A stretch of 43,305 nucleotides of DNA from positions 1 to 43,305 of the forward strand of contig JAJPKC010000082.1 in NCBI GenBank assembly GCA_021323955.1. The letters are read 5' to 3'. Positions within the stretch are counted from its first letter, which is position 1. The number at the start of each line of letters is the position of its first letter. The notes under the pieces were generated by a model, which worked only from the letters and a program-made list of their open reading frames with translations, had not been told where the DNA came from and did not search any database. This document shows positions 1 through 43,305 of the stretch, one piece after another. The translations under genes and the position numbers were made by a program. This DNA comes from Oscillatoriales cyanobacterium Centralia_MAG_596. GTDB taxonomy: Bacteria; Cyanobacteriota; Cyanobacteriia; Leptolyngbyales; Leptolyngbyaceae.

Positions 1-116
1 AACGCATCATAAATCACCACATCCGCGCACTCTAGCAGCGTTTTGCCTTTCAGGGTCATTAGCCCCGGATCACCCGGGCCAGCGCCAACTAGATAAACTT
101 TGCCTGAGTGCTGCAT
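1..116 (-). CDS. cobA: Uroporphyrinogen-III C-methyltransferase, N-terminal part (runs off the window)
   Basis: The first 38 codons are visible, starting with ATG at 114-116 and running off the left edge. They read [20 protein letters not shown] and then [18 protein letters not shown]. The [13 protein letters not shown] glycine-rich loop is the hallmark of the SAM-dependent uroporphyrinogen III methyltransferase family. This family makes precorrin-2, the branch point to siroheme and corrinoids. It lies on the same strand as, and downstream of, a sirohydrochlorin chelatase-like gene, which supports a siroheme role. The 187-base gap to that gene is purine-rich with no clear structure. Fusion to a uroporphyrinogen III synthase domain cannot be judged because the 3' part is missing. 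Confidence 0.85.
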
Positions 117-303
117 AGTGAAAGGAAAAGGGGGAGGAGTGAGGAAAACGGAACAAGGAACGGAGAGAACAGGGGGCGCAGCAGGGATGGGCATCGAGGG
201 AACGAAAGCCACCGGCGAGGATTTCGGTCTGGATAGTCAAAGTAGGGGCTGCTGCTTTCTGCTGCTGCTGTTGACTCTCTGGCTTCCCTGGTCGTTCTAC
301 CCC

Positions 304-1167
304 TTAATCCTGCGCCAAATCAACGAGTAGATCTGTTAGCTCTGAACTTGCCGAGAGCGGCGGGGCTAAATGTAGCTGAAGCGTCGGGAACTGTTGCGAA
401 AGTGCAGCGACGGTTTGCGCGATCGCGTCGGTGGTCGCACCTGGAAAGAGAAAATAGGGCAAAATGCCAACGCTGCGAATGCCAAGTGGTATCAACTCTT
501 GCAAGCGTGACTCTAGATTAGGCGGCACAGACCAGTAGGCGGCGATTGCTCCCAACCGTTCTGCCATCGCGTCCATTGGTTGGTTTGCGCCCGGACGACG
601 GCTGCCATGAGACAGCAGAATCCAGGCTTCGACGGGCTGGGCGGCCATACACTCCGTCACCAGTCGGGACAGCTTTGGGTGGGAGCCGATCGCCGGACGG
701 GTTTCGATCGCGACGGTTGATCCAAGCGCTGCCTGGGCGAGGGCAATCTGCTGGGGAATGTCTTCCATCACATGCACACCAGACAGCAAAAACAGCGGCA
801 GCACCACCAGCTTGTGAGCGGCACCCGTCGCCGAAGGTGCCATCTGCCACGATCGGCTAAACTGCTCGATCTGCGTGTGCAGCGGTTGATCCCTACATTC
901 CAGGCATGCAGTACCGACCCATTGCGCGCGCGCCACGGATTGATTCTGGGGCAAGCGATCGACTGACATAGCGGCGGGCGGCTGGACGATCGCGTTCAAG
1001 GGGGACGGAGCCGCGATCGCTTGACTCGCATTGGTACTACCCCAATCCTGCCAGTTAGCATGGCGCATCTTTTGGGCAAAGCGTTCAGCCAGACGATCGA
1101 TTACCGCCTGGGGCCGCGGATCGTGGCTGCCGTGGGAGACTAACAGGTAAGCAGATGGATAGAACAA
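304..1167 (-). CDS. sirB: Sirohydrochlorin chelatase of the CbiX/SirB family
   Basis: A 287-residue protein beginning MFYPSAYLLVSHGSHDPRP. The LLVSHGSHDPRP motif near the N-terminus, with its metal-binding histidine, is repeated in the second half as WILLSHGSRRPGAN. This is the two-lobed layout of long CbiX-type chelatases. The family inserts Fe2+ (siroheme) or Co2+ (corrin) into sirohydrochlorin. Residues ~45-90 form a poorly conserved spacer between the first strand and the first lobe. The next gene on the same strand is cobA, which supplies precorrin-2, so ferrochelation for siroheme is the likelier role. Metal preference is inference; the family call is firm. Confidence 0.85.
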   Translation of the reverse strand: MFYPSAYLLVSHGSHDPRPQAVIDRLAERFAQKMRHANWQDWGSTNASQAIAAPSPLNAIVQPPAAMSVDRLPQNQSVARAQWVGTACLECRDQPLHTQIEQFSRSWQMAPSATGAAHKLVVLPLFLLSGVHVMEDIPQQIALAQAALGSTVAIETRPAIGSHPKLSRLVTECMAAQPVEAWILLSHGSRRPGANQPMDAMAERLGAIAAYWSVPPNLESRLQELIPLGIRSVGILPYFLFPGATTDAIAQTVAALSQQFPTLQLHLAPPLSASSELTDLLVDLAQD

Positions 1168-1516
1168 AATGAAGTAAAACTGCGCCGAAGCTGGGGGACG
1201 TTTTACATTCTATCGTTCCGATCGCTACACCGGTTTTATCGGCATCCATCGGCCTGCGATCGAGCGCCATCGGCCTTCAACTGCGGCACGGAAGACTGAA
1301 GATTAAGTCATATCGTTAACTGTAGCCCTCACAACCCCTGACCCATTCTCCAGGTTTAGGCGCAGGGAAGCTGAAGTTGAGGGCCCGCTCCCCGCATTCG
1401 GCGCGGGCTGAGGTGAGGACGATGAGCGCGCGCGCAAGATCCGATTGGATTTAATCCACGATCCGCAACGACTAAGCTCAAGCTACAAATTTGATGGCAT
1501 TCTCTGCAGGTGGCCG
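1168..1516. other. Intergenic region between sirB and dps
   Basis: A 349-base gap with no convincing ORF. It contains a GC-rich inverted repeat (GCCCGC at 1383-1388, GCGGGC at 1403-1408) that could form a short hairpin upstream of sirB. I looked for a cobalamin riboswitch upstream of sirB and did not find the conserved B12-box or GCCACTG core on either strand. Otherwise nothing is recognisable. Confidence 0.4.
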
Positions 1517-2071
1517 TCAATTGTTAGTGCCTTGAACATACGCCAGCGTGAGACTGTCGTGAGCTAAAAAGTGCGCGAGGTGGAATGCTCGGTCTTCAGT
1601 TTCTAGCAGCATCTGTTCATACAGGTAGCGTGTGGCCCGATCGCCCAAACTTTCGGCCTGTCCTGCCTGACGACGCAGCAAGGTGATGATTGCCTGCTCA
1701 GCCGCCAGATCGTGCTCTACCAACTGGCGTGCCGAAAATACTCCATCCGGTTCGGGGGGAAAAACAGTTAATTCAGCCAGCTTTGTGAAACTAGCGACGG
1801 GCGTCCCACCCAGACCGTTGAGGCGCTCACCAATTTTATGTACATACTCTTGCACCTGTTCGTAACTGTCTGAAAAGAATTCATGCAGGGAGTAAAATTC
1901 CGCACCTTCTACCACGAAATGATGCTTTTGGTATTGCAAATACAATGCTTGAAAACTGGCCAAAGCAATATTAAATCCCTCAACAATTGGCGTCGTGACG
2001 GAGTGATCCAACAGGATTGGATTGTCATAAACCTGATCAAACGATTTCAGCATGCCCTGAGTTTCAGCCAT
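1517..2071 (-). CDS. dps: Dps-family miniferritin with a histidine-type ferroxidase centre
   Basis: A 184-residue DNA-binding/starvation ferritin. The start is ATG at 2069-2071 because a strong AAGGAG lies 7 bases upstream; a longer in-frame start at 2113 has no such site. Dps proteins form 12-mers that oxidise Fe2+ at dimer-interface sites and store the mineral, limiting Fenton damage. The signature [17 protein letters not shown] holds the two ferroxidase histidines. In E. coli Dps, an Asp then lies 15 residues after the LHE histidine and a Glu 19 residues after. Here the first position is His (in [10 protein letters not shown]) and the Glu is kept. That pattern matches the cyanobacterial His-type centre reported for Thermosynechococcus DpsA. 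A Fur-box-like sequence lies upstream. Confidence 0.9.
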
Positions 2072-2158
2072 TGTATTCTCCTTGCTCAACGTGGCACTTT
2101 GCTTGTACCTCAATTTAACACGGTCATTTTTATAGTCAAATTACAAAAACAACCGTGC

Positions 2159-2173
2159 CGAGAATGATTCGCA
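2159..2173. promoter_or_regulatory. Candidate Fur-type iron box upstream of dps
   Basis: The sequence CGAGAATGATTCGCA matches the 7-1-7 Fur consensus (TGATAAT-N-ATTATCA) at 10 of 14 specified positions. It lies about 90 bases upstream of the dps start codon, in a plausible place to control an iron-storage gene. Family knowledge links Fur with Dps in several cyanobacteria; binding here is inference. Confidence 0.35.
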
Positions 2174-2558
2174 ATATAAATCTTGAATCTGTAATAAATT
2201 GAGTGATTAAATGATAGCTTTGGTCAGCAAGCTCAGGACAGGGGCGATCGCTGGATTGCCGATTCTGGTTGGGTTTGCTGGCTTGTCGCTATCCTGAATA
2301 TGGCTGCGACCATAACTTAATTAATTAACTGTACGCGACGACACTATACAGAAATTTGCAATCAGTAAACGTGAAATTCGACACTGATCGCTAGTCTGAT
2401 ACGGCCCGTGAGCCCGTGAGCGCTTCACCGAGACACGGTGCTTTAAACGTACTGAAACTAAATTCCGCCAGTTTTCGCTCTGACGGCTGAACACGGTTAA
2501 TACCGATGGCAATTGCGGTGGTTATATTGGTGTCAAAACGAGACGGTTTTGCCAGCAG
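2174..2558. other. Gene-poor stretch upstream of dps
   Basis: Between the Fur-like box and the small gene ending at 2559 I see only the 28-codon candidate ORF at 2211-2297. The rest is AT-richer than its surroundings (TTAATTAATTAA around 2318-2330). The 63-codon minus-strand frame at 2321-2512 has no protein-like composition. No RNA gene was recognised. Confidence 0.4.
2211..2297 (+). CDS. Candidate 28-residue hydrophobic small protein
   Basis: ATG at 2211 opens a 28-codon frame, MIALVSKLRTGAIAGLPILV followed by GFAGLSLS. It has a basic N-terminus and one continuous hydrophobic stretch long enough to span a membrane. A weak GAGTG lies 8 bases upstream. It does not match a small photosystem or cytochrome subunit I recognise. 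It sits alone in the dps upstream region and contains a HIP1 octamer. Composition is the only support, so it may be chance. Confidence 0.25.
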   Translation: MIALVSKLRTGAIAGLPILVGFAGLSLS

Positions 2559-2891
2559 TTAAGTATCACTACGGTCAGCCAGCGCGGTTTTTAGTGCTTT
2601 CACCCGTGTCTTAAACTCTGCTTCCGAAATGCGCTGAACGTTCTGGCCCGGTTCAAAACAGTAGGCAAGATATTGCAAATCGCGTTCGAGCCTGCCAGTG
2701 TCGAGGTTGGCAATCAGTAGATCGAGGCTACCGTTGGCCGTGGCGGTGACCTTGACGGGGCGATCGTTGATGATGAAGTACCAGGGAAATCCCGAATCTT
2801 GGCTCATACCTTGTGCAAGTCCCTTATACGCCACTGCTCGACCTCTATTTTGCACCAGGTCAGACAGCAATTCCAGTGGAGGGCTGCGCAT
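2559..2891 (-). CDS. Conserved-looking hypothetical protein, 110 aa
   Basis: A soluble protein of 110 residues, beginning MRSPPLELLSDLVQNRGRAV. The middle (PWYFIINDRPVKVTATANGS) looks like alternating beta strands, followed by a charged helical C-terminus (RISEAEFKTRVKALKTALAD). The composition is protein-like. An AAGGA lies almost on the start codon, so the true start could be slightly elsewhere. I do not recognise the family. It is a single gene with wide gaps on both sides, so context gives no function. Confidence 0.55.
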   Translation of the reverse strand: MRSPPLELLSDLVQNRGRAVAYKGLAQGMSQDSGFPWYFIINDRPVKVTATANGSLDLLIANLDTGRLERDLQYLAYCFEPGQNVQRISEAEFKTRVKALKTALADRSDT

Positions 2892-3367
2892 CCTTGCAGC
2901 AGGGCTTTAACCTCTAGCAATGGGGTGTTGGAGTGACGGGTTTGTGTGATTCAAGACAGCATTCAGACTCCTGATTCGCTAAACTATCCTCGAAAAATGA
3001 AGGACAGCGGCATACTGGGATTGGTAGCTCATTCTAGTTACCATTCTTAATGTCGGAGCCTTGCAGCGCTACGGTGAACGGATCGGAGCGACACGCACGT
3101 CGGCGCACGTCGGCATTCGTTTGGTCTCCTTCTGGGAGGAACGGTGTTGGCTAACGATCGGCAAAGCGCTGCTCCATCATTGACTCCACGTTTGGCTGAA
3201 TGAACATTCTGTCAAGCGGCGGCATCGGGTTTCGCATGGTGGGCCTGGATCGGCCAGCGCCGGTGGGTAAGGGGTAGGATCGTCAGCTTCTTAGAATGGT
3301 TGTCAGTCACCACCGTTGTGGCATCACCTGGATCGAAACGCAGGAATTGGTTGGGCACTATTAAGCA
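2892..3367. other. Intergenic region with no recognised gene
   Basis: A 476-base gap. It contains a short imperfect direct repeat (GCACGTCGGC twice, about 3101-3115) and no ORF with convincing composition. Both flanking genes point away from it, so it should hold their divergent promoters, but no clear -35/-10 pair stands out. Confidence 0.4.
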
Positions 3368-3586
3368 ATGAAGATGCCGGATCTGAGAAAAAAGCTGTTT
3401 GTCATTGCCGCAGGGCTGGGATTGCTGGCGGCGGGATCAGCCGTCGGCTACTGGCAGTACCGCCAACATGAATGGTGTGTTCAATTCACCTCTAGCGGCG
3501 GTCAGGAAGTGACCTATAGCCGGGGCTGTCTCAATCGACAGCGGTATAAGAAGTGGACATTGACAGCGCTGCGGACTGAGAGCTAG
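3368..3586 (+). CDS. Small membrane-anchored hypothetical protein, 72 aa
   Basis: It opens MKMPDLRKKLFVIAAGLGLL, a basic N-terminus followed by one hydrophobic helix (about residues 10-29). A short polar tail follows, with two cysteines about 18 residues apart (EWCVQF and RGCLNR). This suggests a single-pass protein with an extracytoplasmic tail, perhaps disulfide-bonded. I do not recognise the family. It converges with alanine dehydrogenase, with a perfect palindrome between the two genes. Confidence 0.45.
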   Translation: MKMPDLRKKLFVIAAGLGLLAAGSAVGYWQYRQHEWCVQFTSSGGQEVTYSRGCLNRQRYKKWTLTALRTES

Positions 3587-3629
3587 ACAATGGGCCTAGC
3601 TTGATCCCACCATGACCACTGCTCCAGCA

Positions 3630-3645
3630 AACGCCGATCGGCGTT
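3630..3645. repeat. Perfect 16-bp palindrome between convergent genes
   Basis: AACGCCGATCGGCGTT is perfectly self-complementary and built around a CGATCG core related to HIP1. It lies between the 3' ends of the 72-residue gene and alanine dehydrogenase. It could form a hairpin in either transcript, but no T-run follows on either strand, so I do not call a terminator. Confidence 0.45.
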
Positions 3646-3665
3646 CAGCCGTTTCATCCCCGCCA

Positions 3666-4754
3666 TTAATTCACCAGATCGGGAAAGACTTCCTGTACAA
3701 CCGGGTGGATCAAGTGGTTGTTTTGGATATTCAAACCGCGTGCCAGAGCTGCATCGCGATCGAGCGCTGCGAGTCCATAGTCGGCCAGTTTTAGCACGTA
3801 GGGAAATGTGCTGTTGTTCAAAGCTTGCGTTGCAGTCCAGGGAACAGCGCCGGGCATGTTGGGAACGCCATAATGGACAACTCCCGCTTCAATGTAAGTT
3901 GGGTGTGAATGAGAGGTTGGCCGGACGGTTTCAATACAGCCTCCCTGATCGACTGCTACATCAACGATGACGGCACCAGGGCGCATTTGCTCAACCAGCG
4001 GGCGCTTTACGAGTACAGGTGCTTTCTGTGCCGGTACAAGAACGGCCCCAATCAGCAAGTCAGCCTCAGGCACTACCGTCTCGACTTGACTGGTACTGCT
4101 GTATAACAGCTCTACCCGTGAGCCAAACAGCGTTTCCAGGTAAGACAGGCGATCGACATTGACATCGAGAATCTGCACCTGGGCACCCATCCCGACGGCA
4201 ATTCTGGCCGCTTCCGTGCCGACCACGCCGCCGCCCAAAATCACCACTTTGCCCGCTCGGACACCGGGAACACCGCTTAAGAGGACACCCCGTCCCCCCT
4301 GTTGGCGTTCCAGAAAATGTGCCCCAAACTGCACCGACAGTCGCCCTGCAATAATGCTCATAGGAGCCAGCAGCGGCAGTCGTTGATTGGGTAGTTCAAC
4401 CGTCTCGTAGGCGATCGCGGTTGTGCCAGCATCCAGCAAATGCTCTGTCAGGCTGCGGCTGGCGGCGAGATGAAGATAGGTAAAAAGGATTTGTCCTTTC
4501 TGCAAGTAGGCATATTCGGCAGGCAGCGGTTCTTTTACCTTGATCACCAGGTCGCGGTTCCAGGCGTCGATCGCGCGGGATACCGTCTGTGCCCCTGCTT
4601 GCTGATAGTCTGTGTCGGAAAATCCTGATCCCCCGCCTGCGTTAGCTTCCACAAACACCTGGTGACCGCGATCCACCAGGCCTCGTACGCTATTGGGGCT
4701 TAACCCCACCCGGTATTCCTGATCTTTCGTTTCTTTGGGAACGCCGATTTCCAT
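3666..4754 (-). CDS. ald: Alanine dehydrogenase
   Basis: A 362-residue NAD-dependent alanine dehydrogenase, interconverting L-alanine with pyruvate and ammonia in the cytoplasm. The N-terminus MEIGVPKETKDQEYRVGLSP is the family signature for pyruvate binding. The catalytic Lys in DLVIKVKEP and His in FTYLHLA are present. The nucleotide-binding loop is VVILGGGVVGTEAA. The C-terminal motif GVPNMPGAVPWTAT is intact, and length is normal for the family. A small hypothetical gene ends 27 bases upstream on the same strand, suggesting co-transcription. The role is alanine catabolism or assimilation, tying carbon and nitrogen status. Confidence 0.97.
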   Translation of the reverse strand: MEIGVPKETKDQEYRVGLSPNSVRGLVDRGHQVFVEANAGGGSGFSDTDYQQAGAQTVSRAIDAWNRDLVIKVKEPLPAEYAYLQKGQILFTYLHLAASRSLTEHLLDAGTTAIAYETVELPNQRLPLLAPMSIIAGRLSVQFGAHFLERQQGGRGVLLSGVPGVRAGKVVILGGGVVGTEAARIAVGMGAQVQILDVNVDRLSYLETLFGSRVELLYSSTSQVETVVPEADLLIGAVLVPAQKAPVLVKRPLVEQMRPGAVIVDVAVDQGGCIETVRPTSHSHPTYIEAGVVHYGVPNMPGAVPWTATQALNNSTFPYVLKLADYGLAALDRDAALARGLNIQNNHLIHPVVQEVFPDLVN

Positions 4755-4781
4755 CTGTGCCTCGTCTAGTTGCCTATATCT

Positions 4782-5060
4782 CTAGCTTAAGCCGGTCGGC
4801 TGAAAGCTGCTGTAGCAGTCGTCGTCCAGGAATAAATAATCGGGACAGATCGGATCCACAACGCCGCTGGGTTCACTCGTGCGTTGCCAACCGTAGTTAG
4901 TCGCGACTCCAGGATGAACCATTTCGAGCTGATTGAGCATTTCGCAAAGCAGTGCGGCGATCGCGACCGCCCCAGCCGATTCGTCCTCCAGGCGGGAATG
5001 TTGGAGGTAGGTTAACAAGGTCATCGCACCGTTTAACGTTAATTGTTCGAGTGCAAGCAT
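4782..5060 (-). CDS. Hypothetical acidic protein upstream of ald, 92 aa
   Basis: It starts MLALEQLTLNGAMTLLTYLQ; an in-frame ATG four codons upstream (5072) is also possible. The first half is helical and leucine-rich. The C-terminal part is acidic and aromatic (DPICPDYLFLDDDCYSSF). I do not recognise the family. It ends 27 bases before alanine dehydrogenase on the same strand, so the two are probably co-transcribed. A competing minus-strand frame (4897-5178) has poor composition and was rejected in favour of this one. Confidence 0.5.
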   Translation of the reverse strand: MLALEQLTLNGAMTLLTYLQHSRLEDESAGAVAIAALLCEMLNQLEMVHPGVATNYGWQRTSEPSGVVDPICPDYLFLDDDCYSSFQPTGLS

Positions 5061-5177
5061 GATTATCACCACTTAAAGAACCCGCGCGCTGATTGGATAA
5101 CGCGCTTAACAAGAAATTCTCCACATCAATGGGCAATTCCCCATAGTTCTGCGAAGATTCCCCGGACGGGTACTCCA

Positions 5178-5390
5178 TTAGCCGCCACCCACAATGGTGA
5201 CAATTTCCAGGCGATCGTTCGGCTGCATTTCAGTTTGCTCCCAGAATTGACGGTGCAAAATTTCGCCGTTATATTCCACTGCAACCAAACGCGGATTTAA
5301 GCCGAGCTGCGTCAAAAACGTGGGAAGAGAGGTATGGGCGTTGCAAGTACGCGGCTCACCGTTGACCTGAAGTGTAATCTGAGGAGACAT
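5178..5390 (-). CDS. thiS: Sulfur carrier protein ThiS
   Basis: A 70-residue ubiquitin-like protein beginning MSPQITLQVNGEPRTCNAHT and ending TIVGGG. The C-terminal Gly-Gly is adenylated and thiocarboxylated to donate sulfur for the thiazole ring of thiamin. The start is ATG at 5388-5390 because it gives the normal ThiS length; the reading frame extends 32 codons further upstream without family similarity. No thiamin-pyrophosphate riboswitch was seen upstream. ThiE, ThiG and ThiF are not in the window. Confidence 0.92.
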   Translation of the reverse strand: MSPQITLQVNGEPRTCNAHTSLPTFLTQLGLNPRLVAVEYNGEILHRQFWEQTEMQPNDRLEIVTIVGGG

Positions 5391-5555
5391 GAGTGTCGAT
5401 GAAAAGGTTTCTAACGATGTAATGTTGCCATCGCAACAACCCGTTGAGTGTACTTTGAGTGTATCTTCCTCACGGTGAGGCAACAAAGTTTACGTGCCAA
5501 CTGACTGTGTCTACGCTCTGATGCACAATCGACCCAGCCCTCTGCCGCAACAGAT

Positions 5556-5609
5556 CTCTGCCCTTTCCCGACTCCCCACATCCCACTCCCCACTCCCCAC
5601 GTCCTTCCC
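5556..5609. repeat. Short tandem heptamer tract (STRR-like)
   Basis: A run of near-repeats of CACTCCC/CCCCACT immediately precedes the acetyltransferase start codon. Such short tandemly repeated repetitive sequences are a known feature of many filamentous cyanobacteria. The tract occupies the expected ribosome-binding and promoter-proximal region of the downstream gene. Confidence 0.6.
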
Positions 5610-6872
5610 ATGCCCCCTTTACCAGAATTTACCCTGCGTCCTGCTGAGGAGGGCGACTTGCCGCAAATCGTCAATCTCGATCGCCTATCCTTTGCACCCC
5701 TGAGCACCAACGCTGAGATTGAGCGTGAGTGGTACGGGCGGGGATTAGATTTGCCCAATCGATCGCTCTTTGTTGCCATCCATAACGCGACCGGGCTTGC
5801 CGTCAGCAGCTATGCACAGCTCAGTTTGAACCTGTGCTTTGAAGGCAAGATCATGCCAGCGATGGGGCTTTCGGCTGTAGCAGTTGCGCCTCACGCTCGC
5901 GGACAAAAGCTGGCGCGGTTAATGGTCGAACATGCGCTGAAAGACAGTCAGGCACAACAGCTTCCGCTCACGATGCTGTATCCTTTTCAGCACGGATTTT
6001 ACCGCAAGCTGGGTTGGGCCTGGGTGGGACGATCGCACCAGTATCGCGTTGCCGCACGCCACTTACCCCGATATGCCGAGCGATTGCACATCGTTCCCTA
6101 CGATCCGTTTCAGCATGAGCCGATGCTAGAGGCGATTTACCAGAGAGAAGCGCTGAAGCATAACGGTTGGCTGAAACGGTGGGACTGGCAGTGGCAGTCT
6201 CGCGTTAAGCCGGTCACGGGGCGCGAAGTTTACTGCTATACAGACGCGGGAGAAGTAAAGGGGCATGTGATTGTGCAATTTGCCCGACTGGAGCCACCAC
6301 AGAATGTGCTGGCCGCGATCGTGCAGGAATGGGTCGCGCCTACGCCTGCTGTTTATCGAGGCATTCTGGGCTTTTTGGCCTCGTTGCGCGATCAGGTTTC
6401 GACGATCGTCTGGAATACCCATACCGATGATCCGTTTCCCCACCTGTTGCAAGAGCAGCAGCGCGATCCCAGTCTTACCATCATCCCTTCTGAGTTCGGC
6501 TGGTCAAAGCATTTGGGGACAATCAATGCGGGCTTTATGTGGCGCTTGGTGGATGTAGAAGCCGCGTTTCGCCTCCGCCCGATCGCCGTACAGCCGTCCT
6601 TTGCACTCACCTTTCAAATCACCGATCCGGTGTTGGGCGATCGCACGATCACGACCGAATTTATTGACGGGATTATGCAACCGACAGCCCAAGCCGCTTC
6701 AACTGTCATCAGCATCTCGATTGAGCATTTGACTGAGTTGTTTGCTGGCTTCCGTCGATCGCGCGATCTGGCCTGGATTGGTGCGATCACCGTTGAAGGC
6801 GATGCCGAGCTACTGTCGGCCCTCGATCGTGCCTGGGCAATCTCTCCCCCGTTTTGCTGGGACTTCTTCTAA
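5610..6872 (+). CDS. GNAT-family acetyltransferase, Eis-like
   Basis: A 420-residue protein with the domain order of the Eis family. An N-terminal GNAT fold contains the acetyl-CoA loop (LSAVAVAPHARGQKLARLMV, about residues 85-105). A second degenerate GNAT fold follows, then a C-terminal sterol-carrier-like domain. The chain ends in Phe (CWDFF). Eis enzymes use the C-terminal carboxylate as general base and acetylate amines, including aminoglycosides and protein lysines. A Tyr (FYRKLGW) sits in the usual proton-donor region. The substrate in cyanobacteria is unknown. It is a lone gene preceded by a tandem heptamer tract and without a visible Shine-Dalgarno. Confidence 0.85.
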   Translation: MPPLPEFTLRPAEEGDLPQIVNLDRLSFAPLSTNAEIEREWYGRGLDLPNRSLFVAIHNATGLAVSSYAQLSLNLCFEGKIMPAMGLSAVAVAPHARGQKLARLMVEHALKDSQAQQLPLTMLYPFQHGFYRKLGWAWVGRSHQYRVAARHLPRYAERLHIVPYDPFQHEPMLEAIYQREALKHNGWLKRWDWQWQSRVKPVTGREVYCYTDAGEVKGHVIVQFARLEPPQNVLAAIVQEWVAPTPAVYRGILGFLASLRDQVSTIVWNTHTDDPFPHLLQEQQRDPSLTIIPSEFGWSKHLGTINAGFMWRLVDVEAAFRLRPIAVQPSFALTFQITDPVLGDRTITTEFIDGIMQPTAQAASTVISISIEHLTELFAGFRRSRDLAWIGAITVEGDAELLSALDRAWAISPPFCWDFF

Positions 6873-7092
6873 CGCGTGGCCGCAGCCGTCCTTAGGGGCA
6901 ATGACATCAACGCCGTGGATCGGCAATTCCCATTGACGGCCTGCTCTGACTGGTCGCGCTGGTCTGCCTGACTGTAAATTCTGGATGCTGTTCTGACCCA
7001 TAAGCCATCGCGATCAGCGGGTTAAATCGCGCTTTGTGACGCGTACCGCTTGCAATTGCCTATGATGAGAGTGAAGGCATTCGTTTGGTTTC

Positions 7093-8148
7093 ATGCAATT
7101 TATTGATCAGGCAGACGTTCAGGTACAGGCGGGCAACGGCGGCGATGGACTGGTTGCCTTTCGGCGCGAGAAATACGTCCCGGCGGGCGGGCCATCGGGA
7201 GGCAATGGTGGACGGGGTGGATCGGTGATCCTGCGTGCGGTCGAAAACCTGCAAACGCTGCTGGATTTTCGCTACAACCATTTATTCAAAGCGGAGGATG
7301 GACAACGCGGTGGCCCCAATAACCGCACAGGTGCATCAGGGCGCGATCGCATCATCGATGTTCCCTGTGGCACGGTGGTCTACGATGCCGAAACGGACGA
7401 GCTGTTGTTTGATTTGCTCACCCCCAATCAGACCGTTTGTGTCGCGGCAGGAGGCAAGGGTGGTCTGGGCAACCAGCACTTTCTCAGCAATCGCAATCGT
7501 GCCCCTGAACGTGCGCTGCCCGGACTACCCGGCGAAGGCCGCTTTCTTCGACTGGAGCTGAAACTGCTGGCAGAAGTGGGCATCATTGGACTGCCCAATG
7601 CGGGAAAGTCTACCCTGATTGCCGCCCTGTCCTCGGCGCGTCCTAAAATCGCCGATTATCCATTTACCACGCTGGTACCCAACCTGGGAGTGGTGCGGAA
7701 GCCCACAGGCGATGGAACGGTATTTGCCGATATCCCAGGGTTGATTGAAGGTGCACACATGGGGACTGGCCTGGGACATGACTTTCTGCGCCATGTGGAA
7801 CGGACGCGTTTACTGCTCCATCTGGTTGATGTCACCAGTCCCGATCCGATCGCTGATTACCATACCATTCAGCAGGAACTCGAAGCATACGGTCGTGGTC
7901 TGCCCGAACGGCCACAGATCCTGGCGCTCAGTAAGCTGGATGCGGTGAGTCAAGACACAACAGCCGTCAACCAACTAGCGGCCCAACTGCATGAACTGAG
8001 CCATGCTCCTGTGTTCCAGATTTCTGCCGTCGCTCAGATTGGGCTAGAGCCGTTACTGAATGAGGTCTGGCAATCTCTAGAGACAATGCAGGCCGAAGCC
8101 GCCTTGGCCGCCAGCGCGATCGAATCGATCAGCCTGCCGATTGGCTAG
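7093..8148 (+). CDS. obg: GTPase Obg/CgtA
   Basis: A 351-residue Obg GTPase, acting in 50S ribosome maturation and stress signalling. The glycine-rich Obg domain ([20 protein letters not shown] region) occupies residues 1-158. The G domain follows, with G1 GLPNAGKST, switch/G3 [20 protein letters not shown] and G4 LSKLD. There is no C-terminal OCT domain, which is usual for the shorter cyanobacterial form. The gene stands alone and converges with coaBC 160 bases downstream. That gap contains AACGGTCT twice but no obvious terminator. Confidence 0.97.
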
Positions 8149-8309
8149 AACGGTCTGGATAGCGGGCTAATATAACGCTCAACGGTCTAACGTTCCGTTC
8201 TCAGTGCCGATTCGCCGCTAAATCCGCTGGGTCTTGCCCAATTGTCCGGAGATGGTTGCCATATTCGCGCGACCTGAACCAGACGGCCTCCTTCCCGGCG
8301 CGAATGTCC

Positions 8310-9518
8310 CTAAATCGTGTGGATAAAGTCGAGTAGCTGATGGGCCATGTGCAGTTTGCTACAAGGCGCGATCGACTGCTGACGCCCCCGGTAATCGAGC
8401 AATATCGCCTGATTCGAATCGCTGCCAAACCCACTCTCCGGTTGATCGATCGGGTTAGCCGCGATCGCGTCCAATTTTTTTTGCTTCAGCTTCTCCAGGG
8501 CTGGCGTCACAATATCGCCGCTTTGAGCCGCAAAGCCAATCAACCGCTGGTGGGGCTGCTTCAGCATTGCCAACTCAGCCACGAGATCGGGCACAGGGTC
8601 TAACGGCAGCGATGCTGGCAGCGATCGCTTCGGTACTTTCGTGGCGCTATAGCTGGCGGGTCTGACATCCGCAACCGCCGCCGCCATAATCGTCCAGTCC
8701 GCATCGGGAAAGCACTCCAACAATGCCTGCTGCATGTCGCTGGCGCTGACAACGGGCACTGACCGCACCGAGGGAAGCGTTGCCAATAAGGAAGGGTCGA
8801 GAGGGCCATGAACGAGCGTAACGCGGGCACCCCGATGCGCCGCTGCCAGCGCCAGCGCTATGCCCATTTTGCCGGTAGCCGGATTGCCAATAAAGCGGAC
8901 TGGATCGAGATATTCGCGGGTGCCGCCCGCACTGATCAACACTGACTTTCCGGCCAAATCGCGCGTACCACCAGTGTGCAGCAGCGAGTAGATGTGAGGG
9001 AGAATGCTGGCTGGCTCTGCCATGCGACCCATCCCCACCCGATCGCACGCCAGCACCCCTGCCCCTGGCCCAACCGTGTGGTAGCGTCGTTCCGCCTGAA
9101 TCTGCTGCCAGTTCCGCTGAACAGACGGCTGTTCCCACATGTCGGTGTTCATGGCAGGGGCCAGCAGCACCGGGCAGGTGGACGCCAGAACGGTGTTAGT
9201 CAGCAGGTTGTCGGCCATGCCATACACCAGCTTGGCCAGTGTGTTGGCCGTCAGCGGTGCAATGACAAAGACATCGGCCCACTCGCCCAGCTCAATATGC
9301 AGCGGGCGATCATGGGTTGCCTGCCAAAACGACGCATCCGTGTAGGCCGGGTGGCGACAGAGCGTGGCAATGGTTAGCGGGGTGATAAATTCCTCAGCCG
9401 ATCGCGTCAGTATGGCACGCACTTCGACACCGGCTTTTGCTAGCGCCGAGATAACCTCACAAACTTTGTAGGCTGCAATCCCGCCACCCAAGCCAACTAA
9501 AACGCGCTTGCCTTGCAT
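8310..9518 (-). CDS. coaBC: Bifunctional phosphopantothenoylcysteine decarboxylase / phosphopantothenate-cysteine ligase
   Basis: A 402-residue fusion catalysing two successive steps of coenzyme A synthesis. The flavin-dependent CoaC half (about 1-185) has the N-terminal [10 protein letters not shown] loop, the PAMNTDMW motif and the active-site Cys in [13 protein letters not shown]. The CoaB half begins at [20 protein letters not shown] and includes the KVPKR lysine motif used for cysteine ligation. Length is typical. The DUF2555 gene lies 70 bases upstream on the same strand, suggesting one transcript. Confidence 0.97.
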
Positions 9519-9588
9519 AGAGCATCAGAATGCACGGTTGAACTGCCGACTCTTCAATCCCGCCTGTTTAACCGCACGATCGCTACGG

Positions 9589-9801
9589 TCAGGCTTCGTC
9601 GTAGGCTTCCATGTCCAGCAGATAGAGATAGGGTTCAACCAGATCGGGCCGCTGAAACGCGATCGTCCGTAACAGGTGCCAGTCACTCAGACCCTCAAAC
9701 GCATTCATGTAGTCGTCTTTCTCAAGACGGATAGCGAGTTCTGCAATGTCCGTAGTGGTTAACTTTGACACATCCAGATGTTCAACGCTTAGAGTTGCCA
9801 T
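9589..9801 (-). CDS. DUF2555 protein, 70 aa
   Basis: A small acidic cyanobacteria-restricted protein beginning MATLSVEHLDVSKLTTTDIA. The conserved block FEGLSDWHLLRTIAFQRPDL is followed by VEPYLYLLDMEAYDEA at the C-terminus. The start is ATG at 9799-9801, with AGGTGG about 6 bases upstream; a GTG three codons earlier is less likely. No biochemical role is established to my knowledge. It lies directly upstream of coaBC on the same strand. That may reflect a link with coenzyme A supply, but this is inference. Confidence 0.8.
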   Translation of the reverse strand: MATLSVEHLDVSKLTTTDIAELAIRLEKDDYMNAFEGLSDWHLLRTIAFQRPDLVEPYLYLLDMEAYDEA

Positions 9802-9891
9802 GACTACCACCTACTTCTAAAAATGCCTGAGTCGCCGATCTCTCAGGTCATGAGCCCACACTAAATTCTACCGTACTAAATTGCATTGGAT

Positions 9892-10560
9892 TTAAGCTTT
9901 AGCACTTCCCTCATCATTACGAGATAATTCTTCAACAAAACTTTGGATCAGCGCCAGCACAACGGGCTGAATCTCATGCCCCATATCGAATTCTTGATAA
10001 CGAACATCAATTCCCAAACATTGCAGACTGTAAAGTGCTCGCTGCGCTGCGGCCAGTGGTACAACCGTATCCTGTCTGCCGTGTACCATCAGGGTTGGGG
10101 GAAAAGCGACGGCTTGCTGCTCGATCGCGGCGTGTAGATAGCCACTGAGTACCATCAAACCTTTCAGCGGCAGCCCCAGTCCCACATCCAGCGTCATCGC
10201 GCCCCCTTGCGAAAAGCCTCCCAGGATGGTGCGCGACAGGGGAATTCCGGTTGTCGCCGTGAGCGATTTGAGCAACTCGGTCAGCAGTTGGCGACTGGTT
10301 GAGAGGTCGGGGCGATCGCGAAACCCCAGCGTGTTCTGGAAGTTGAAATTACTGGGAAAGTCGTACCACATCCTGCCGCCTGCGGCGTAGGGGTGCGGAA
10401 AGGGCGCATCGGGAAACACCATCTGGTAGTTGGGTAGATTGATGAACGAGGCGAGTGACAGGACATCTTGCGCGCTGGCTCCCCAACCGTGCAGAATCAC
10501 AATTAAGCCCTGGGGAGGCTGGCCGTTGGCGGGTGGAAGCGTGATGGCTTGCAGGGTCAC
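9892..10560 (-). CDS. Alpha/beta-hydrolase, phospholipase/carboxylesterase family
   Basis: About 222 residues. The catalytic serine lies in the nucleophile elbow GGFSQGGAM. The oxyanion region is VILHGWGAS, the acid is in VHGRQDTVVPL, and the catalytic His is in FDMGHEI, so the triad is complete. It belongs to the cytosolic carboxylesterase/acyl-protein-thioesterase-like family (YpfH type). GTG at 10558-10560 is preferred as start because TGAGGA lies 8 bases upstream and the protein then begins at the usual position; the frame extends back to 10587 with a TTG. It follows the MntP-like gene closely on the same strand. Substrate is unknown. Confidence 0.85.
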   Translation of the reverse strand: MTLQAITLPPANGQPPQGLIVILHGWGASAQDVLSLASFINLPNYQMVFPDAPFPHPYAAGGRMWYDFPSNFNFQNTLGFRDRPDLSTSRQLLTELLKSLTATTGIPLSRTILGGFSQGGAMTLDVGLGLPLKGLMVLSGYLHAAIEQQAVAFPPTLMVHGRQDTVVPLAAAQRALYSLQCLGIDVRYQEFDMGHEIQPVVLALIQSFVEELSRNDEGSAKA

Positions 10561-10599
10561 GGTGAGGTTCCTCAATGAGTCGATCAAAATCGTCTCATT

Positions 10600-11283
10600 T
10601 CAATCAAATATTTCATAGATCCCAATGGCAATCAGCAGTAGTCCGGCCAGCTTTGGTGCCAGTGCCCCCAGGTGTTTACTCAGGTAGGTGCCTGCGATCG
10701 CCTGTCCAATGGCGATCGTGAGGTAGCTAAATACGCCAACGGCAATGGATGTAATCACTGGATTGTGGCCCGACAGACTTGCGCCCAGGCCTCCTGCCAT
10801 CGCGTTTAACGCCAGCGACAGTCCCAGAATCAACGTTTCTTTGCACCCAATTGGCTGAAGCGAGGCCGGGGGGGAGCCTTGTCGCGATCGTCGCTGTGCC
10901 GTGCTGGCCGTTGGTGGCGGGGACGCTGGCAATGTCCGCGATCGCGGTTTTTGGTGCAACCGCTCGCGTAGCCAGACGTAGAATCGTCGCCCCAATCGAC
11001 GGAACGGCGCTTCCCAATAGATCCAGACCCCCACCAGCGCAATCACGATCGCGCCGACCCAGTTTGCCACCCAGGCCGGCAGGATCATCACCAGAACTCT
11101 GCCAAAGGCCATCGCCGCATACGTAAGACCAACGGCCATCAAAGCAATAAGCAAATTTGACCCGTTGGCAATCCGACGCTGGGTGATGCCATAGGCGGTG
11201 CCAATGCCCAGATTGTCCAGATTGGCCGCCAGCGCGATCGCCAGCAAAATCATCAGCTTGTAAATTGGCACCGACAGCCCCAT
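10600..11283 (-). CDS. MntP/YtaF-like putative metal exporter
   Basis: A 227-residue membrane protein made of two homologous three-helix halves, as in the DUF204/MntP manganese-exporter family. A polar, proline- and serine-rich cytoplasmic loop of about 45 residues (105-150) separates them. The first half has the family motif ALAANLDNLGIGTAYG with its acidic residue. The second-half counterpart is LALNAMAGGLGASLSG, where the aspartate expected in classic MntP is not seen. Manganese specificity is therefore uncertain. The stop is about 40 bases upstream of the esterase start, suggesting a two-gene operon. Confidence 0.75.
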   Translation of the reverse strand: MGLSVPIYKLMILLAIALAANLDNLGIGTAYGITQRRIANGSNLLIALMAVGLTYAAMAFGRVLVMILPAWVANWVGAIVIALVGVWIYWEAPFRRLGRRFYVWLRERLHQKPRSRTLPASPPPTASTAQRRSRQGSPPASLQPIGCKETLILGLSLALNAMAGGLGASLSGHNPVITSIAVGVFSYLTIAIGQAIAGTYLSKHLGALAPKLAGLLLIAIGIYEIFD

Positions 11284-11481
11284 AAATTAAGCCCAAAGCG
11301 GCAGTTAGCGAATAGCGAAACAGCGGTAATGGATGACTGGGAGGCCGATTGAACTGCTCCAGTTGATCAGTTCAATGCCCTTATCCAGAATGTCTTATAC
11401 CGCTGAAAATGTCACATCAGTGCCGCATCCACTCCATAGAGGTGTGGTGATGGACAGAGTACGCTCTGTTAAGACATTGAA

Positions 11482-12870
11482 ATGAGGTGTGGTGTGAGTA
11501 GTCTAGACAAAATAAACCAGCCCGTCGATCGCGCAAAGACACGTCAGACCCGGAAAATAGGCAAACGCAGATTCATTCGACAGCTATCTTTTTGGGTTCT
11601 GCTGGTGCTGGTGTCTGGTACGTCGGGTGCAGCTCTGGCACTGTTAGCCGCGACTCCGTTTCAACACGGCAAAACTCATCATTTATCCCACAGCACCGAT
11701 AGTTTAACGTCCCTCCTCCCAGTCACACTAGAACGACCGATCAACATTCTCGTTCTGGGCATTGACAATTCTGGTCATCCCCACAGCGGTGCCGTGCTGC
11801 CGCCTGAAGCGCTCGCTGGAAATAGCGACACAATGCTCCTGGTGCGGATTGTCCCAGAAACGCACCAGATTAATGTCCTCTCAATTCCGCGAGACACGCT
11901 GGTTCAGACCCCGACTGGTATTGACAAGATTAACGATGCCAACATGCAGGGTGGCGCGACGCAGGCGGTGCAGACGGTGAGCCAACTGCTGGATGGCACG
12001 CCGATCGATCGCTATATTCGGCTTGATACCGAAGGATTTATTCATTTGGTGGACGCCTTGGGGGGCGTTGCGATCACTGTGCCGAAACCAATGGACTACG
12101 TTGATCGGACGCAGCACTTATCAATTCATCTGGCGGCTGGTCTGCAAACACTGAACGGTCAGCACTTGCAGGAATATGTCCGTTTTCGCCACGATGAGTG
12201 GGGTGATATTGGCCGTGTGCAGCGACAACAAGACGTGTTGAAGGCGATCGCGTGGACGCTGGTGCAACCGGCAACGCTAGGGAAACTGCCGGCATTGCTC
12301 CACGTGATTCAGTCCAATGTCGATACGGACTTGTCTTTGGGTGAAATGCTGGCGATCGCGCAGATGACCCACGACCTCAAATCGCATCAGATCAACCTGA
12401 CGCTGTTGCCCGGTCGCTTTAGCCGCAAAGATGAATATCCGCTGAGCTATTGGATCGAAGACCCCCGCGCCACTTCAGCTTTGCTGACCCGTTACTTCAG
12501 CCGCGACCCGGCTAGTCCGTCCTCGGATGCGGTGGCCGCGCTCCACCCGGAGGCGATCCAGATTGCGGTGGCCAATGCCACCGATCGCCCAGACCTGTCT
12601 CACCAGATTGTGTCACGCCTGAAGTCACAGGGGTTTACCAATGTCTACCTGACCACCCACGACATTGATATCAGTCCCGAGACAATGGCCGAAACCCAGA
12701 TTATTGCACAGCAGGGAAATCCATCCGCGGCGGCCCTGGTGCAGCAGGCGATCGGACTGGGACAGGTGCAAGTAGCCGCGACCGGCGACCTTGGCTCAGA
12801 CGTTACGATCGTCATTGGGCCGGATGCCGTCCCCAAATTGAACCACACGTCAGGTGATGGGAAACAGTGA
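11482..12870 (+). CDS. LytR-CpsA-Psr (LCP) family cell-wall ligase with C-terminal LytR_C domain
   Basis: A 462-residue protein. A cytoplasmic tail and one signal-anchor helix (about residues 36-57) precede an extracytoplasmic LCP domain. That domain shows ILVLGIDNSG, NSDTMLLVRI, the arginine motif VLSIPRDTLV, and the FRHDEWGDIGRVQRQQ pyrophosphate-binding block. A LytR_C-like domain follows (IQIAVANATDRPDLSHQIVS onward). LCP enzymes transfer lipid-linked glycopolymers onto peptidoglycan. The listed start is ATG; GTG at 11494 has a better-placed GAGG and may be the real start. The gene stands alone, with purH downstream on the same strand. Confidence 0.9.
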   Translation: MRCGVSSLDKINQPVDRAKTRQTRKIGKRRFIRQLSFWVLLVLVSGTSGAALALLAATPFQHGKTHHLSHSTDSLTSLLPVTLERPINILVLGIDNSGHPHSGAVLPPEALAGNSDTMLLVRIVPETHQINVLSIPRDTLVQTPTGIDKINDANMQGGATQAVQTVSQLLDGTPIDRYIRLDTEGFIHLVDALGGVAITVPKPMDYVDRTQHLSIHLAAGLQTLNGQHLQEYVRFRHDEWGDIGRVQRQQDVLKAIAWTLVQPATLGKLPALLHVIQSNVDTDLSLGEMLAIAQMTHDLKSHQINLTLLPGRFSRKDEYPLSYWIEDPRATSALLTRYFSRDPASPSSDAVAALHPEAIQIAVANATDRPDLSHQIVSRLKSQGFTNVYLTTHDIDISPETMAETQIIAQQGNPSAAALVQQAIGLGQVQVAATGDLGSDVTIVIGPDAVPKLNHTSGDGKQ

Positions 12871-12940
12871 GCTATGCTTCCTAAAGGCATCCGACCTCGG
12901 TAAGATAGGTGGCCTGTTATGAAATAGAGGGAGTACGGCA

Positions 12941-14512
12941 ATGGGACGGTTGGCACTGCTGAGCGTATCGGACAAAACGGGATTGATTGAACTGGCTCGC
13001 TGCCTGGTCGAGGAGTTTAATTTTGACCTGATCAGCAGCGGCGGCACTGCTCAAGCATTGAAAGCGGCGGGATTGCCCGTGACCAAGGTTTCAGACTATA
13101 CCGGATCACCCGAAATTCTGGATGGACGGGTCAAAACGCTCCATCCTCGGATTCACGGGGGCATTTTGGCACGGCGTGATATGGCCTCCGACTTGGCTGA
13201 TTTGGAGGCCCAGCAGATTCGCCCGATCGACCTTGTGGTGGTCAACCTGTATCCCTTTGAACAAACCATCGCAAAATCCAACGTGACGCTGGCGGAGGCG
13301 ATCGAGCAGATTGACATTGGTGGCCCCGCGATGGTGCGTGCGTCGGCTAAGAACTATGCTCACATCACGATTCTGAGCAGTCCGACTCAGTATGATGGCT
13401 ACTTGCAAGAACTGCGACAGAACAATGGTGGTGTGTCGTTAGCGTTTCGACAAACGGCTGCACTCCGGGCGTTTCAGCATACGGCCAGTTACGATCGCGC
13501 GATCGCAACCTATCTCGAAACCCAAACTTCAGAACACACGCAGCAGGAGTTAGATAGCTCACTGCCTGAAACGTTTACGCTAACAGGCACACAGATTCAA
13601 GCATTGCGGTATGGCGAGAATCCGCACCAACCCGCTGCGTGGTATCAAACGGGTTCAGCCAGGACGGGCTGGGCGGCAGCGACTAAACTTCAGGGGAAGG
13701 AACTGAGCTACAACAATCTCGTAGACCTGGAAGGGGCACGGCAGATTATTGCTGAGTTTGCGGATGCCCAGAGTGACCCAGCCGCCACAATCATCAAGCA
13801 TACAAACCCCTGCGGTGCTGCACTGGGTACCACTTTGGTTGAAGCGTACCAGAAGGCATTTGATGCCGACTCTACGTCCGCGTTTGGTGGTATCGTAGCG
13901 CTCAACCGTCCCATTGATGTGGCTACGGCAACTGCCATGACAAAGACGTTTCTCGAATGTGTTGTGGCTCCTGGCTGTGAACCGGAGGCAGAAACCATTC
14001 TCAGCGCCAAGAAAAACCTGCGAATTTTGGTGCTGTCCGATTTAAGCAGTGGGCCGAAGGCAACGGTACGAGCGATCGCGGGTGGCTTTCTGGCCCAGAC
14101 GTCTGATGACCTCGCCGTAAACCCTGAGCAATGGCAGGTAGTGACGGCAAAACAGCCAACCGATGCCCAACTGGCAGAACTGCTGTTTGCCTGGAAGATT
14201 TGCAAGCACGTGAAGTCAAACGCGATCGTCGTCACCCGCGATCGCACCACCCTGGGCGTTGGTGCCGGGCAGATGAACCGCGTTGGCTCGGTCAAAATTG
14301 CCCTGGATCAAGCCGGTGAAAAGGCGCAGGGAGCCGTACTGGCCAGCGATGGCTTTTTTCCGTTTGACGATTCGGTACGTACGGCGGCGGCGGCTGGCAT
14401 CGGGGCGATCGTTCAACCCGGTGGCAGCATGCGCGATCAGGACTCCATCAACGCCGCTAATGAACTGGGACTGGTCATGGTGTTGACCGGCCTGCGGCAT
14501 TTCCTGCACTAG
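12941..14512 (+). CDS. purH: Bifunctional AICAR transformylase / IMP cyclohydrolase
   Basis: A 523-residue enzyme for the last two steps of purine synthesis. The N-terminal IMP cyclohydrolase domain starts MGRLALLSVSDKTGLIELAR. It contains SSGGTAQALKAAGLPVTKVS and GRVKTLHPRIHGGIL. The transformylase domain includes LRYGENPHQPAA, the catalytic region IIKHTNPCGAA, and the C-terminal DGFFPFDD and GAIVQPGGSMRDQD motifs. Length is normal. A GGGAG lies 5-9 bases upstream of the ATG. It starts 70 bases after the LCP gene on the same strand. Confidence 0.98.
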   Translation: MGRLALLSVSDKTGLIELARCLVEEFNFDLISSGGTAQALKAAGLPVTKVSDYTGSPEILDGRVKTLHPRIHGGILARRDMASDLADLEAQQIRPIDLVVVNLYPFEQTIAKSNVTLAEAIEQIDIGGPAMVRASAKNYAHITILSSPTQYDGYLQELRQNNGGVSLAFRQTAALRAFQHTASYDRAIATYLETQTSEHTQQELDSSLPETFTLTGTQIQALRYGENPHQPAAWYQTGSARTGWAAATKLQGKELSYNNLVDLEGARQIIAEFADAQSDPAATIIKHTNPCGAALGTTLVEAYQKAFDADSTSAFGGIVALNRPIDVATATAMTKTFLECVVAPGCEPEAETILSAKKNLRILVLSDLSSGPKATVRAIAGGFLAQTSDDLAVNPEQWQVVTAKQPTDAQLAELLFAWKICKHVKSNAIVVTRDRTTLGVGAGQMNRVGSVKIALDQAGEKAQGAVLASDGFFPFDDSVRTAAAAGIGAIVQPGGSMRDQDSINAANELGLVMVLTGLRHFLH

Positions 14513-14661
14513 GCGCAGTGGCGGGACGTGGGGATAAGGGGCACGGGGAGCCGCTTTGTCTGCACCAAGCTTTGGCCCTCTGCCTTTTACCTGCCGACGC
14601 CTGGTTCCCGATTCTGACTTCATGCTAAGTTTTATGAAGCAACTCATCATTCCTTAGTCCT

Positions 14662-15132
14662 ATGAGTCCCACTATTCCCGAATCGGTCAAAGTCTGGAGC
14701 CAGTTCTTTCATCCTGCCCTGATGTGGGTTCTCTTTGCGCTGACGCTGTATGCTCTGTATCTCGGCGTGAAGGTTCGTCGTGTACGGTACGCCGAGGGAG
14801 ACGAGAAAAAAGCGTTAATCAAAGGTCAGTTCAACGTCAAGCATTATCAGATTGGTTCGCTATTGCTGGCGTTGATGGTGGTAGGGTCGATCGGCGGTAT
14901 GGCGGTTACTTACATTAACAATGGCAAACTGTTTGTCACAGCTCATCTGCTGGCTGGTCTGGGGATGACTGGGTTGATTGCTGTCTCGGCGTCGCTCTCA
15001 CCCTTTATGCAAAAGGGCGCTGACTGGGCACGCTATACCCATATTTTTCTCAACGTCGTGATCGTGGGGCTATTTGGTTGGCAGGCCATTACTGGCATCG
15101 ACATCGTGCAGCGGATTATCAGCAAGCTCTAG
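14662..15132 (+). CDS. DUF4079 integral membrane protein
   Basis: 156 residues with four predicted membrane helices: HPALMWVLFALTLYALYLGV, GSLLLALMVVGSIGGMAVTY, VTAHLLAGLGMTGLIAVSAS and THIFLNVVIVGLFGWQAITG. Histidines fall in or near the helices (FFHPALM, VKHYQIG, TAHLL, YTHIF), a pattern seen in DUF4079 and in haem-binding membrane proteins of the cytochrome b561 type. The family is conserved in photosynthetic organisms without an assigned function as far as I know. Haem binding is a suggestion from the histidine pattern. It is a lone gene. Confidence 0.8.
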   Translation: MSPTIPESVKVWSQFFHPALMWVLFALTLYALYLGVKVRRVRYAEGDEKKALIKGQFNVKHYQIGSLLLALMVVGSIGGMAVTYINNGKLFVTAHLLAGLGMTGLIAVSASLSPFMQKGADWARYTHIFLNVVIVGLFGWQAITGIDIVQRIISKL

Positions 15133-15370
15133 CGTTGACGCTGTTTGGGCGCTGAACGGTTGCCCGATCGTGCCGTGCTTGAGGCGTACCTTTCGTCATA
15201 TTTCTTGCCGGGTCGCTGCCCTGGCGAGAGTTGCTTTAAACGGCAGTGGTTGCGCTGGTGCAAGTGCCACGGTCGATCGCCCGTGACCCGATGCCAGTCG
15301 CGCCCATCGCGCCATCCGACTCGCTACAATAGGCAAGACTCGTATAGTACAGATATTCGGGTGGCGCTGC

Positions 15371-16087
15371 ATGAATGATGATTCTGGCTCCGACCTCAGC
15401 CACACAGTGGGGATACCGTCACCGATCGCGCCAGTTGATTACACCCCGGCGATCGCGACGCTCAAGCAGTCAGATCCAATTCTCGCCGCGTTGATTGATC
15501 AGGTGGGTGACTGCACCCTGCACATGGGACGACAACAGGGCGATTTACTATTCTGTCTGTGTGAATCAATTCTCTATCAACAATTGTCTGGTAAGGCCGC
15601 AGCGGCTATCCATCGACGCTTTCTGGCGCTCTACCCCGATCGCGATTTTCCTGGTGCTGCCGATCTGCTCAACACTCCGGATGCGGCGTTGCGCAGCGCG
15701 GGTATCTCGCGTCCCAAAATTGCTTACTTGAAAGATCTGGCGCAAAAGGTGCTGGATGGACTGCCCACGCTAGCCGAGCTAGAGGCGATGGACGATGAGG
15801 CGATCGTGCAGACATTGTTGCCCATCAAGGGCGTTGGGCGGTGGACGGTGCAAATGCTGCTCATCTTCCGACTGCATCGTTGGGATGTCCTGCCTGTAGA
15901 CGATCTGGGTATTCGCGCAGGCATTCGACGCACTTACGGCCTCGCCGATCTGCCGGACAAGAAAACGGTTGAACGGATTGGACAACCCTGGCGACCATAC
16001 CGCACGATCGCCGCCTGGTACCTCTGGCGCAGTCTGGAGGTCAACCTGCCGGGAAACACCGTTGCGTCAACGGCGAATGACCGTTAA
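15371..16087 (+). CDS. DNA-3-methyladenine glycosylase II (AlkA-type, HhH-GPD)
   Basis: A 238-residue base-excision repair glycosylase. The helix-hairpin-helix is LPIKGVGRWTVQMLLIFRL, followed by the catalytic aspartate in LPVDDLGIRAGIRRTYGL. The N-terminal half holds the ESILYQQLSGKAAAAIHRRF helix typical of AlkA and yeast MAG. There are no C-terminal FeS cysteines, so it is not MutY or EndoIII. The N-terminal 35 residues are low-complexity and may include a mis-set start. It removes alkylated purines from DNA. The downstream 165 bases hold no gene. Confidence 0.93.
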   Translation: MNDDSGSDLSHTVGIPSPIAPVDYTPAIATLKQSDPILAALIDQVGDCTLHMGRQQGDLLFCLCESILYQQLSGKAAAAIHRRFLALYPDRDFPGAADLLNTPDAALRSAGISRPKIAYLKDLAQKVLDGLPTLAELEAMDDEAIVQTLLPIKGVGRWTVQMLLIFRLHRWDVLPVDDLGIRAGIRRTYGLADLPDKKTVERIGQPWRPYRTIAAWYLWRSLEVNLPGNTVASTANDR

Positions 16088-16252
16088 GCGATCGCTCGCC
16101 GTATTCAGTTAGAGGCAGAAGGCAAGCCGCTTCCAGGGGCAACGGTTCACACCCTGGCCAAAGTCATGATCCTGAGTGATCAGGCGATCGCTATAGCGCG
16201 ATGTGGAGCACGACTGCATTGGTGATCGAGGCAAACAGGCTGTGGAATGTCA

Positions 16253-16843
16253 CTACAAGCTTTTGTGGTAGCTCGCTTTGCATGTGGACAGAATGCGTTT
16301 GTCGTTCGCGCTCAATTGCTTGATCGGGTAGTATCCTTCAAGACCAACTGGCGCAACTTCGGGATGTACTGCTGAAGCCGATGCCGCGCTTGTTTGCAGT
16401 GCTACCGCATAGGGGTAGCTCGCCTGCTCGTAGCTGTTAACGACGGTCAATGCCAGTTGCTTTGACTGCACGCTGCCATGGACGCAATCAAAGGAAGACC
16501 GGGGCATGTAAAAGGCTCCCGTGATGCTGCCGTGCTTTACCTCAAAAACCAGGTAGGTTGCGCCTAGCTGTTCTGGTTTCGGCGCTTGACCGTAAAGATA
16601 AGCGCCATCGGGTAGCGATCGCGTGGGACTCGTCGTTGCCTTGAGTGGCGCAACCGTTGATGTCTGGTCGGTCGTTGGGGCTTCGTTGCCATAAGCGGGT
16701 GAATGAGACACCCCCTGCATCGCTAAACTGAGGGCAAAGGTAAGCGCAACGCCAGTAAAGCATTTTTCAAACCAACGCCATGCTGAACGATCCGGGGCAT
16801 TGGTGGCGGCAGTAGAACGCACTGAAGAAAATTGGGCTGACAT
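16253..16843 (-). CDS. Secreted or membrane-anchored hypothetical protein, 196 aa
   Basis: The N-terminus carries about 27 polar residues, then a hydrophobic segment (FTGVALTFALSLAMQGV) ending in SHSPAYGNEA, a likely signal-peptidase site. A Thr/Ser/Pro-rich linker follows. The C-terminal part has a beta-rich pattern (GAYLYGQAPKPEQLGATYLV; GSITGAFYMPRSSFDCVHGS). Two cysteines (FDCVHG and LSTCKAS) could form a disulfide. I do not recognise a characterised family; it resembles cyanobacterial secreted hypotheticals. It is a lone gene, transcribed away from its 5' neighbour hsp20 by several hundred bases. Confidence 0.65.
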   Translation of the reverse strand: MSAQFSSVRSTAATNAPDRSAWRWFEKCFTGVALTFALSLAMQGVSHSPAYGNEAPTTDQTSTVAPLKATTSPTRSLPDGAYLYGQAPKPEQLGATYLVFEVKHGSITGAFYMPRSSFDCVHGSVQSKQLALTVVNSYEQASYPYAVALQTSAASASAVHPEVAPVGLEGYYPIKQLSANDKRILSTCKASYHKSL

Positions 16844-17254
16844 AGTGTTAAGGGGGCTTGCAATAGGAGTAATATCCAGCTTTTTAGAGAATGAACGAGT
16901 GATAGTAGTCGAAGGACGCTGGTGATTTTATCGGCGCGATCGCGTGATCGAAATACCCCCTACCCTGTGATATGAGTTACCGCCTCCGCGCCCTGTTGAT
17001 CGGGTTGCCTGGTCAATGTGTGGCAAGTGCCGGCCAGAACGCCGACCCAGTTTGATGTTTGGCCCATTCCACTTTGACCGCAACGGTCTGACCCATGCGA
17101 TAACGTCAAACACAAAACAGGGCAGGCACAATGCCTACCCTGTGTTAGTCCAAACGTTGATGACTGCGAACGTTATACGCGTTCAAACAGCCCGCTAACC
17201 TGTAATCAATTCCAACAGGAGTCAGTTTTGCATACCGATCAACCGTGATCGCGC
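16844..17254. other. Intergenic region between the secreted hypothetical gene and hsp20
   Basis: A 411-base gap with no believable ORF; small frames here have shadow-like composition. It contains an extended HIP1 site around 16936 and the candidate hsp20 terminator hairpin at 17113-17143, listed separately. The promoter of the secreted hypothetical gene should lie near 16850-16920, but no clear motif was seen. Confidence 0.4.
17113..17143 (-). terminator. Candidate hairpin terminator downstream of hsp20
   Basis: The arms ACAGGGCAGGCA (17117-17128) and TGCCTACCCTGT (17132-17143) pair over 12 positions with one mismatch and a 3-base loop. On the minus strand the hairpin is followed by TTTTGTGTTTG. 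It is about 110 bases beyond the hsp20 stop codon, the nearest gene in that direction. Confidence 0.5.
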
Positions 17255-17731
17255 TTAGTTATGGCTTCCAGCTTCAATCGTTGCCATGTTGGGCTGCGAA
17301 CCCGTGAGGTTGATTTTGACTGCCTTGTTGCGCACTTCTTCTACCTTCGGCAGCGTCAGGCTGAGGATCCCGTCCTTGTAGTCAGCACTCACGCGATCGT
17401 TCTGCACATGGACAGGCAGCGGAATTACCCGCTGGAACTTGCCATAGCGAAACTCAGAGCGGAAGAAGCCATCTTTTTCGGTCTTTTGCTCTTCACGGTG
17501 TTCACCCGCGATCGAAACGGCTTCCTTCGTCACCTGGATGTCTAAGTCTTTAGCGTCGATGCCAGGGAGCTGTGCCCGCAGCACAAGGGCGTCACCCGTA
17601 TCCTTTAGTTCCACGGCTGGAGTCCAGGCCGCTTCAGTACTGGATGTTTGGGTCAGTTCATCAAACACCTGATCCATCTGACGCCGCAGAGTTTCAATTT
17701 CACGCCAGGGTTGCCAGTAACGAACTAACAT
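17255..17731 (-). CDS. hspA: Small heat-shock protein, Hsp20/alpha-crystallin family
   Basis: A 158-residue ATP-independent holdase chaperone. The start is ATG at 17729-17731 with a clear AAAGGAGAT upstream; the frame extends 10 codons further but without a site. The N-terminal arm is MLVRYWQPWREIETLRRQMD. The alpha-crystallin domain follows (TPAVELKDTGDALVLRAQLP to GILSLTLPKVEE), with the conserved GILSLTLPK strand motif. The tail contains KAVKINL, an I-x-I/V-like anchor. The start region can fold into a hairpin that hides the ribosome-binding site, which suggests temperature control of translation. A terminator-like hairpin lies downstream. Confidence 0.95.
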   Translation of the reverse strand: MLVRYWQPWREIETLRRQMDQVFDELTQTSSTEAAWTPAVELKDTGDALVLRAQLPGIDAKDLDIQVTKEAVSIAGEHREEQKTEKDGFFRSEFRYGKFQRVIPLPVHVQNDRVSADYKDGILSLTLPKVEEVRNKAVKINLTGSQPNMATIEAGSHN

Positions 17732-17733
17732 GT

Positions 17734-17763
17734 GTCTATCTCCTTTGGGATCAAGAAACAAAC
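17734..17763 (-). promoter_or_regulatory. Candidate RNA thermometer covering the hsp20 ribosome-binding site
   Basis: On the minus strand the arm GTTTGTTTCTT can pair with AGGAGATAGAC across an 8-base loop (GATCCCAA). This gives 11 continuous pairs, four of them G-U wobbles, that bury the whole AGGAG motif just before the start codon. Weak, wobble-rich pairing over the Shine-Dalgarno is how the described cyanobacterial hsp17 thermosensors work. Pairing is seen in the sequence; temperature response is inferred. Confidence 0.55.
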
Positions 17764-17880
17764 CTTTGATGCTTCTATAGTGCCGCGATCGCGGGTCGAA
17801 ACCCAGTCAGGCAAACCCTACCATCGAGGTGTAGCTTTCCCAACCACCCTTTTGGCGGCTTCTCCTTCTTGCTAGCAGAG

Positions 17881-18981
17881 TCAATGCGGTGACGGGACTG
17901 GGGCTGGCACGCGATGTTCCAGGGGGGCACCAACCTGATTTGAGTGGGGCCGATTCGGTTGATTGATCATTTGCTGCGATCGCGTAATGAGCTTTGCGAC
18001 AATTTCAACGTCTGATAACCCTGTGGCGTTAATCGTTTCGAGCTGTCCCTGCCGTCGCTGGAGGTCGTAGCAATAGGTTTTGTCGTAGTAGTCCAGAACG
18101 AGGTCGATCGCGGTGGCGAGATTGCCCTGACGGATAGCATCGGCAGCCTTTTGCGTGCGTTCACCACCCAACCGTTTTTTCAGGCGTTCAGTAGCGGTAA
18201 TGAGTGGGCCGTGACCCATCTGGCCGTACTCTTGTAGCAGCAATGCCATCCGCTCTGGTCGCGATCGTTCAATCTGCACAACCGGCGCGGTCATCATGCG
18301 TTGGAACAGCGCATCGGGTACACGGCAGGATCCAATCATGCGGCTCTCGGCTTCAATCCAGACGGGGCGATCGCCCTTGAGCCTGACCCACTGCATGGCA
18401 ATCAGGTTTTCAAAGTGCTCTGTACTGGGTTGAGGCGGCAGGCCCAGGTTGCCGTAGCTGCTGCCGCGATGGTTGGCCAGGTGCTCCAGATCCAGGATTT
18501 GTTCACCCTGTGCCGCTAATTGATGGAGAACCGCGGTTTTACCACTGCCTGTCATGCCACCTAATGTCAACACGGGCTTCGGTTCCGTCACTACCGTATG
18601 TACCCAGTGCCGGAAGCCCTTATAGCCACGATCGAGGACAGTGACCTGAAAGCCGGCTGTCTCCATCAGCCAGGCCATGCTGCCGCTTCGCATCCCGCCC
18701 CGCCAGCAGTGGAGACGCAAGGTGCGATCGTGCGTTAGCGCTTTTGCCTGCGCGACAAACTGAGCAAGCTTTGGGCCAGCGATCGTCAATCCCAGTTCCA
18801 CTGCTTCATCCCGCCCCTGCTGTTTGTAGCAGGTTCCTACCTGCGCCCGTTCTTCGTTGCTAAATAGGGGAAAACTCGCGGCCCCCGGGATGTGCCCATG
18901 CTCAAACTCAGCCGGACTCCGGACGTCTAAAAGGATACCGGATGCGTTGAGAAAGTCAGTAGGCGGCAGCGTTGTCGGCAT
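17881..18981 (-). CDS. mnmH: tRNA 2-selenouridine synthase (MnmH/SelU)
   Basis: About 366 residues. The N-terminal rhodanese domain (LLDVRSPAEFEHGHIPGAAS) carries the catalytic cysteine in LHCWRGGMRSGSMAW. A P-loop domain follows, with Walker A LGGMTGSGKTAVL. The enzyme geranylates 2-thiouridine at the tRNA wobble position and replaces the group with selenium from selenophosphate. The start at ATG 18979-18981 is chosen because it gives the usual family length and N-terminus. The frame continues to 19080 with other possible starts (19014), none with a Shine-Dalgarno. It lies directly downstream of selD, forming a dedicated tRNA-selenation pair. Confidence 0.93.
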   Translation of the reverse strand: MPTTLPPTDFLNASGILLDVRSPAEFEHGHIPGAASFPLFSNEERAQVGTCYKQQGRDEAVELGLTIAGPKLAQFVAQAKALTHDRTLRLHCWRGGMRSGSMAWLMETAGFQVTVLDRGYKGFRHWVHTVVTEPKPVLTLGGMTGSGKTAVLHQLAAQGEQILDLEHLANHRGSSYGNLGLPPQPSTEHFENLIAMQWVRLKGDRPVWIEAESRMIGSCRVPDALFQRMMTAPVVQIERSRPERMALLLQEYGQMGHGPLITATERLKKRLGGERTQKAADAIRQGNLATAIDLVLDYYDKTYCYDLQRRQGQLETINATGLSDVEIVAKLITRSQQMINQPNRPHSNQVGAPLEHRVPAPVPSPH

Positions 18982-19108
18982 GTAGCGGTGCGTTTGAGTG
19001 GCAAGATGCGGCATGAAGGCAAAGGCGAGAAGGGCTGGGTTGACCCGCAATCGTTCGCTACGATAGGCCTCGCTATCCACTGTGTAGTAGCGGCGAGGTA
19101 GTAGCAGC

Positions 19109-19171
19109 GAGTCAGAACGCTATCCAGATTCGGTGTATGTGCAATTGGCGTTAACCATTGCGTTCTGACTC
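19109..19171. repeat. 12-bp inverted repeat spanning the selD-mnmH junction
   Basis: GAGTCAGAACGC (19109-19120) and GCGTTCTGACTC (19160-19171) are perfect inverted copies with 39 bases between them. The right arm lies in the last codons of selD, the left arm in the intergenic region. It may be an intercistronic RNA hairpin controlling mnmH expression or mRNA stability. No T-run follows on the minus strand, so it is not a simple terminator. Confidence 0.55.
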
Positions 19172-21514
19172 TAGCGATAACGCTCCATTACCCCTTCTCC
19201 TGATCGTAATCGGTTTTGGGTTGTTCAGACGCGGTCGGGTATGCCCGATGATGGCGCTGTGCGTGTAACCGAGGGCATGGAGGGCAGCAAGGCAGCGATC
19301 GCCCACATGAGCCGGAACAGATGCCAATAGTCCACCAGCCGTTTGCGGGTCAAACAGCAGCGAAAAATGAGGCGTTGTGCTTATGTCTAAAGTGGTTTCC
19401 GTGGCCTGAGCCGCCTGTAAATTTTGAGGCTGGAGTGAACTGAAAATCCCCATCGTCACGGTTTCTAAAGCACCTTCCAGTATGGGTATTGCCTGCAAAT
19501 CCAGCTCAACGTCTACACCAGATGCTTTCACCATTTCCAGCAAATGTCCCACAAGGCCAAACCCGGTAATGTCTGTGCAGGCTGTGGCCTGGTACTCCAG
19601 TAGACAGTCGGCTGCAAGCTGATTGGACTGCTGCATCGACGCGATCGCGCCATCAATCCAACGTCCTTTAGCTTTCAGCTGCATCTGTGCGGCAAACAAT
19701 GTTCCAGTGCCGATTGCCTTCGTCAAAACTAGCACCTGCCCTGATTGCATGGCGCTCTTACGCAGCAGGCGATCGGGCTGTGCCAGTCCATTGCAGGATA
19801 GTCCAAACGCCAGTTCTGCCCCCTCAGTTGTATGGCCACCAATTAGCACCGCGTTTGACTGCTGTAGTACAGTCATCGCGCCAGATAGCAACTGATACAG
19901 GGTTTCCTCACCGTTCGCGGGACTGGCATAGGGAATGGTGGCGATCGCGAGTGCGCTCTGCGGTCGCGCGCCCATGGCAAACAAGTCACTCAACGCATGA
20001 TTGGCGCTAATCTGCCCAAACACAAACGGGTCATTCACCAGGGCGGGAAAGTAATCGATCGTCTGCACCATCGCCATGCCAACCGGAACCTGGACTACAG
20101 CCGCATCATCAGGTGCCGCTAAACCGAGGAGAATATCTGGATGCGCGATCGTATCACTGTCCTCCCGCTGAATTCGCTGCAACACTCGCTCTAAACTGTT
20201 GCTGCCCATTTTGGCACCACACCCAGCGCAGTGCATGGATGGGCGACTCGCTGGGGATAGGGATGGGCTGTGAGGCGTTCGCGCGTGATTCCCAGCTGAC
20301 TTGGCTCTGGCGTTCTGCATTCCAGGTTCTGCGTTCTGGCTCTTCCCTTCCATCAACGGCAAATCGCTAAATCGGCGCATAAAGGCGCGATCGATACGGT
20401 CTTTCCATTGCCACAATACAGGCGATTGCCAGCCAAACGGGCCACGCGCGGCGATCGCGGCACCATCCCCCGTCCCGATCAGGCTGAGATACTGTTTTTG
20501 CGGTCGAAATGGCTTCAACGGTTGCTCCTGGAGCGATCGACGGAGATTCTGGAACAGTGGTTTTCCCTGCCGTACGGCAAACACACCGGCTTTGGGCCGG
20601 GGATGATTGACCATTGTTGCAATATCGCCCGCCGCAAAGACCTGGGGATGGGAGAGCGATCGCAGTCCATCGTCCACCAGCACGAAGCCATCGGCATCAA
20701 CCGCCAATCCTGACTGACGGAGCCAGCTGGGCGCAGATGCTTGTGTCACCCAAATCACGGCGTCACAGTGCATCGTCAGGCCAGATTCACAGACAACTTG
20801 ATGCGCTTGAACGGTGTGAACAGTCTCTTGCAAATGGAGATGGATGTTTCGCTGCGTCAGCAATGTATGGCAGCGATCGCGCACCCAACGGTTTTGCCTG
20901 GGCAGCAGTTTGGCACCTTTGTGGAAGAGATGCATCGTCAGATTCGTGGTGGGTTGGTGTGCAGCCGTCAAGATCTGGTTCATTCGGTGCTGCATCGTGA
21001 ATGCCAGTTCAACGCCCCCCGCCCCGCCCCCCACAATGCCGATGCAGACAGGATTGCCTGGTGTCTGGATCATGCCATCTATAATGCTGTCCCAATGCTC
21101 CAAAAATTGACGGACAGGCTTGGCCGGAATGATTCCGTGGCCGTCACCTTCTATTGATGGCAGTTTGGGCGTACTGCCAATGTCGATCGACAATAAATCA
21201 AACCCAACGGGTGGCCGATTTTCACAAATAACGCGATTCTGAACGAGATCTAGACCAACGGCACGATCGAGATAAAGCTGTGCTCCTGCAAATTGCGCTA
21301 ACCGACGTAAATCAATGTGACACTCCTCGCGGCTGTAAAAGCCTGCTACGTGACCGGGCAGCATACCGGAATAGGCTGTGTCCGAAGCCTCCGTCAGTAG
21401 GGTCAACCGCACACCAGGCAGAGATCGCATCCCAAACATTCGCAGGGCGATCGCATGCGTATGCCCCCCACCCACCAACACAAGATCTTTAACAATGGGA
21501 ACGGTCGGCTGCAT
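19151..21514 (-). CDS. selD: Selenide, water dikinase fused to an NADH dehydrogenase-like flavoprotein
   Basis: A 787-residue two-domain protein. Residues 1 to about 375 are a pyridine nucleotide-disulfide oxidoreductase fold of NDH-2 type: FAD loop LVLVGGGHTHAIALR, NAD loop GIVGGGAGGVELAF, and the C-terminal FAD motif VFAAGDIA. A low-complexity linker (about 395-430) follows. The SelD domain starts at HCAGCGAKMG, with the catalytic Cys and Lys both present as Cys, not selenocysteine. Its ATP/metal-binding motifs include DDAAVVQVP, TIDYFPALV, GGHTTEGAE and TDITGFGLVGHL. SelD makes selenophosphate from selenide and ATP. The fusion is known in cyanobacteria. The flavoprotein may supply reductant or reduce the selenium donor, which is inference. 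Confidence 0.95.
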   Translation of the reverse strand: MQPTVPIVKDLVLVGGGHTHAIALRMFGMRSLPGVRLTLLTEASDTAYSGMLPGHVAGFYSREECHIDLRRLAQFAGAQLYLDRAVGLDLVQNRVICENRPPVGFDLLSIDIGSTPKLPSIEGDGHGIIPAKPVRQFLEHWDSIIDGMIQTPGNPVCIGIVGGGAGGVELAFTMQHRMNQILTAAHQPTTNLTMHLFHKGAKLLPRQNRWVRDRCHTLLTQRNIHLHLQETVHTVQAHQVVCESGLTMHCDAVIWVTQASAPSWLRQSGLAVDADGFVLVDDGLRSLSHPQVFAAGDIATMVNHPRPKAGVFAVRQGKPLFQNLRRSLQEQPLKPFRPQKQYLSLIGTGDGAAIAARGPFGWQSPVLWQWKDRIDRAFMRRFSDLPLMEGKSQNAEPGMQNARAKSAGNHARTPHSPSLSPASRPSMHCAGCGAKMGSNSLERVLQRIQREDSDTIAHPDILLGLAAPDDAAVVQVPVGMAMVQTIDYFPALVNDPFVFGQISANHALSDLFAMGARPQSALAIATIPYASPANGEETLYQLLSGAMTVLQQSNAVLIGGHTTEGAELAFGLSCNGLAQPDRLLRKSAMQSGQVLVLTKAIGTGTLFAAQMQLKAKGRWIDGAIASMQQSNQLAADCLLEYQATACTDITGFGLVGHLLEMVKASGVDVELDLQAIPILEGALETVTMGIFSSLQPQNLQAAQATETTLDISTTPHFSLLFDPQTAGGLLASVPAHVGDRCLAALHALGYTHSAIIGHTRPRLNNPKPITIRRRGNGALSLESERNG

Positions 21515-21603
21515 GTCGATTCAAGCATTCAAAGTCCAAAAACCTGTGCCAGAGTATGCGCTGATCTCTGGCACAAGTCCTAACCTAACAGGTACAGCCA
21601 CAC

Positions 21604-21837
21604 TCAGATGAGTTTCTCACCTGTACGATTGATTTCACCCGTACATGATTCTAAGCCTGTTTGCCTTGAACCCTGGGCTGACACGGCACTCCGGGTAAAG
21701 TCGACCCGCTGCTCCAAATCCAGCTTTTTGATCATGTTCACAAAATCGTTGGTTTCAGCCGGCAGTTGATAATCGGAGGGAACCCGGATGACCGCACCGC
21801 GTTCCTTGCTATAGGAGGAGATCAACGGCACATCCAT
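21604..21837 (-). CDS. Hypothetical protein between selD and gvpV, 77 aa
   Basis: It begins MDVPLISSYSKERGAVIRVP and has a protein-like first 50 residues, with a short helix NDFVNMIKKLDLEQRVDF. The tail is Ser/Gly/Thr-rich. No Shine-Dalgarno is visible. It is transcribed divergently from the gvpV-like gene, sharing a 70-base promoter region. That raises the possibility of a link to the gas-vesicle cluster, but I recognise no Gvp family in it. It could equally be an unrelated small gene. Confidence 0.4.
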   Translation of the reverse strand: MDVPLISSYSKERGAVIRVPSDYQLPAETNDFVNMIKKLDLEQRVDFTRSAVSAQGSRQTGLESCTGEINRTGEKLI

Positions 21838-21907
21838 TGATGGATGGCATAGTCAGTGATTGATTCAGAAAAGTGGGCACACTAAAAACAATTTAGTGGA
21901 GACTGTT

Positions 21908-22222
21908 ATGCGCCCCCATGTATCCCAGGGACAGATTCGTCCCAAGATCAGCACCATGCCGCGCCAGAAAACCGAAGCAGCGGCTTACCTGGATATTTAT
22001 AAGCTTGTTAACGAGAAAACTCGGCTCCAGCATGAACTAGAAACCCTGGACGAACGGCGCGATCGCGTCCAAAAGCGACTGGCGGTTCTTGATACCGCGA
22101 TCGCCGATCTTGAACGTAACGCTCATCAGTTGCGTGATGCAAAACCCTCTGAAGTGGGAGCGATCGCAACGGCAAAAGCACCAGAACTGGACAGCTTCAA
22201 CACACTGTTTTTGGAATATTGA
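21908..22222 (+). CDS. gvpV: GvpV-like gas vesicle accessory protein
   Basis: A 104-residue helical protein. The start is ATG at 21908, with TGGAG about 7 bases upstream; the frame extends 16 codons further back. After the basic N-terminus (MRPHVSQGQIRPKISTMPRQ) comes KTEAAAYLDIYKLVNEKTRL and a long charged coiled coil of EL/ER heptads to about residue 75. This matches proteins encoded next to gvpG in cyanobacterial gas-vesicle clusters and named GvpV; the name rests on memory of the RPKISTMPRQKTEA signature. Its role is unknown, probably assembly. It is on the opposite strand to the other gvp genes, converging with gvpG. Confidence 0.65.
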   Translation: MRPHVSQGQIRPKISTMPRQKTEAAAYLDIYKLVNEKTRLQHELETLDERRDRVQKRLAVLDTAIADLERNAHQLRDAKPSEVGAIATAKAPELDSFNTLFLEY

Positions 22223-22381
22223 TTGTTCTGAAAGTATGGAAAATTGAGATTGCTCACATACTGTATAGTTCAGAGGCGATCTGACTGGCCTACAATATCC
22301 AGGCTGTTGTTGGCCAACGGCGATGCCACACAAGCGCTACTGTAAACTTGTAAACTTCCTCTTAGCAATGTGGGAAATGCC

Positions 22382-22427
22382 AAAAATCAGGAGCCGATAG
22401 CCCAACAGCTAATCGACTCCTGATTTG
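22382..22427 (-). terminator. Terminator of the gvp operon
   Basis: AAATCAGGAG (22384-22393) and CTCCTGATTT (22417-22426) form a perfect 10-bp stem that can extend inward (TCGG/CCGA-like and TAGC/GCTA pairs). On the minus strand it is followed by TTTTTG. It lies 22 bases beyond the gvpG stop, and in the opposite sense could also stop gvpV transcripts. Confidence 0.75.
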
Positions 22428-22448
22428 TCCGTTTAAAGCACAACTGAT

Positions 22449-22697
22449 TTAGGCCATGCTTTGCAGCATGTCTGCAGCACGTTGGTCTTCAAGCGCCTGG
22501 ATTGCTAACAATAATTCCTCTTCTTGTGCCTCAAACTCGTCTTCGGGAATATCGCCCATGTCAAAGGCCAATTGAAGTGCCAGAAGGCGCTTGCTGAGGT
22601 TTTCTGTATCATCTAATTCGGCTTCGGCACGCTCTTGAATTTGTTCCGCAATCCAACCAATACCAGTGACAGGTGCAAAGATGAGTTTAAGCAGCAT
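22449..22697 (-). CDS. gvpG: Gas vesicle protein GvpG
   Basis: 82 residues starting MLLKLIFAPVTGIGWIAEQI, followed by a QERAEAELDDTENLSKRLLA helix and an acidic C-terminal coil (PEDEFEAQEEELLLAIQALE). This is the standard GvpG layout, an assembly factor found with GvpF. The start is ATG at 22695-22697 because it fits the family N-terminus; the frame opens 10 codons earlier with TTG. It is last in the leftward gvp operon, 68 bases after gvpF, and precedes the terminator. Confidence 0.92.
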   Translation of the reverse strand: MLLKLIFAPVTGIGWIAEQIQERAEAELDDTENLSKRLLALQLAFDMGDIPEDEFEAQEEELLLAIQALEDQRAADMLQSMA

Positions 22698-22765
22698 CGG
22701 AAGATAGAAGGTAAAGGGCACAGTCAATTGTTGACAGATTTGATCTCGTACTGAGCAATCAGCAG

Positions 22766-23515
22766 CTAATCATTATTCAGGCGATCGAGCTGCGCGAAGT
22801 TGAAGGGAGCCGTAAAGTTGTTGTAGCGAATCTTGAGGCGTCCATCGAATTGGCGATCGAGGTCTTCAACTTGAGCACTGAACTCGGGTTCTGCCTGCCA
22901 TGAAATTAAATAGGCCGCATTGTAGATCATGGATTCAGTGAGTGTGTCATTTTCAACTCGCTCGCTCGCTAATGGATTTAATGCATCCCGAAATGTTTGA
23001 ATAATGGCTTGCTTGCGGGCTTCCATGGCACGTTCGATCGCCTGTCCAATCGACACCACTTCATCCATGCTGAGGGTTTTGCCTTCCAGCGCGTCGCGTT
23101 TTTCCTTCAGGCTTTGGTTCTCTTCCAAAAGCAGTTGCAGCTCGCGATCGGCCTCCCAGAAAACCTTCACGCCAACCTCACGACGACCATCAAGCTGATC
23201 AAAGAGCTTTTTCAAGCCTTGGCCATACGGAACGGTCAACTGCTGTGTGACGGTGGCCCAGTCTTCGATCACTAGCCCAAACTGAAGCGGAAGCAGTGTC
23301 CGATAGCCCGCATCCATGGCCTGCTCTAGTACCTTCTCATGCCCTAGCAAATTGCGACGACTGGCTAGATAGCGGTCTTGCTGGGCTTCGGAGTACAGAA
23401 ATGTAAAACTATCGACAACCTGAGTATGAACGGGCTGTTTGTCGAGTCCTTCGAGCTGTAAATCTTGCGGTCCCGGTGCCGGGAAAATGCCGTATAGGTA
23501 AAGTCGGTTAGTCAT
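22766..23515 (-). CDS. gvpF: Gas vesicle protein GvpF/GvpL family
   Basis: 249 residues beginning MTNRLYLYGIFPAPGPQDLQ. The N-terminal alpha/beta domain includes SEAQQDRYLASRRNLLGHEK and YRTLLPLQFGLVIED, typical of GvpF/L. A long helical segment with the ENQSLKEKRDALEGKT coil follows. The ATG at 23513-23515 matches the family N-terminus; the reading frame runs 32 codons further upstream through non-conserved sequence. GvpF binds GvpA in the nascent vesicle and is needed for assembly. It lies between gvpK and gvpG, and is the only GvpF/L in the window. Confidence 0.93.
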   Translation of the reverse strand: MTNRLYLYGIFPAPGPQDLQLEGLDKQPVHTQVVDSFTFLYSEAQQDRYLASRRNLLGHEKVLEQAMDAGYRTLLPLQFGLVIEDWATVTQQLTVPYGQGLKKLFDQLDGRREVGVKVFWEADRELQLLLEENQSLKEKRDALEGKTLSMDEVVSIGQAIERAMEARKQAIIQTFRDALNPLASERVENDTLTESMIYNAAYLISWQAEPEFSAQVEDLDRQFDGRLKIRYNNFTAPFNFAQLDRLNND

Positions 23516-23627
23516 AGGGCAGAAGATAAGAGGGGGCGCAGAAGATTGATCATGCGATCGCATCACGCTCGATCGAGGTTCTGTCTTATAGTTCCCTGCC
23601 TTACCCTGCACCCTAACGTTTCATTCG

Positions 23628-24089
23628 CTAAATCGGTTTTGCCGTTAGCACCAATTGGAGTTTGGCGTGGATTAAATCGATGTTCGCCAGCCCTAAGTCC
23701 ACATCCCCTTGCAAGACGACGCCTGTGTTTAGCAGGCGATCGAGAAGTTCTAAAATCGTTGGGTTGGCGGTGGTCTCACCGGGATAGTAACCGCCTGCTT
23801 TGGGCAATAGTGTGCCGACTTCACCCAGATCAATGTTTAGATCGGCTGGGTCAATTTCGAATATGGTGCAAATCTCGATGACCTGCTCTTCTAGCTTGCG
23901 GAGACTTTCGGCAGCCCGATCGAGTTCATCATCGCTTAATTCACCCGATTCCATGCGGCGAATAACCTGCGCTTCCATGAGTTGGCGCACCAGTTCCACA
24001 ACAGTTAGCAGAAGTGGCGCTAAGCCAGCATCTTTGCTGGCTTTTGGAGATGCTGGAATGGCTTGAATCGGAAGGTCAGAAGCAGTCAC
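23628..24089 (-). CDS. gvpK: Gas vesicle protein GvpK
   Basis: 153 residues. The family core covers LAPLLLTVVELVRQLMEAQV, the acidic helix ELSDDELDRAAESLRKLEEQ, DPADLNIDLGEVGTLLPKAG, and the C-terminal ILELLDRLLNTGVVLQGDVD. The start is GTG at 24087-24089: the preceding in-frame codon is TGA, and no ribosome-binding site is visible. A 36-codon ORF upstream overlaps this start by 14 bases, so translational coupling is likely. GvpK is an essential minor protein in gas-vesicle formation. Confidence 0.93.
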   Translation of the reverse strand: MTASDLPIQAIPASPKASKDAGLAPLLLTVVELVRQLMEAQVIRRMESGELSDDELDRAAESLRKLEEQVIEICTIFEIDPADLNIDLGEVGTLLPKAGGYYPGETTANPTILELLDRLLNTGVVLQGDVDLGLANIDLIHAKLQLVLTAKPI

Positions 24090-24186
24090 TCAGTTTGCCA
24101 GATACAGTTGCCTCTATTTTCCTCGATTTATCGAGTGGCGACTCTGTAGTTTTCAGTTGATCGCCTTGAGAATGGGTGTCAGACAT
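24076..24186 (-). CDS. Candidate 36-aa ORF bridging gvpJ and gvpK
   Basis: ATG at 24184-24186 lies 4 bases after the gvpJ stop, with AGAGG touching it. The 36-codon product begins MSDTHSQGDQLKTTESPLDK and is polar. Its TGA falls 11 bases inside gvpK in another frame. The spacing at both ends looks like translational coupling, since gvpK has no ribosome-binding site of its own. I recognise no family. It may be a coupling leader, a true small Gvp, or the remnant of a lost gene. Confidence 0.4.
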   Translation of the reverse strand: MSDTHSQGDQLKTTESPLDKSRKIEATVSGKLSDCF

Positions 24187-24190
24187 CCTC

Positions 24191-24634
24191 TTAGAACTCT
24201 TCAGAAAGCGATTCGAGCGAAAAGGTTGGATCGACGCCAGTTGGCGCTTTAACTGGTGTTGCCTGGTTCGTAGGTGGTAATCGCAGCGATCGCAGTTCGG
24301 CTTCCAGGCTCTCAACACGCTGCTGCAATTGACGGTTAGACTCAATCAGCCCTTGAGACTGGGCGCTGAAATGGGGGTTATTTTCCCACCAGTTGATACC
24401 CATCTCTTTCGCTTTATCAACTGATGCAATCAGCAGGCGAATCCGAATATTCAGCAGTTCGGTGGTGGCAACCGAAACAGAAATGTCACCCGCAATCACG
24501 ATGCCTTTGTCCAGTACGCGCTCCAGAACGTCAGCCAGCGTCGAACCGGCGGTAGCTGTCGAAATGGATCGCGCCGAATCTTTAGTGGAGAGGGGTGCAC
24601 TGGGGAAGGCCTTAGTGGGAAGGGTTGTCGTCAT
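24191..24634 (-). CDS. gvpJ: Gas vesicle protein GvpJ (GvpA-like with C-terminal extension)
   Basis: 147 residues. A Ser/Thr-rich leader of about 30 residues precedes a GvpA-like domain: LADVLERVLDKGIVIAGDIS and VSVATTELLNIRIRLLIASV. A helical extension follows, with a coiled coil (IESNRQLQQRVESLEAELRS) and a flexible tail. Family members are minor vesicle components thought to act at initiation. The ATG lies only 3 bases after the gvpN stop, so the two genes are tightly coupled. Confidence 0.93.
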   Translation of the reverse strand: MTTTLPTKAFPSAPLSTKDSARSISTATAGSTLADVLERVLDKGIVIAGDISVSVATTELLNIRIRLLIASVDKAKEMGINWWENNPHFSAQSQGLIESNRQLQQRVESLEAELRSLRLPPTNQATPVKAPTGVDPTFSLESLSEEF

Positions 24635-24637
24635 GGG

Positions 24638-26014
24638 TTAGGCCTCCGCTAGCAAATAGAGGCGATCGCGCAGCACGACGCTGCCCTTTTCCGTGAGCAG
24701 TCGCAGCACATCTACCGCCCGGAAGCGATCGATCTGCAAGGCCTGCTCAATCTGCGACAGCCGCGCCCCATTCATTTGCGTGAGATAAGCAATGATCTTC
24801 TGCTCATACGATGTTTCGGCTGCGGGTGGACTGTCAGTATCGGTGGGGGAAGCTGAGAACGGTACTGGTACGTCCACGACATCCTCTGTCGTCAGTGCAG
24901 CACTCTCAAGATCATGGATCGCAGCTTCGGCTGCCAGTGCTTCGAGATCGGCTGCAATGGTATCGGCCAGTGCTGCAGCGACTTCTGGGTTAAGTGCGAC
25001 GTCCGGGTTAATGGCGGCTTCTGAATGAACGGCAGCTTCTGGATGAACGGCAGCTTCTGGATGAACGGCGGCCTGATGGTGCGTTGACTCGCTCAGCACT
25101 GCTTCATCCAGGTCTGTTTCAACGACTCCAAGCCCGATCGCGTCATTCAGCAATTCCCACAGGATCTGGGTGGTTTGTGTGAGCGGTAGCCCGGAGCGAG
25201 AGAGCAGCACATCAAAACAGACATCACGAAAATCGGCATTTCCGGGTGACGCTAAGATTTCGTGATCGTGGCAGACTTTACCCAACATCAGGCAAGAGCG
25301 CAGGCCCGACGATTTTTCATTGCCTGTCCGAATCCGGAATTCTTTGACCAGCCGCACAATTAGTAGCGCACTGGCGCGACCGATCTCCGTCTTTTGCACC
25401 AGGATCTCTTGCTGTGTGAGTTCATCTGGTTCCGGCATGTTAATCGTCACCAGCCGATCCATCAGTGCATCCTGCGTTGAATGGACACCACAGTACTCCT
25501 CCGGATTGGACGTGAAGATGGCACGGAAGTGTGGGCTAACGCGAATGTATTCACTGCGATTATTGCTCGGCGGCAATACGAGCAGTTTTTCTTCCAGCGC
25601 TGAAAGCAACACGTTGTTCACTTCAGGACGAGAGCGGTTGAACTCGTCGTAAACCAGCGTGAACCCTTCCCGGCAAGCCAGCGTCAGACGCGAATCAACC
25701 CAGTTTTGGCGGAGCTCATCCTCAACTTTGACGACGCTGTGGATGAAGTTATCCACTACTTTTTTGCGGGTGTAACCCGATTGATTGCCAATCAGGTCAG
25801 AGGTTTTGAACTCGTCATCACCAAATATGAGCATCAGCGGGCGTGCCAGCAGATCGGCTAAATGCAGTGCCAGAGTTGTTTTTCCTGTTCCTGCAGGGCC
25901 ACGCAAATGCACAGAATAGCCCGATTGCAGATAGCGTAAAGCCCGATTCGCGATCCGTTCAACGGAGGGCGTGCTGACAAATCGGCGGGGGCTGGTTCGA
26001 AGTACAGTAGTCAC
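24638..26014 (-). CDS. gvpN: Gas vesicle AAA+ ATPase GvpN with added C-terminal winged-helix-like domain
   Basis: 458 residues. The start is GTG at 26012-26014, with CGAGG 7 bases upstream and the family N-terminus [20 protein letters not shown]. The MoxR-like AAA+ core has Walker [15 protein letters not shown], Walker [15 protein letters not shown], sensor-1 [13 protein letters not shown] and [13 protein letters not shown], and ends near residue 310. An Ala/Glu/Val-rich linker with an 18-bp tandem repeat (24986-25075) follows. The last 55 residues ([20 protein letters not shown] onward) look like a winged helix and closely match the C-terminus of GvpC in this operon. Usual GvpN proteins are much shorter. 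The core is thought to power GvpA or GvpC loading. Confidence 0.93.
24986..25075 (-). repeat. 18-bp tandem repeat inside gvpN linker
   Basis: Five in-register 18-bp units, the three at 25022-25075 nearly identical (TGGATGAACGGCAGCTTC type) and the two at 24986-25021 diverged. They encode six-residue units such as [18 protein letters not shown] and VALNPE. Copy number changes would lengthen or shorten the linker in frame. Confidence 0.8.
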
Positions 26015-26026
26015 AGTTGAACCTCG

Positions 26027-26066
26027 GAGTAGGATGTGGAGTGTCGGGTGTTGGGTGTTGAGTGTG
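26027..26066. repeat. Short tandem heptamer tract upstream of gvpN
   Basis: Near-repeats of GTGTTGG/GTGTCGG/GTGTGGG lie just 5' of the gvpN ribosome-binding site, between gvpC and gvpN. This is the same class of STRR-like tract as at 5556-5609, in the opposite orientation (complement of CCCACAC). It explains the open but non-conserved frame upstream of gvpN. Confidence 0.5.
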
Positions 26067-26141
26067 GGAAAAATCAGAGCAGACTGCGATCGCTGCCGCT
26101 TGCTGGTTCCTGATTCCGCTACCCCACACCCTATTCCCGCG

Positions 26142-27128
26142 TTAGGTATGGGCAAGTTGCATTTGAGACAGGTAGATGCGATCGCGCTGGGTGATCAATC
26201 CTTTTTTGATCAGCGAACGGAGCGCATCGACGGCTTGGACACGGTTGAGACTGAGTGCCGATTCAATTTCAGTCAGACGGGCACCTTGAACACTTTGAAT
26301 GTAGTCATACACCGTGTTTTCGTGGGCGATCGCTTCCCCTGCAGCCGATTTGATTGACTTTGCAGGTGGTACAACCGCAACGGAATTACCGTTTTGAAAC
26401 GCACCAACCGTGGCCGATAGGGTGACTGTACCGTTGGGGGCGACCGAGACACGCCCTACAGGCTTTGTCTTCTTTGGGATCGCTGGTGTGACACGTGTGA
26501 CCGCAACGCTGTGAGGATTGTCTCCCCAGACGGTGCCATGTAAGTCCTGGCAGAAGCGTTGTAACTCTGCCCGAAACACGGCTAACCGCTGAAATAGCTC
26601 CTGGGTCTCCAATTCACGCTTTGCCCGATGGTCGAGGAGCACCTGATTTAGCTGCGTTGCCCGCATTTTGCGCACGGCTTCCAATTCCACCAGGTAGCTC
26701 TGCACATCAGAACGTAAATCGTCAACGAAGGCAATTAGCTCTTGCTCTAGCTGTTGCGCTGCGGTGAGGCGTTCAAACTGCGCCGTTACTAAAAAATCAG
26801 CGGTTTTTTGGCGCAGAAGTTGGACAAAAACAGTCAGATCATGGGCTAACTGAGCGGCTTGAATCTGGCGACGATCGCCCGCGGCGGTTAGCAACGCTTG
26901 CGTTTCCGCTTGCAATCTTTGACAAAACTGCTGTAGCTCGGTTCGGCGGGCAATATTCTCACTCGCCAGTGCGGTACGAAAAAGGCTGAGATCAGCACGC
27001 AGTTGGGCTGCCTTGAGTTGACGCTCTTGCCTGGCAGCCGATAATGATTGAGAGACCATTTGCTGCCGCTCTACTAATTCCTGCTGCCGCTGCTGTCTCT
27101 GCTGCTGCCAAGAATTCTTCAAAGACAT
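26142..27128 (-). CDS. gvpC: Gas vesicle outer-surface protein GvpC with C-terminal winged-helix-like domain
   Basis: 328 residues. The start is ATG at 27126-27128, with GGGAGGG upstream. Residues 1 to about 205 are glutamine- and arginine-rich helices arranged in degenerate ~33-residue repeats with recurring blocks of the type R-x-x-x-A-A-Q-L-x-x-D-L-x-x-F ([42 protein letters not shown]). This is the GvpC pattern that wraps and stiffens the vesicle shell. A flexible linker (205-270) precedes a 55-residue C-terminal domain, [20 protein letters not shown] to QRDRIYLSQ. That domain is nearly duplicated at the end of GvpN. Its function is unknown. Confidence 0.9.
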
Positions 27129-27177
27129 TGTTAAAGCTCCCTCCCACAATAGTTGGGAATGATCAACTAATAGTTAA

Positions 27178-27204
27178 GCTGGGAAACTTGATGAGCTTCC
27201 CAGC
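27178..27204 (-). promoter_or_regulatory. Hairpin in the gvpC leader
   Basis: GCTGGGAA (27178-27185) and TTCCCAGC (27197-27204) form a perfect 8-bp stem with an 11-base loop, about 50 bases before the gvpC start. With the gvpA-proximal hairpin it could limit read-through or stabilise the processed gvpA message. No T-run follows. Confidence 0.4.
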
Positions 27205-27267
27205 AATCAATCAATCTACGTAATAGGCTGGGATAACATTCCCGTATTGGTCGTTACTAAGAACAAT

Positions 27268-27288
27268 CAAAGCCTGGAAAAGGCTTTG
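27268..27288 (-). terminator. Attenuator-like hairpin just after gvpA
   Basis: CAAAGCCT (27268-27275) and AGGCTTTG (27281-27288) form a perfect 8-bp stem with a 5-base loop, 4 bases after the gvpA stop. Only ATTGTTC follows on the minus strand, so it is a weak terminator. In other gas-vesicle operons a hairpin here keeps gvpA mRNA far above downstream genes; that role is inferred. Confidence 0.55.
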
Positions 27289-27292
27289 TCGT

Positions 27293-27511
27293 TTAAGCCG
27301 AAGGAACAGCCGCTTGAGCTGTCAAACCAACTGCTTCGGCATATTTCAGGTAGGTTTCGACTGATGCAATCACCACACGAGCTTCGATCGCCAGCAATTC
27401 AATACCAACTAAAGAAACGCGGACCCAAGCATCAATCACAATGCCTTTGTCCAAAATGCGATCAACCACTTCAGCCAAGCTAGAGGAAGAGTTTACTTTT
27501 TCAACAGCCAT
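27293..27511 (-). CDS. gvpA: Gas vesicle structural protein GvpA
   Basis: 72 residues, [20 protein letters not shown] followed by [20 protein letters not shown] and [20 protein letters not shown]. This is the near-invariant hydrophobic building block whose ribs form the gas-permeable vesicle wall. AAAGGT lies about 8 bases upstream of the ATG. It is first in the leftward gvp operon and the only gvpA copy in the window; many cyanobacteria have tandem copies. A hairpin after the stop separates it from gvpC. Confidence 0.98.
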
Positions 27512-27958
27512 TATTTTGTACCTTTATGTGGATAGATGGAACTTGGTACGCCTCACCTCTCCCGTAACGGGGTTGACATGGGTTTTGGCTTCCGACTCTA
27601 GAATAGGCAGCGAATTTGTAGAAACAACCGTCGCAATCACGGAACCTCAAATCTTTTTTCTTTGATCAACTCGCAAAATTACTGAGTAATCACGATCGCT
27701 TTATGGGCACAGGGATAATCGAATCAGTGCCCGTTCAAGCGGGGAGCGTGTTGTCGGCTCACCACCGCTTTACACAACTTCATCAATCTCATACCGATTA
27801 CTTGAGTCGGTCGGTGAAGATGTCTGGATGAACAGGCCTATCCCTCAACGTTCGCAGTCTGGCAATCCGGCAGCTTCACTAAAAAAAGCGCGATCGTTCA
27901 TACTGAAAGAGAGCGTCACGCTTGCGTAAAGTACTTAGAGAAGTTTGAGGGAATCGCT
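27512..27958. other. Divergent promoter region between gvpA and the TldE/PmbA gene
   Basis: A 447-base gap with no ORF. It must hold the gvp operon promoter (leftward) and that of the PmbA-like gene (rightward). On the minus strand TTGTTT, a 16-base spacer and TATTCT around 27600-27630 are a weak sigma-70-like candidate for gvpA. No strong operator palindrome was recognised. Confidence 0.4.
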
Positions 27959-29299
27959 GTGCCGACTATTCATGAATTAGCGACTCAGGCAAAAGCAGCG
28001 GCCGATCGCCTGGGGATCCATAAATTTGATATCTACGGCTCAACGGTGGACGAGAGCAGCGCTAAAGTCGATCAGGGCAAGCCCGATCAGGTAAAAGCCT
28101 CTAACCGTTCTAGCGTTACCGTGCGGGTCTGGAATGATGACCAGACGATGGGCATTACCTCAACAACTGATGTTGATCCCAACGGGCTGGCACTGGCGCT
28201 GAAAACGGCTTATGAAGCAAGCTTTTTTGGGGTTAAGGACAACGTTCCTGATTTCAGCCCTGAAGCAACAGCACCCCTGGCGCGAGAATTCACCGAAAAA
28301 GCCGATCAGGCCCCGATTTCGGATTTGGTGGAAAAGTTGATTGTGGCAGAAAAGGCGCTGACAGCAGCCCATCCTGCGATCGCGTCGGTGCCATACAATG
28401 GATTGGCGCAGCGCGATATTGATCACTTTTATCTCAACAGCGAGGGTGCGTTACGGACAGAAGCCTACTCCACAACCTCGCTGTATCTCTACACCAAGAC
28501 CGAAGAAGAGGGTAAAAAGCCTCGTAGTGCGGGAGCCTTTCGCATTAGCCGTGGGCTGAACGCACTGGATGTTGATGGCTGCCTCAAAGAAACGATCGAG
28601 AAAACCATTAGCCACCTCGACTACCAAAAAATTCCCACGGGCAAATATCGGGTTGTCTTTTCGCCGGAAGCATTCTTGAGCTTGCTGGGCGCGTTCTCAA
28701 ATTTATTTAATGCTCAAAGCATCCTGGACAATCAAAGCCTCTCGAAACCTGAGTCGCTGGGCACTCAGATTGCGTCACCATTGTTATCTTTAGCCGATGA
28801 TGCGCTGCACCAGGATAATGTGGCGATTACGACCTTTGACGGTGAAGGTACACCCACCCGGCGCGTGCCCTTAATTACAGACGGCGTACTGGTCAACTTT
28901 CTGCACAGCGCTGGTACGGCCAAGCGATTTAACACGCAGCCAACTGGCCATGCCAACATGGGCGCAAAAGTGACTGTTAGCCCTCACTTTTATCACGTCT
29001 ATACCAATGCCGCTGCCCAACCGTCCTTTAACCTGGACACAGCCGAAAATGTGGTGCTGATTGATGACCTCCATGCACTTCATGCAGGTGTCAAAGCACT
29101 CCAGGGCTCCTTTTCGCTACCGTTTGATGGCTGGTTAGTGAACCACGGCGAGCGCACCAGCATTGAATCTGCCACCGTGGCGGGTGATTTTCTGGAGCTG
29201 CTGAAATCCATTATCTGTGTTGAGCCGGAAGCCCATCTCACTCCTGGTGGCGTGTGCCCGTATATCTGGGTCGAGGAATTGTCGATTACTGGAGAATAG
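27959..29299 (+). CDS. TldD/PmbA family metalloprotease-like protein (TldE type)
   Basis: A 446-residue protein of the TldE/PmbA family. The start is GTG at 27959, with GAGGG 7 bases upstream. Family features include VDQGKPDQVKASNRSSVTVR near the N-terminus and the central LDYQKIPTGKYRVVFSPEAF. The C-terminal block spans THE HFYHVYTNAAAQPS region to SFSLPFDGWLVNHGERTSIE. TldD carries the HExxxH zinc motif; none is visible here, fitting the catalytically silent TldE partner that pairs with TldD to degrade unfolded or modified peptides. TldD is not in the window. It is divergent from the gvp operon with no functional link seen. Confidence 0.88.
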   Translation: MPTIHELATQAKAAADRLGIHKFDIYGSTVDESSAKVDQGKPDQVKASNRSSVTVRVWNDDQTMGITSTTDVDPNGLALALKTAYEASFFGVKDNVPDFSPEATAPLAREFTEKADQAPISDLVEKLIVAEKALTAAHPAIASVPYNGLAQRDIDHFYLNSEGALRTEAYSTTSLYLYTKTEEEGKKPRSAGAFRISRGLNALDVDGCLKETIEKTISHLDYQKIPTGKYRVVFSPEAFLSLLGAFSNLFNAQSILDNQSLSKPESLGTQIASPLLSLADDALHQDNVAITTFDGEGTPTRRVPLITDGVLVNFLHSAGTAKRFNTQPTGHANMGAKVTVSPHFYHVYTNAAAQPSFNLDTAENVVLIDDLHALHAGVKALQGSFSLPFDGWLVNHGERTSIESATVAGDFLELLKSIICVEPEAHLTPGGVCPYIWVEELSITGE

Positions 29300-29685
29300 A
29301 GGGATAGAAGGGTATACGTAGCTAATCGTTAAGAGCGAGAGTTGCATCACCTGAAGGTTCAAGGTTAGGTCGGGACACGGTGTTGACCTGTCCCGATACG
29401 TCGAATTGAGCCTTGTATGAATCTGCAATACTTGGTACACCTCGTCATTAATTGGGGACAATTGGGTCGGAAATCAAACGGCATTTAGGTACTGGTCATT
29501 GGTCATTGGTCATAAGGCATTGGTCATAAGGCTCTACGGGCATATCAGAAAGGTCATTGATGGGGACAGTATCCAGGCGTGAGCCTGAGGCATGGATGTC
29601 CAAACTTTTTCGCACCACAGCGCAAAGTGTTGTCTAAACTCTAAACTGAGTAGCATGACCAGTCAGGTGTAGGGCAAGAAGGATT
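29300..29685. other. Intergenic region with tandem TGGTCAT repeats
   Basis: A 386-base gap without a gene. It contains an 8-bp inverted repeat TCGGGACA/TGTCCCGA (29370-29396) about 70 bases after the PmbA-like stop, a possible but T-less terminator. It also contains a TGGTCAT/TGGTCATAAGGCAT tandem tract at about 29493-29531, an STRR-like element. The promoter of the ABC gene should lie in the last 100 bases. Confidence 0.5.
29493..29531. repeat. Short tandem repeat TGGTCAT
   Basis: Three consecutive TGGTCAT heptamers (the first two as CTGGTCATTGGTCAT) run into ATTGGTCATAAGGC units. It is a third STRR-like tract in the window, of a different heptamer from those at 5556 and 26027. Confidence 0.65.
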
Positions 29686-31056
29686 GTGGCACAAGTTATT
29701 CTGGAAAACGTTTACAAGAGCTTCTCCAGCCGTAAGGACGAACCAGCGGCGACGACTGTAGCAGCAGAACCATTGCTCGCACCGCTGCACAAAGGCGCTG
29801 TCCCATCCAAGGATTCTGGGCGTCGCACTCATGCGATGAGTGTATTGCGGGCCATCAATCTGAGGATTAACGATGGTGAATTTATGGTGCTGGTAGGCCC
29901 CTCTGGCTGTGGCAAGAGTACCCTGCTGCGTCTGATTGCGGGACTAGAAGAGCTGACTGGTGGCAATATTTACGTGGGCGATCGCCTCATCAATGACCTC
30001 CCCCCAAAAGAGCGCGATATCGCGATGGTGTTTCAAAACTACGCACTCTATCCCCACATGACGGTGTATGAGAATTTGGCGTTTGGATTGAGACGGACGA
30101 AGGTTGGCAGCGCTCAGCCAGCCGACAATCGGCAACCGCTGACAGGCATCCAGGACACGCCGCTGAGTACACCAGATCAACTCAAACCTTCACGCTCCTT
30201 CCCCATTTGGGCCGAAAATCTGCTGATTGAGACGACCCGCAAATTGCCAAAGGGGCTACGGTTTCGATCGCAGCGGGAGCAGGCGATCGACCGGCAGGTA
30301 CGGGACGTGGCGCAAATTCTGCAGATCGAGGCGTTGCTCAATCGATTACCCAAGCAGCTTTCGGGTGGGCAGAAACAGCGGGTTGCCCTGGGGCGGGCAA
30401 TGGCGCGAAATCCCCAGGTCTTTTTGATGGATGAACCCCTGTCGAATTTGGACGCGAAACTCCGAGCAGAGACGCGATCGCAAATTGTAAAACTGCAGCG
30501 ACAGTTGGGCACCACGACGATCTACGTGACCCATGACCAGACAGAAGCCATGACGATGGGCGATCGCATTGCCGTCATGAATGCCGGGCAGATCCAGCAG
30601 ATTGCGTCGCCGTTGGAACTTTACAATCATCCCGCTAATCGCTTTGTCGCAGAGTTCATTGGTTCGCCACCGATGAACTTTTTGCCGGTTCAGTTCAAAG
30701 CGCCCTTGCTGATCACCCATCCGCAATTTCGCCTGACATTGCCTGAGGTGTGGGCGGCGGCATTGCAGCCCTACGATGGGCAAACGCTCACCCTCGGTAT
30801 TCGGCCAGAGCATTTGAATGTGAGTGCGGCGGCACCCAAAAATCTACCGATCCAGGTGGAACTGGTCGAGGCGCTTGGCAGTGAAACAGTCGTGGCGGCT
30901 AAGCTGGTTGGCTCCAGTCCTGATGCGCCCTTACTGCAAGCGCGAATTGAACCCGATCGCGTGGTCAGCCTGGGTGAACAACTCTGGCTATCGCTTGCAC
31001 CCGATAAGATCCATCTGTTTGACGCCACAACCGGTCAGGCGATCGCGATCCATTAA
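29686..31056 (+). CDS. ABC transporter ATP-binding protein, MalK/UgpC (CUT1) type
   Basis: A 456-residue ATPase with GTG start. Walker A is GPSGCGKST, the Q-loop FQNYALYPHMTVYENLAFGL, signature LSGGQKQRVALGRAM, Walker B FLMDEPLSNLDAKLR and H-loop VTHDQTEAMTMGD. C-terminal TOBE/MalK regulatory domains follow (LGIRPEHLNVSA region). CUT1 importers take up di- and oligosaccharides, glycerol-phosphate or glucosylglycerol. Two insertions are present: about 35 residues after the first strand (residues 15-50) and about 55 residues after LAFGLRR. The second is common in cyanobacterial homologues. No permease or binding protein is adjacent, so the ATPase probably serves transporters encoded elsewhere. 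Confidence 0.93.
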   Translation: MAQVILENVYKSFSSRKDEPAATTVAAEPLLAPLHKGAVPSKDSGRRTHAMSVLRAINLRINDGEFMVLVGPSGCGKSTLLRLIAGLEELTGGNIYVGDRLINDLPPKERDIAMVFQNYALYPHMTVYENLAFGLRRTKVGSAQPADNRQPLTGIQDTPLSTPDQLKPSRSFPIWAENLLIETTRKLPKGLRFRSQREQAIDRQVRDVAQILQIEALLNRLPKQLSGGQKQRVALGRAMARNPQVFLMDEPLSNLDAKLRAETRSQIVKLQRQLGTTTIYVTHDQTEAMTMGDRIAVMNAGQIQQIASPLELYNHPANRFVAEFIGSPPMNFLPVQFKAPLLITHPQFRLTLPEVWAAALQPYDGQTLTLGIRPEHLNVSAAAPKNLPIQVELVEALGSETVVAAKLVGSSPDAPLLQARIEPDRVVSLGEQLWLSLAPDKIHLFDATTGQAIAIH

Positions 31057-31126
31057 CTATTGCCAGTGCCAGTGCTGCTGCCAGTGACAGGTCTGGGCTG
31101 ACGTTTAAACTCTACCCTCCAGGCAT

Positions 31127-31822
31127 TTATGGGTCGGGTGATTGTGGGATCAGGTCATCTGCAATCAGCTTGTTTTGAATGGCGATAATGGCGGCTTTGG
31201 TGCGATCGCGCACGTCTAGCTTTTGCAGAATGGCATGGACATGGACGCGTACAGTCCCAGGCGCGATGTAGAGCATCTCGGCAATCTCCTGGTTTGTCTT
31301 TCCAGACGCAATCAGCGCCAGGATTTCCTGCTCACGTCGGGTCAAGGCCGAATCTGCTTTGTCCAGCGATCGTCCTGACATCGCTGCCGTATTGGTTTCG
31401 AATGCGGCACGGATCTCGTTGGTAGCCGCGGAATCCCACCATGATGCACCCGCCGCTACCGAACGAATGGCTAAAACGAGTGTTTCTGATGGTGCGCCTT
31501 TGAGACAGTAGCCCTGCGCCCCGGCCTCGATGATGCGGGTAATCAGCGATTTTTGCGTATGTGATGTCAGGATCAGAATCGGCAGGTTGGCACATTGTTG
31601 ACGGATCTGCCGACACGCTTCGATGCCGCCAATTCCCGGTAGCCCAATATCCAAAACGACAATGTCCAGGGGATGACGCTGGGCCATCTCGATCGCGATC
31701 TCACCGTCTTCGGCTTCGGCAACGATTTCAAATCCGGCTTCCTGCTGTAGCCGTACGCGCAGTCCGAGACGAAAGAGTTCATCATCCTCAACGAGCAGAA
31801 TTTTCAGCGGTGATGAGGGCAT
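31127..31822 (-). CDS. NarL/LuxR-type response regulator
   Basis: 231 residues from ATG at 31820-31822. The long open frame upstream is the kinase gene read out of frame and is not coding. The receiver domain begins MPSSPLKILLVEDDELFRLG, with phospho-acceptor Asp in VVLDIGLPGIGG and Lys in YCLKGAPSE. A LuxR helix-turn-helix follows (LTRREQEILALIASGKTNQE and TVRVHVHAILQKLDV). The start is 1 base after the kinase stop, so the two are translationally coupled and surely a cognate pair. The pair diverges from kdpA, making the kdp operon a natural candidate target. Confidence 0.92.
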   Translation of the reverse strand: MPSSPLKILLVEDDELFRLGLRVRLQQEAGFEIVAEAEDGEIAIEMAQRHPLDIVVLDIGLPGIGGIEACRQIRQQCANLPILILTSHTQKSLITRIIEAGAQGYCLKGAPSETLVLAIRSVAAGASWWDSAATNEIRAAFETNTAAMSGRSLDKADSALTRREQEILALIASGKTNQEIAEMLYIAPGTVRVHVHAILQKLDVRDRTKAAIIAIQNKLIADDLIPQSPDP

Positions 31823-31823
31823 T

Positions 31824-32936
31824 TTAGAGAGTCTCGGAGACATGGACTGGGAGGGTCGGCAAGCGGAAGGCAAACATGGCACCCGTGGGATAGCGATTTT
31901 CTGCCCAAATTGTACCGTTATGCGCTTCCACAATTTGACGAGACAGGTAAAGTCCCAGTCCCGACCCCTTCGCATGGCGATCGCTCTGTCCCTGATAAAA
32001 CCGCTCAAATAAATGCGGTAGTTCGGCTGCTTTGACGCCAGCGCCAGTATCCATAATTTTAATCGTTTGGTAAGAAGAGCCAGGTTCCAGCACAACTTCG
32101 ATCTTGCCACCCCGTGGCGTGTGGTTGATGGCATTAGTAAGAAGGTTCGTAAACACGCGCTGAAGCTGTAGGGCGTCGCCTTGAATCCATAAAAATTTCC
32201 GAAAATCCGATTCACCATAGTTGAATGAGATGTGCACTCGACGGCTGGCCGCCAGGTCGGTCAACGTTTTGGCGACTTCTTCGGCAATCTCGACTAGATC
32301 GACTGGAGCCAGATGCAGCCGCAGGCCCTCGTTGTCGGTGCGATAGACATCCAGCAGCGTTTCTACCATTTGCAGCGTGGTCTGATGGCTCCGGATCATC
32401 GTGTCCAGCACCGGATGTTGAGTGGCCTGAACTGAACCAAAACTCTCACGCTTAAAGGCCTTCAGTGTTTCGATCGCGCCCAACAAGGGCGTTTTTAAGT
32501 CGTGAGTGAGTGCAGAGACAAAATCTTCCCGCAGACTCGCCAGTTTTTCCTGGGCTTGCAGTTTCGCTTGCTGGTGCAGCAACGCCTGTTGATATAGCCG
32601 ATTGCGATCACCTAAAATGCCGGTCACGATCAGTGCCAGTGTTGCAATCACGCGATCGGCGATCGTGGGTACTTTAACAATCTCTGACGCAGGCCACCAG
32701 ATATTGCTGAGCGTCAGGAAACAGGCGATCGCGGTTGCTGAAAACACGGCTCGTCGGCTTAATCGCGTGGTCGCCAGCAAAATTGGGCCAATGTAGAGGT
32801 AGCCAAACACGTAATCTGGTGGTGTCAAGTACTCCAGTGTCAGCACGAATGCAAACAGTCCTACGACTAACCAGACTGTACTCAAACGCCAGCCTTTGAA
32901 GTGAATCAGCGGTTTGAGTGGCAGCATCTGAGTCAT
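31824..32936 (-). CDS. Membrane sensor histidine kinase
   Basis: 370 residues. Four hydrophobic segments occupy residues 20-115 (LSTVWLVVGLFAFVLTLEYL; LYIGPILLATTRL; AVFSATAIACFLTL; VIATLALIVTGILG), with almost no periplasmic domain, so it likely senses something in or at the membrane. A short coiled coil leads to the HisKA box FVSALTHDLKTPLLGA. The HATPase_c domain follows, with N-box LTNLLTNAINHTPRG, G1 IMDTGAGV and GSGLGLYLSRQIVEAHNG. Pairing of a HisKA-type kinase with a NarL-type regulator is atypical outside cyanobacteria. It diverges from kdpA. It lacks the N-terminal Usp/KdpD domain, so it is not KdpD by architecture. Confidence 0.92.
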   Translation of the reverse strand: MTQMLPLKPLIHFKGWRLSTVWLVVGLFAFVLTLEYLTPPDYVFGYLYIGPILLATTRLSRRAVFSATAIACFLTLSNIWWPASEIVKVPTIADRVIATLALIVTGILGDRNRLYQQALLHQQAKLQAQEKLASLREDFVSALTHDLKTPLLGAIETLKAFKRESFGSVQATQHPVLDTMIRSHQTTLQMVETLLDVYRTDNEGLRLHLAPVDLVEIAEEVAKTLTDLAASRRVHISFNYGESDFRKFLWIQGDALQLQRVFTNLLTNAINHTPRGGKIEVVLEPGSSYQTIKIMDTGAGVKAAELPHLFERFYQGQSDRHAKGSGLGLYLSRQIVEAHNGTIWAENRYPTGAMFAFRLPTLPVHVSETL

Positions 32937-33630
32937 AGTTCGATCGCGGTAAATCTATCTATTAAACCTAACAAATCCTGAAAATGTCTGGCTGCTTTGG
33001 GTCAAATGGATACACGTTCAGTTGCGTTTGGATGTGTTTAGGCGCTTTTATACTCAGAGATATAACAATTGAATTCAAGATTCTAAACACCATGAATTGC
33101 AGCGAGTATATCGATCTTCAAAGGCCGAATAAACAAAAATTTATACCTTGTAAATAAGTAGAAAGCATTCCATGATGGTTGATAGAGTTTGCTTGAGAAT
33201 GATTAGAAGTTAATGCAGGGATTTTGCGGGTAACTATTGGTTCTATTAACAGCGAAAGACTGAGCGATCGAACAATTCTTAATCGCCATTTGGGGAATGC
33301 TTCAACCTTCTCATGGCTATAGTCAGGCGTTCGGCGCTGCCTCAATACTGCTTGCAAAGGGCCGCTTTGAATCGACTCTTTTGTGGAGCGAAAAGGTACT
33401 TCTGATTGTTTCATACTGCAGGCTGTGCCGTTGCAGAAAGCCGCTTTTGGAACTGATTAATGAGCGCGATCGCGCGCTGTGCGTGGTCTGACTTGTTTTC
33501 AAATCGGCTCTTTCGATGGCTCTGGCTGATTGATGCGCAAACTGTTCTAGCCAATCTGGTTACAAGCGGCTTCATCCAGACCACGGATCACTTCAACCAT
33601 TTGTTTATTCAATCGGAGTGCAACGAACTC
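32937..33630. other. Long divergent regulatory region between the two-component genes and kdpA
   Basis: A 694-base region without a convincing gene, AT-richer than its neighbours. A rightward TATACT at about 33049 with a weak TTTGGA upstream is a possible kdp promoter, which would give a very long leader. The kdpA frame is open from 33460 but the upstream codons do not look like KdpA. I found no match to the c-di-AMP (ydaO) riboswitch core. The minus-strand frame at 33118-33414 was rejected. Confidence 0.45.
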
Positions 33631-35343
33631 ATGTTTCAAGGATGGCTCCAAATTGTATTGACGCTGCTGATTGTAGTAGCGATTACTCCCATTTTTGGGG
33701 GATATATAGCGCGGGTTTTTATGGGGCAGCGGACGCGGCTTGATGCTGTGTTAAACCCTGTAGAGCGCGGGATCTACAAGTTAAGCGGTGTCCTCGCTCA
33801 AGAAAATATGACGGGCTGGCAGTACGCACGGGCAATTCTGCTCAGTAATCTCGCTCAAAGTGTACTCGTCTTTGGCATCATTATGAGCCAGGGCTGGTTG
33901 CCACTGAATCCAACCCATCTCCCAGCACCGAGTTGGGACACGGCGCTACACACAACTGTTTCGTTTATCACGAATACGAACCAGCAGCATTACTCAGGTG
34001 AGACAACCTATAGTTATTTCACGCAGGTGTTGGCGCTGGGCTATCACTTCTTTGTGTCAGCGGGGACAGGGATTGCGGTGGCGATCGCCTTTATCCGGGG
34101 CATTACGGGTAGACCACTCGGAAATTTTTATGTGGATCTCACTCAGGCAATCACGCGCATCCTGCTGCCCCTTGGCATTGTGGGCGCAGTCCTGTTTATC
34201 GCAGCTGGAGTCCCTGAAACGCTGGCCGGGCCAGTTGTCTTGCCCACGCTAGAAAACCCGGCTATTAGTCAGGCGATCGCGCGGGGGCCTGTTGCCCATT
34301 TCGAGATCCTCAAGCAGCTAGGGGAGAATGGCGGCGGCTTTTTTGCCATCAACTCGGCTCATCCGTTCGAGAATCCGAACCCGTTTGTCAATCTGCTGCA
34401 GATTCTCGCCATGATTTCGGTGTCGGTGTCGATGATCTATGCCTATGGCAAGTTTGCCGACAACATGAAGCAAGCCTGGTTGCTCTTTGGTATGGTGGGC
34501 GCGATCTTTGTGGGGCTGATCATTATTTCTGGCATTGGCGAGTTCAACGGCAATCCAGCCGTGAATGCACTGCTGGGCAGTGTGCAGCCCAATCTGGAGG
34601 GCAAAGAGGTTCGGTTTGGTTGGGCGCAGTCCGTGCTGTTTGGCATCACGTCAACGGGAACCATGTGCGGAGCCGTCAATGCCTTTCTCGACTCCTTTAT
34701 GCCACCAGGCCATTTTTCGGTGCTGACGAACCTGTTCCTGCAAATTGTTTGGGGCGGTGAGGGCACTGGAACGGTCTACCTGTTTGTCTACGTCATCCTG
34801 GCTGTGTTTGTGACGGGGCTGATGGTGGGGCGGACGCCCGAATTTTTGGGGCGCAAGATCGAGAAACGTGAGGTTGTGCTGGCGAGTTTCATGATCTTGT
34901 TGATTCACCCGCTGTTTATTCTGCCTGCTGGTGCTGTAGCGCTTGCCTTCCCAGATCAACTGTCCGGCATTACCAATCCTGGCTTTCACGGCATTTCCCA
35001 GGTGATTTACGAGTATGCGTCTGCGGCGGCCAATAATGGGTCTGGGTTTGAGGGACTGGCCGACAGCCAACCAGCGGCCACAGGACTCTGGTGGAACCTG
35101 AGCACAGTCCCTAGCCTGCTGGGTGGGCGCTTTATTCCCATTACTTGCATGTTACTGCTGGCGGATAGCATGTCTCGCAAGCAGCCTGTGCCAATGACCA
35201 CGGGCACGTTGCGGACAGACACCTATCTGTTTACGGGCGTAACGGCGGGCGTGATTTTGATCATGGGCGCACTCACGTTCTTCCCGGTACTGGCGCTGGG
35301 GCCGATCGCCGAAGCCTTTCAAATTGCGAAGGGCATCAGCTAG
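33631..35343 (+). CDS. kdpA: K+-transporting ATPase subunit A (KdpA)
   Basis: 570 residues, the potassium-selective channel-like subunit of the Kdp pump, with about ten membrane helices. The start is placed at ATG 33631 because [20 protein letters not shown] aligns with the usual KdpA N-terminus; an open frame reaches 33460. The four selectivity-filter loops are visible: [46 protein letters not shown]-like ([13 protein letters not shown]) and [11 protein letters not shown]. Length matches the family. It is first in the operon, followed by kdpB after an unusually wide 155-base gap. Confidence 0.96.
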
Positions 35344-35498
35344 GCGAACATGATCAGCCTCAACGCTGGTTGTGCACATCAGGCTACTGTAAAACGCTGC
35401 TGACATTGCCGCTCTGCAATCCGCACCATGCTGCATGGAGCCATTGTCTTCTCAGCCACCGAACTCACCTCCACACTACGTTCAAAGCGACGTGATTT

Positions 35499-37640
35499 AT
35501 GCAATCCAATCCCACTGCTACCCAGTCTGTCAGAAGCTCGCACGGCCCGCGTGATGCGCGCAGACACACCCCAAAAGTCAACACATCAGGGCTATATCAG
35601 CGGGCCATTAAAGAATCATTTGTCAAACTTGCGCCCCAGGTGCAAGTCCGGAACCCGGTCATGTTTGTGGTCTGGGTTGGCACGATCGTCACGTTTCTGT
35701 TGACGATCGACCCCAATCTGTTTGGGACGCTGCAAGCGAATGTCAACCAGCAACGACTGCTCAACGGTTTGATAACCTTTATTTTGCTGTTCACCATTGT
35801 CTTTGCCAACTTTGCGGAAGCGGTGGCGGAAGGTCGGGGTAAAGCACAGGCTGATGCGCTGCGATCGACCCGCTCCGACACCATCGCTCGCAAGCTCCTG
35901 CCTAATGGATCAGTTCAGGAGGTTAACTCCACAGAACTCCGACGGGGCGACCAGGTGAAGGTCATCGCGGGTGACATGATTCCCGCCGATGGTGAAGTTA
36001 TTGGCGGCATTGGTTCGGTTGATGAATCGGCCATCACGGGGGAATCAGCACCCGTGCTGAAACAGCCTGGAACCGATATTGCCAGTTCCGTCACAGGCGG
36101 TACGCGCCTGCTCTCGGATGAATTGACCCTGCGGATTACGGCTGATCCAGGGCAGGGGTTTATTGACCGCATGATTGCCCTGGTGGAAGGGGCAGAACGC
36201 ACCAAGACGCCGAATGAAATTGCGCTCACGGTGCTGCTGGCCGTGCTGACGCTTGTATTTCTCATTGTGGTCGCAAACATTCCCCCGATCGCGGGGTATA
36301 TTGCCAGTTTCCTGGCGACGGCGGTGAGTGATCAGGCCGCCAACAGTTTGCGGAATGGAGCCAGCGTAGCCATTATGGTGTCCCTGATTGTGGCGTTGAT
36401 TCCGACCACGATTGGGGGATTGCTGAGCGCGATCGGCATTGCGGGGATGGATCGGGTGGCGCAGTTTAACGTGATTGCAACCTCTGGACGTGCGGTTGAA
36501 GCCTGCGGCGACATCAATACCCTGGTGCTGGATAAGACGGGCACGATCACGCTCGGCAATCGTCTGGCCGCCGAATTTATTCCCGTCAATGGACACACGC
36601 TGGAGCAGGTTGCTCAGGCGTCGCTCAACGCCAGTGTCTTTGATGAAACGCCAGAGGGGCGATCGATCATTACGCTGGCAGAACGGACGGGTGCGAAAGT
36701 TGACTTTGATACCAGCAAAGCCGAAGGGGTAGAATTTTCCGCCAGAACGCGCATGAGCGGGACGGATCTGCATGGCAAAGAGATGCGGAAAGGGGCCGTG
36801 GATGCGATCAAGGGATTTGTGCGATCGCGTGGCGGTGCCGTCCCGGACGATTTGGATGCGGCTTACGAGCGGGTATCTAAACTCGGTGGCACACCGCTGG
36901 CTGTGTGCGAGGGCAATGATATTTACGGTGTGATTTATCTCAAAGACACCGTTAAACCGGGGATCAAAGAGCGGTTTGATCAACTCCGCCGGATGGGGGT
37001 TCGTACCGTCATGTTAACGGGCGACAACCGCATTACGGCCTCTGTAATCGCCGATGAAGCTGGGGTAGAAGACTTTATTGCTGAAGCCACTCCCGAAGAC
37101 AAAATCGATGTGATTCGCGCTGAACAGGCTAAAGGGAAACTGGTGGCGATGACCGGCGACGGCACCAATGATGCACCAGCGCTGGCTCAGGCAAACGTAG
37201 GACTGGCAATGAACTCAGGCACCCAGGCGGCTAAAGAAGCGGCGAACATGGTGGATCTGGATTCTGACCCGACCAAGTTGATTGACCTGGTGACGATCGG
37301 CAAACAGTTACTCATCACCCGTGGAGCCTTGACCACCTTTTCCATCGCCAACGACATCGCCAAATACTTTGCCATCATTCCCACGATCTTTGCCGCCGCT
37401 GGCATTGGCGCATTGAACATCATGGGATTGAAGAGCGCGAATTCTGCCATCATTTCGGCACTAATTTACAACGCGCTGATTATTCTGGTGCTGATTCCGC
37501 TGGCGCTCAAAGGGGTGCAGTTTAGACCCTTAACGGCAAATCAACTGCTGCGTCGCAATATGTTGATTTATGGCGTGGGTGGCGTGATTGCACCTTTTAT
37601 TGCCATCAAGCTTATTGATGTGCTGTTGCCGTTTTCTTGA
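35499..37640 (+). CDS. kdpB: K+-transporting P-type ATPase subunit B (KdpB)
   Basis: 713 residues, the catalytic P-type ATPase that energises KdpA. The N-terminal [20 protein letters not shown] leads to helices beginning at [20 protein letters not shown]. The actuator loop is [12 protein letters not shown]. The phosphorylation site is [28 protein letters not shown] lies in the nucleotide domain, and [20 protein letters not shown] is the hinge. Start is ATG 35499, giving a normal N-terminus; no strong ribosome-binding site is seen. The TGES serine that can be phosphorylated for inhibition in E. coli KdpB is present. Confidence 0.98.
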
Positions 37641-37746
37641 AAGACGTGAATCTCTGTAAGGGTAGGCACTGCCAAGCCCCTACGTGAAAAACCTGTCCTT
37701 ATTTGAATCGTTCCACCATTACATTCTGGCACTGCCATCACGCGCT

Positions 37747-38022
37747 ATGAAACCAATCCATTTACAACCGTATCGTTCGCAAGCCGTTGCTCAACTGCTG
37801 GAAGGGGTTTCCGAACTGTGGTCTGAGTGGCGCAGGCAAAAACTGCCGCTCTACCTGTTCCTGGGACTGTGCTTTAACCTGATTTTGGCACCAGCCGTCT
37901 TTGCCGCTACGGGTGGCGATCTATCACGGACACAATCCTATTGGCTGGGAGCGCTGGTTCTGGTCACGATCGCGCTTGTTATTTACCTCTTTTTCGTCAT
38001 GTTTGTACCGGAGAAATTCTAA
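37747..38022 (+). CDS. kdpF: Kdp small subunit, KdpF-like (cyanobacterial KdpG type)
   Basis: 91 residues from ATG 37747; a GTG at 37684 in the same frame is an alternative start. Two membrane helices are visible: LPLYLFLGLCFNLILAPAVF and YWLGALVLVTIALVIYLFFV, ending MFVPEKF. The second helix with its PEKF end resembles the 29-residue KdpF of E. coli, which stabilises the pump. Anabaena kdp operons have an extra gene called kdpG at this position. Its TAA overlaps the kdpC ATG (TAATG), so translation is coupled. Confidence 0.8.
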   Translation: MKPIHLQPYRSQAVAQLLEGVSELWSEWRRQKLPLYLFLGLCFNLILAPAVFAATGGDLSRTQSYWLGALVLVTIALVIYLFFVMFVPEKF

Positions 38023-38687
38023 TGAGTGTTGCACGCGAGGCCGGTAGAGCCATTCGATCTACCCTGGTGCTTTGGGTGATTACCGCGATCGCCTATCCAC
38101 TGATTATGCTTGCCTTTGGTCAGATTGTTTTTCCCTTTCAGGCCAATGGGAGCTTACTGAAAAATGCCAAGGGCGATGTCATTGGTTCGGCGCTGATTGG
38201 TCAACCCTTTACGTCGGATAAGTACTTCAACAGCCGACCCAGCACAACCAGCTACAGTACCGCCGACCCTGGCAAAGACAAAGATGGCAAACCGCTCGAC
38301 ACAGCGGGTGTGCTCAGTACAGGTGTGTCTGGTGCCAGCAACCTGGCTCCCAGCAATCCCGCTCTGCTGGATCGCATCAAAGGGAAGTCTGATCCCGATC
38401 CCAGCAAGGCGATCGCGGGCGATCTTCCCAGGCTGCAAAAAGCAGGCGTGAAACCGACTGCCGATCTGCTCTACACTTCTGGCTCCAGCCTTGACCCGCA
38501 TATTACGCCAGACGGTGCCAGAGCCCAAATCGATCGGGTCGCTAAAGCACGTGGACTACAGGCATCGCAACTGGAGGATCTGATTAACCGGAACACCGAT
38601 GGTCGCTTCTTAGGCATTTGGGGTGAACCAGGTGTGAATGTGCTGAAGCTAAATCTAGCACTGGATGCGCTGAAGCCTGCCAGTTGA
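38022..38687 (+). CDS. kdpC: K+-transporting ATPase subunit C (KdpC)
   Basis: 221 residues starting at ATG 38022, overlapping the kdpF stop by one base. One N-terminal membrane helix (STLVLWVITAIAYPLIMLAF) is followed by the soluble KdpC domain. Family motifs include IGSALIGQPFTSDKYFNSRP, LYTSGSSLDPHITPDGA and RFLGIWGEPGVNVLKLNLAL. KdpC acts as a chaperone-like subunit between KdpA and KdpB. The segment STTSYSTADPGKDKDGKPLD and following residues form a longer insertion than in E. coli KdpC. It is the last kdp gene; no KdpD or KdpE follows, and a strong hairpin closes the operon. Confidence 0.96.
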   Translation: MSVAREAGRAIRSTLVLWVITAIAYPLIMLAFGQIVFPFQANGSLLKNAKGDVIGSALIGQPFTSDKYFNSRPSTTSYSTADPGKDKDGKPLDTAGVLSTGVSGASNLAPSNPALLDRIKGKSDPDPSKAIAGDLPRLQKAGVKPTADLLYTSGSSLDPHITPDGARAQIDRVAKARGLQASQLEDLINRNTDGRFLGIWGEPGVNVLKLNLALDALKPAS

Positions 38688-38713
38688 GTATCCCTGGAAT
38701 TCACGTCGATGCC

Positions 38714-38753
38714 ATCGCTATCAGCCGATTTCAGTCGGTTGATAGCGATATTT
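38714..38753 (+). terminator. Terminator of the kdp operon
   Basis: ATCGCTATCAGCCGA (38714-38728) pairs with TCGGTTGATAGCGAT (38735-38749) over 15 positions, with one G-U pair and a 6-base loop. It is followed by ATTTACATAATTCTTT, a modest T-rich tail. It begins 27 bases after the kdpC stop. Confidence 0.75.
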
Positions 38754-38830
38754 ACATAATTCTTTCTCCAATCACGCTAAATTGAAGTCTTCTCAGCGTC
38801 GAGAGAGCACGGTAGCCGTAGAGGAGAAGG

Positions 38831-39169
38831 TTGGTGGGAAAAGGGTTTGCATTATTAATTTTATTCATCGCCGCTGTTCTGGAAGCTGGGGGCGATGCGT
38901 TGGTTCGAACTGGACTGCACAGTTCAACGTTAGCCAAACGAGTGGAGTTTATTCTCCTCGGTGGCATTGTTTTGTTGAGTTATGGATTAGTGGTAAACCT
39001 GCCGAACTGGGACTTTGGACGGTTGCTAGGGATTTATGTCACCTTATTCTTTCTCGTCGCTCAACTGATTAATTATTTTGGCTTTGGGCAAAAGCCTGGT
39101 CTGCCAATTTTAGTGGGTGGTGCGTTGATCGTTGGGGGCGGACTGGTGATCTCGTTTTGGAGAAGTTAG
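38831..39169 (+). CDS. Small four-helix membrane protein, YnfA/SMR-like
   Basis: 112 residues from GTG 38831, with GGAGAAGG about 6 bases upstream. Four hydrophobic helices are evident: FALLILFIAAVLEAGGDALV, VEFILLGGIVLLSYGLVVNL, LLGIYVTLFFLVAQLINYFG and LPILVGGALIVGGGLVISFW. A conserved-looking Glu sits in helix 1 (AVLEAGGDAL), the position used for proton coupling in SMR transporters. Size and layout fit the UPF0060/YnfA branch of the SMR-like superfamily, though similarity is distant. Its stop abuts the next gene's GTG, so it heads a three-gene operon. Confidence 0.6.
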   Translation: MVGKGFALLILFIAAVLEAGGDALVRTGLHSSTLAKRVEFILLGGIVLLSYGLVVNLPNWDFGRLLGIYVTLFFLVAQLINYFGFGQKPGLPILVGGALIVGGGLVISFWRS

Positions 39170-39658
39170 GTGAGTGTCAAGGTCTTCGTGTGGTTACCGA
39201 AAGGTGGCAACGTCGGTCATTCTTCGATGCAGGTCGGCGATCGAACGTACATTAGCTTTTGGCCGGGACATGGTCGCAAAGGATTTGTTCGCAGCGCCAT
39301 CCGAAAAATGACAATGAATGTAAAGCGTCGCCCTTTTTACCGGGACTATGCGGCGGATTGTGATGCTGAAGGCTTTGACCCGATCGTGGTGGAACTGAAT
39401 ACACTGGATGAAATAGCCATTCAAACCTATTGGGAGAAGGTACAGGCGAGTGAGTTAAATTATGAATTGACGGAGTTTAACTGCTCAACCATCATCGCAA
39501 ACGCGCTCTACCTGGGTTCGGCATTGCAGCCATCCTTTCAGCCATTGGCAGAGATTGATCAATACGTGGGTTTAGGCATTCCATTGGGGCAAGTGGAAGC
39601 CTGGGAACCAAAATATATTCTGCAATATGCCAGGGAAATCAAGCGACGGCAGGGATGA
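39170..39658 (+). CDS. Putative permuted papain-like (NlpC/P60-related) hydrolase or acyltransferase
   Basis: 162 residues, GTG start directly after the preceding stop. Near the N-terminus is GNVGHSSMQVGDRTYISFWP, and near the C-terminus ELTEFNCSTIIANALYLG. The His-first, Cys-later order (H in VGHSSM, C in FNCST) matches circularly permuted papain-like folds (LRAT/YiiX-type), where the pair is the catalytic dyad. The YISFWP motif also recurs in permuted NlpC/P60-like domains of bacterial toxins. It has no signal peptide and is probably cytoplasmic. The stop overlaps the start of the deacetylase-family gene. The fold call is moderate; the substrate is unknown. Confidence 0.55.
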   Translation: MSVKVFVWLPKGGNVGHSSMQVGDRTYISFWPGHGRKGFVRSAIRKMTMNVKRRPFYRDYAADCDAEGFDPIVVELNTLDEIAIQTYWEKVQASELNYELTEFNCSTIIANALYLGSALQPSFQPLAEIDQYVGLGIPLGQVEAWEPKYILQYAREIKRRQG

Positions 39659-40629
39659 TGGCAACCACACCATTCCAGCCCAGAGTCATCTACTCACCGG
39701 GCTATGACATTCACTTTCTAGGACTGGAAAAGCTGCACCCATTTGATAGCTGCAAGTACAGCCGTGCCTGGAATGTATTGCTGGATCGCTGGGGCGATCG
39801 CATCCAGTCGCTTTGCATCACCCCCACGGATCCAGCGCCAGTGGACATGCTGCGAATGGTGCATACCGACGATCATTTAGCGCAACTGGGGCGATCGCGT
39901 TACGTGGCGAGCGCGTTGGAGTTAGATTCACTCAGATTCTTGCCCGCTGGAATTTTGGACAGCCGCGTTTTGCGACCCATGCGGCTGGCCACCATGGGCA
40001 CAGTCATCGCCGCCCAAACGGCCTTAAACACCGGGATTGCCATTAATCTGTCTGGTGGCTATCACCATGCCAGCCAGGATCGTGGCGAGGGATTTTGTGT
40101 TTACTCCGATATTGCGATCGCGATCGCCGTGCTGCGCCAGTCGCAAGCCATTACAGCCGATGATTCGGTCGTCATCATTGATCTGGATGCGCATCAAGGA
40201 AATGGCTTAGCGCGGATTTTCCATCAAGACGCTACTGTGCACATTCTGGATATGTACAATCGAGATATCTATCCCCACGATGCTTGGGCCGCAAACCGGA
40301 TCAACTGTGCTCTGCCATTGACTTCTGGGACGCGGGATGAGCGGTATCTCCGTGTGTTGCAGGGAGCGTTACCAGTGTTTTTGCAAACGATTCCTCAGCC
40401 TCAAATTGCCTTCTACAATGCTGGTACGGATATTTATGAGCAGGATCCGCTGGGACGGTTGAGTGTATCGCAACAGGGGATTTTAGCGCGCGATCGCTTC
40501 GTCTTTCAGACCCTTACAAACGCTGGTATTCCGTGGGTGATGGTTCTTAGTGGTGGTTATACGCAAGAGAGCTATCAACTGGTTGCCGATAGCGTTGCCG
40601 ATGTATTGCAAACCTGGGGGCGAATCTAA
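39655..40629 (+). CDS. Histone deacetylase superfamily amidohydrolase (AcuC/acetylpolyamine-type)
   Basis: 324 residues. The arginase/deacetylase-fold active site is complete: tandem His in LSGGYHHASQDRGEGFCVYS, zinc ligands Asp and His in IDLDAHQGNG, third ligand Asp in NAGTDIYEQDPLGRL, and catalytic Tyr in LSGGYTQES. Bacterial members remove acetyl groups from polyamines, lysines or small molecules; the sequence resembles HDAC11-like class IV enzymes in its short loops. It overlaps the preceding gene by 4 bases (ATGATG start). Only one base separates its stop from the convergent pentapeptide gene. Confidence 0.92.
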   Translation: MMATTPFQPRVIYSPGYDIHFLGLEKLHPFDSCKYSRAWNVLLDRWGDRIQSLCITPTDPAPVDMLRMVHTDDHLAQLGRSRYVASALELDSLRFLPAGILDSRVLRPMRLATMGTVIAAQTALNTGIAINLSGGYHHASQDRGEGFCVYSDIAIAIAVLRQSQAITADDSVVIIDLDAHQGNGLARIFHQDATVHILDMYNRDIYPHDAWAANRINCALPLTSGTRDERYLRVLQGALPVFLQTIPQPQIAFYNAGTDIYEQDPLGRLSVSQQGILARDRFVFQTLTNAGIPWVMVLSGGYTQESYQLVADSVADVLQTWGRI

Positions 40630-40630
40630 A

Positions 40631-41824
40631 TCAGTCGTGTTTGCAGGACTCCCGTTGTCGCATCCCGCTTTTAGCCGGATTAAACGCTGTGCTAAATTCC
40701 GTTTTTTCATCGTAGTAAGCACCGCGTACGCGAGCATCAGTCAACTTTGTGCGGTATAAGTTTGCCCCGGACAGATTTGCACCTTCTAAATTAGCGTCTT
40801 TGAGTTCAGCCCCAAATAACCGTGCGCCCGTTAAGTCTGCACCCTGCAAATCTGCACCCATCAAATTTGCCTCTCGCAAATCAGCCGAGTGTAAGATCGA
40901 TTGGGTCAGGTTGGCGTGTTGTAGCGTCGCGCCAAAGAGGTCTGAATCCCTCAGTACAGCCTGCTCCAGATCGGCGCTCAGCAGATTTGCAGCCAATAGA
41001 TTGGCTCGAGTCAGGGTTGTTTTAACTAGCTGTGCTTTACTCAAGTCAGCTTTCCTCAAATTGGCAACTGTCAAGTCTGCACCTAGCAGGTTGGACTGAC
41101 TCAAGTTGGCATTCTCCAGGTTTGCGCGTATTAACAGTGCCCCTTGTAGATGGGTGTCGGACAGATCGGCTGCACTCAAATTGGCGTCTGCAAGCCGAGC
41201 CGCTGCCAGTTTCGCTTTGCTCAAGATGGCTTTGTGCAAATTGGCATTGCTCAATTCAGCCTTTGTCAAATCGGCTCGGGTCAAATTAGCTCGCTGCAAC
41301 ATGGCTCCCGTCAGGATAGTCGCCGTGAGGACTGCCTCAATCAATTCAGCCTGGGTTAGGTCAGCCTCCTCCAGGTTCGCATGACTCAAATTGGCACGAT
41401 TGAGCTTGGCTTGACTGAGGTCACAGCGCTTTAGAATGGCACGTTCCAAACTGGCTTCGCTGAGGTTTGCAACGACGAGACTGGCACCATTCAAATCTGC
41501 TTCGTATAAGTTGGCTTGATATAAATTTGTTCGATCTAATCGAGCACTGCTTAAATTTGCCCGGACGAGATCGGTTTCGCTCAAGTCTGCGATCGACAGC
41601 ACCGCCCCACTCAAAATCGCCTTAAACAGAACGGCTTTGCTTAAATTTATGCCTGCTAGCTGAGCGGCTCTTAGATCGGCTTCCCATAGGTTGGCCGAGG
41701 CAAAATCTTTTTTCCCAGCCGTGTATCCGTCCAGCAACTCTACAACACTCTGAATCGGTGCTTTGGGGGGTTGTTTAGGCATAAACACGCCGTATTTCCG
41801 CCTCTCTATCATAGGTGCTGCCAT
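40631..41824 (-). CDS. Long pentapeptide-repeat protein
   Basis: 397 residues. After an N-terminal segment (PIQSVVELLDGYTAGKKDFA), about 60 consecutive A(N/D)Lxx-type pentapeptides run from near residue 48 to 365, for example ANLSEASLERAILKRCDLSQ. These should form a right-handed quadrilateral beta helix of about 15 coils without breaks. The C-terminal cap VRGAYYDEKTEFSTAFNPAK is conserved in cyanobacterial members. The start could be the Met 14 codons later. Function of most cyanobacterial pentapeptide proteins is unknown; some mimic DNA. The repeat gives long shadow frames on the other strand. It faces the deacetylase gene head-on. Confidence 0.92.
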   Translation of the reverse strand: MAAPMIERRKYGVFMPKQPPKAPIQSVVELLDGYTAGKKDFASANLWEADLRAAQLAGINLSKAVLFKAILSGAVLSIADLSETDLVRANLSSARLDRTNLYQANLYEADLNGASLVVANLSEASLERAILKRCDLSQAKLNRANLSHANLEEADLTQAELIEAVLTATILTGAMLQRANLTRADLTKAELSNANLHKAILSKAKLAAARLADANLSAADLSDTHLQGALLIRANLENANLSQSNLLGADLTVANLRKADLSKAQLVKTTLTRANLLAANLLSADLEQAVLRDSDLFGATLQHANLTQSILHSADLREANLMGADLQGADLTGARLFGAELKDANLEGANLSGANLYRTKLTDARVRGAYYDEKTEFSTAFNPAKSGMRQRESCKHD

Positions 41825-41884
41825 GTGGACTGAGTGTACTCAACAGCACCAGAAGTCACCAATAGACCCACTCTTTGCGAATGA

Positions 41885-42424
41885 TTAGTTGGGAATGCTT
41901 TGAGTTGTGAGAATCCGTTCAGCGCAGCGAATCTCGCGATCGGTGCCGGTTACGACCAGCAGGTAATTTCCATTGGACAACTGCTCGTTATACGCCTGGA
42001 CTTGCTTTTCGGTGAGTCCAAGACCGACTAAAGCGCCAATTACTCCACCAGCCGCGGTACAGATGCCTCCACTTACCAGGGTAAACATGAAAGCGCTGGT
42101 CATGGCAATTTGGCCGACTCCAGGCAGCGCTAAAATTCCCAGCCCTAGAAGAACGCCGGTAGCACCGCCCAAAACGTTACCGGCTACCAACCCCTGCTTT
42201 AGTCCCAGTCCTGTGCCCGCGATCGCGCCCGCTTTTGCCTGGTCAATCAACCGAACAGGTTCGCTCGCCTTGCTGTTTAGTTCATAGCCTGACAGATCGG
42301 CCCCAAACAAAAACACCTTTGGTAAGGGAAATCCTCCCAGGACAAGCTGATCAAGCCCTTGGCCAGCGGCCTCCAGTTCAGAAAATGTGCCAACAGCACG
42401 ACTATGTTGATTGAAAAACATCAC
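41885..42424 (-). CDS. YflT-like stress protein with glycine-zipper membrane region
   Basis: 179 residues. The N-terminal MMFFNQHSRAVGTFSELEAA and LDQLVLGGFPLPKVFLFGAD resemble the YflT/general-stress 17M domain. A glycine-rich hydrophobic core follows (AGAIAGTGLGLKQGLVAGNV; GGATGVLLGLGILALPGVGQ; GICTAAGGVIGALVGLGLTE), typical of glycine-zipper membrane segments. A C-terminal ferredoxin-like stretch (NGNYLLVVTGTDREIRCAER) ends it. Such proteins are common in cyanobacteria and induced by stress in Bacillus relatives. The role is unknown. It lies 60 bases upstream of the pentapeptide gene on the same strand, so they may be co-transcribed. Confidence 0.7.
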   Translation of the reverse strand: MMFFNQHSRAVGTFSELEAAGQGLDQLVLGGFPLPKVFLFGADLSGYELNSKASEPVRLIDQAKAGAIAGTGLGLKQGLVAGNVLGGATGVLLGLGILALPGVGQIAMTSAFMFTLVSGGICTAAGGVIGALVGLGLTEKQVQAYNEQLSNGNYLLVVTGTDREIRCAERILTTQSIPN

Positions 42425-42817
42425 CTTTGCTGCACAGATAACGATTTAATTTTGTAGCGTATATAGCTAATTTACCCTTTTCTTTGAGCAGTTCAACCAT
42501 CTGTGGGCAGAAGCTTTAAATTTCAATAGAATTAGTCTCCGGCGTTAATTCCTATAGTCATAGGGTCGGTTGGCCTGAATTGGGTCGGATAATCAGTGCA
42601 GCGGCGAGGGCCAGCCGTGGCGGCACACCACGCTTTAGCGGCGATCCCATCGGTGCGATCGGCAGTGGTTGCTCCTCAAGTTGCGATATATGCTGCGGAT
42701 GCAGGCGAAAAAAAAAGCCGCGCTGGACACAACGCGACTGCTTGTAAGGAATTTGGCAGCGAAACAATCTAGCGGCCTATGTACCGATTCCGCTCATGGC
42801 GGTAGACCGTTGCAAAC
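42425..42817. other. Intergenic region between the stress-protein and P-II genes
   Basis: A 393-base gap. It holds the strong P-II operon terminator (listed separately). The remainder, including an AT-rich stretch at 42440-42500 that may be the promoter of the glycine-zipper gene, shows no gene. Confidence 0.45.
42708..42738 (-). terminator. Rho-independent terminator of the P-II operon
   Basis: On the minus strand GTCGCGTTG and CAGCGCGGC form a 9-bp stem (two G-U pairs) with a 4-base loop, followed directly by nine T residues (42708-42716 read in reverse). It lies about 80 bases beyond the P-II stop. Confidence 0.85.
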
Positions 42818-43204
42818 TTAGCCGACGGCCGTCTCCTCGGGTTCTGGTGTGAGTGCGGCCTGGTCGGTTTCCCCCGTCCGAATTCTGACCGCTCTCGCAA
42901 CGGGAATGACAAATACTTTGCCATCGCCGATCTTGCCGGTGTGAGCGGTTTTCACGATTGTGTCTACGACTGTATCCGTGATTTCGTCGGGCACAACTGC
43001 CTCCAGTCGGACTTTGGGGACAAAGTCAACCGTGAATGGCTGACGCTCCATGTTATAAAGCCCCAAAAACGCCAGGGGACGACCCTTCTGGCGACCAAAC
43101 CCTTTCACTCCGGTTACTGTTAGACCTTGAATACCAACCTTGACCAATGCATCCTTCACATCGTCAAGCTTGGACGGTTGAATGACTGCGATGATTAAAT
43201 TCAT
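42818..43204 (-). CDS. P-II family signalling protein, paralogue with enlarged T-loop
   Basis: 128 residues from ATG 43202-43204, with GGAGAAATC immediately upstream. The P-II fold is clear: MNLIIAVIQPSKLDDVKDAL, VTGVKGFGRQKG, the B-loop AHTGKIGDGKVFV, and the C-terminal ARAVRIRTGE, which bind ATP/ADP. Between GFGRQKG and DFVPK the T-loop is about 6 residues longer than in GlnB/GlnK. It lacks the Tyr51 and Ser49 positions used for uridylylation or phosphorylation. An acidic tail of about 18 residues extends the C-terminus. It follows a membrane-protein gene by 29 bases, so it probably regulates that protein rather than glutamine synthetase. Confidence 0.9.
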   Translation of the reverse strand: MNLIIAVIQPSKLDDVKDALVKVGIQGLTVTGVKGFGRQKGRPLAFLGLYNMERQPFTVDFVPKVRLEAVVPDEITDTVVDTIVKTAHTGKIGDGKVFVIPVARAVRIRTGETDQAALTPEPEETAVG

Positions 43205-43233
43205 GATTTCTCCATAGGCCTCCAAATGTGGAG

Positions 43234-43305
43234 CTAAAGCCCCAACATCGCTTCAACAATTAAACTGAACGCCACAAGCGTCACGATGAGAGTGCTGGCG
43301 ATCCG
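43234..43305 (-). CDS. C-terminal end of an integral membrane protein (runs off the window)
   Basis: Only the last 23 codons are present: RIASTLIVTLVAFSLIVEAM then LGL and a stop at 43234-43236. The segment is a hydrophobic helix with one Glu. It lies 29 bases before the P-II paralogue on the same strand, implying co-transcription. By analogy with amt-glnK pairs it may be a transporter controlled by the P-II protein. The tail does not look like the Amt or SbtA C-termini I know. Family cannot be assigned. Confidence 0.6.
   Translation of the reverse strand, partial: RIASTLIVTLVAFSLIVEAMLGL

Follow-up and report, generated by a model that had tools for sequence, protein, structure and literature searches.

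A predicted winged-helix domain common to the C-terminal ends of the gas vesicle proteins GvpC and GvpN in cyanobacteria

The window analysed, a 43,305-nucleotide contig (JAJPKC010000082.1) of Oscillatoriales cyanobacterium Centralia_MAG_596, hosts a gas vesicle gene cluster (Table 1), and among named genomes the best matches to its GvpN come from Stenomitos, Tildeniella, Lyngbya and Leptolyngbya-type cyanobacteria. The GvpC product consists of a helical repeat region, an Ala/Pro/Val-rich linker and a C-terminal domain predicted to be a winged helix; in GvpN a similar domain follows an AAA+ ATPase and an acidic linker. The longer gvpN frame opens with a TTG at 26155. GvpN probably starts at the GTG at 26014, since residue 59 of the long frame is the first one covered by the TIGR02640 match. 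For GvpC, the ATG at 27128 chosen in the original prediction was borne out. PF01304, which describes the 33-residue repeats (cut-off 21 bits), has no match in the GvpC of the window, nor in its genome at E 0.001. The frame has been named GvpC because it is flanked by gvpA and gvpN, because it has helical repeats, and because seven tail-bearing relatives (G017, G058, G072, G096, G117, G179, G214) have frames which, among the matches listed, pass PF01304. A coiled-coil ORF, possibly gvpV, lies downstream of gvpG on the opposite strand (21860-22222, plus strand); in 35 other loci a homologue is likewise opposite in strand to gvpN. The gvpA leader (27512-27640, minus strand; GGGAGAGGTGAGGCGTACCAA...CATCTATCC) shows strong conservation between the window and five related loci, and its conserved blocks contain no palindromes in these six sequences. 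A GvpA-like domain, here found at the end of GvpK, is remarked upon for the Anabaena flos-aquae cluster in the GvpK passage of a 2024 review (PMC10903477).

Table 1. Genes and protein domains of the gas vesicle cluster (window coordinates)
Feature	Position	Strand	Basis
gvpG	22449..22727	-	PF05120 above cut-off
gvpF	22766..23611	-	PF06386 and NF052351 above cut-off
gvpK, with GvpA-like C-terminal domain	23628..24089	-	PF05121 and PF00741
gvpJ, GvpA-like	24191..24634	-	PF00741 above cut-off; NF046090 (GvpJ) below its own cut-off
gvpN	24638..26014	-	TIGR02640, 393.7 bits (curated cut-off 266.8); PF07728
GvpN C-terminal domain, predicted winged helix	about 24641..24820	-	sequence match to GvpC tail; AlphaFold2
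GvpN linker, acidic and of low complexity, joining AAA+ region and tail	24821..25145 (approximate bounds)	-	
gvpC	26142..27128	-	ORF list; sits between gvpA and gvpN
GvpC C-terminal domain, predicted winged helix	26145..26318	-	sequence match to GvpN tail; AlphaFold2
gvpA, major shell protein	27293..27511	-	PF00741, 62.3 bits

The tails of GvpC and GvpN are members of a common sequence family. When the GvpC tail was used to query its own genome, the GvpN tail was retrieved in a gapless alignment of 48 residues, 48% of them identical (E 1.2e-9), and the third match in the 6.96-Mb genome had an E of 0.49; the gapless identity of 45-50%, the common motifs and the coordinates originally reported were all correct. 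The analysis was extended to 102 loci of relatives (L005-L106), which together with the window gave tails in 82 loci (domain E below 1e-8), corresponding to 57 GvpC and 65 GvpN tails once copies were removed. Tails are found at the very end of the proteins, at most 4 residues from the end of the frame in 56 of the 57 GvpC, and at most 5 in 59 of the 65 GvpN. Two separate profiles, made each of 49 GvpC or 49 GvpN tails by excluding near-copies and some divergent rows, match each other over 63 columns (probability 99.9%, E 3.5e-34). The data lend no support to recent duplication or gene conversion as the origin of the two tails of the window, as GvpC and GvpN tails are as similar within genomes as between genomes (39.9% and 39.3% identity, respectively; permutation p 0.11, 50 loci), and in the tail tree these two are placed apart, each in a starred set of its own kind (GvpC or GvpN). 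By the same comparison of identities, no co-variation of the two tails was seen. The tree, built on 61 columns, features 6 label changes and weak deep forks, and does not tell single from repeated copying.

AlphaFold2 was run separately on a GvpC-only and a GvpN-only alignment. In the resulting models the GvpC tail (window 26145-26339; mean pLDDT 84.9) has helices at residues 5-17, 22-29 and 33-45 and strands at 49-52 and 55-58, and the GvpN tail (window 24641-24823; mean pLDDT 87.7) helices at 6-17, 22-29 and 33-46 and strands at 49-52 and 55-58; pLDDT is 90 or more in 42 of the 65 residues of the GvpC model and in 44 of the 61 of the GvpN model. Both tails are thus predicted to form three helices followed by a two-stranded wing, with the elements in the same order and positions. 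Structure prediction on both C-termini converged on one common fold, the winged helix proposed at the outset, which is supported also by structural neighbours and by weak-to-borderline matches to the Pfam TrmB model. Judged by their titles, most of the top 50 Foldseek neighbours of each tail in the PDB are winged helices; TMq is 0.55-0.86, and none has an E of 0.001 or better. Searched against PDB sequences, the GvpC profile weakly matched winged helices (best E 0.065), the GvpN profile Z-DNA-binding domains (E 7e-5). The closest Pfam model is TrmB (PF01978), matched at E 1 or better by 49/49 GvpC and 42/49 GvpN members of the profiles. The two tails of the window, at 19.7 and 18.3 bits, are below the gathering cut-off of 25.6. 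Among 20 tails of relatives re-scanned, 4 of 10 from GvpC (26.3-26.9 bits) exceed it by about a bit, as does 1 of 10 from GvpN (26.3 bits), and the other 15 do not. No NCBIfam model scored above its cut-off on the tails of the window. Similarity to the TrmB-type domain concerns both fold and profile; here, however, the domain ends a shell protein and an ATPase, not a known regulator. RuvB is likewise an AAA+ protein carrying a C-terminal winged helix in the same chain. GvpN differs in having a long, acidic and variable linker in between, and in belonging to TIGR02640, and many GvpN proteins lack the domain.

The tail is real, widespread, and has been noted only in part: an ordinary fold in an unexpected place, with a function that we infer. 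The original prediction held that the module is missing from standard descriptions of either protein. This is mostly right, yet a match between GvpC and GvpN was published in 2017 for benthic Planktothrix, where 28 residues within the C-terminus of GvpC40 are 64% identical to Planktothrix GvpN, and the 60 C-terminal residues resemble Geitlerinema GvpC (Sci Rep 2017, PMC5259702). The relevant passages of that report deal with a sequence match in one genus, and not with fold, wider distribution, losses or function. In the pertinent section of the 2024 review, haloarchaeal GvpC is alone in being given a compact domain at its C-terminus (PMC10903477). No paper linking GvpN to a winged helix was found in the open-licence PMC literature.

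The GvpC-tail profile, searched at E 1e-4 in a sample of 291 genomes from the class, matched 95 of them, all having a GvpN match as well, and never more than two places per genome, among the matches listed. GvpN matches were found in 145 genomes. Of these, 139 are over the TIGR02640 cut-off (G043, G182, G188, G230, G254 and G256 were dropped), and 138 could be assessed, the contig of G289 beginning at GvpN. Among the matches listed, the tail resides on both proteins in 73 of the 138 genomes, on GvpC only in 13, on GvpN only in 7, and on neither in 45. Assignment to the first class is based on frames compared by eye among the matches listed (67 genomes) or on fetched loci (G020, G029, G061, G185 and G205); G227 was counted in by inference, because one tail lies behind an acidic stretch on another contig. 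Presence of one tail goes with presence of the other (odds ratio 36), and the same holds when genera are counted (both 40, GvpC only 9, GvpN only 7, neither 16, no genus being mixed; odds ratio 10, p 4e-5), though both ratios are descriptive, because shared ancestry was not removed.

The distribution is uneven also at the level of families. GvpC-only genomes belong to families f24 (12) and f14 (1), GvpN-only genomes to f32 (4), f24, f8 and f15, genomes with neither tail to f5, f20, f23, f31, f33, f34 and part of f32. In the 13 GvpC-only genomes, a full-sensitivity search revealed no GvpN tail, either in GvpN or in frames of at least 25 residues of the fetched loci. In turn, a tail-less GvpC-like frame is located upstream of gvpN in five GvpN-only genomes (G041, G048, G208, G237, G124); that of G041 is broken before the end, and none of the frames at this locus shows a tail. 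PF01304 was passed in the GvpN-only genomes G124, G165, G206 and G237, and by GvpC frames of 144-239 residues in the four GvpN-only genomes of f32. GvpN-only named loci include Nostoc punctiforme and Sphaerospermopsis, and in a Nostoc sphaeroides plasmid the tail is present on GvpN (E 4.5e-23) and absent from a GvpC of 164 residues. In Anabaena sp. 54 a 31-residue frame immediately after the GvpN stop (L087:2316-2408, plus strand) contains a weak tail-like stretch (E 0.002), which suggests tail loss.

Occurrence of the tail on the two proteins independently and at random had been indicated as an outcome contrary to the original prediction. What was observed is intermediate: the tails are not randomly distributed, being associated, but are not strictly linked either, since 20 of the 93 tail-bearing genomes have a single copy. 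Tails are therefore associated but have been lost independently, and such losses argue against an obligate tail-to-tail clasp. A heterodimer obligatorily formed by the two tails is ruled out by the 13 and 7 genomes of 138 in which one protein only is tailed. The GvpN-tail profile has a broader reach. At E 0.001 it also matches, among the matches listed, 10 genomes (of the 291) that lack GvpN, and additional places in some GvpN-bearing genomes; in G149 the second match falls outside GvpN. Re-searching eight genomes revealed nine weak places outside gvp genes (E 8e-6 to 8e-4), resembling by eye regulators, a helicase and other proteins.

Tails change more slowly than the linkers which precede them. 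Over 50 loci, GvpC is best conserved in its tail (mean pairwise identity 62%, against 38% of the repeats and 27% of the linker), and the tail of GvpN, at 41%, is placed between its linker (16%) and the AAA region (78%). Within the genus, dN/dS is 0.084 for both the GvpC tail and the GvpC repeats, 0.054 for the GvpN tail, 0.022 for the AAA region, and 0.175 and 0.319 for the linkers; these ratios should be taken as rough, given the high synonymous distances (1.4-1.9) and the removal, for saturation, of 2-9 of the 21 pairs in five of the six regions. E23, R30, V34, L37, L40 and Y53 (alignment columns) are invariant in the 57 GvpC tails, and R at column 30 is kept in 97% of GvpN tails as well. 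Charge is also patterned. Helix 3 plus the wing have a net positive charge in 57/57 GvpC tails (+3.2 on average); in GvpN the mean is +1.8, with a range from -1 to +6. The GvpN linker is net negative in 64 of 65 tail-bearing GvpN proteins (mean -15.8), and the extension of the tail-less GvpN is negative in 12 of the 13 GvpC-only genomes. Acidic linkers are common, and the charge was counted in these two groups of genomes only.

The reading rated first is that the shared domain works as a protein-docking module, a proposal to which we grant a little less than even confidence. Both tails follow flexible linkers at the ends of the proteins. GvpC helical repeats would run along the ribs of the shell, and the winged helix, with its net positive helix-3/wing side, would stand clear of the surface and serve as a landing pad. 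GvpN would contact it via the acidic linker, and via its own copy of the domain where present. By this contact the ATPase would be kept on the GvpC coat of the vesicle, close to where new GvpA is inserted, and GvpN might perhaps lift GvpC there. A functional parallel is found in Halobacterium, where GvpN has been found to bind GvpC at its C-terminal domain (PMC9372576, PMC9501494); this domain of haloarchaeal GvpC is described as binding GvpN, GvpO and GvpC itself (PMC9372576, PMC9501494, PMC10903477). The authors of the Halobacterium work suggested that, at the points of GvpA addition, the GvpC mesh may be broken by GvpN or GvpO (PMC9372576, PMC9501494), and vesicles formed without GvpN are reported to start, stay small and not enlarge (PMC11445434, PMC9501494, PMC10903477). 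In haloarchaeal GvpC, too, a compact end domain comes after repeats and a linker. Its sequence is however different, with a CxxC...HxxxH-like pattern, and homology to the tails was not found: the tail model had no match in GvpC, GvpN or GvpO of Halobacterium, nor in GvpC or GvpN of Haloplanus (full sensitivity, E up to 1000). The parallel is functional only, since the haloarchaeal domain is not detectably homologous. The end of gvpC in Halobacterium pNRC100, which displays such a pattern, resembles by eye a small zinc-binding domain.

The docking of GvpN on GvpC foreseen in the original prediction is hence plausible in view of the Halobacterium case, but obligate pairing of the tails is contradicted by the single-copy genomes, which imply that the two copies do not need each other. 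Other data do not favor docking. In G112 GvpC is tailed, and GvpN has no tail, no acidic extension and almost no extension at all, which speaks against a dock based on the linker. Within the genus, the dN/dS of the GvpC tail is shared by the repeats, and tail identity is not raised within genomes.

Homotypic assembly is an unlikely, yet credible, alternative to docking. According to this hypothesis, the domain pairs mainly with itself, holding together the GvpC mesh and the subunits or rings of GvpN, and GvpC-GvpN contacts are a by-product. This would account for either protein keeping the tail alone, and Halobacterium GvpC is reported to dimerise via its C-terminal part, GvpN to form homodimers (PMC9501494, PMC9372576). 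However, self-interaction of GvpN is reported both by a 2024 study (PMC11445434), for the system used there, and for Halobacterium; the tail model had no match in Halobacterium GvpN, so the tail is not needed for self-interaction. Rather improbable, though compatible with all four tail patterns, is that both tails bind a common third partner, either another Gvp protein or a host factor, and gather the two proteins at one assembly site. Similarity is higher among GvpC tails than among GvpN tails (mean identity 58% and 39% in the same 50 loci), as would be the case for a fixed partner surface.

DNA binding is rated last. Through it, the tails might anchor vesicles to the nucleoid or spread them over it, or exert feedback control of gvp transcription. 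The TrmB resemblance, and the tails of relatives which pass the TrmB cut-off, point to such a role, as do many of the top Foldseek titles (7bzh, IclR, MarR, TrmBL2, AspA, Z-DNA binders), and the positive, conserved helix-3/wing side fits a DNA-binding winged helix too. However, protein-binding winged helices (ESCRT-II, cullin WHB) are among the neighbours too, an acidic residue (D or E, column 35) is found mid helix 3 in 98% of GvpC tails, and the charge of the whole domain is near zero (means -0.1 in GvpC and -0.6 in GvpN). An operator for feedback control was not found either, as no inverted repeat (arms of 7-9 bases, gaps under 12) occurs in the 320 bases upstream of the gvpA of the window. 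DNA binding is, on the whole, the least probable function of the tails, and quite doubtful.

A further type of GvpC end emerged from tail-less genomes. In 14 of the 18 loci examined, the GvpC-like frame upstream of gvpN ends with a different conserved element, RDLL..GA..L.VDPSEIL..L (L193, L194, L197, L199-L204, L206-L210). A model of the element seeded by three of the 14 loci matched no frame in the other loci searched. Taken together with the haloarchaeal domain, the element suggests that the GvpC end is an exchangeable module. Docking could accordingly be a more general theme: the GvpC end would be an exchangeable docking head, whose winged-helix version, present also on GvpN, recruits the ATPase to the vesicle surface, an unrelated domain being used by Halobacterium and a third head by other cyanobacteria. 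We offer this broader scheme tentatively, as one that may easily prove wrong.

The customary view of cyanobacterial GvpC as a protein made of 33-residue repeats alone changes, given that a tail is found on GvpC in 86 of the 138 assessable GvpN-bearing genomes. As foreign peptides are commonly fused to the GvpC C-terminus (PMC9372576), a native docking domain at this end would be of practical use in engineering. The domain common to GvpN and GvpC provides a small, separable part for testing how GvpN is recruited to the growing vesicle. If the docking interpretation is true, a fold typical of transcription factors would be a structural part of an organelle assembly machine.
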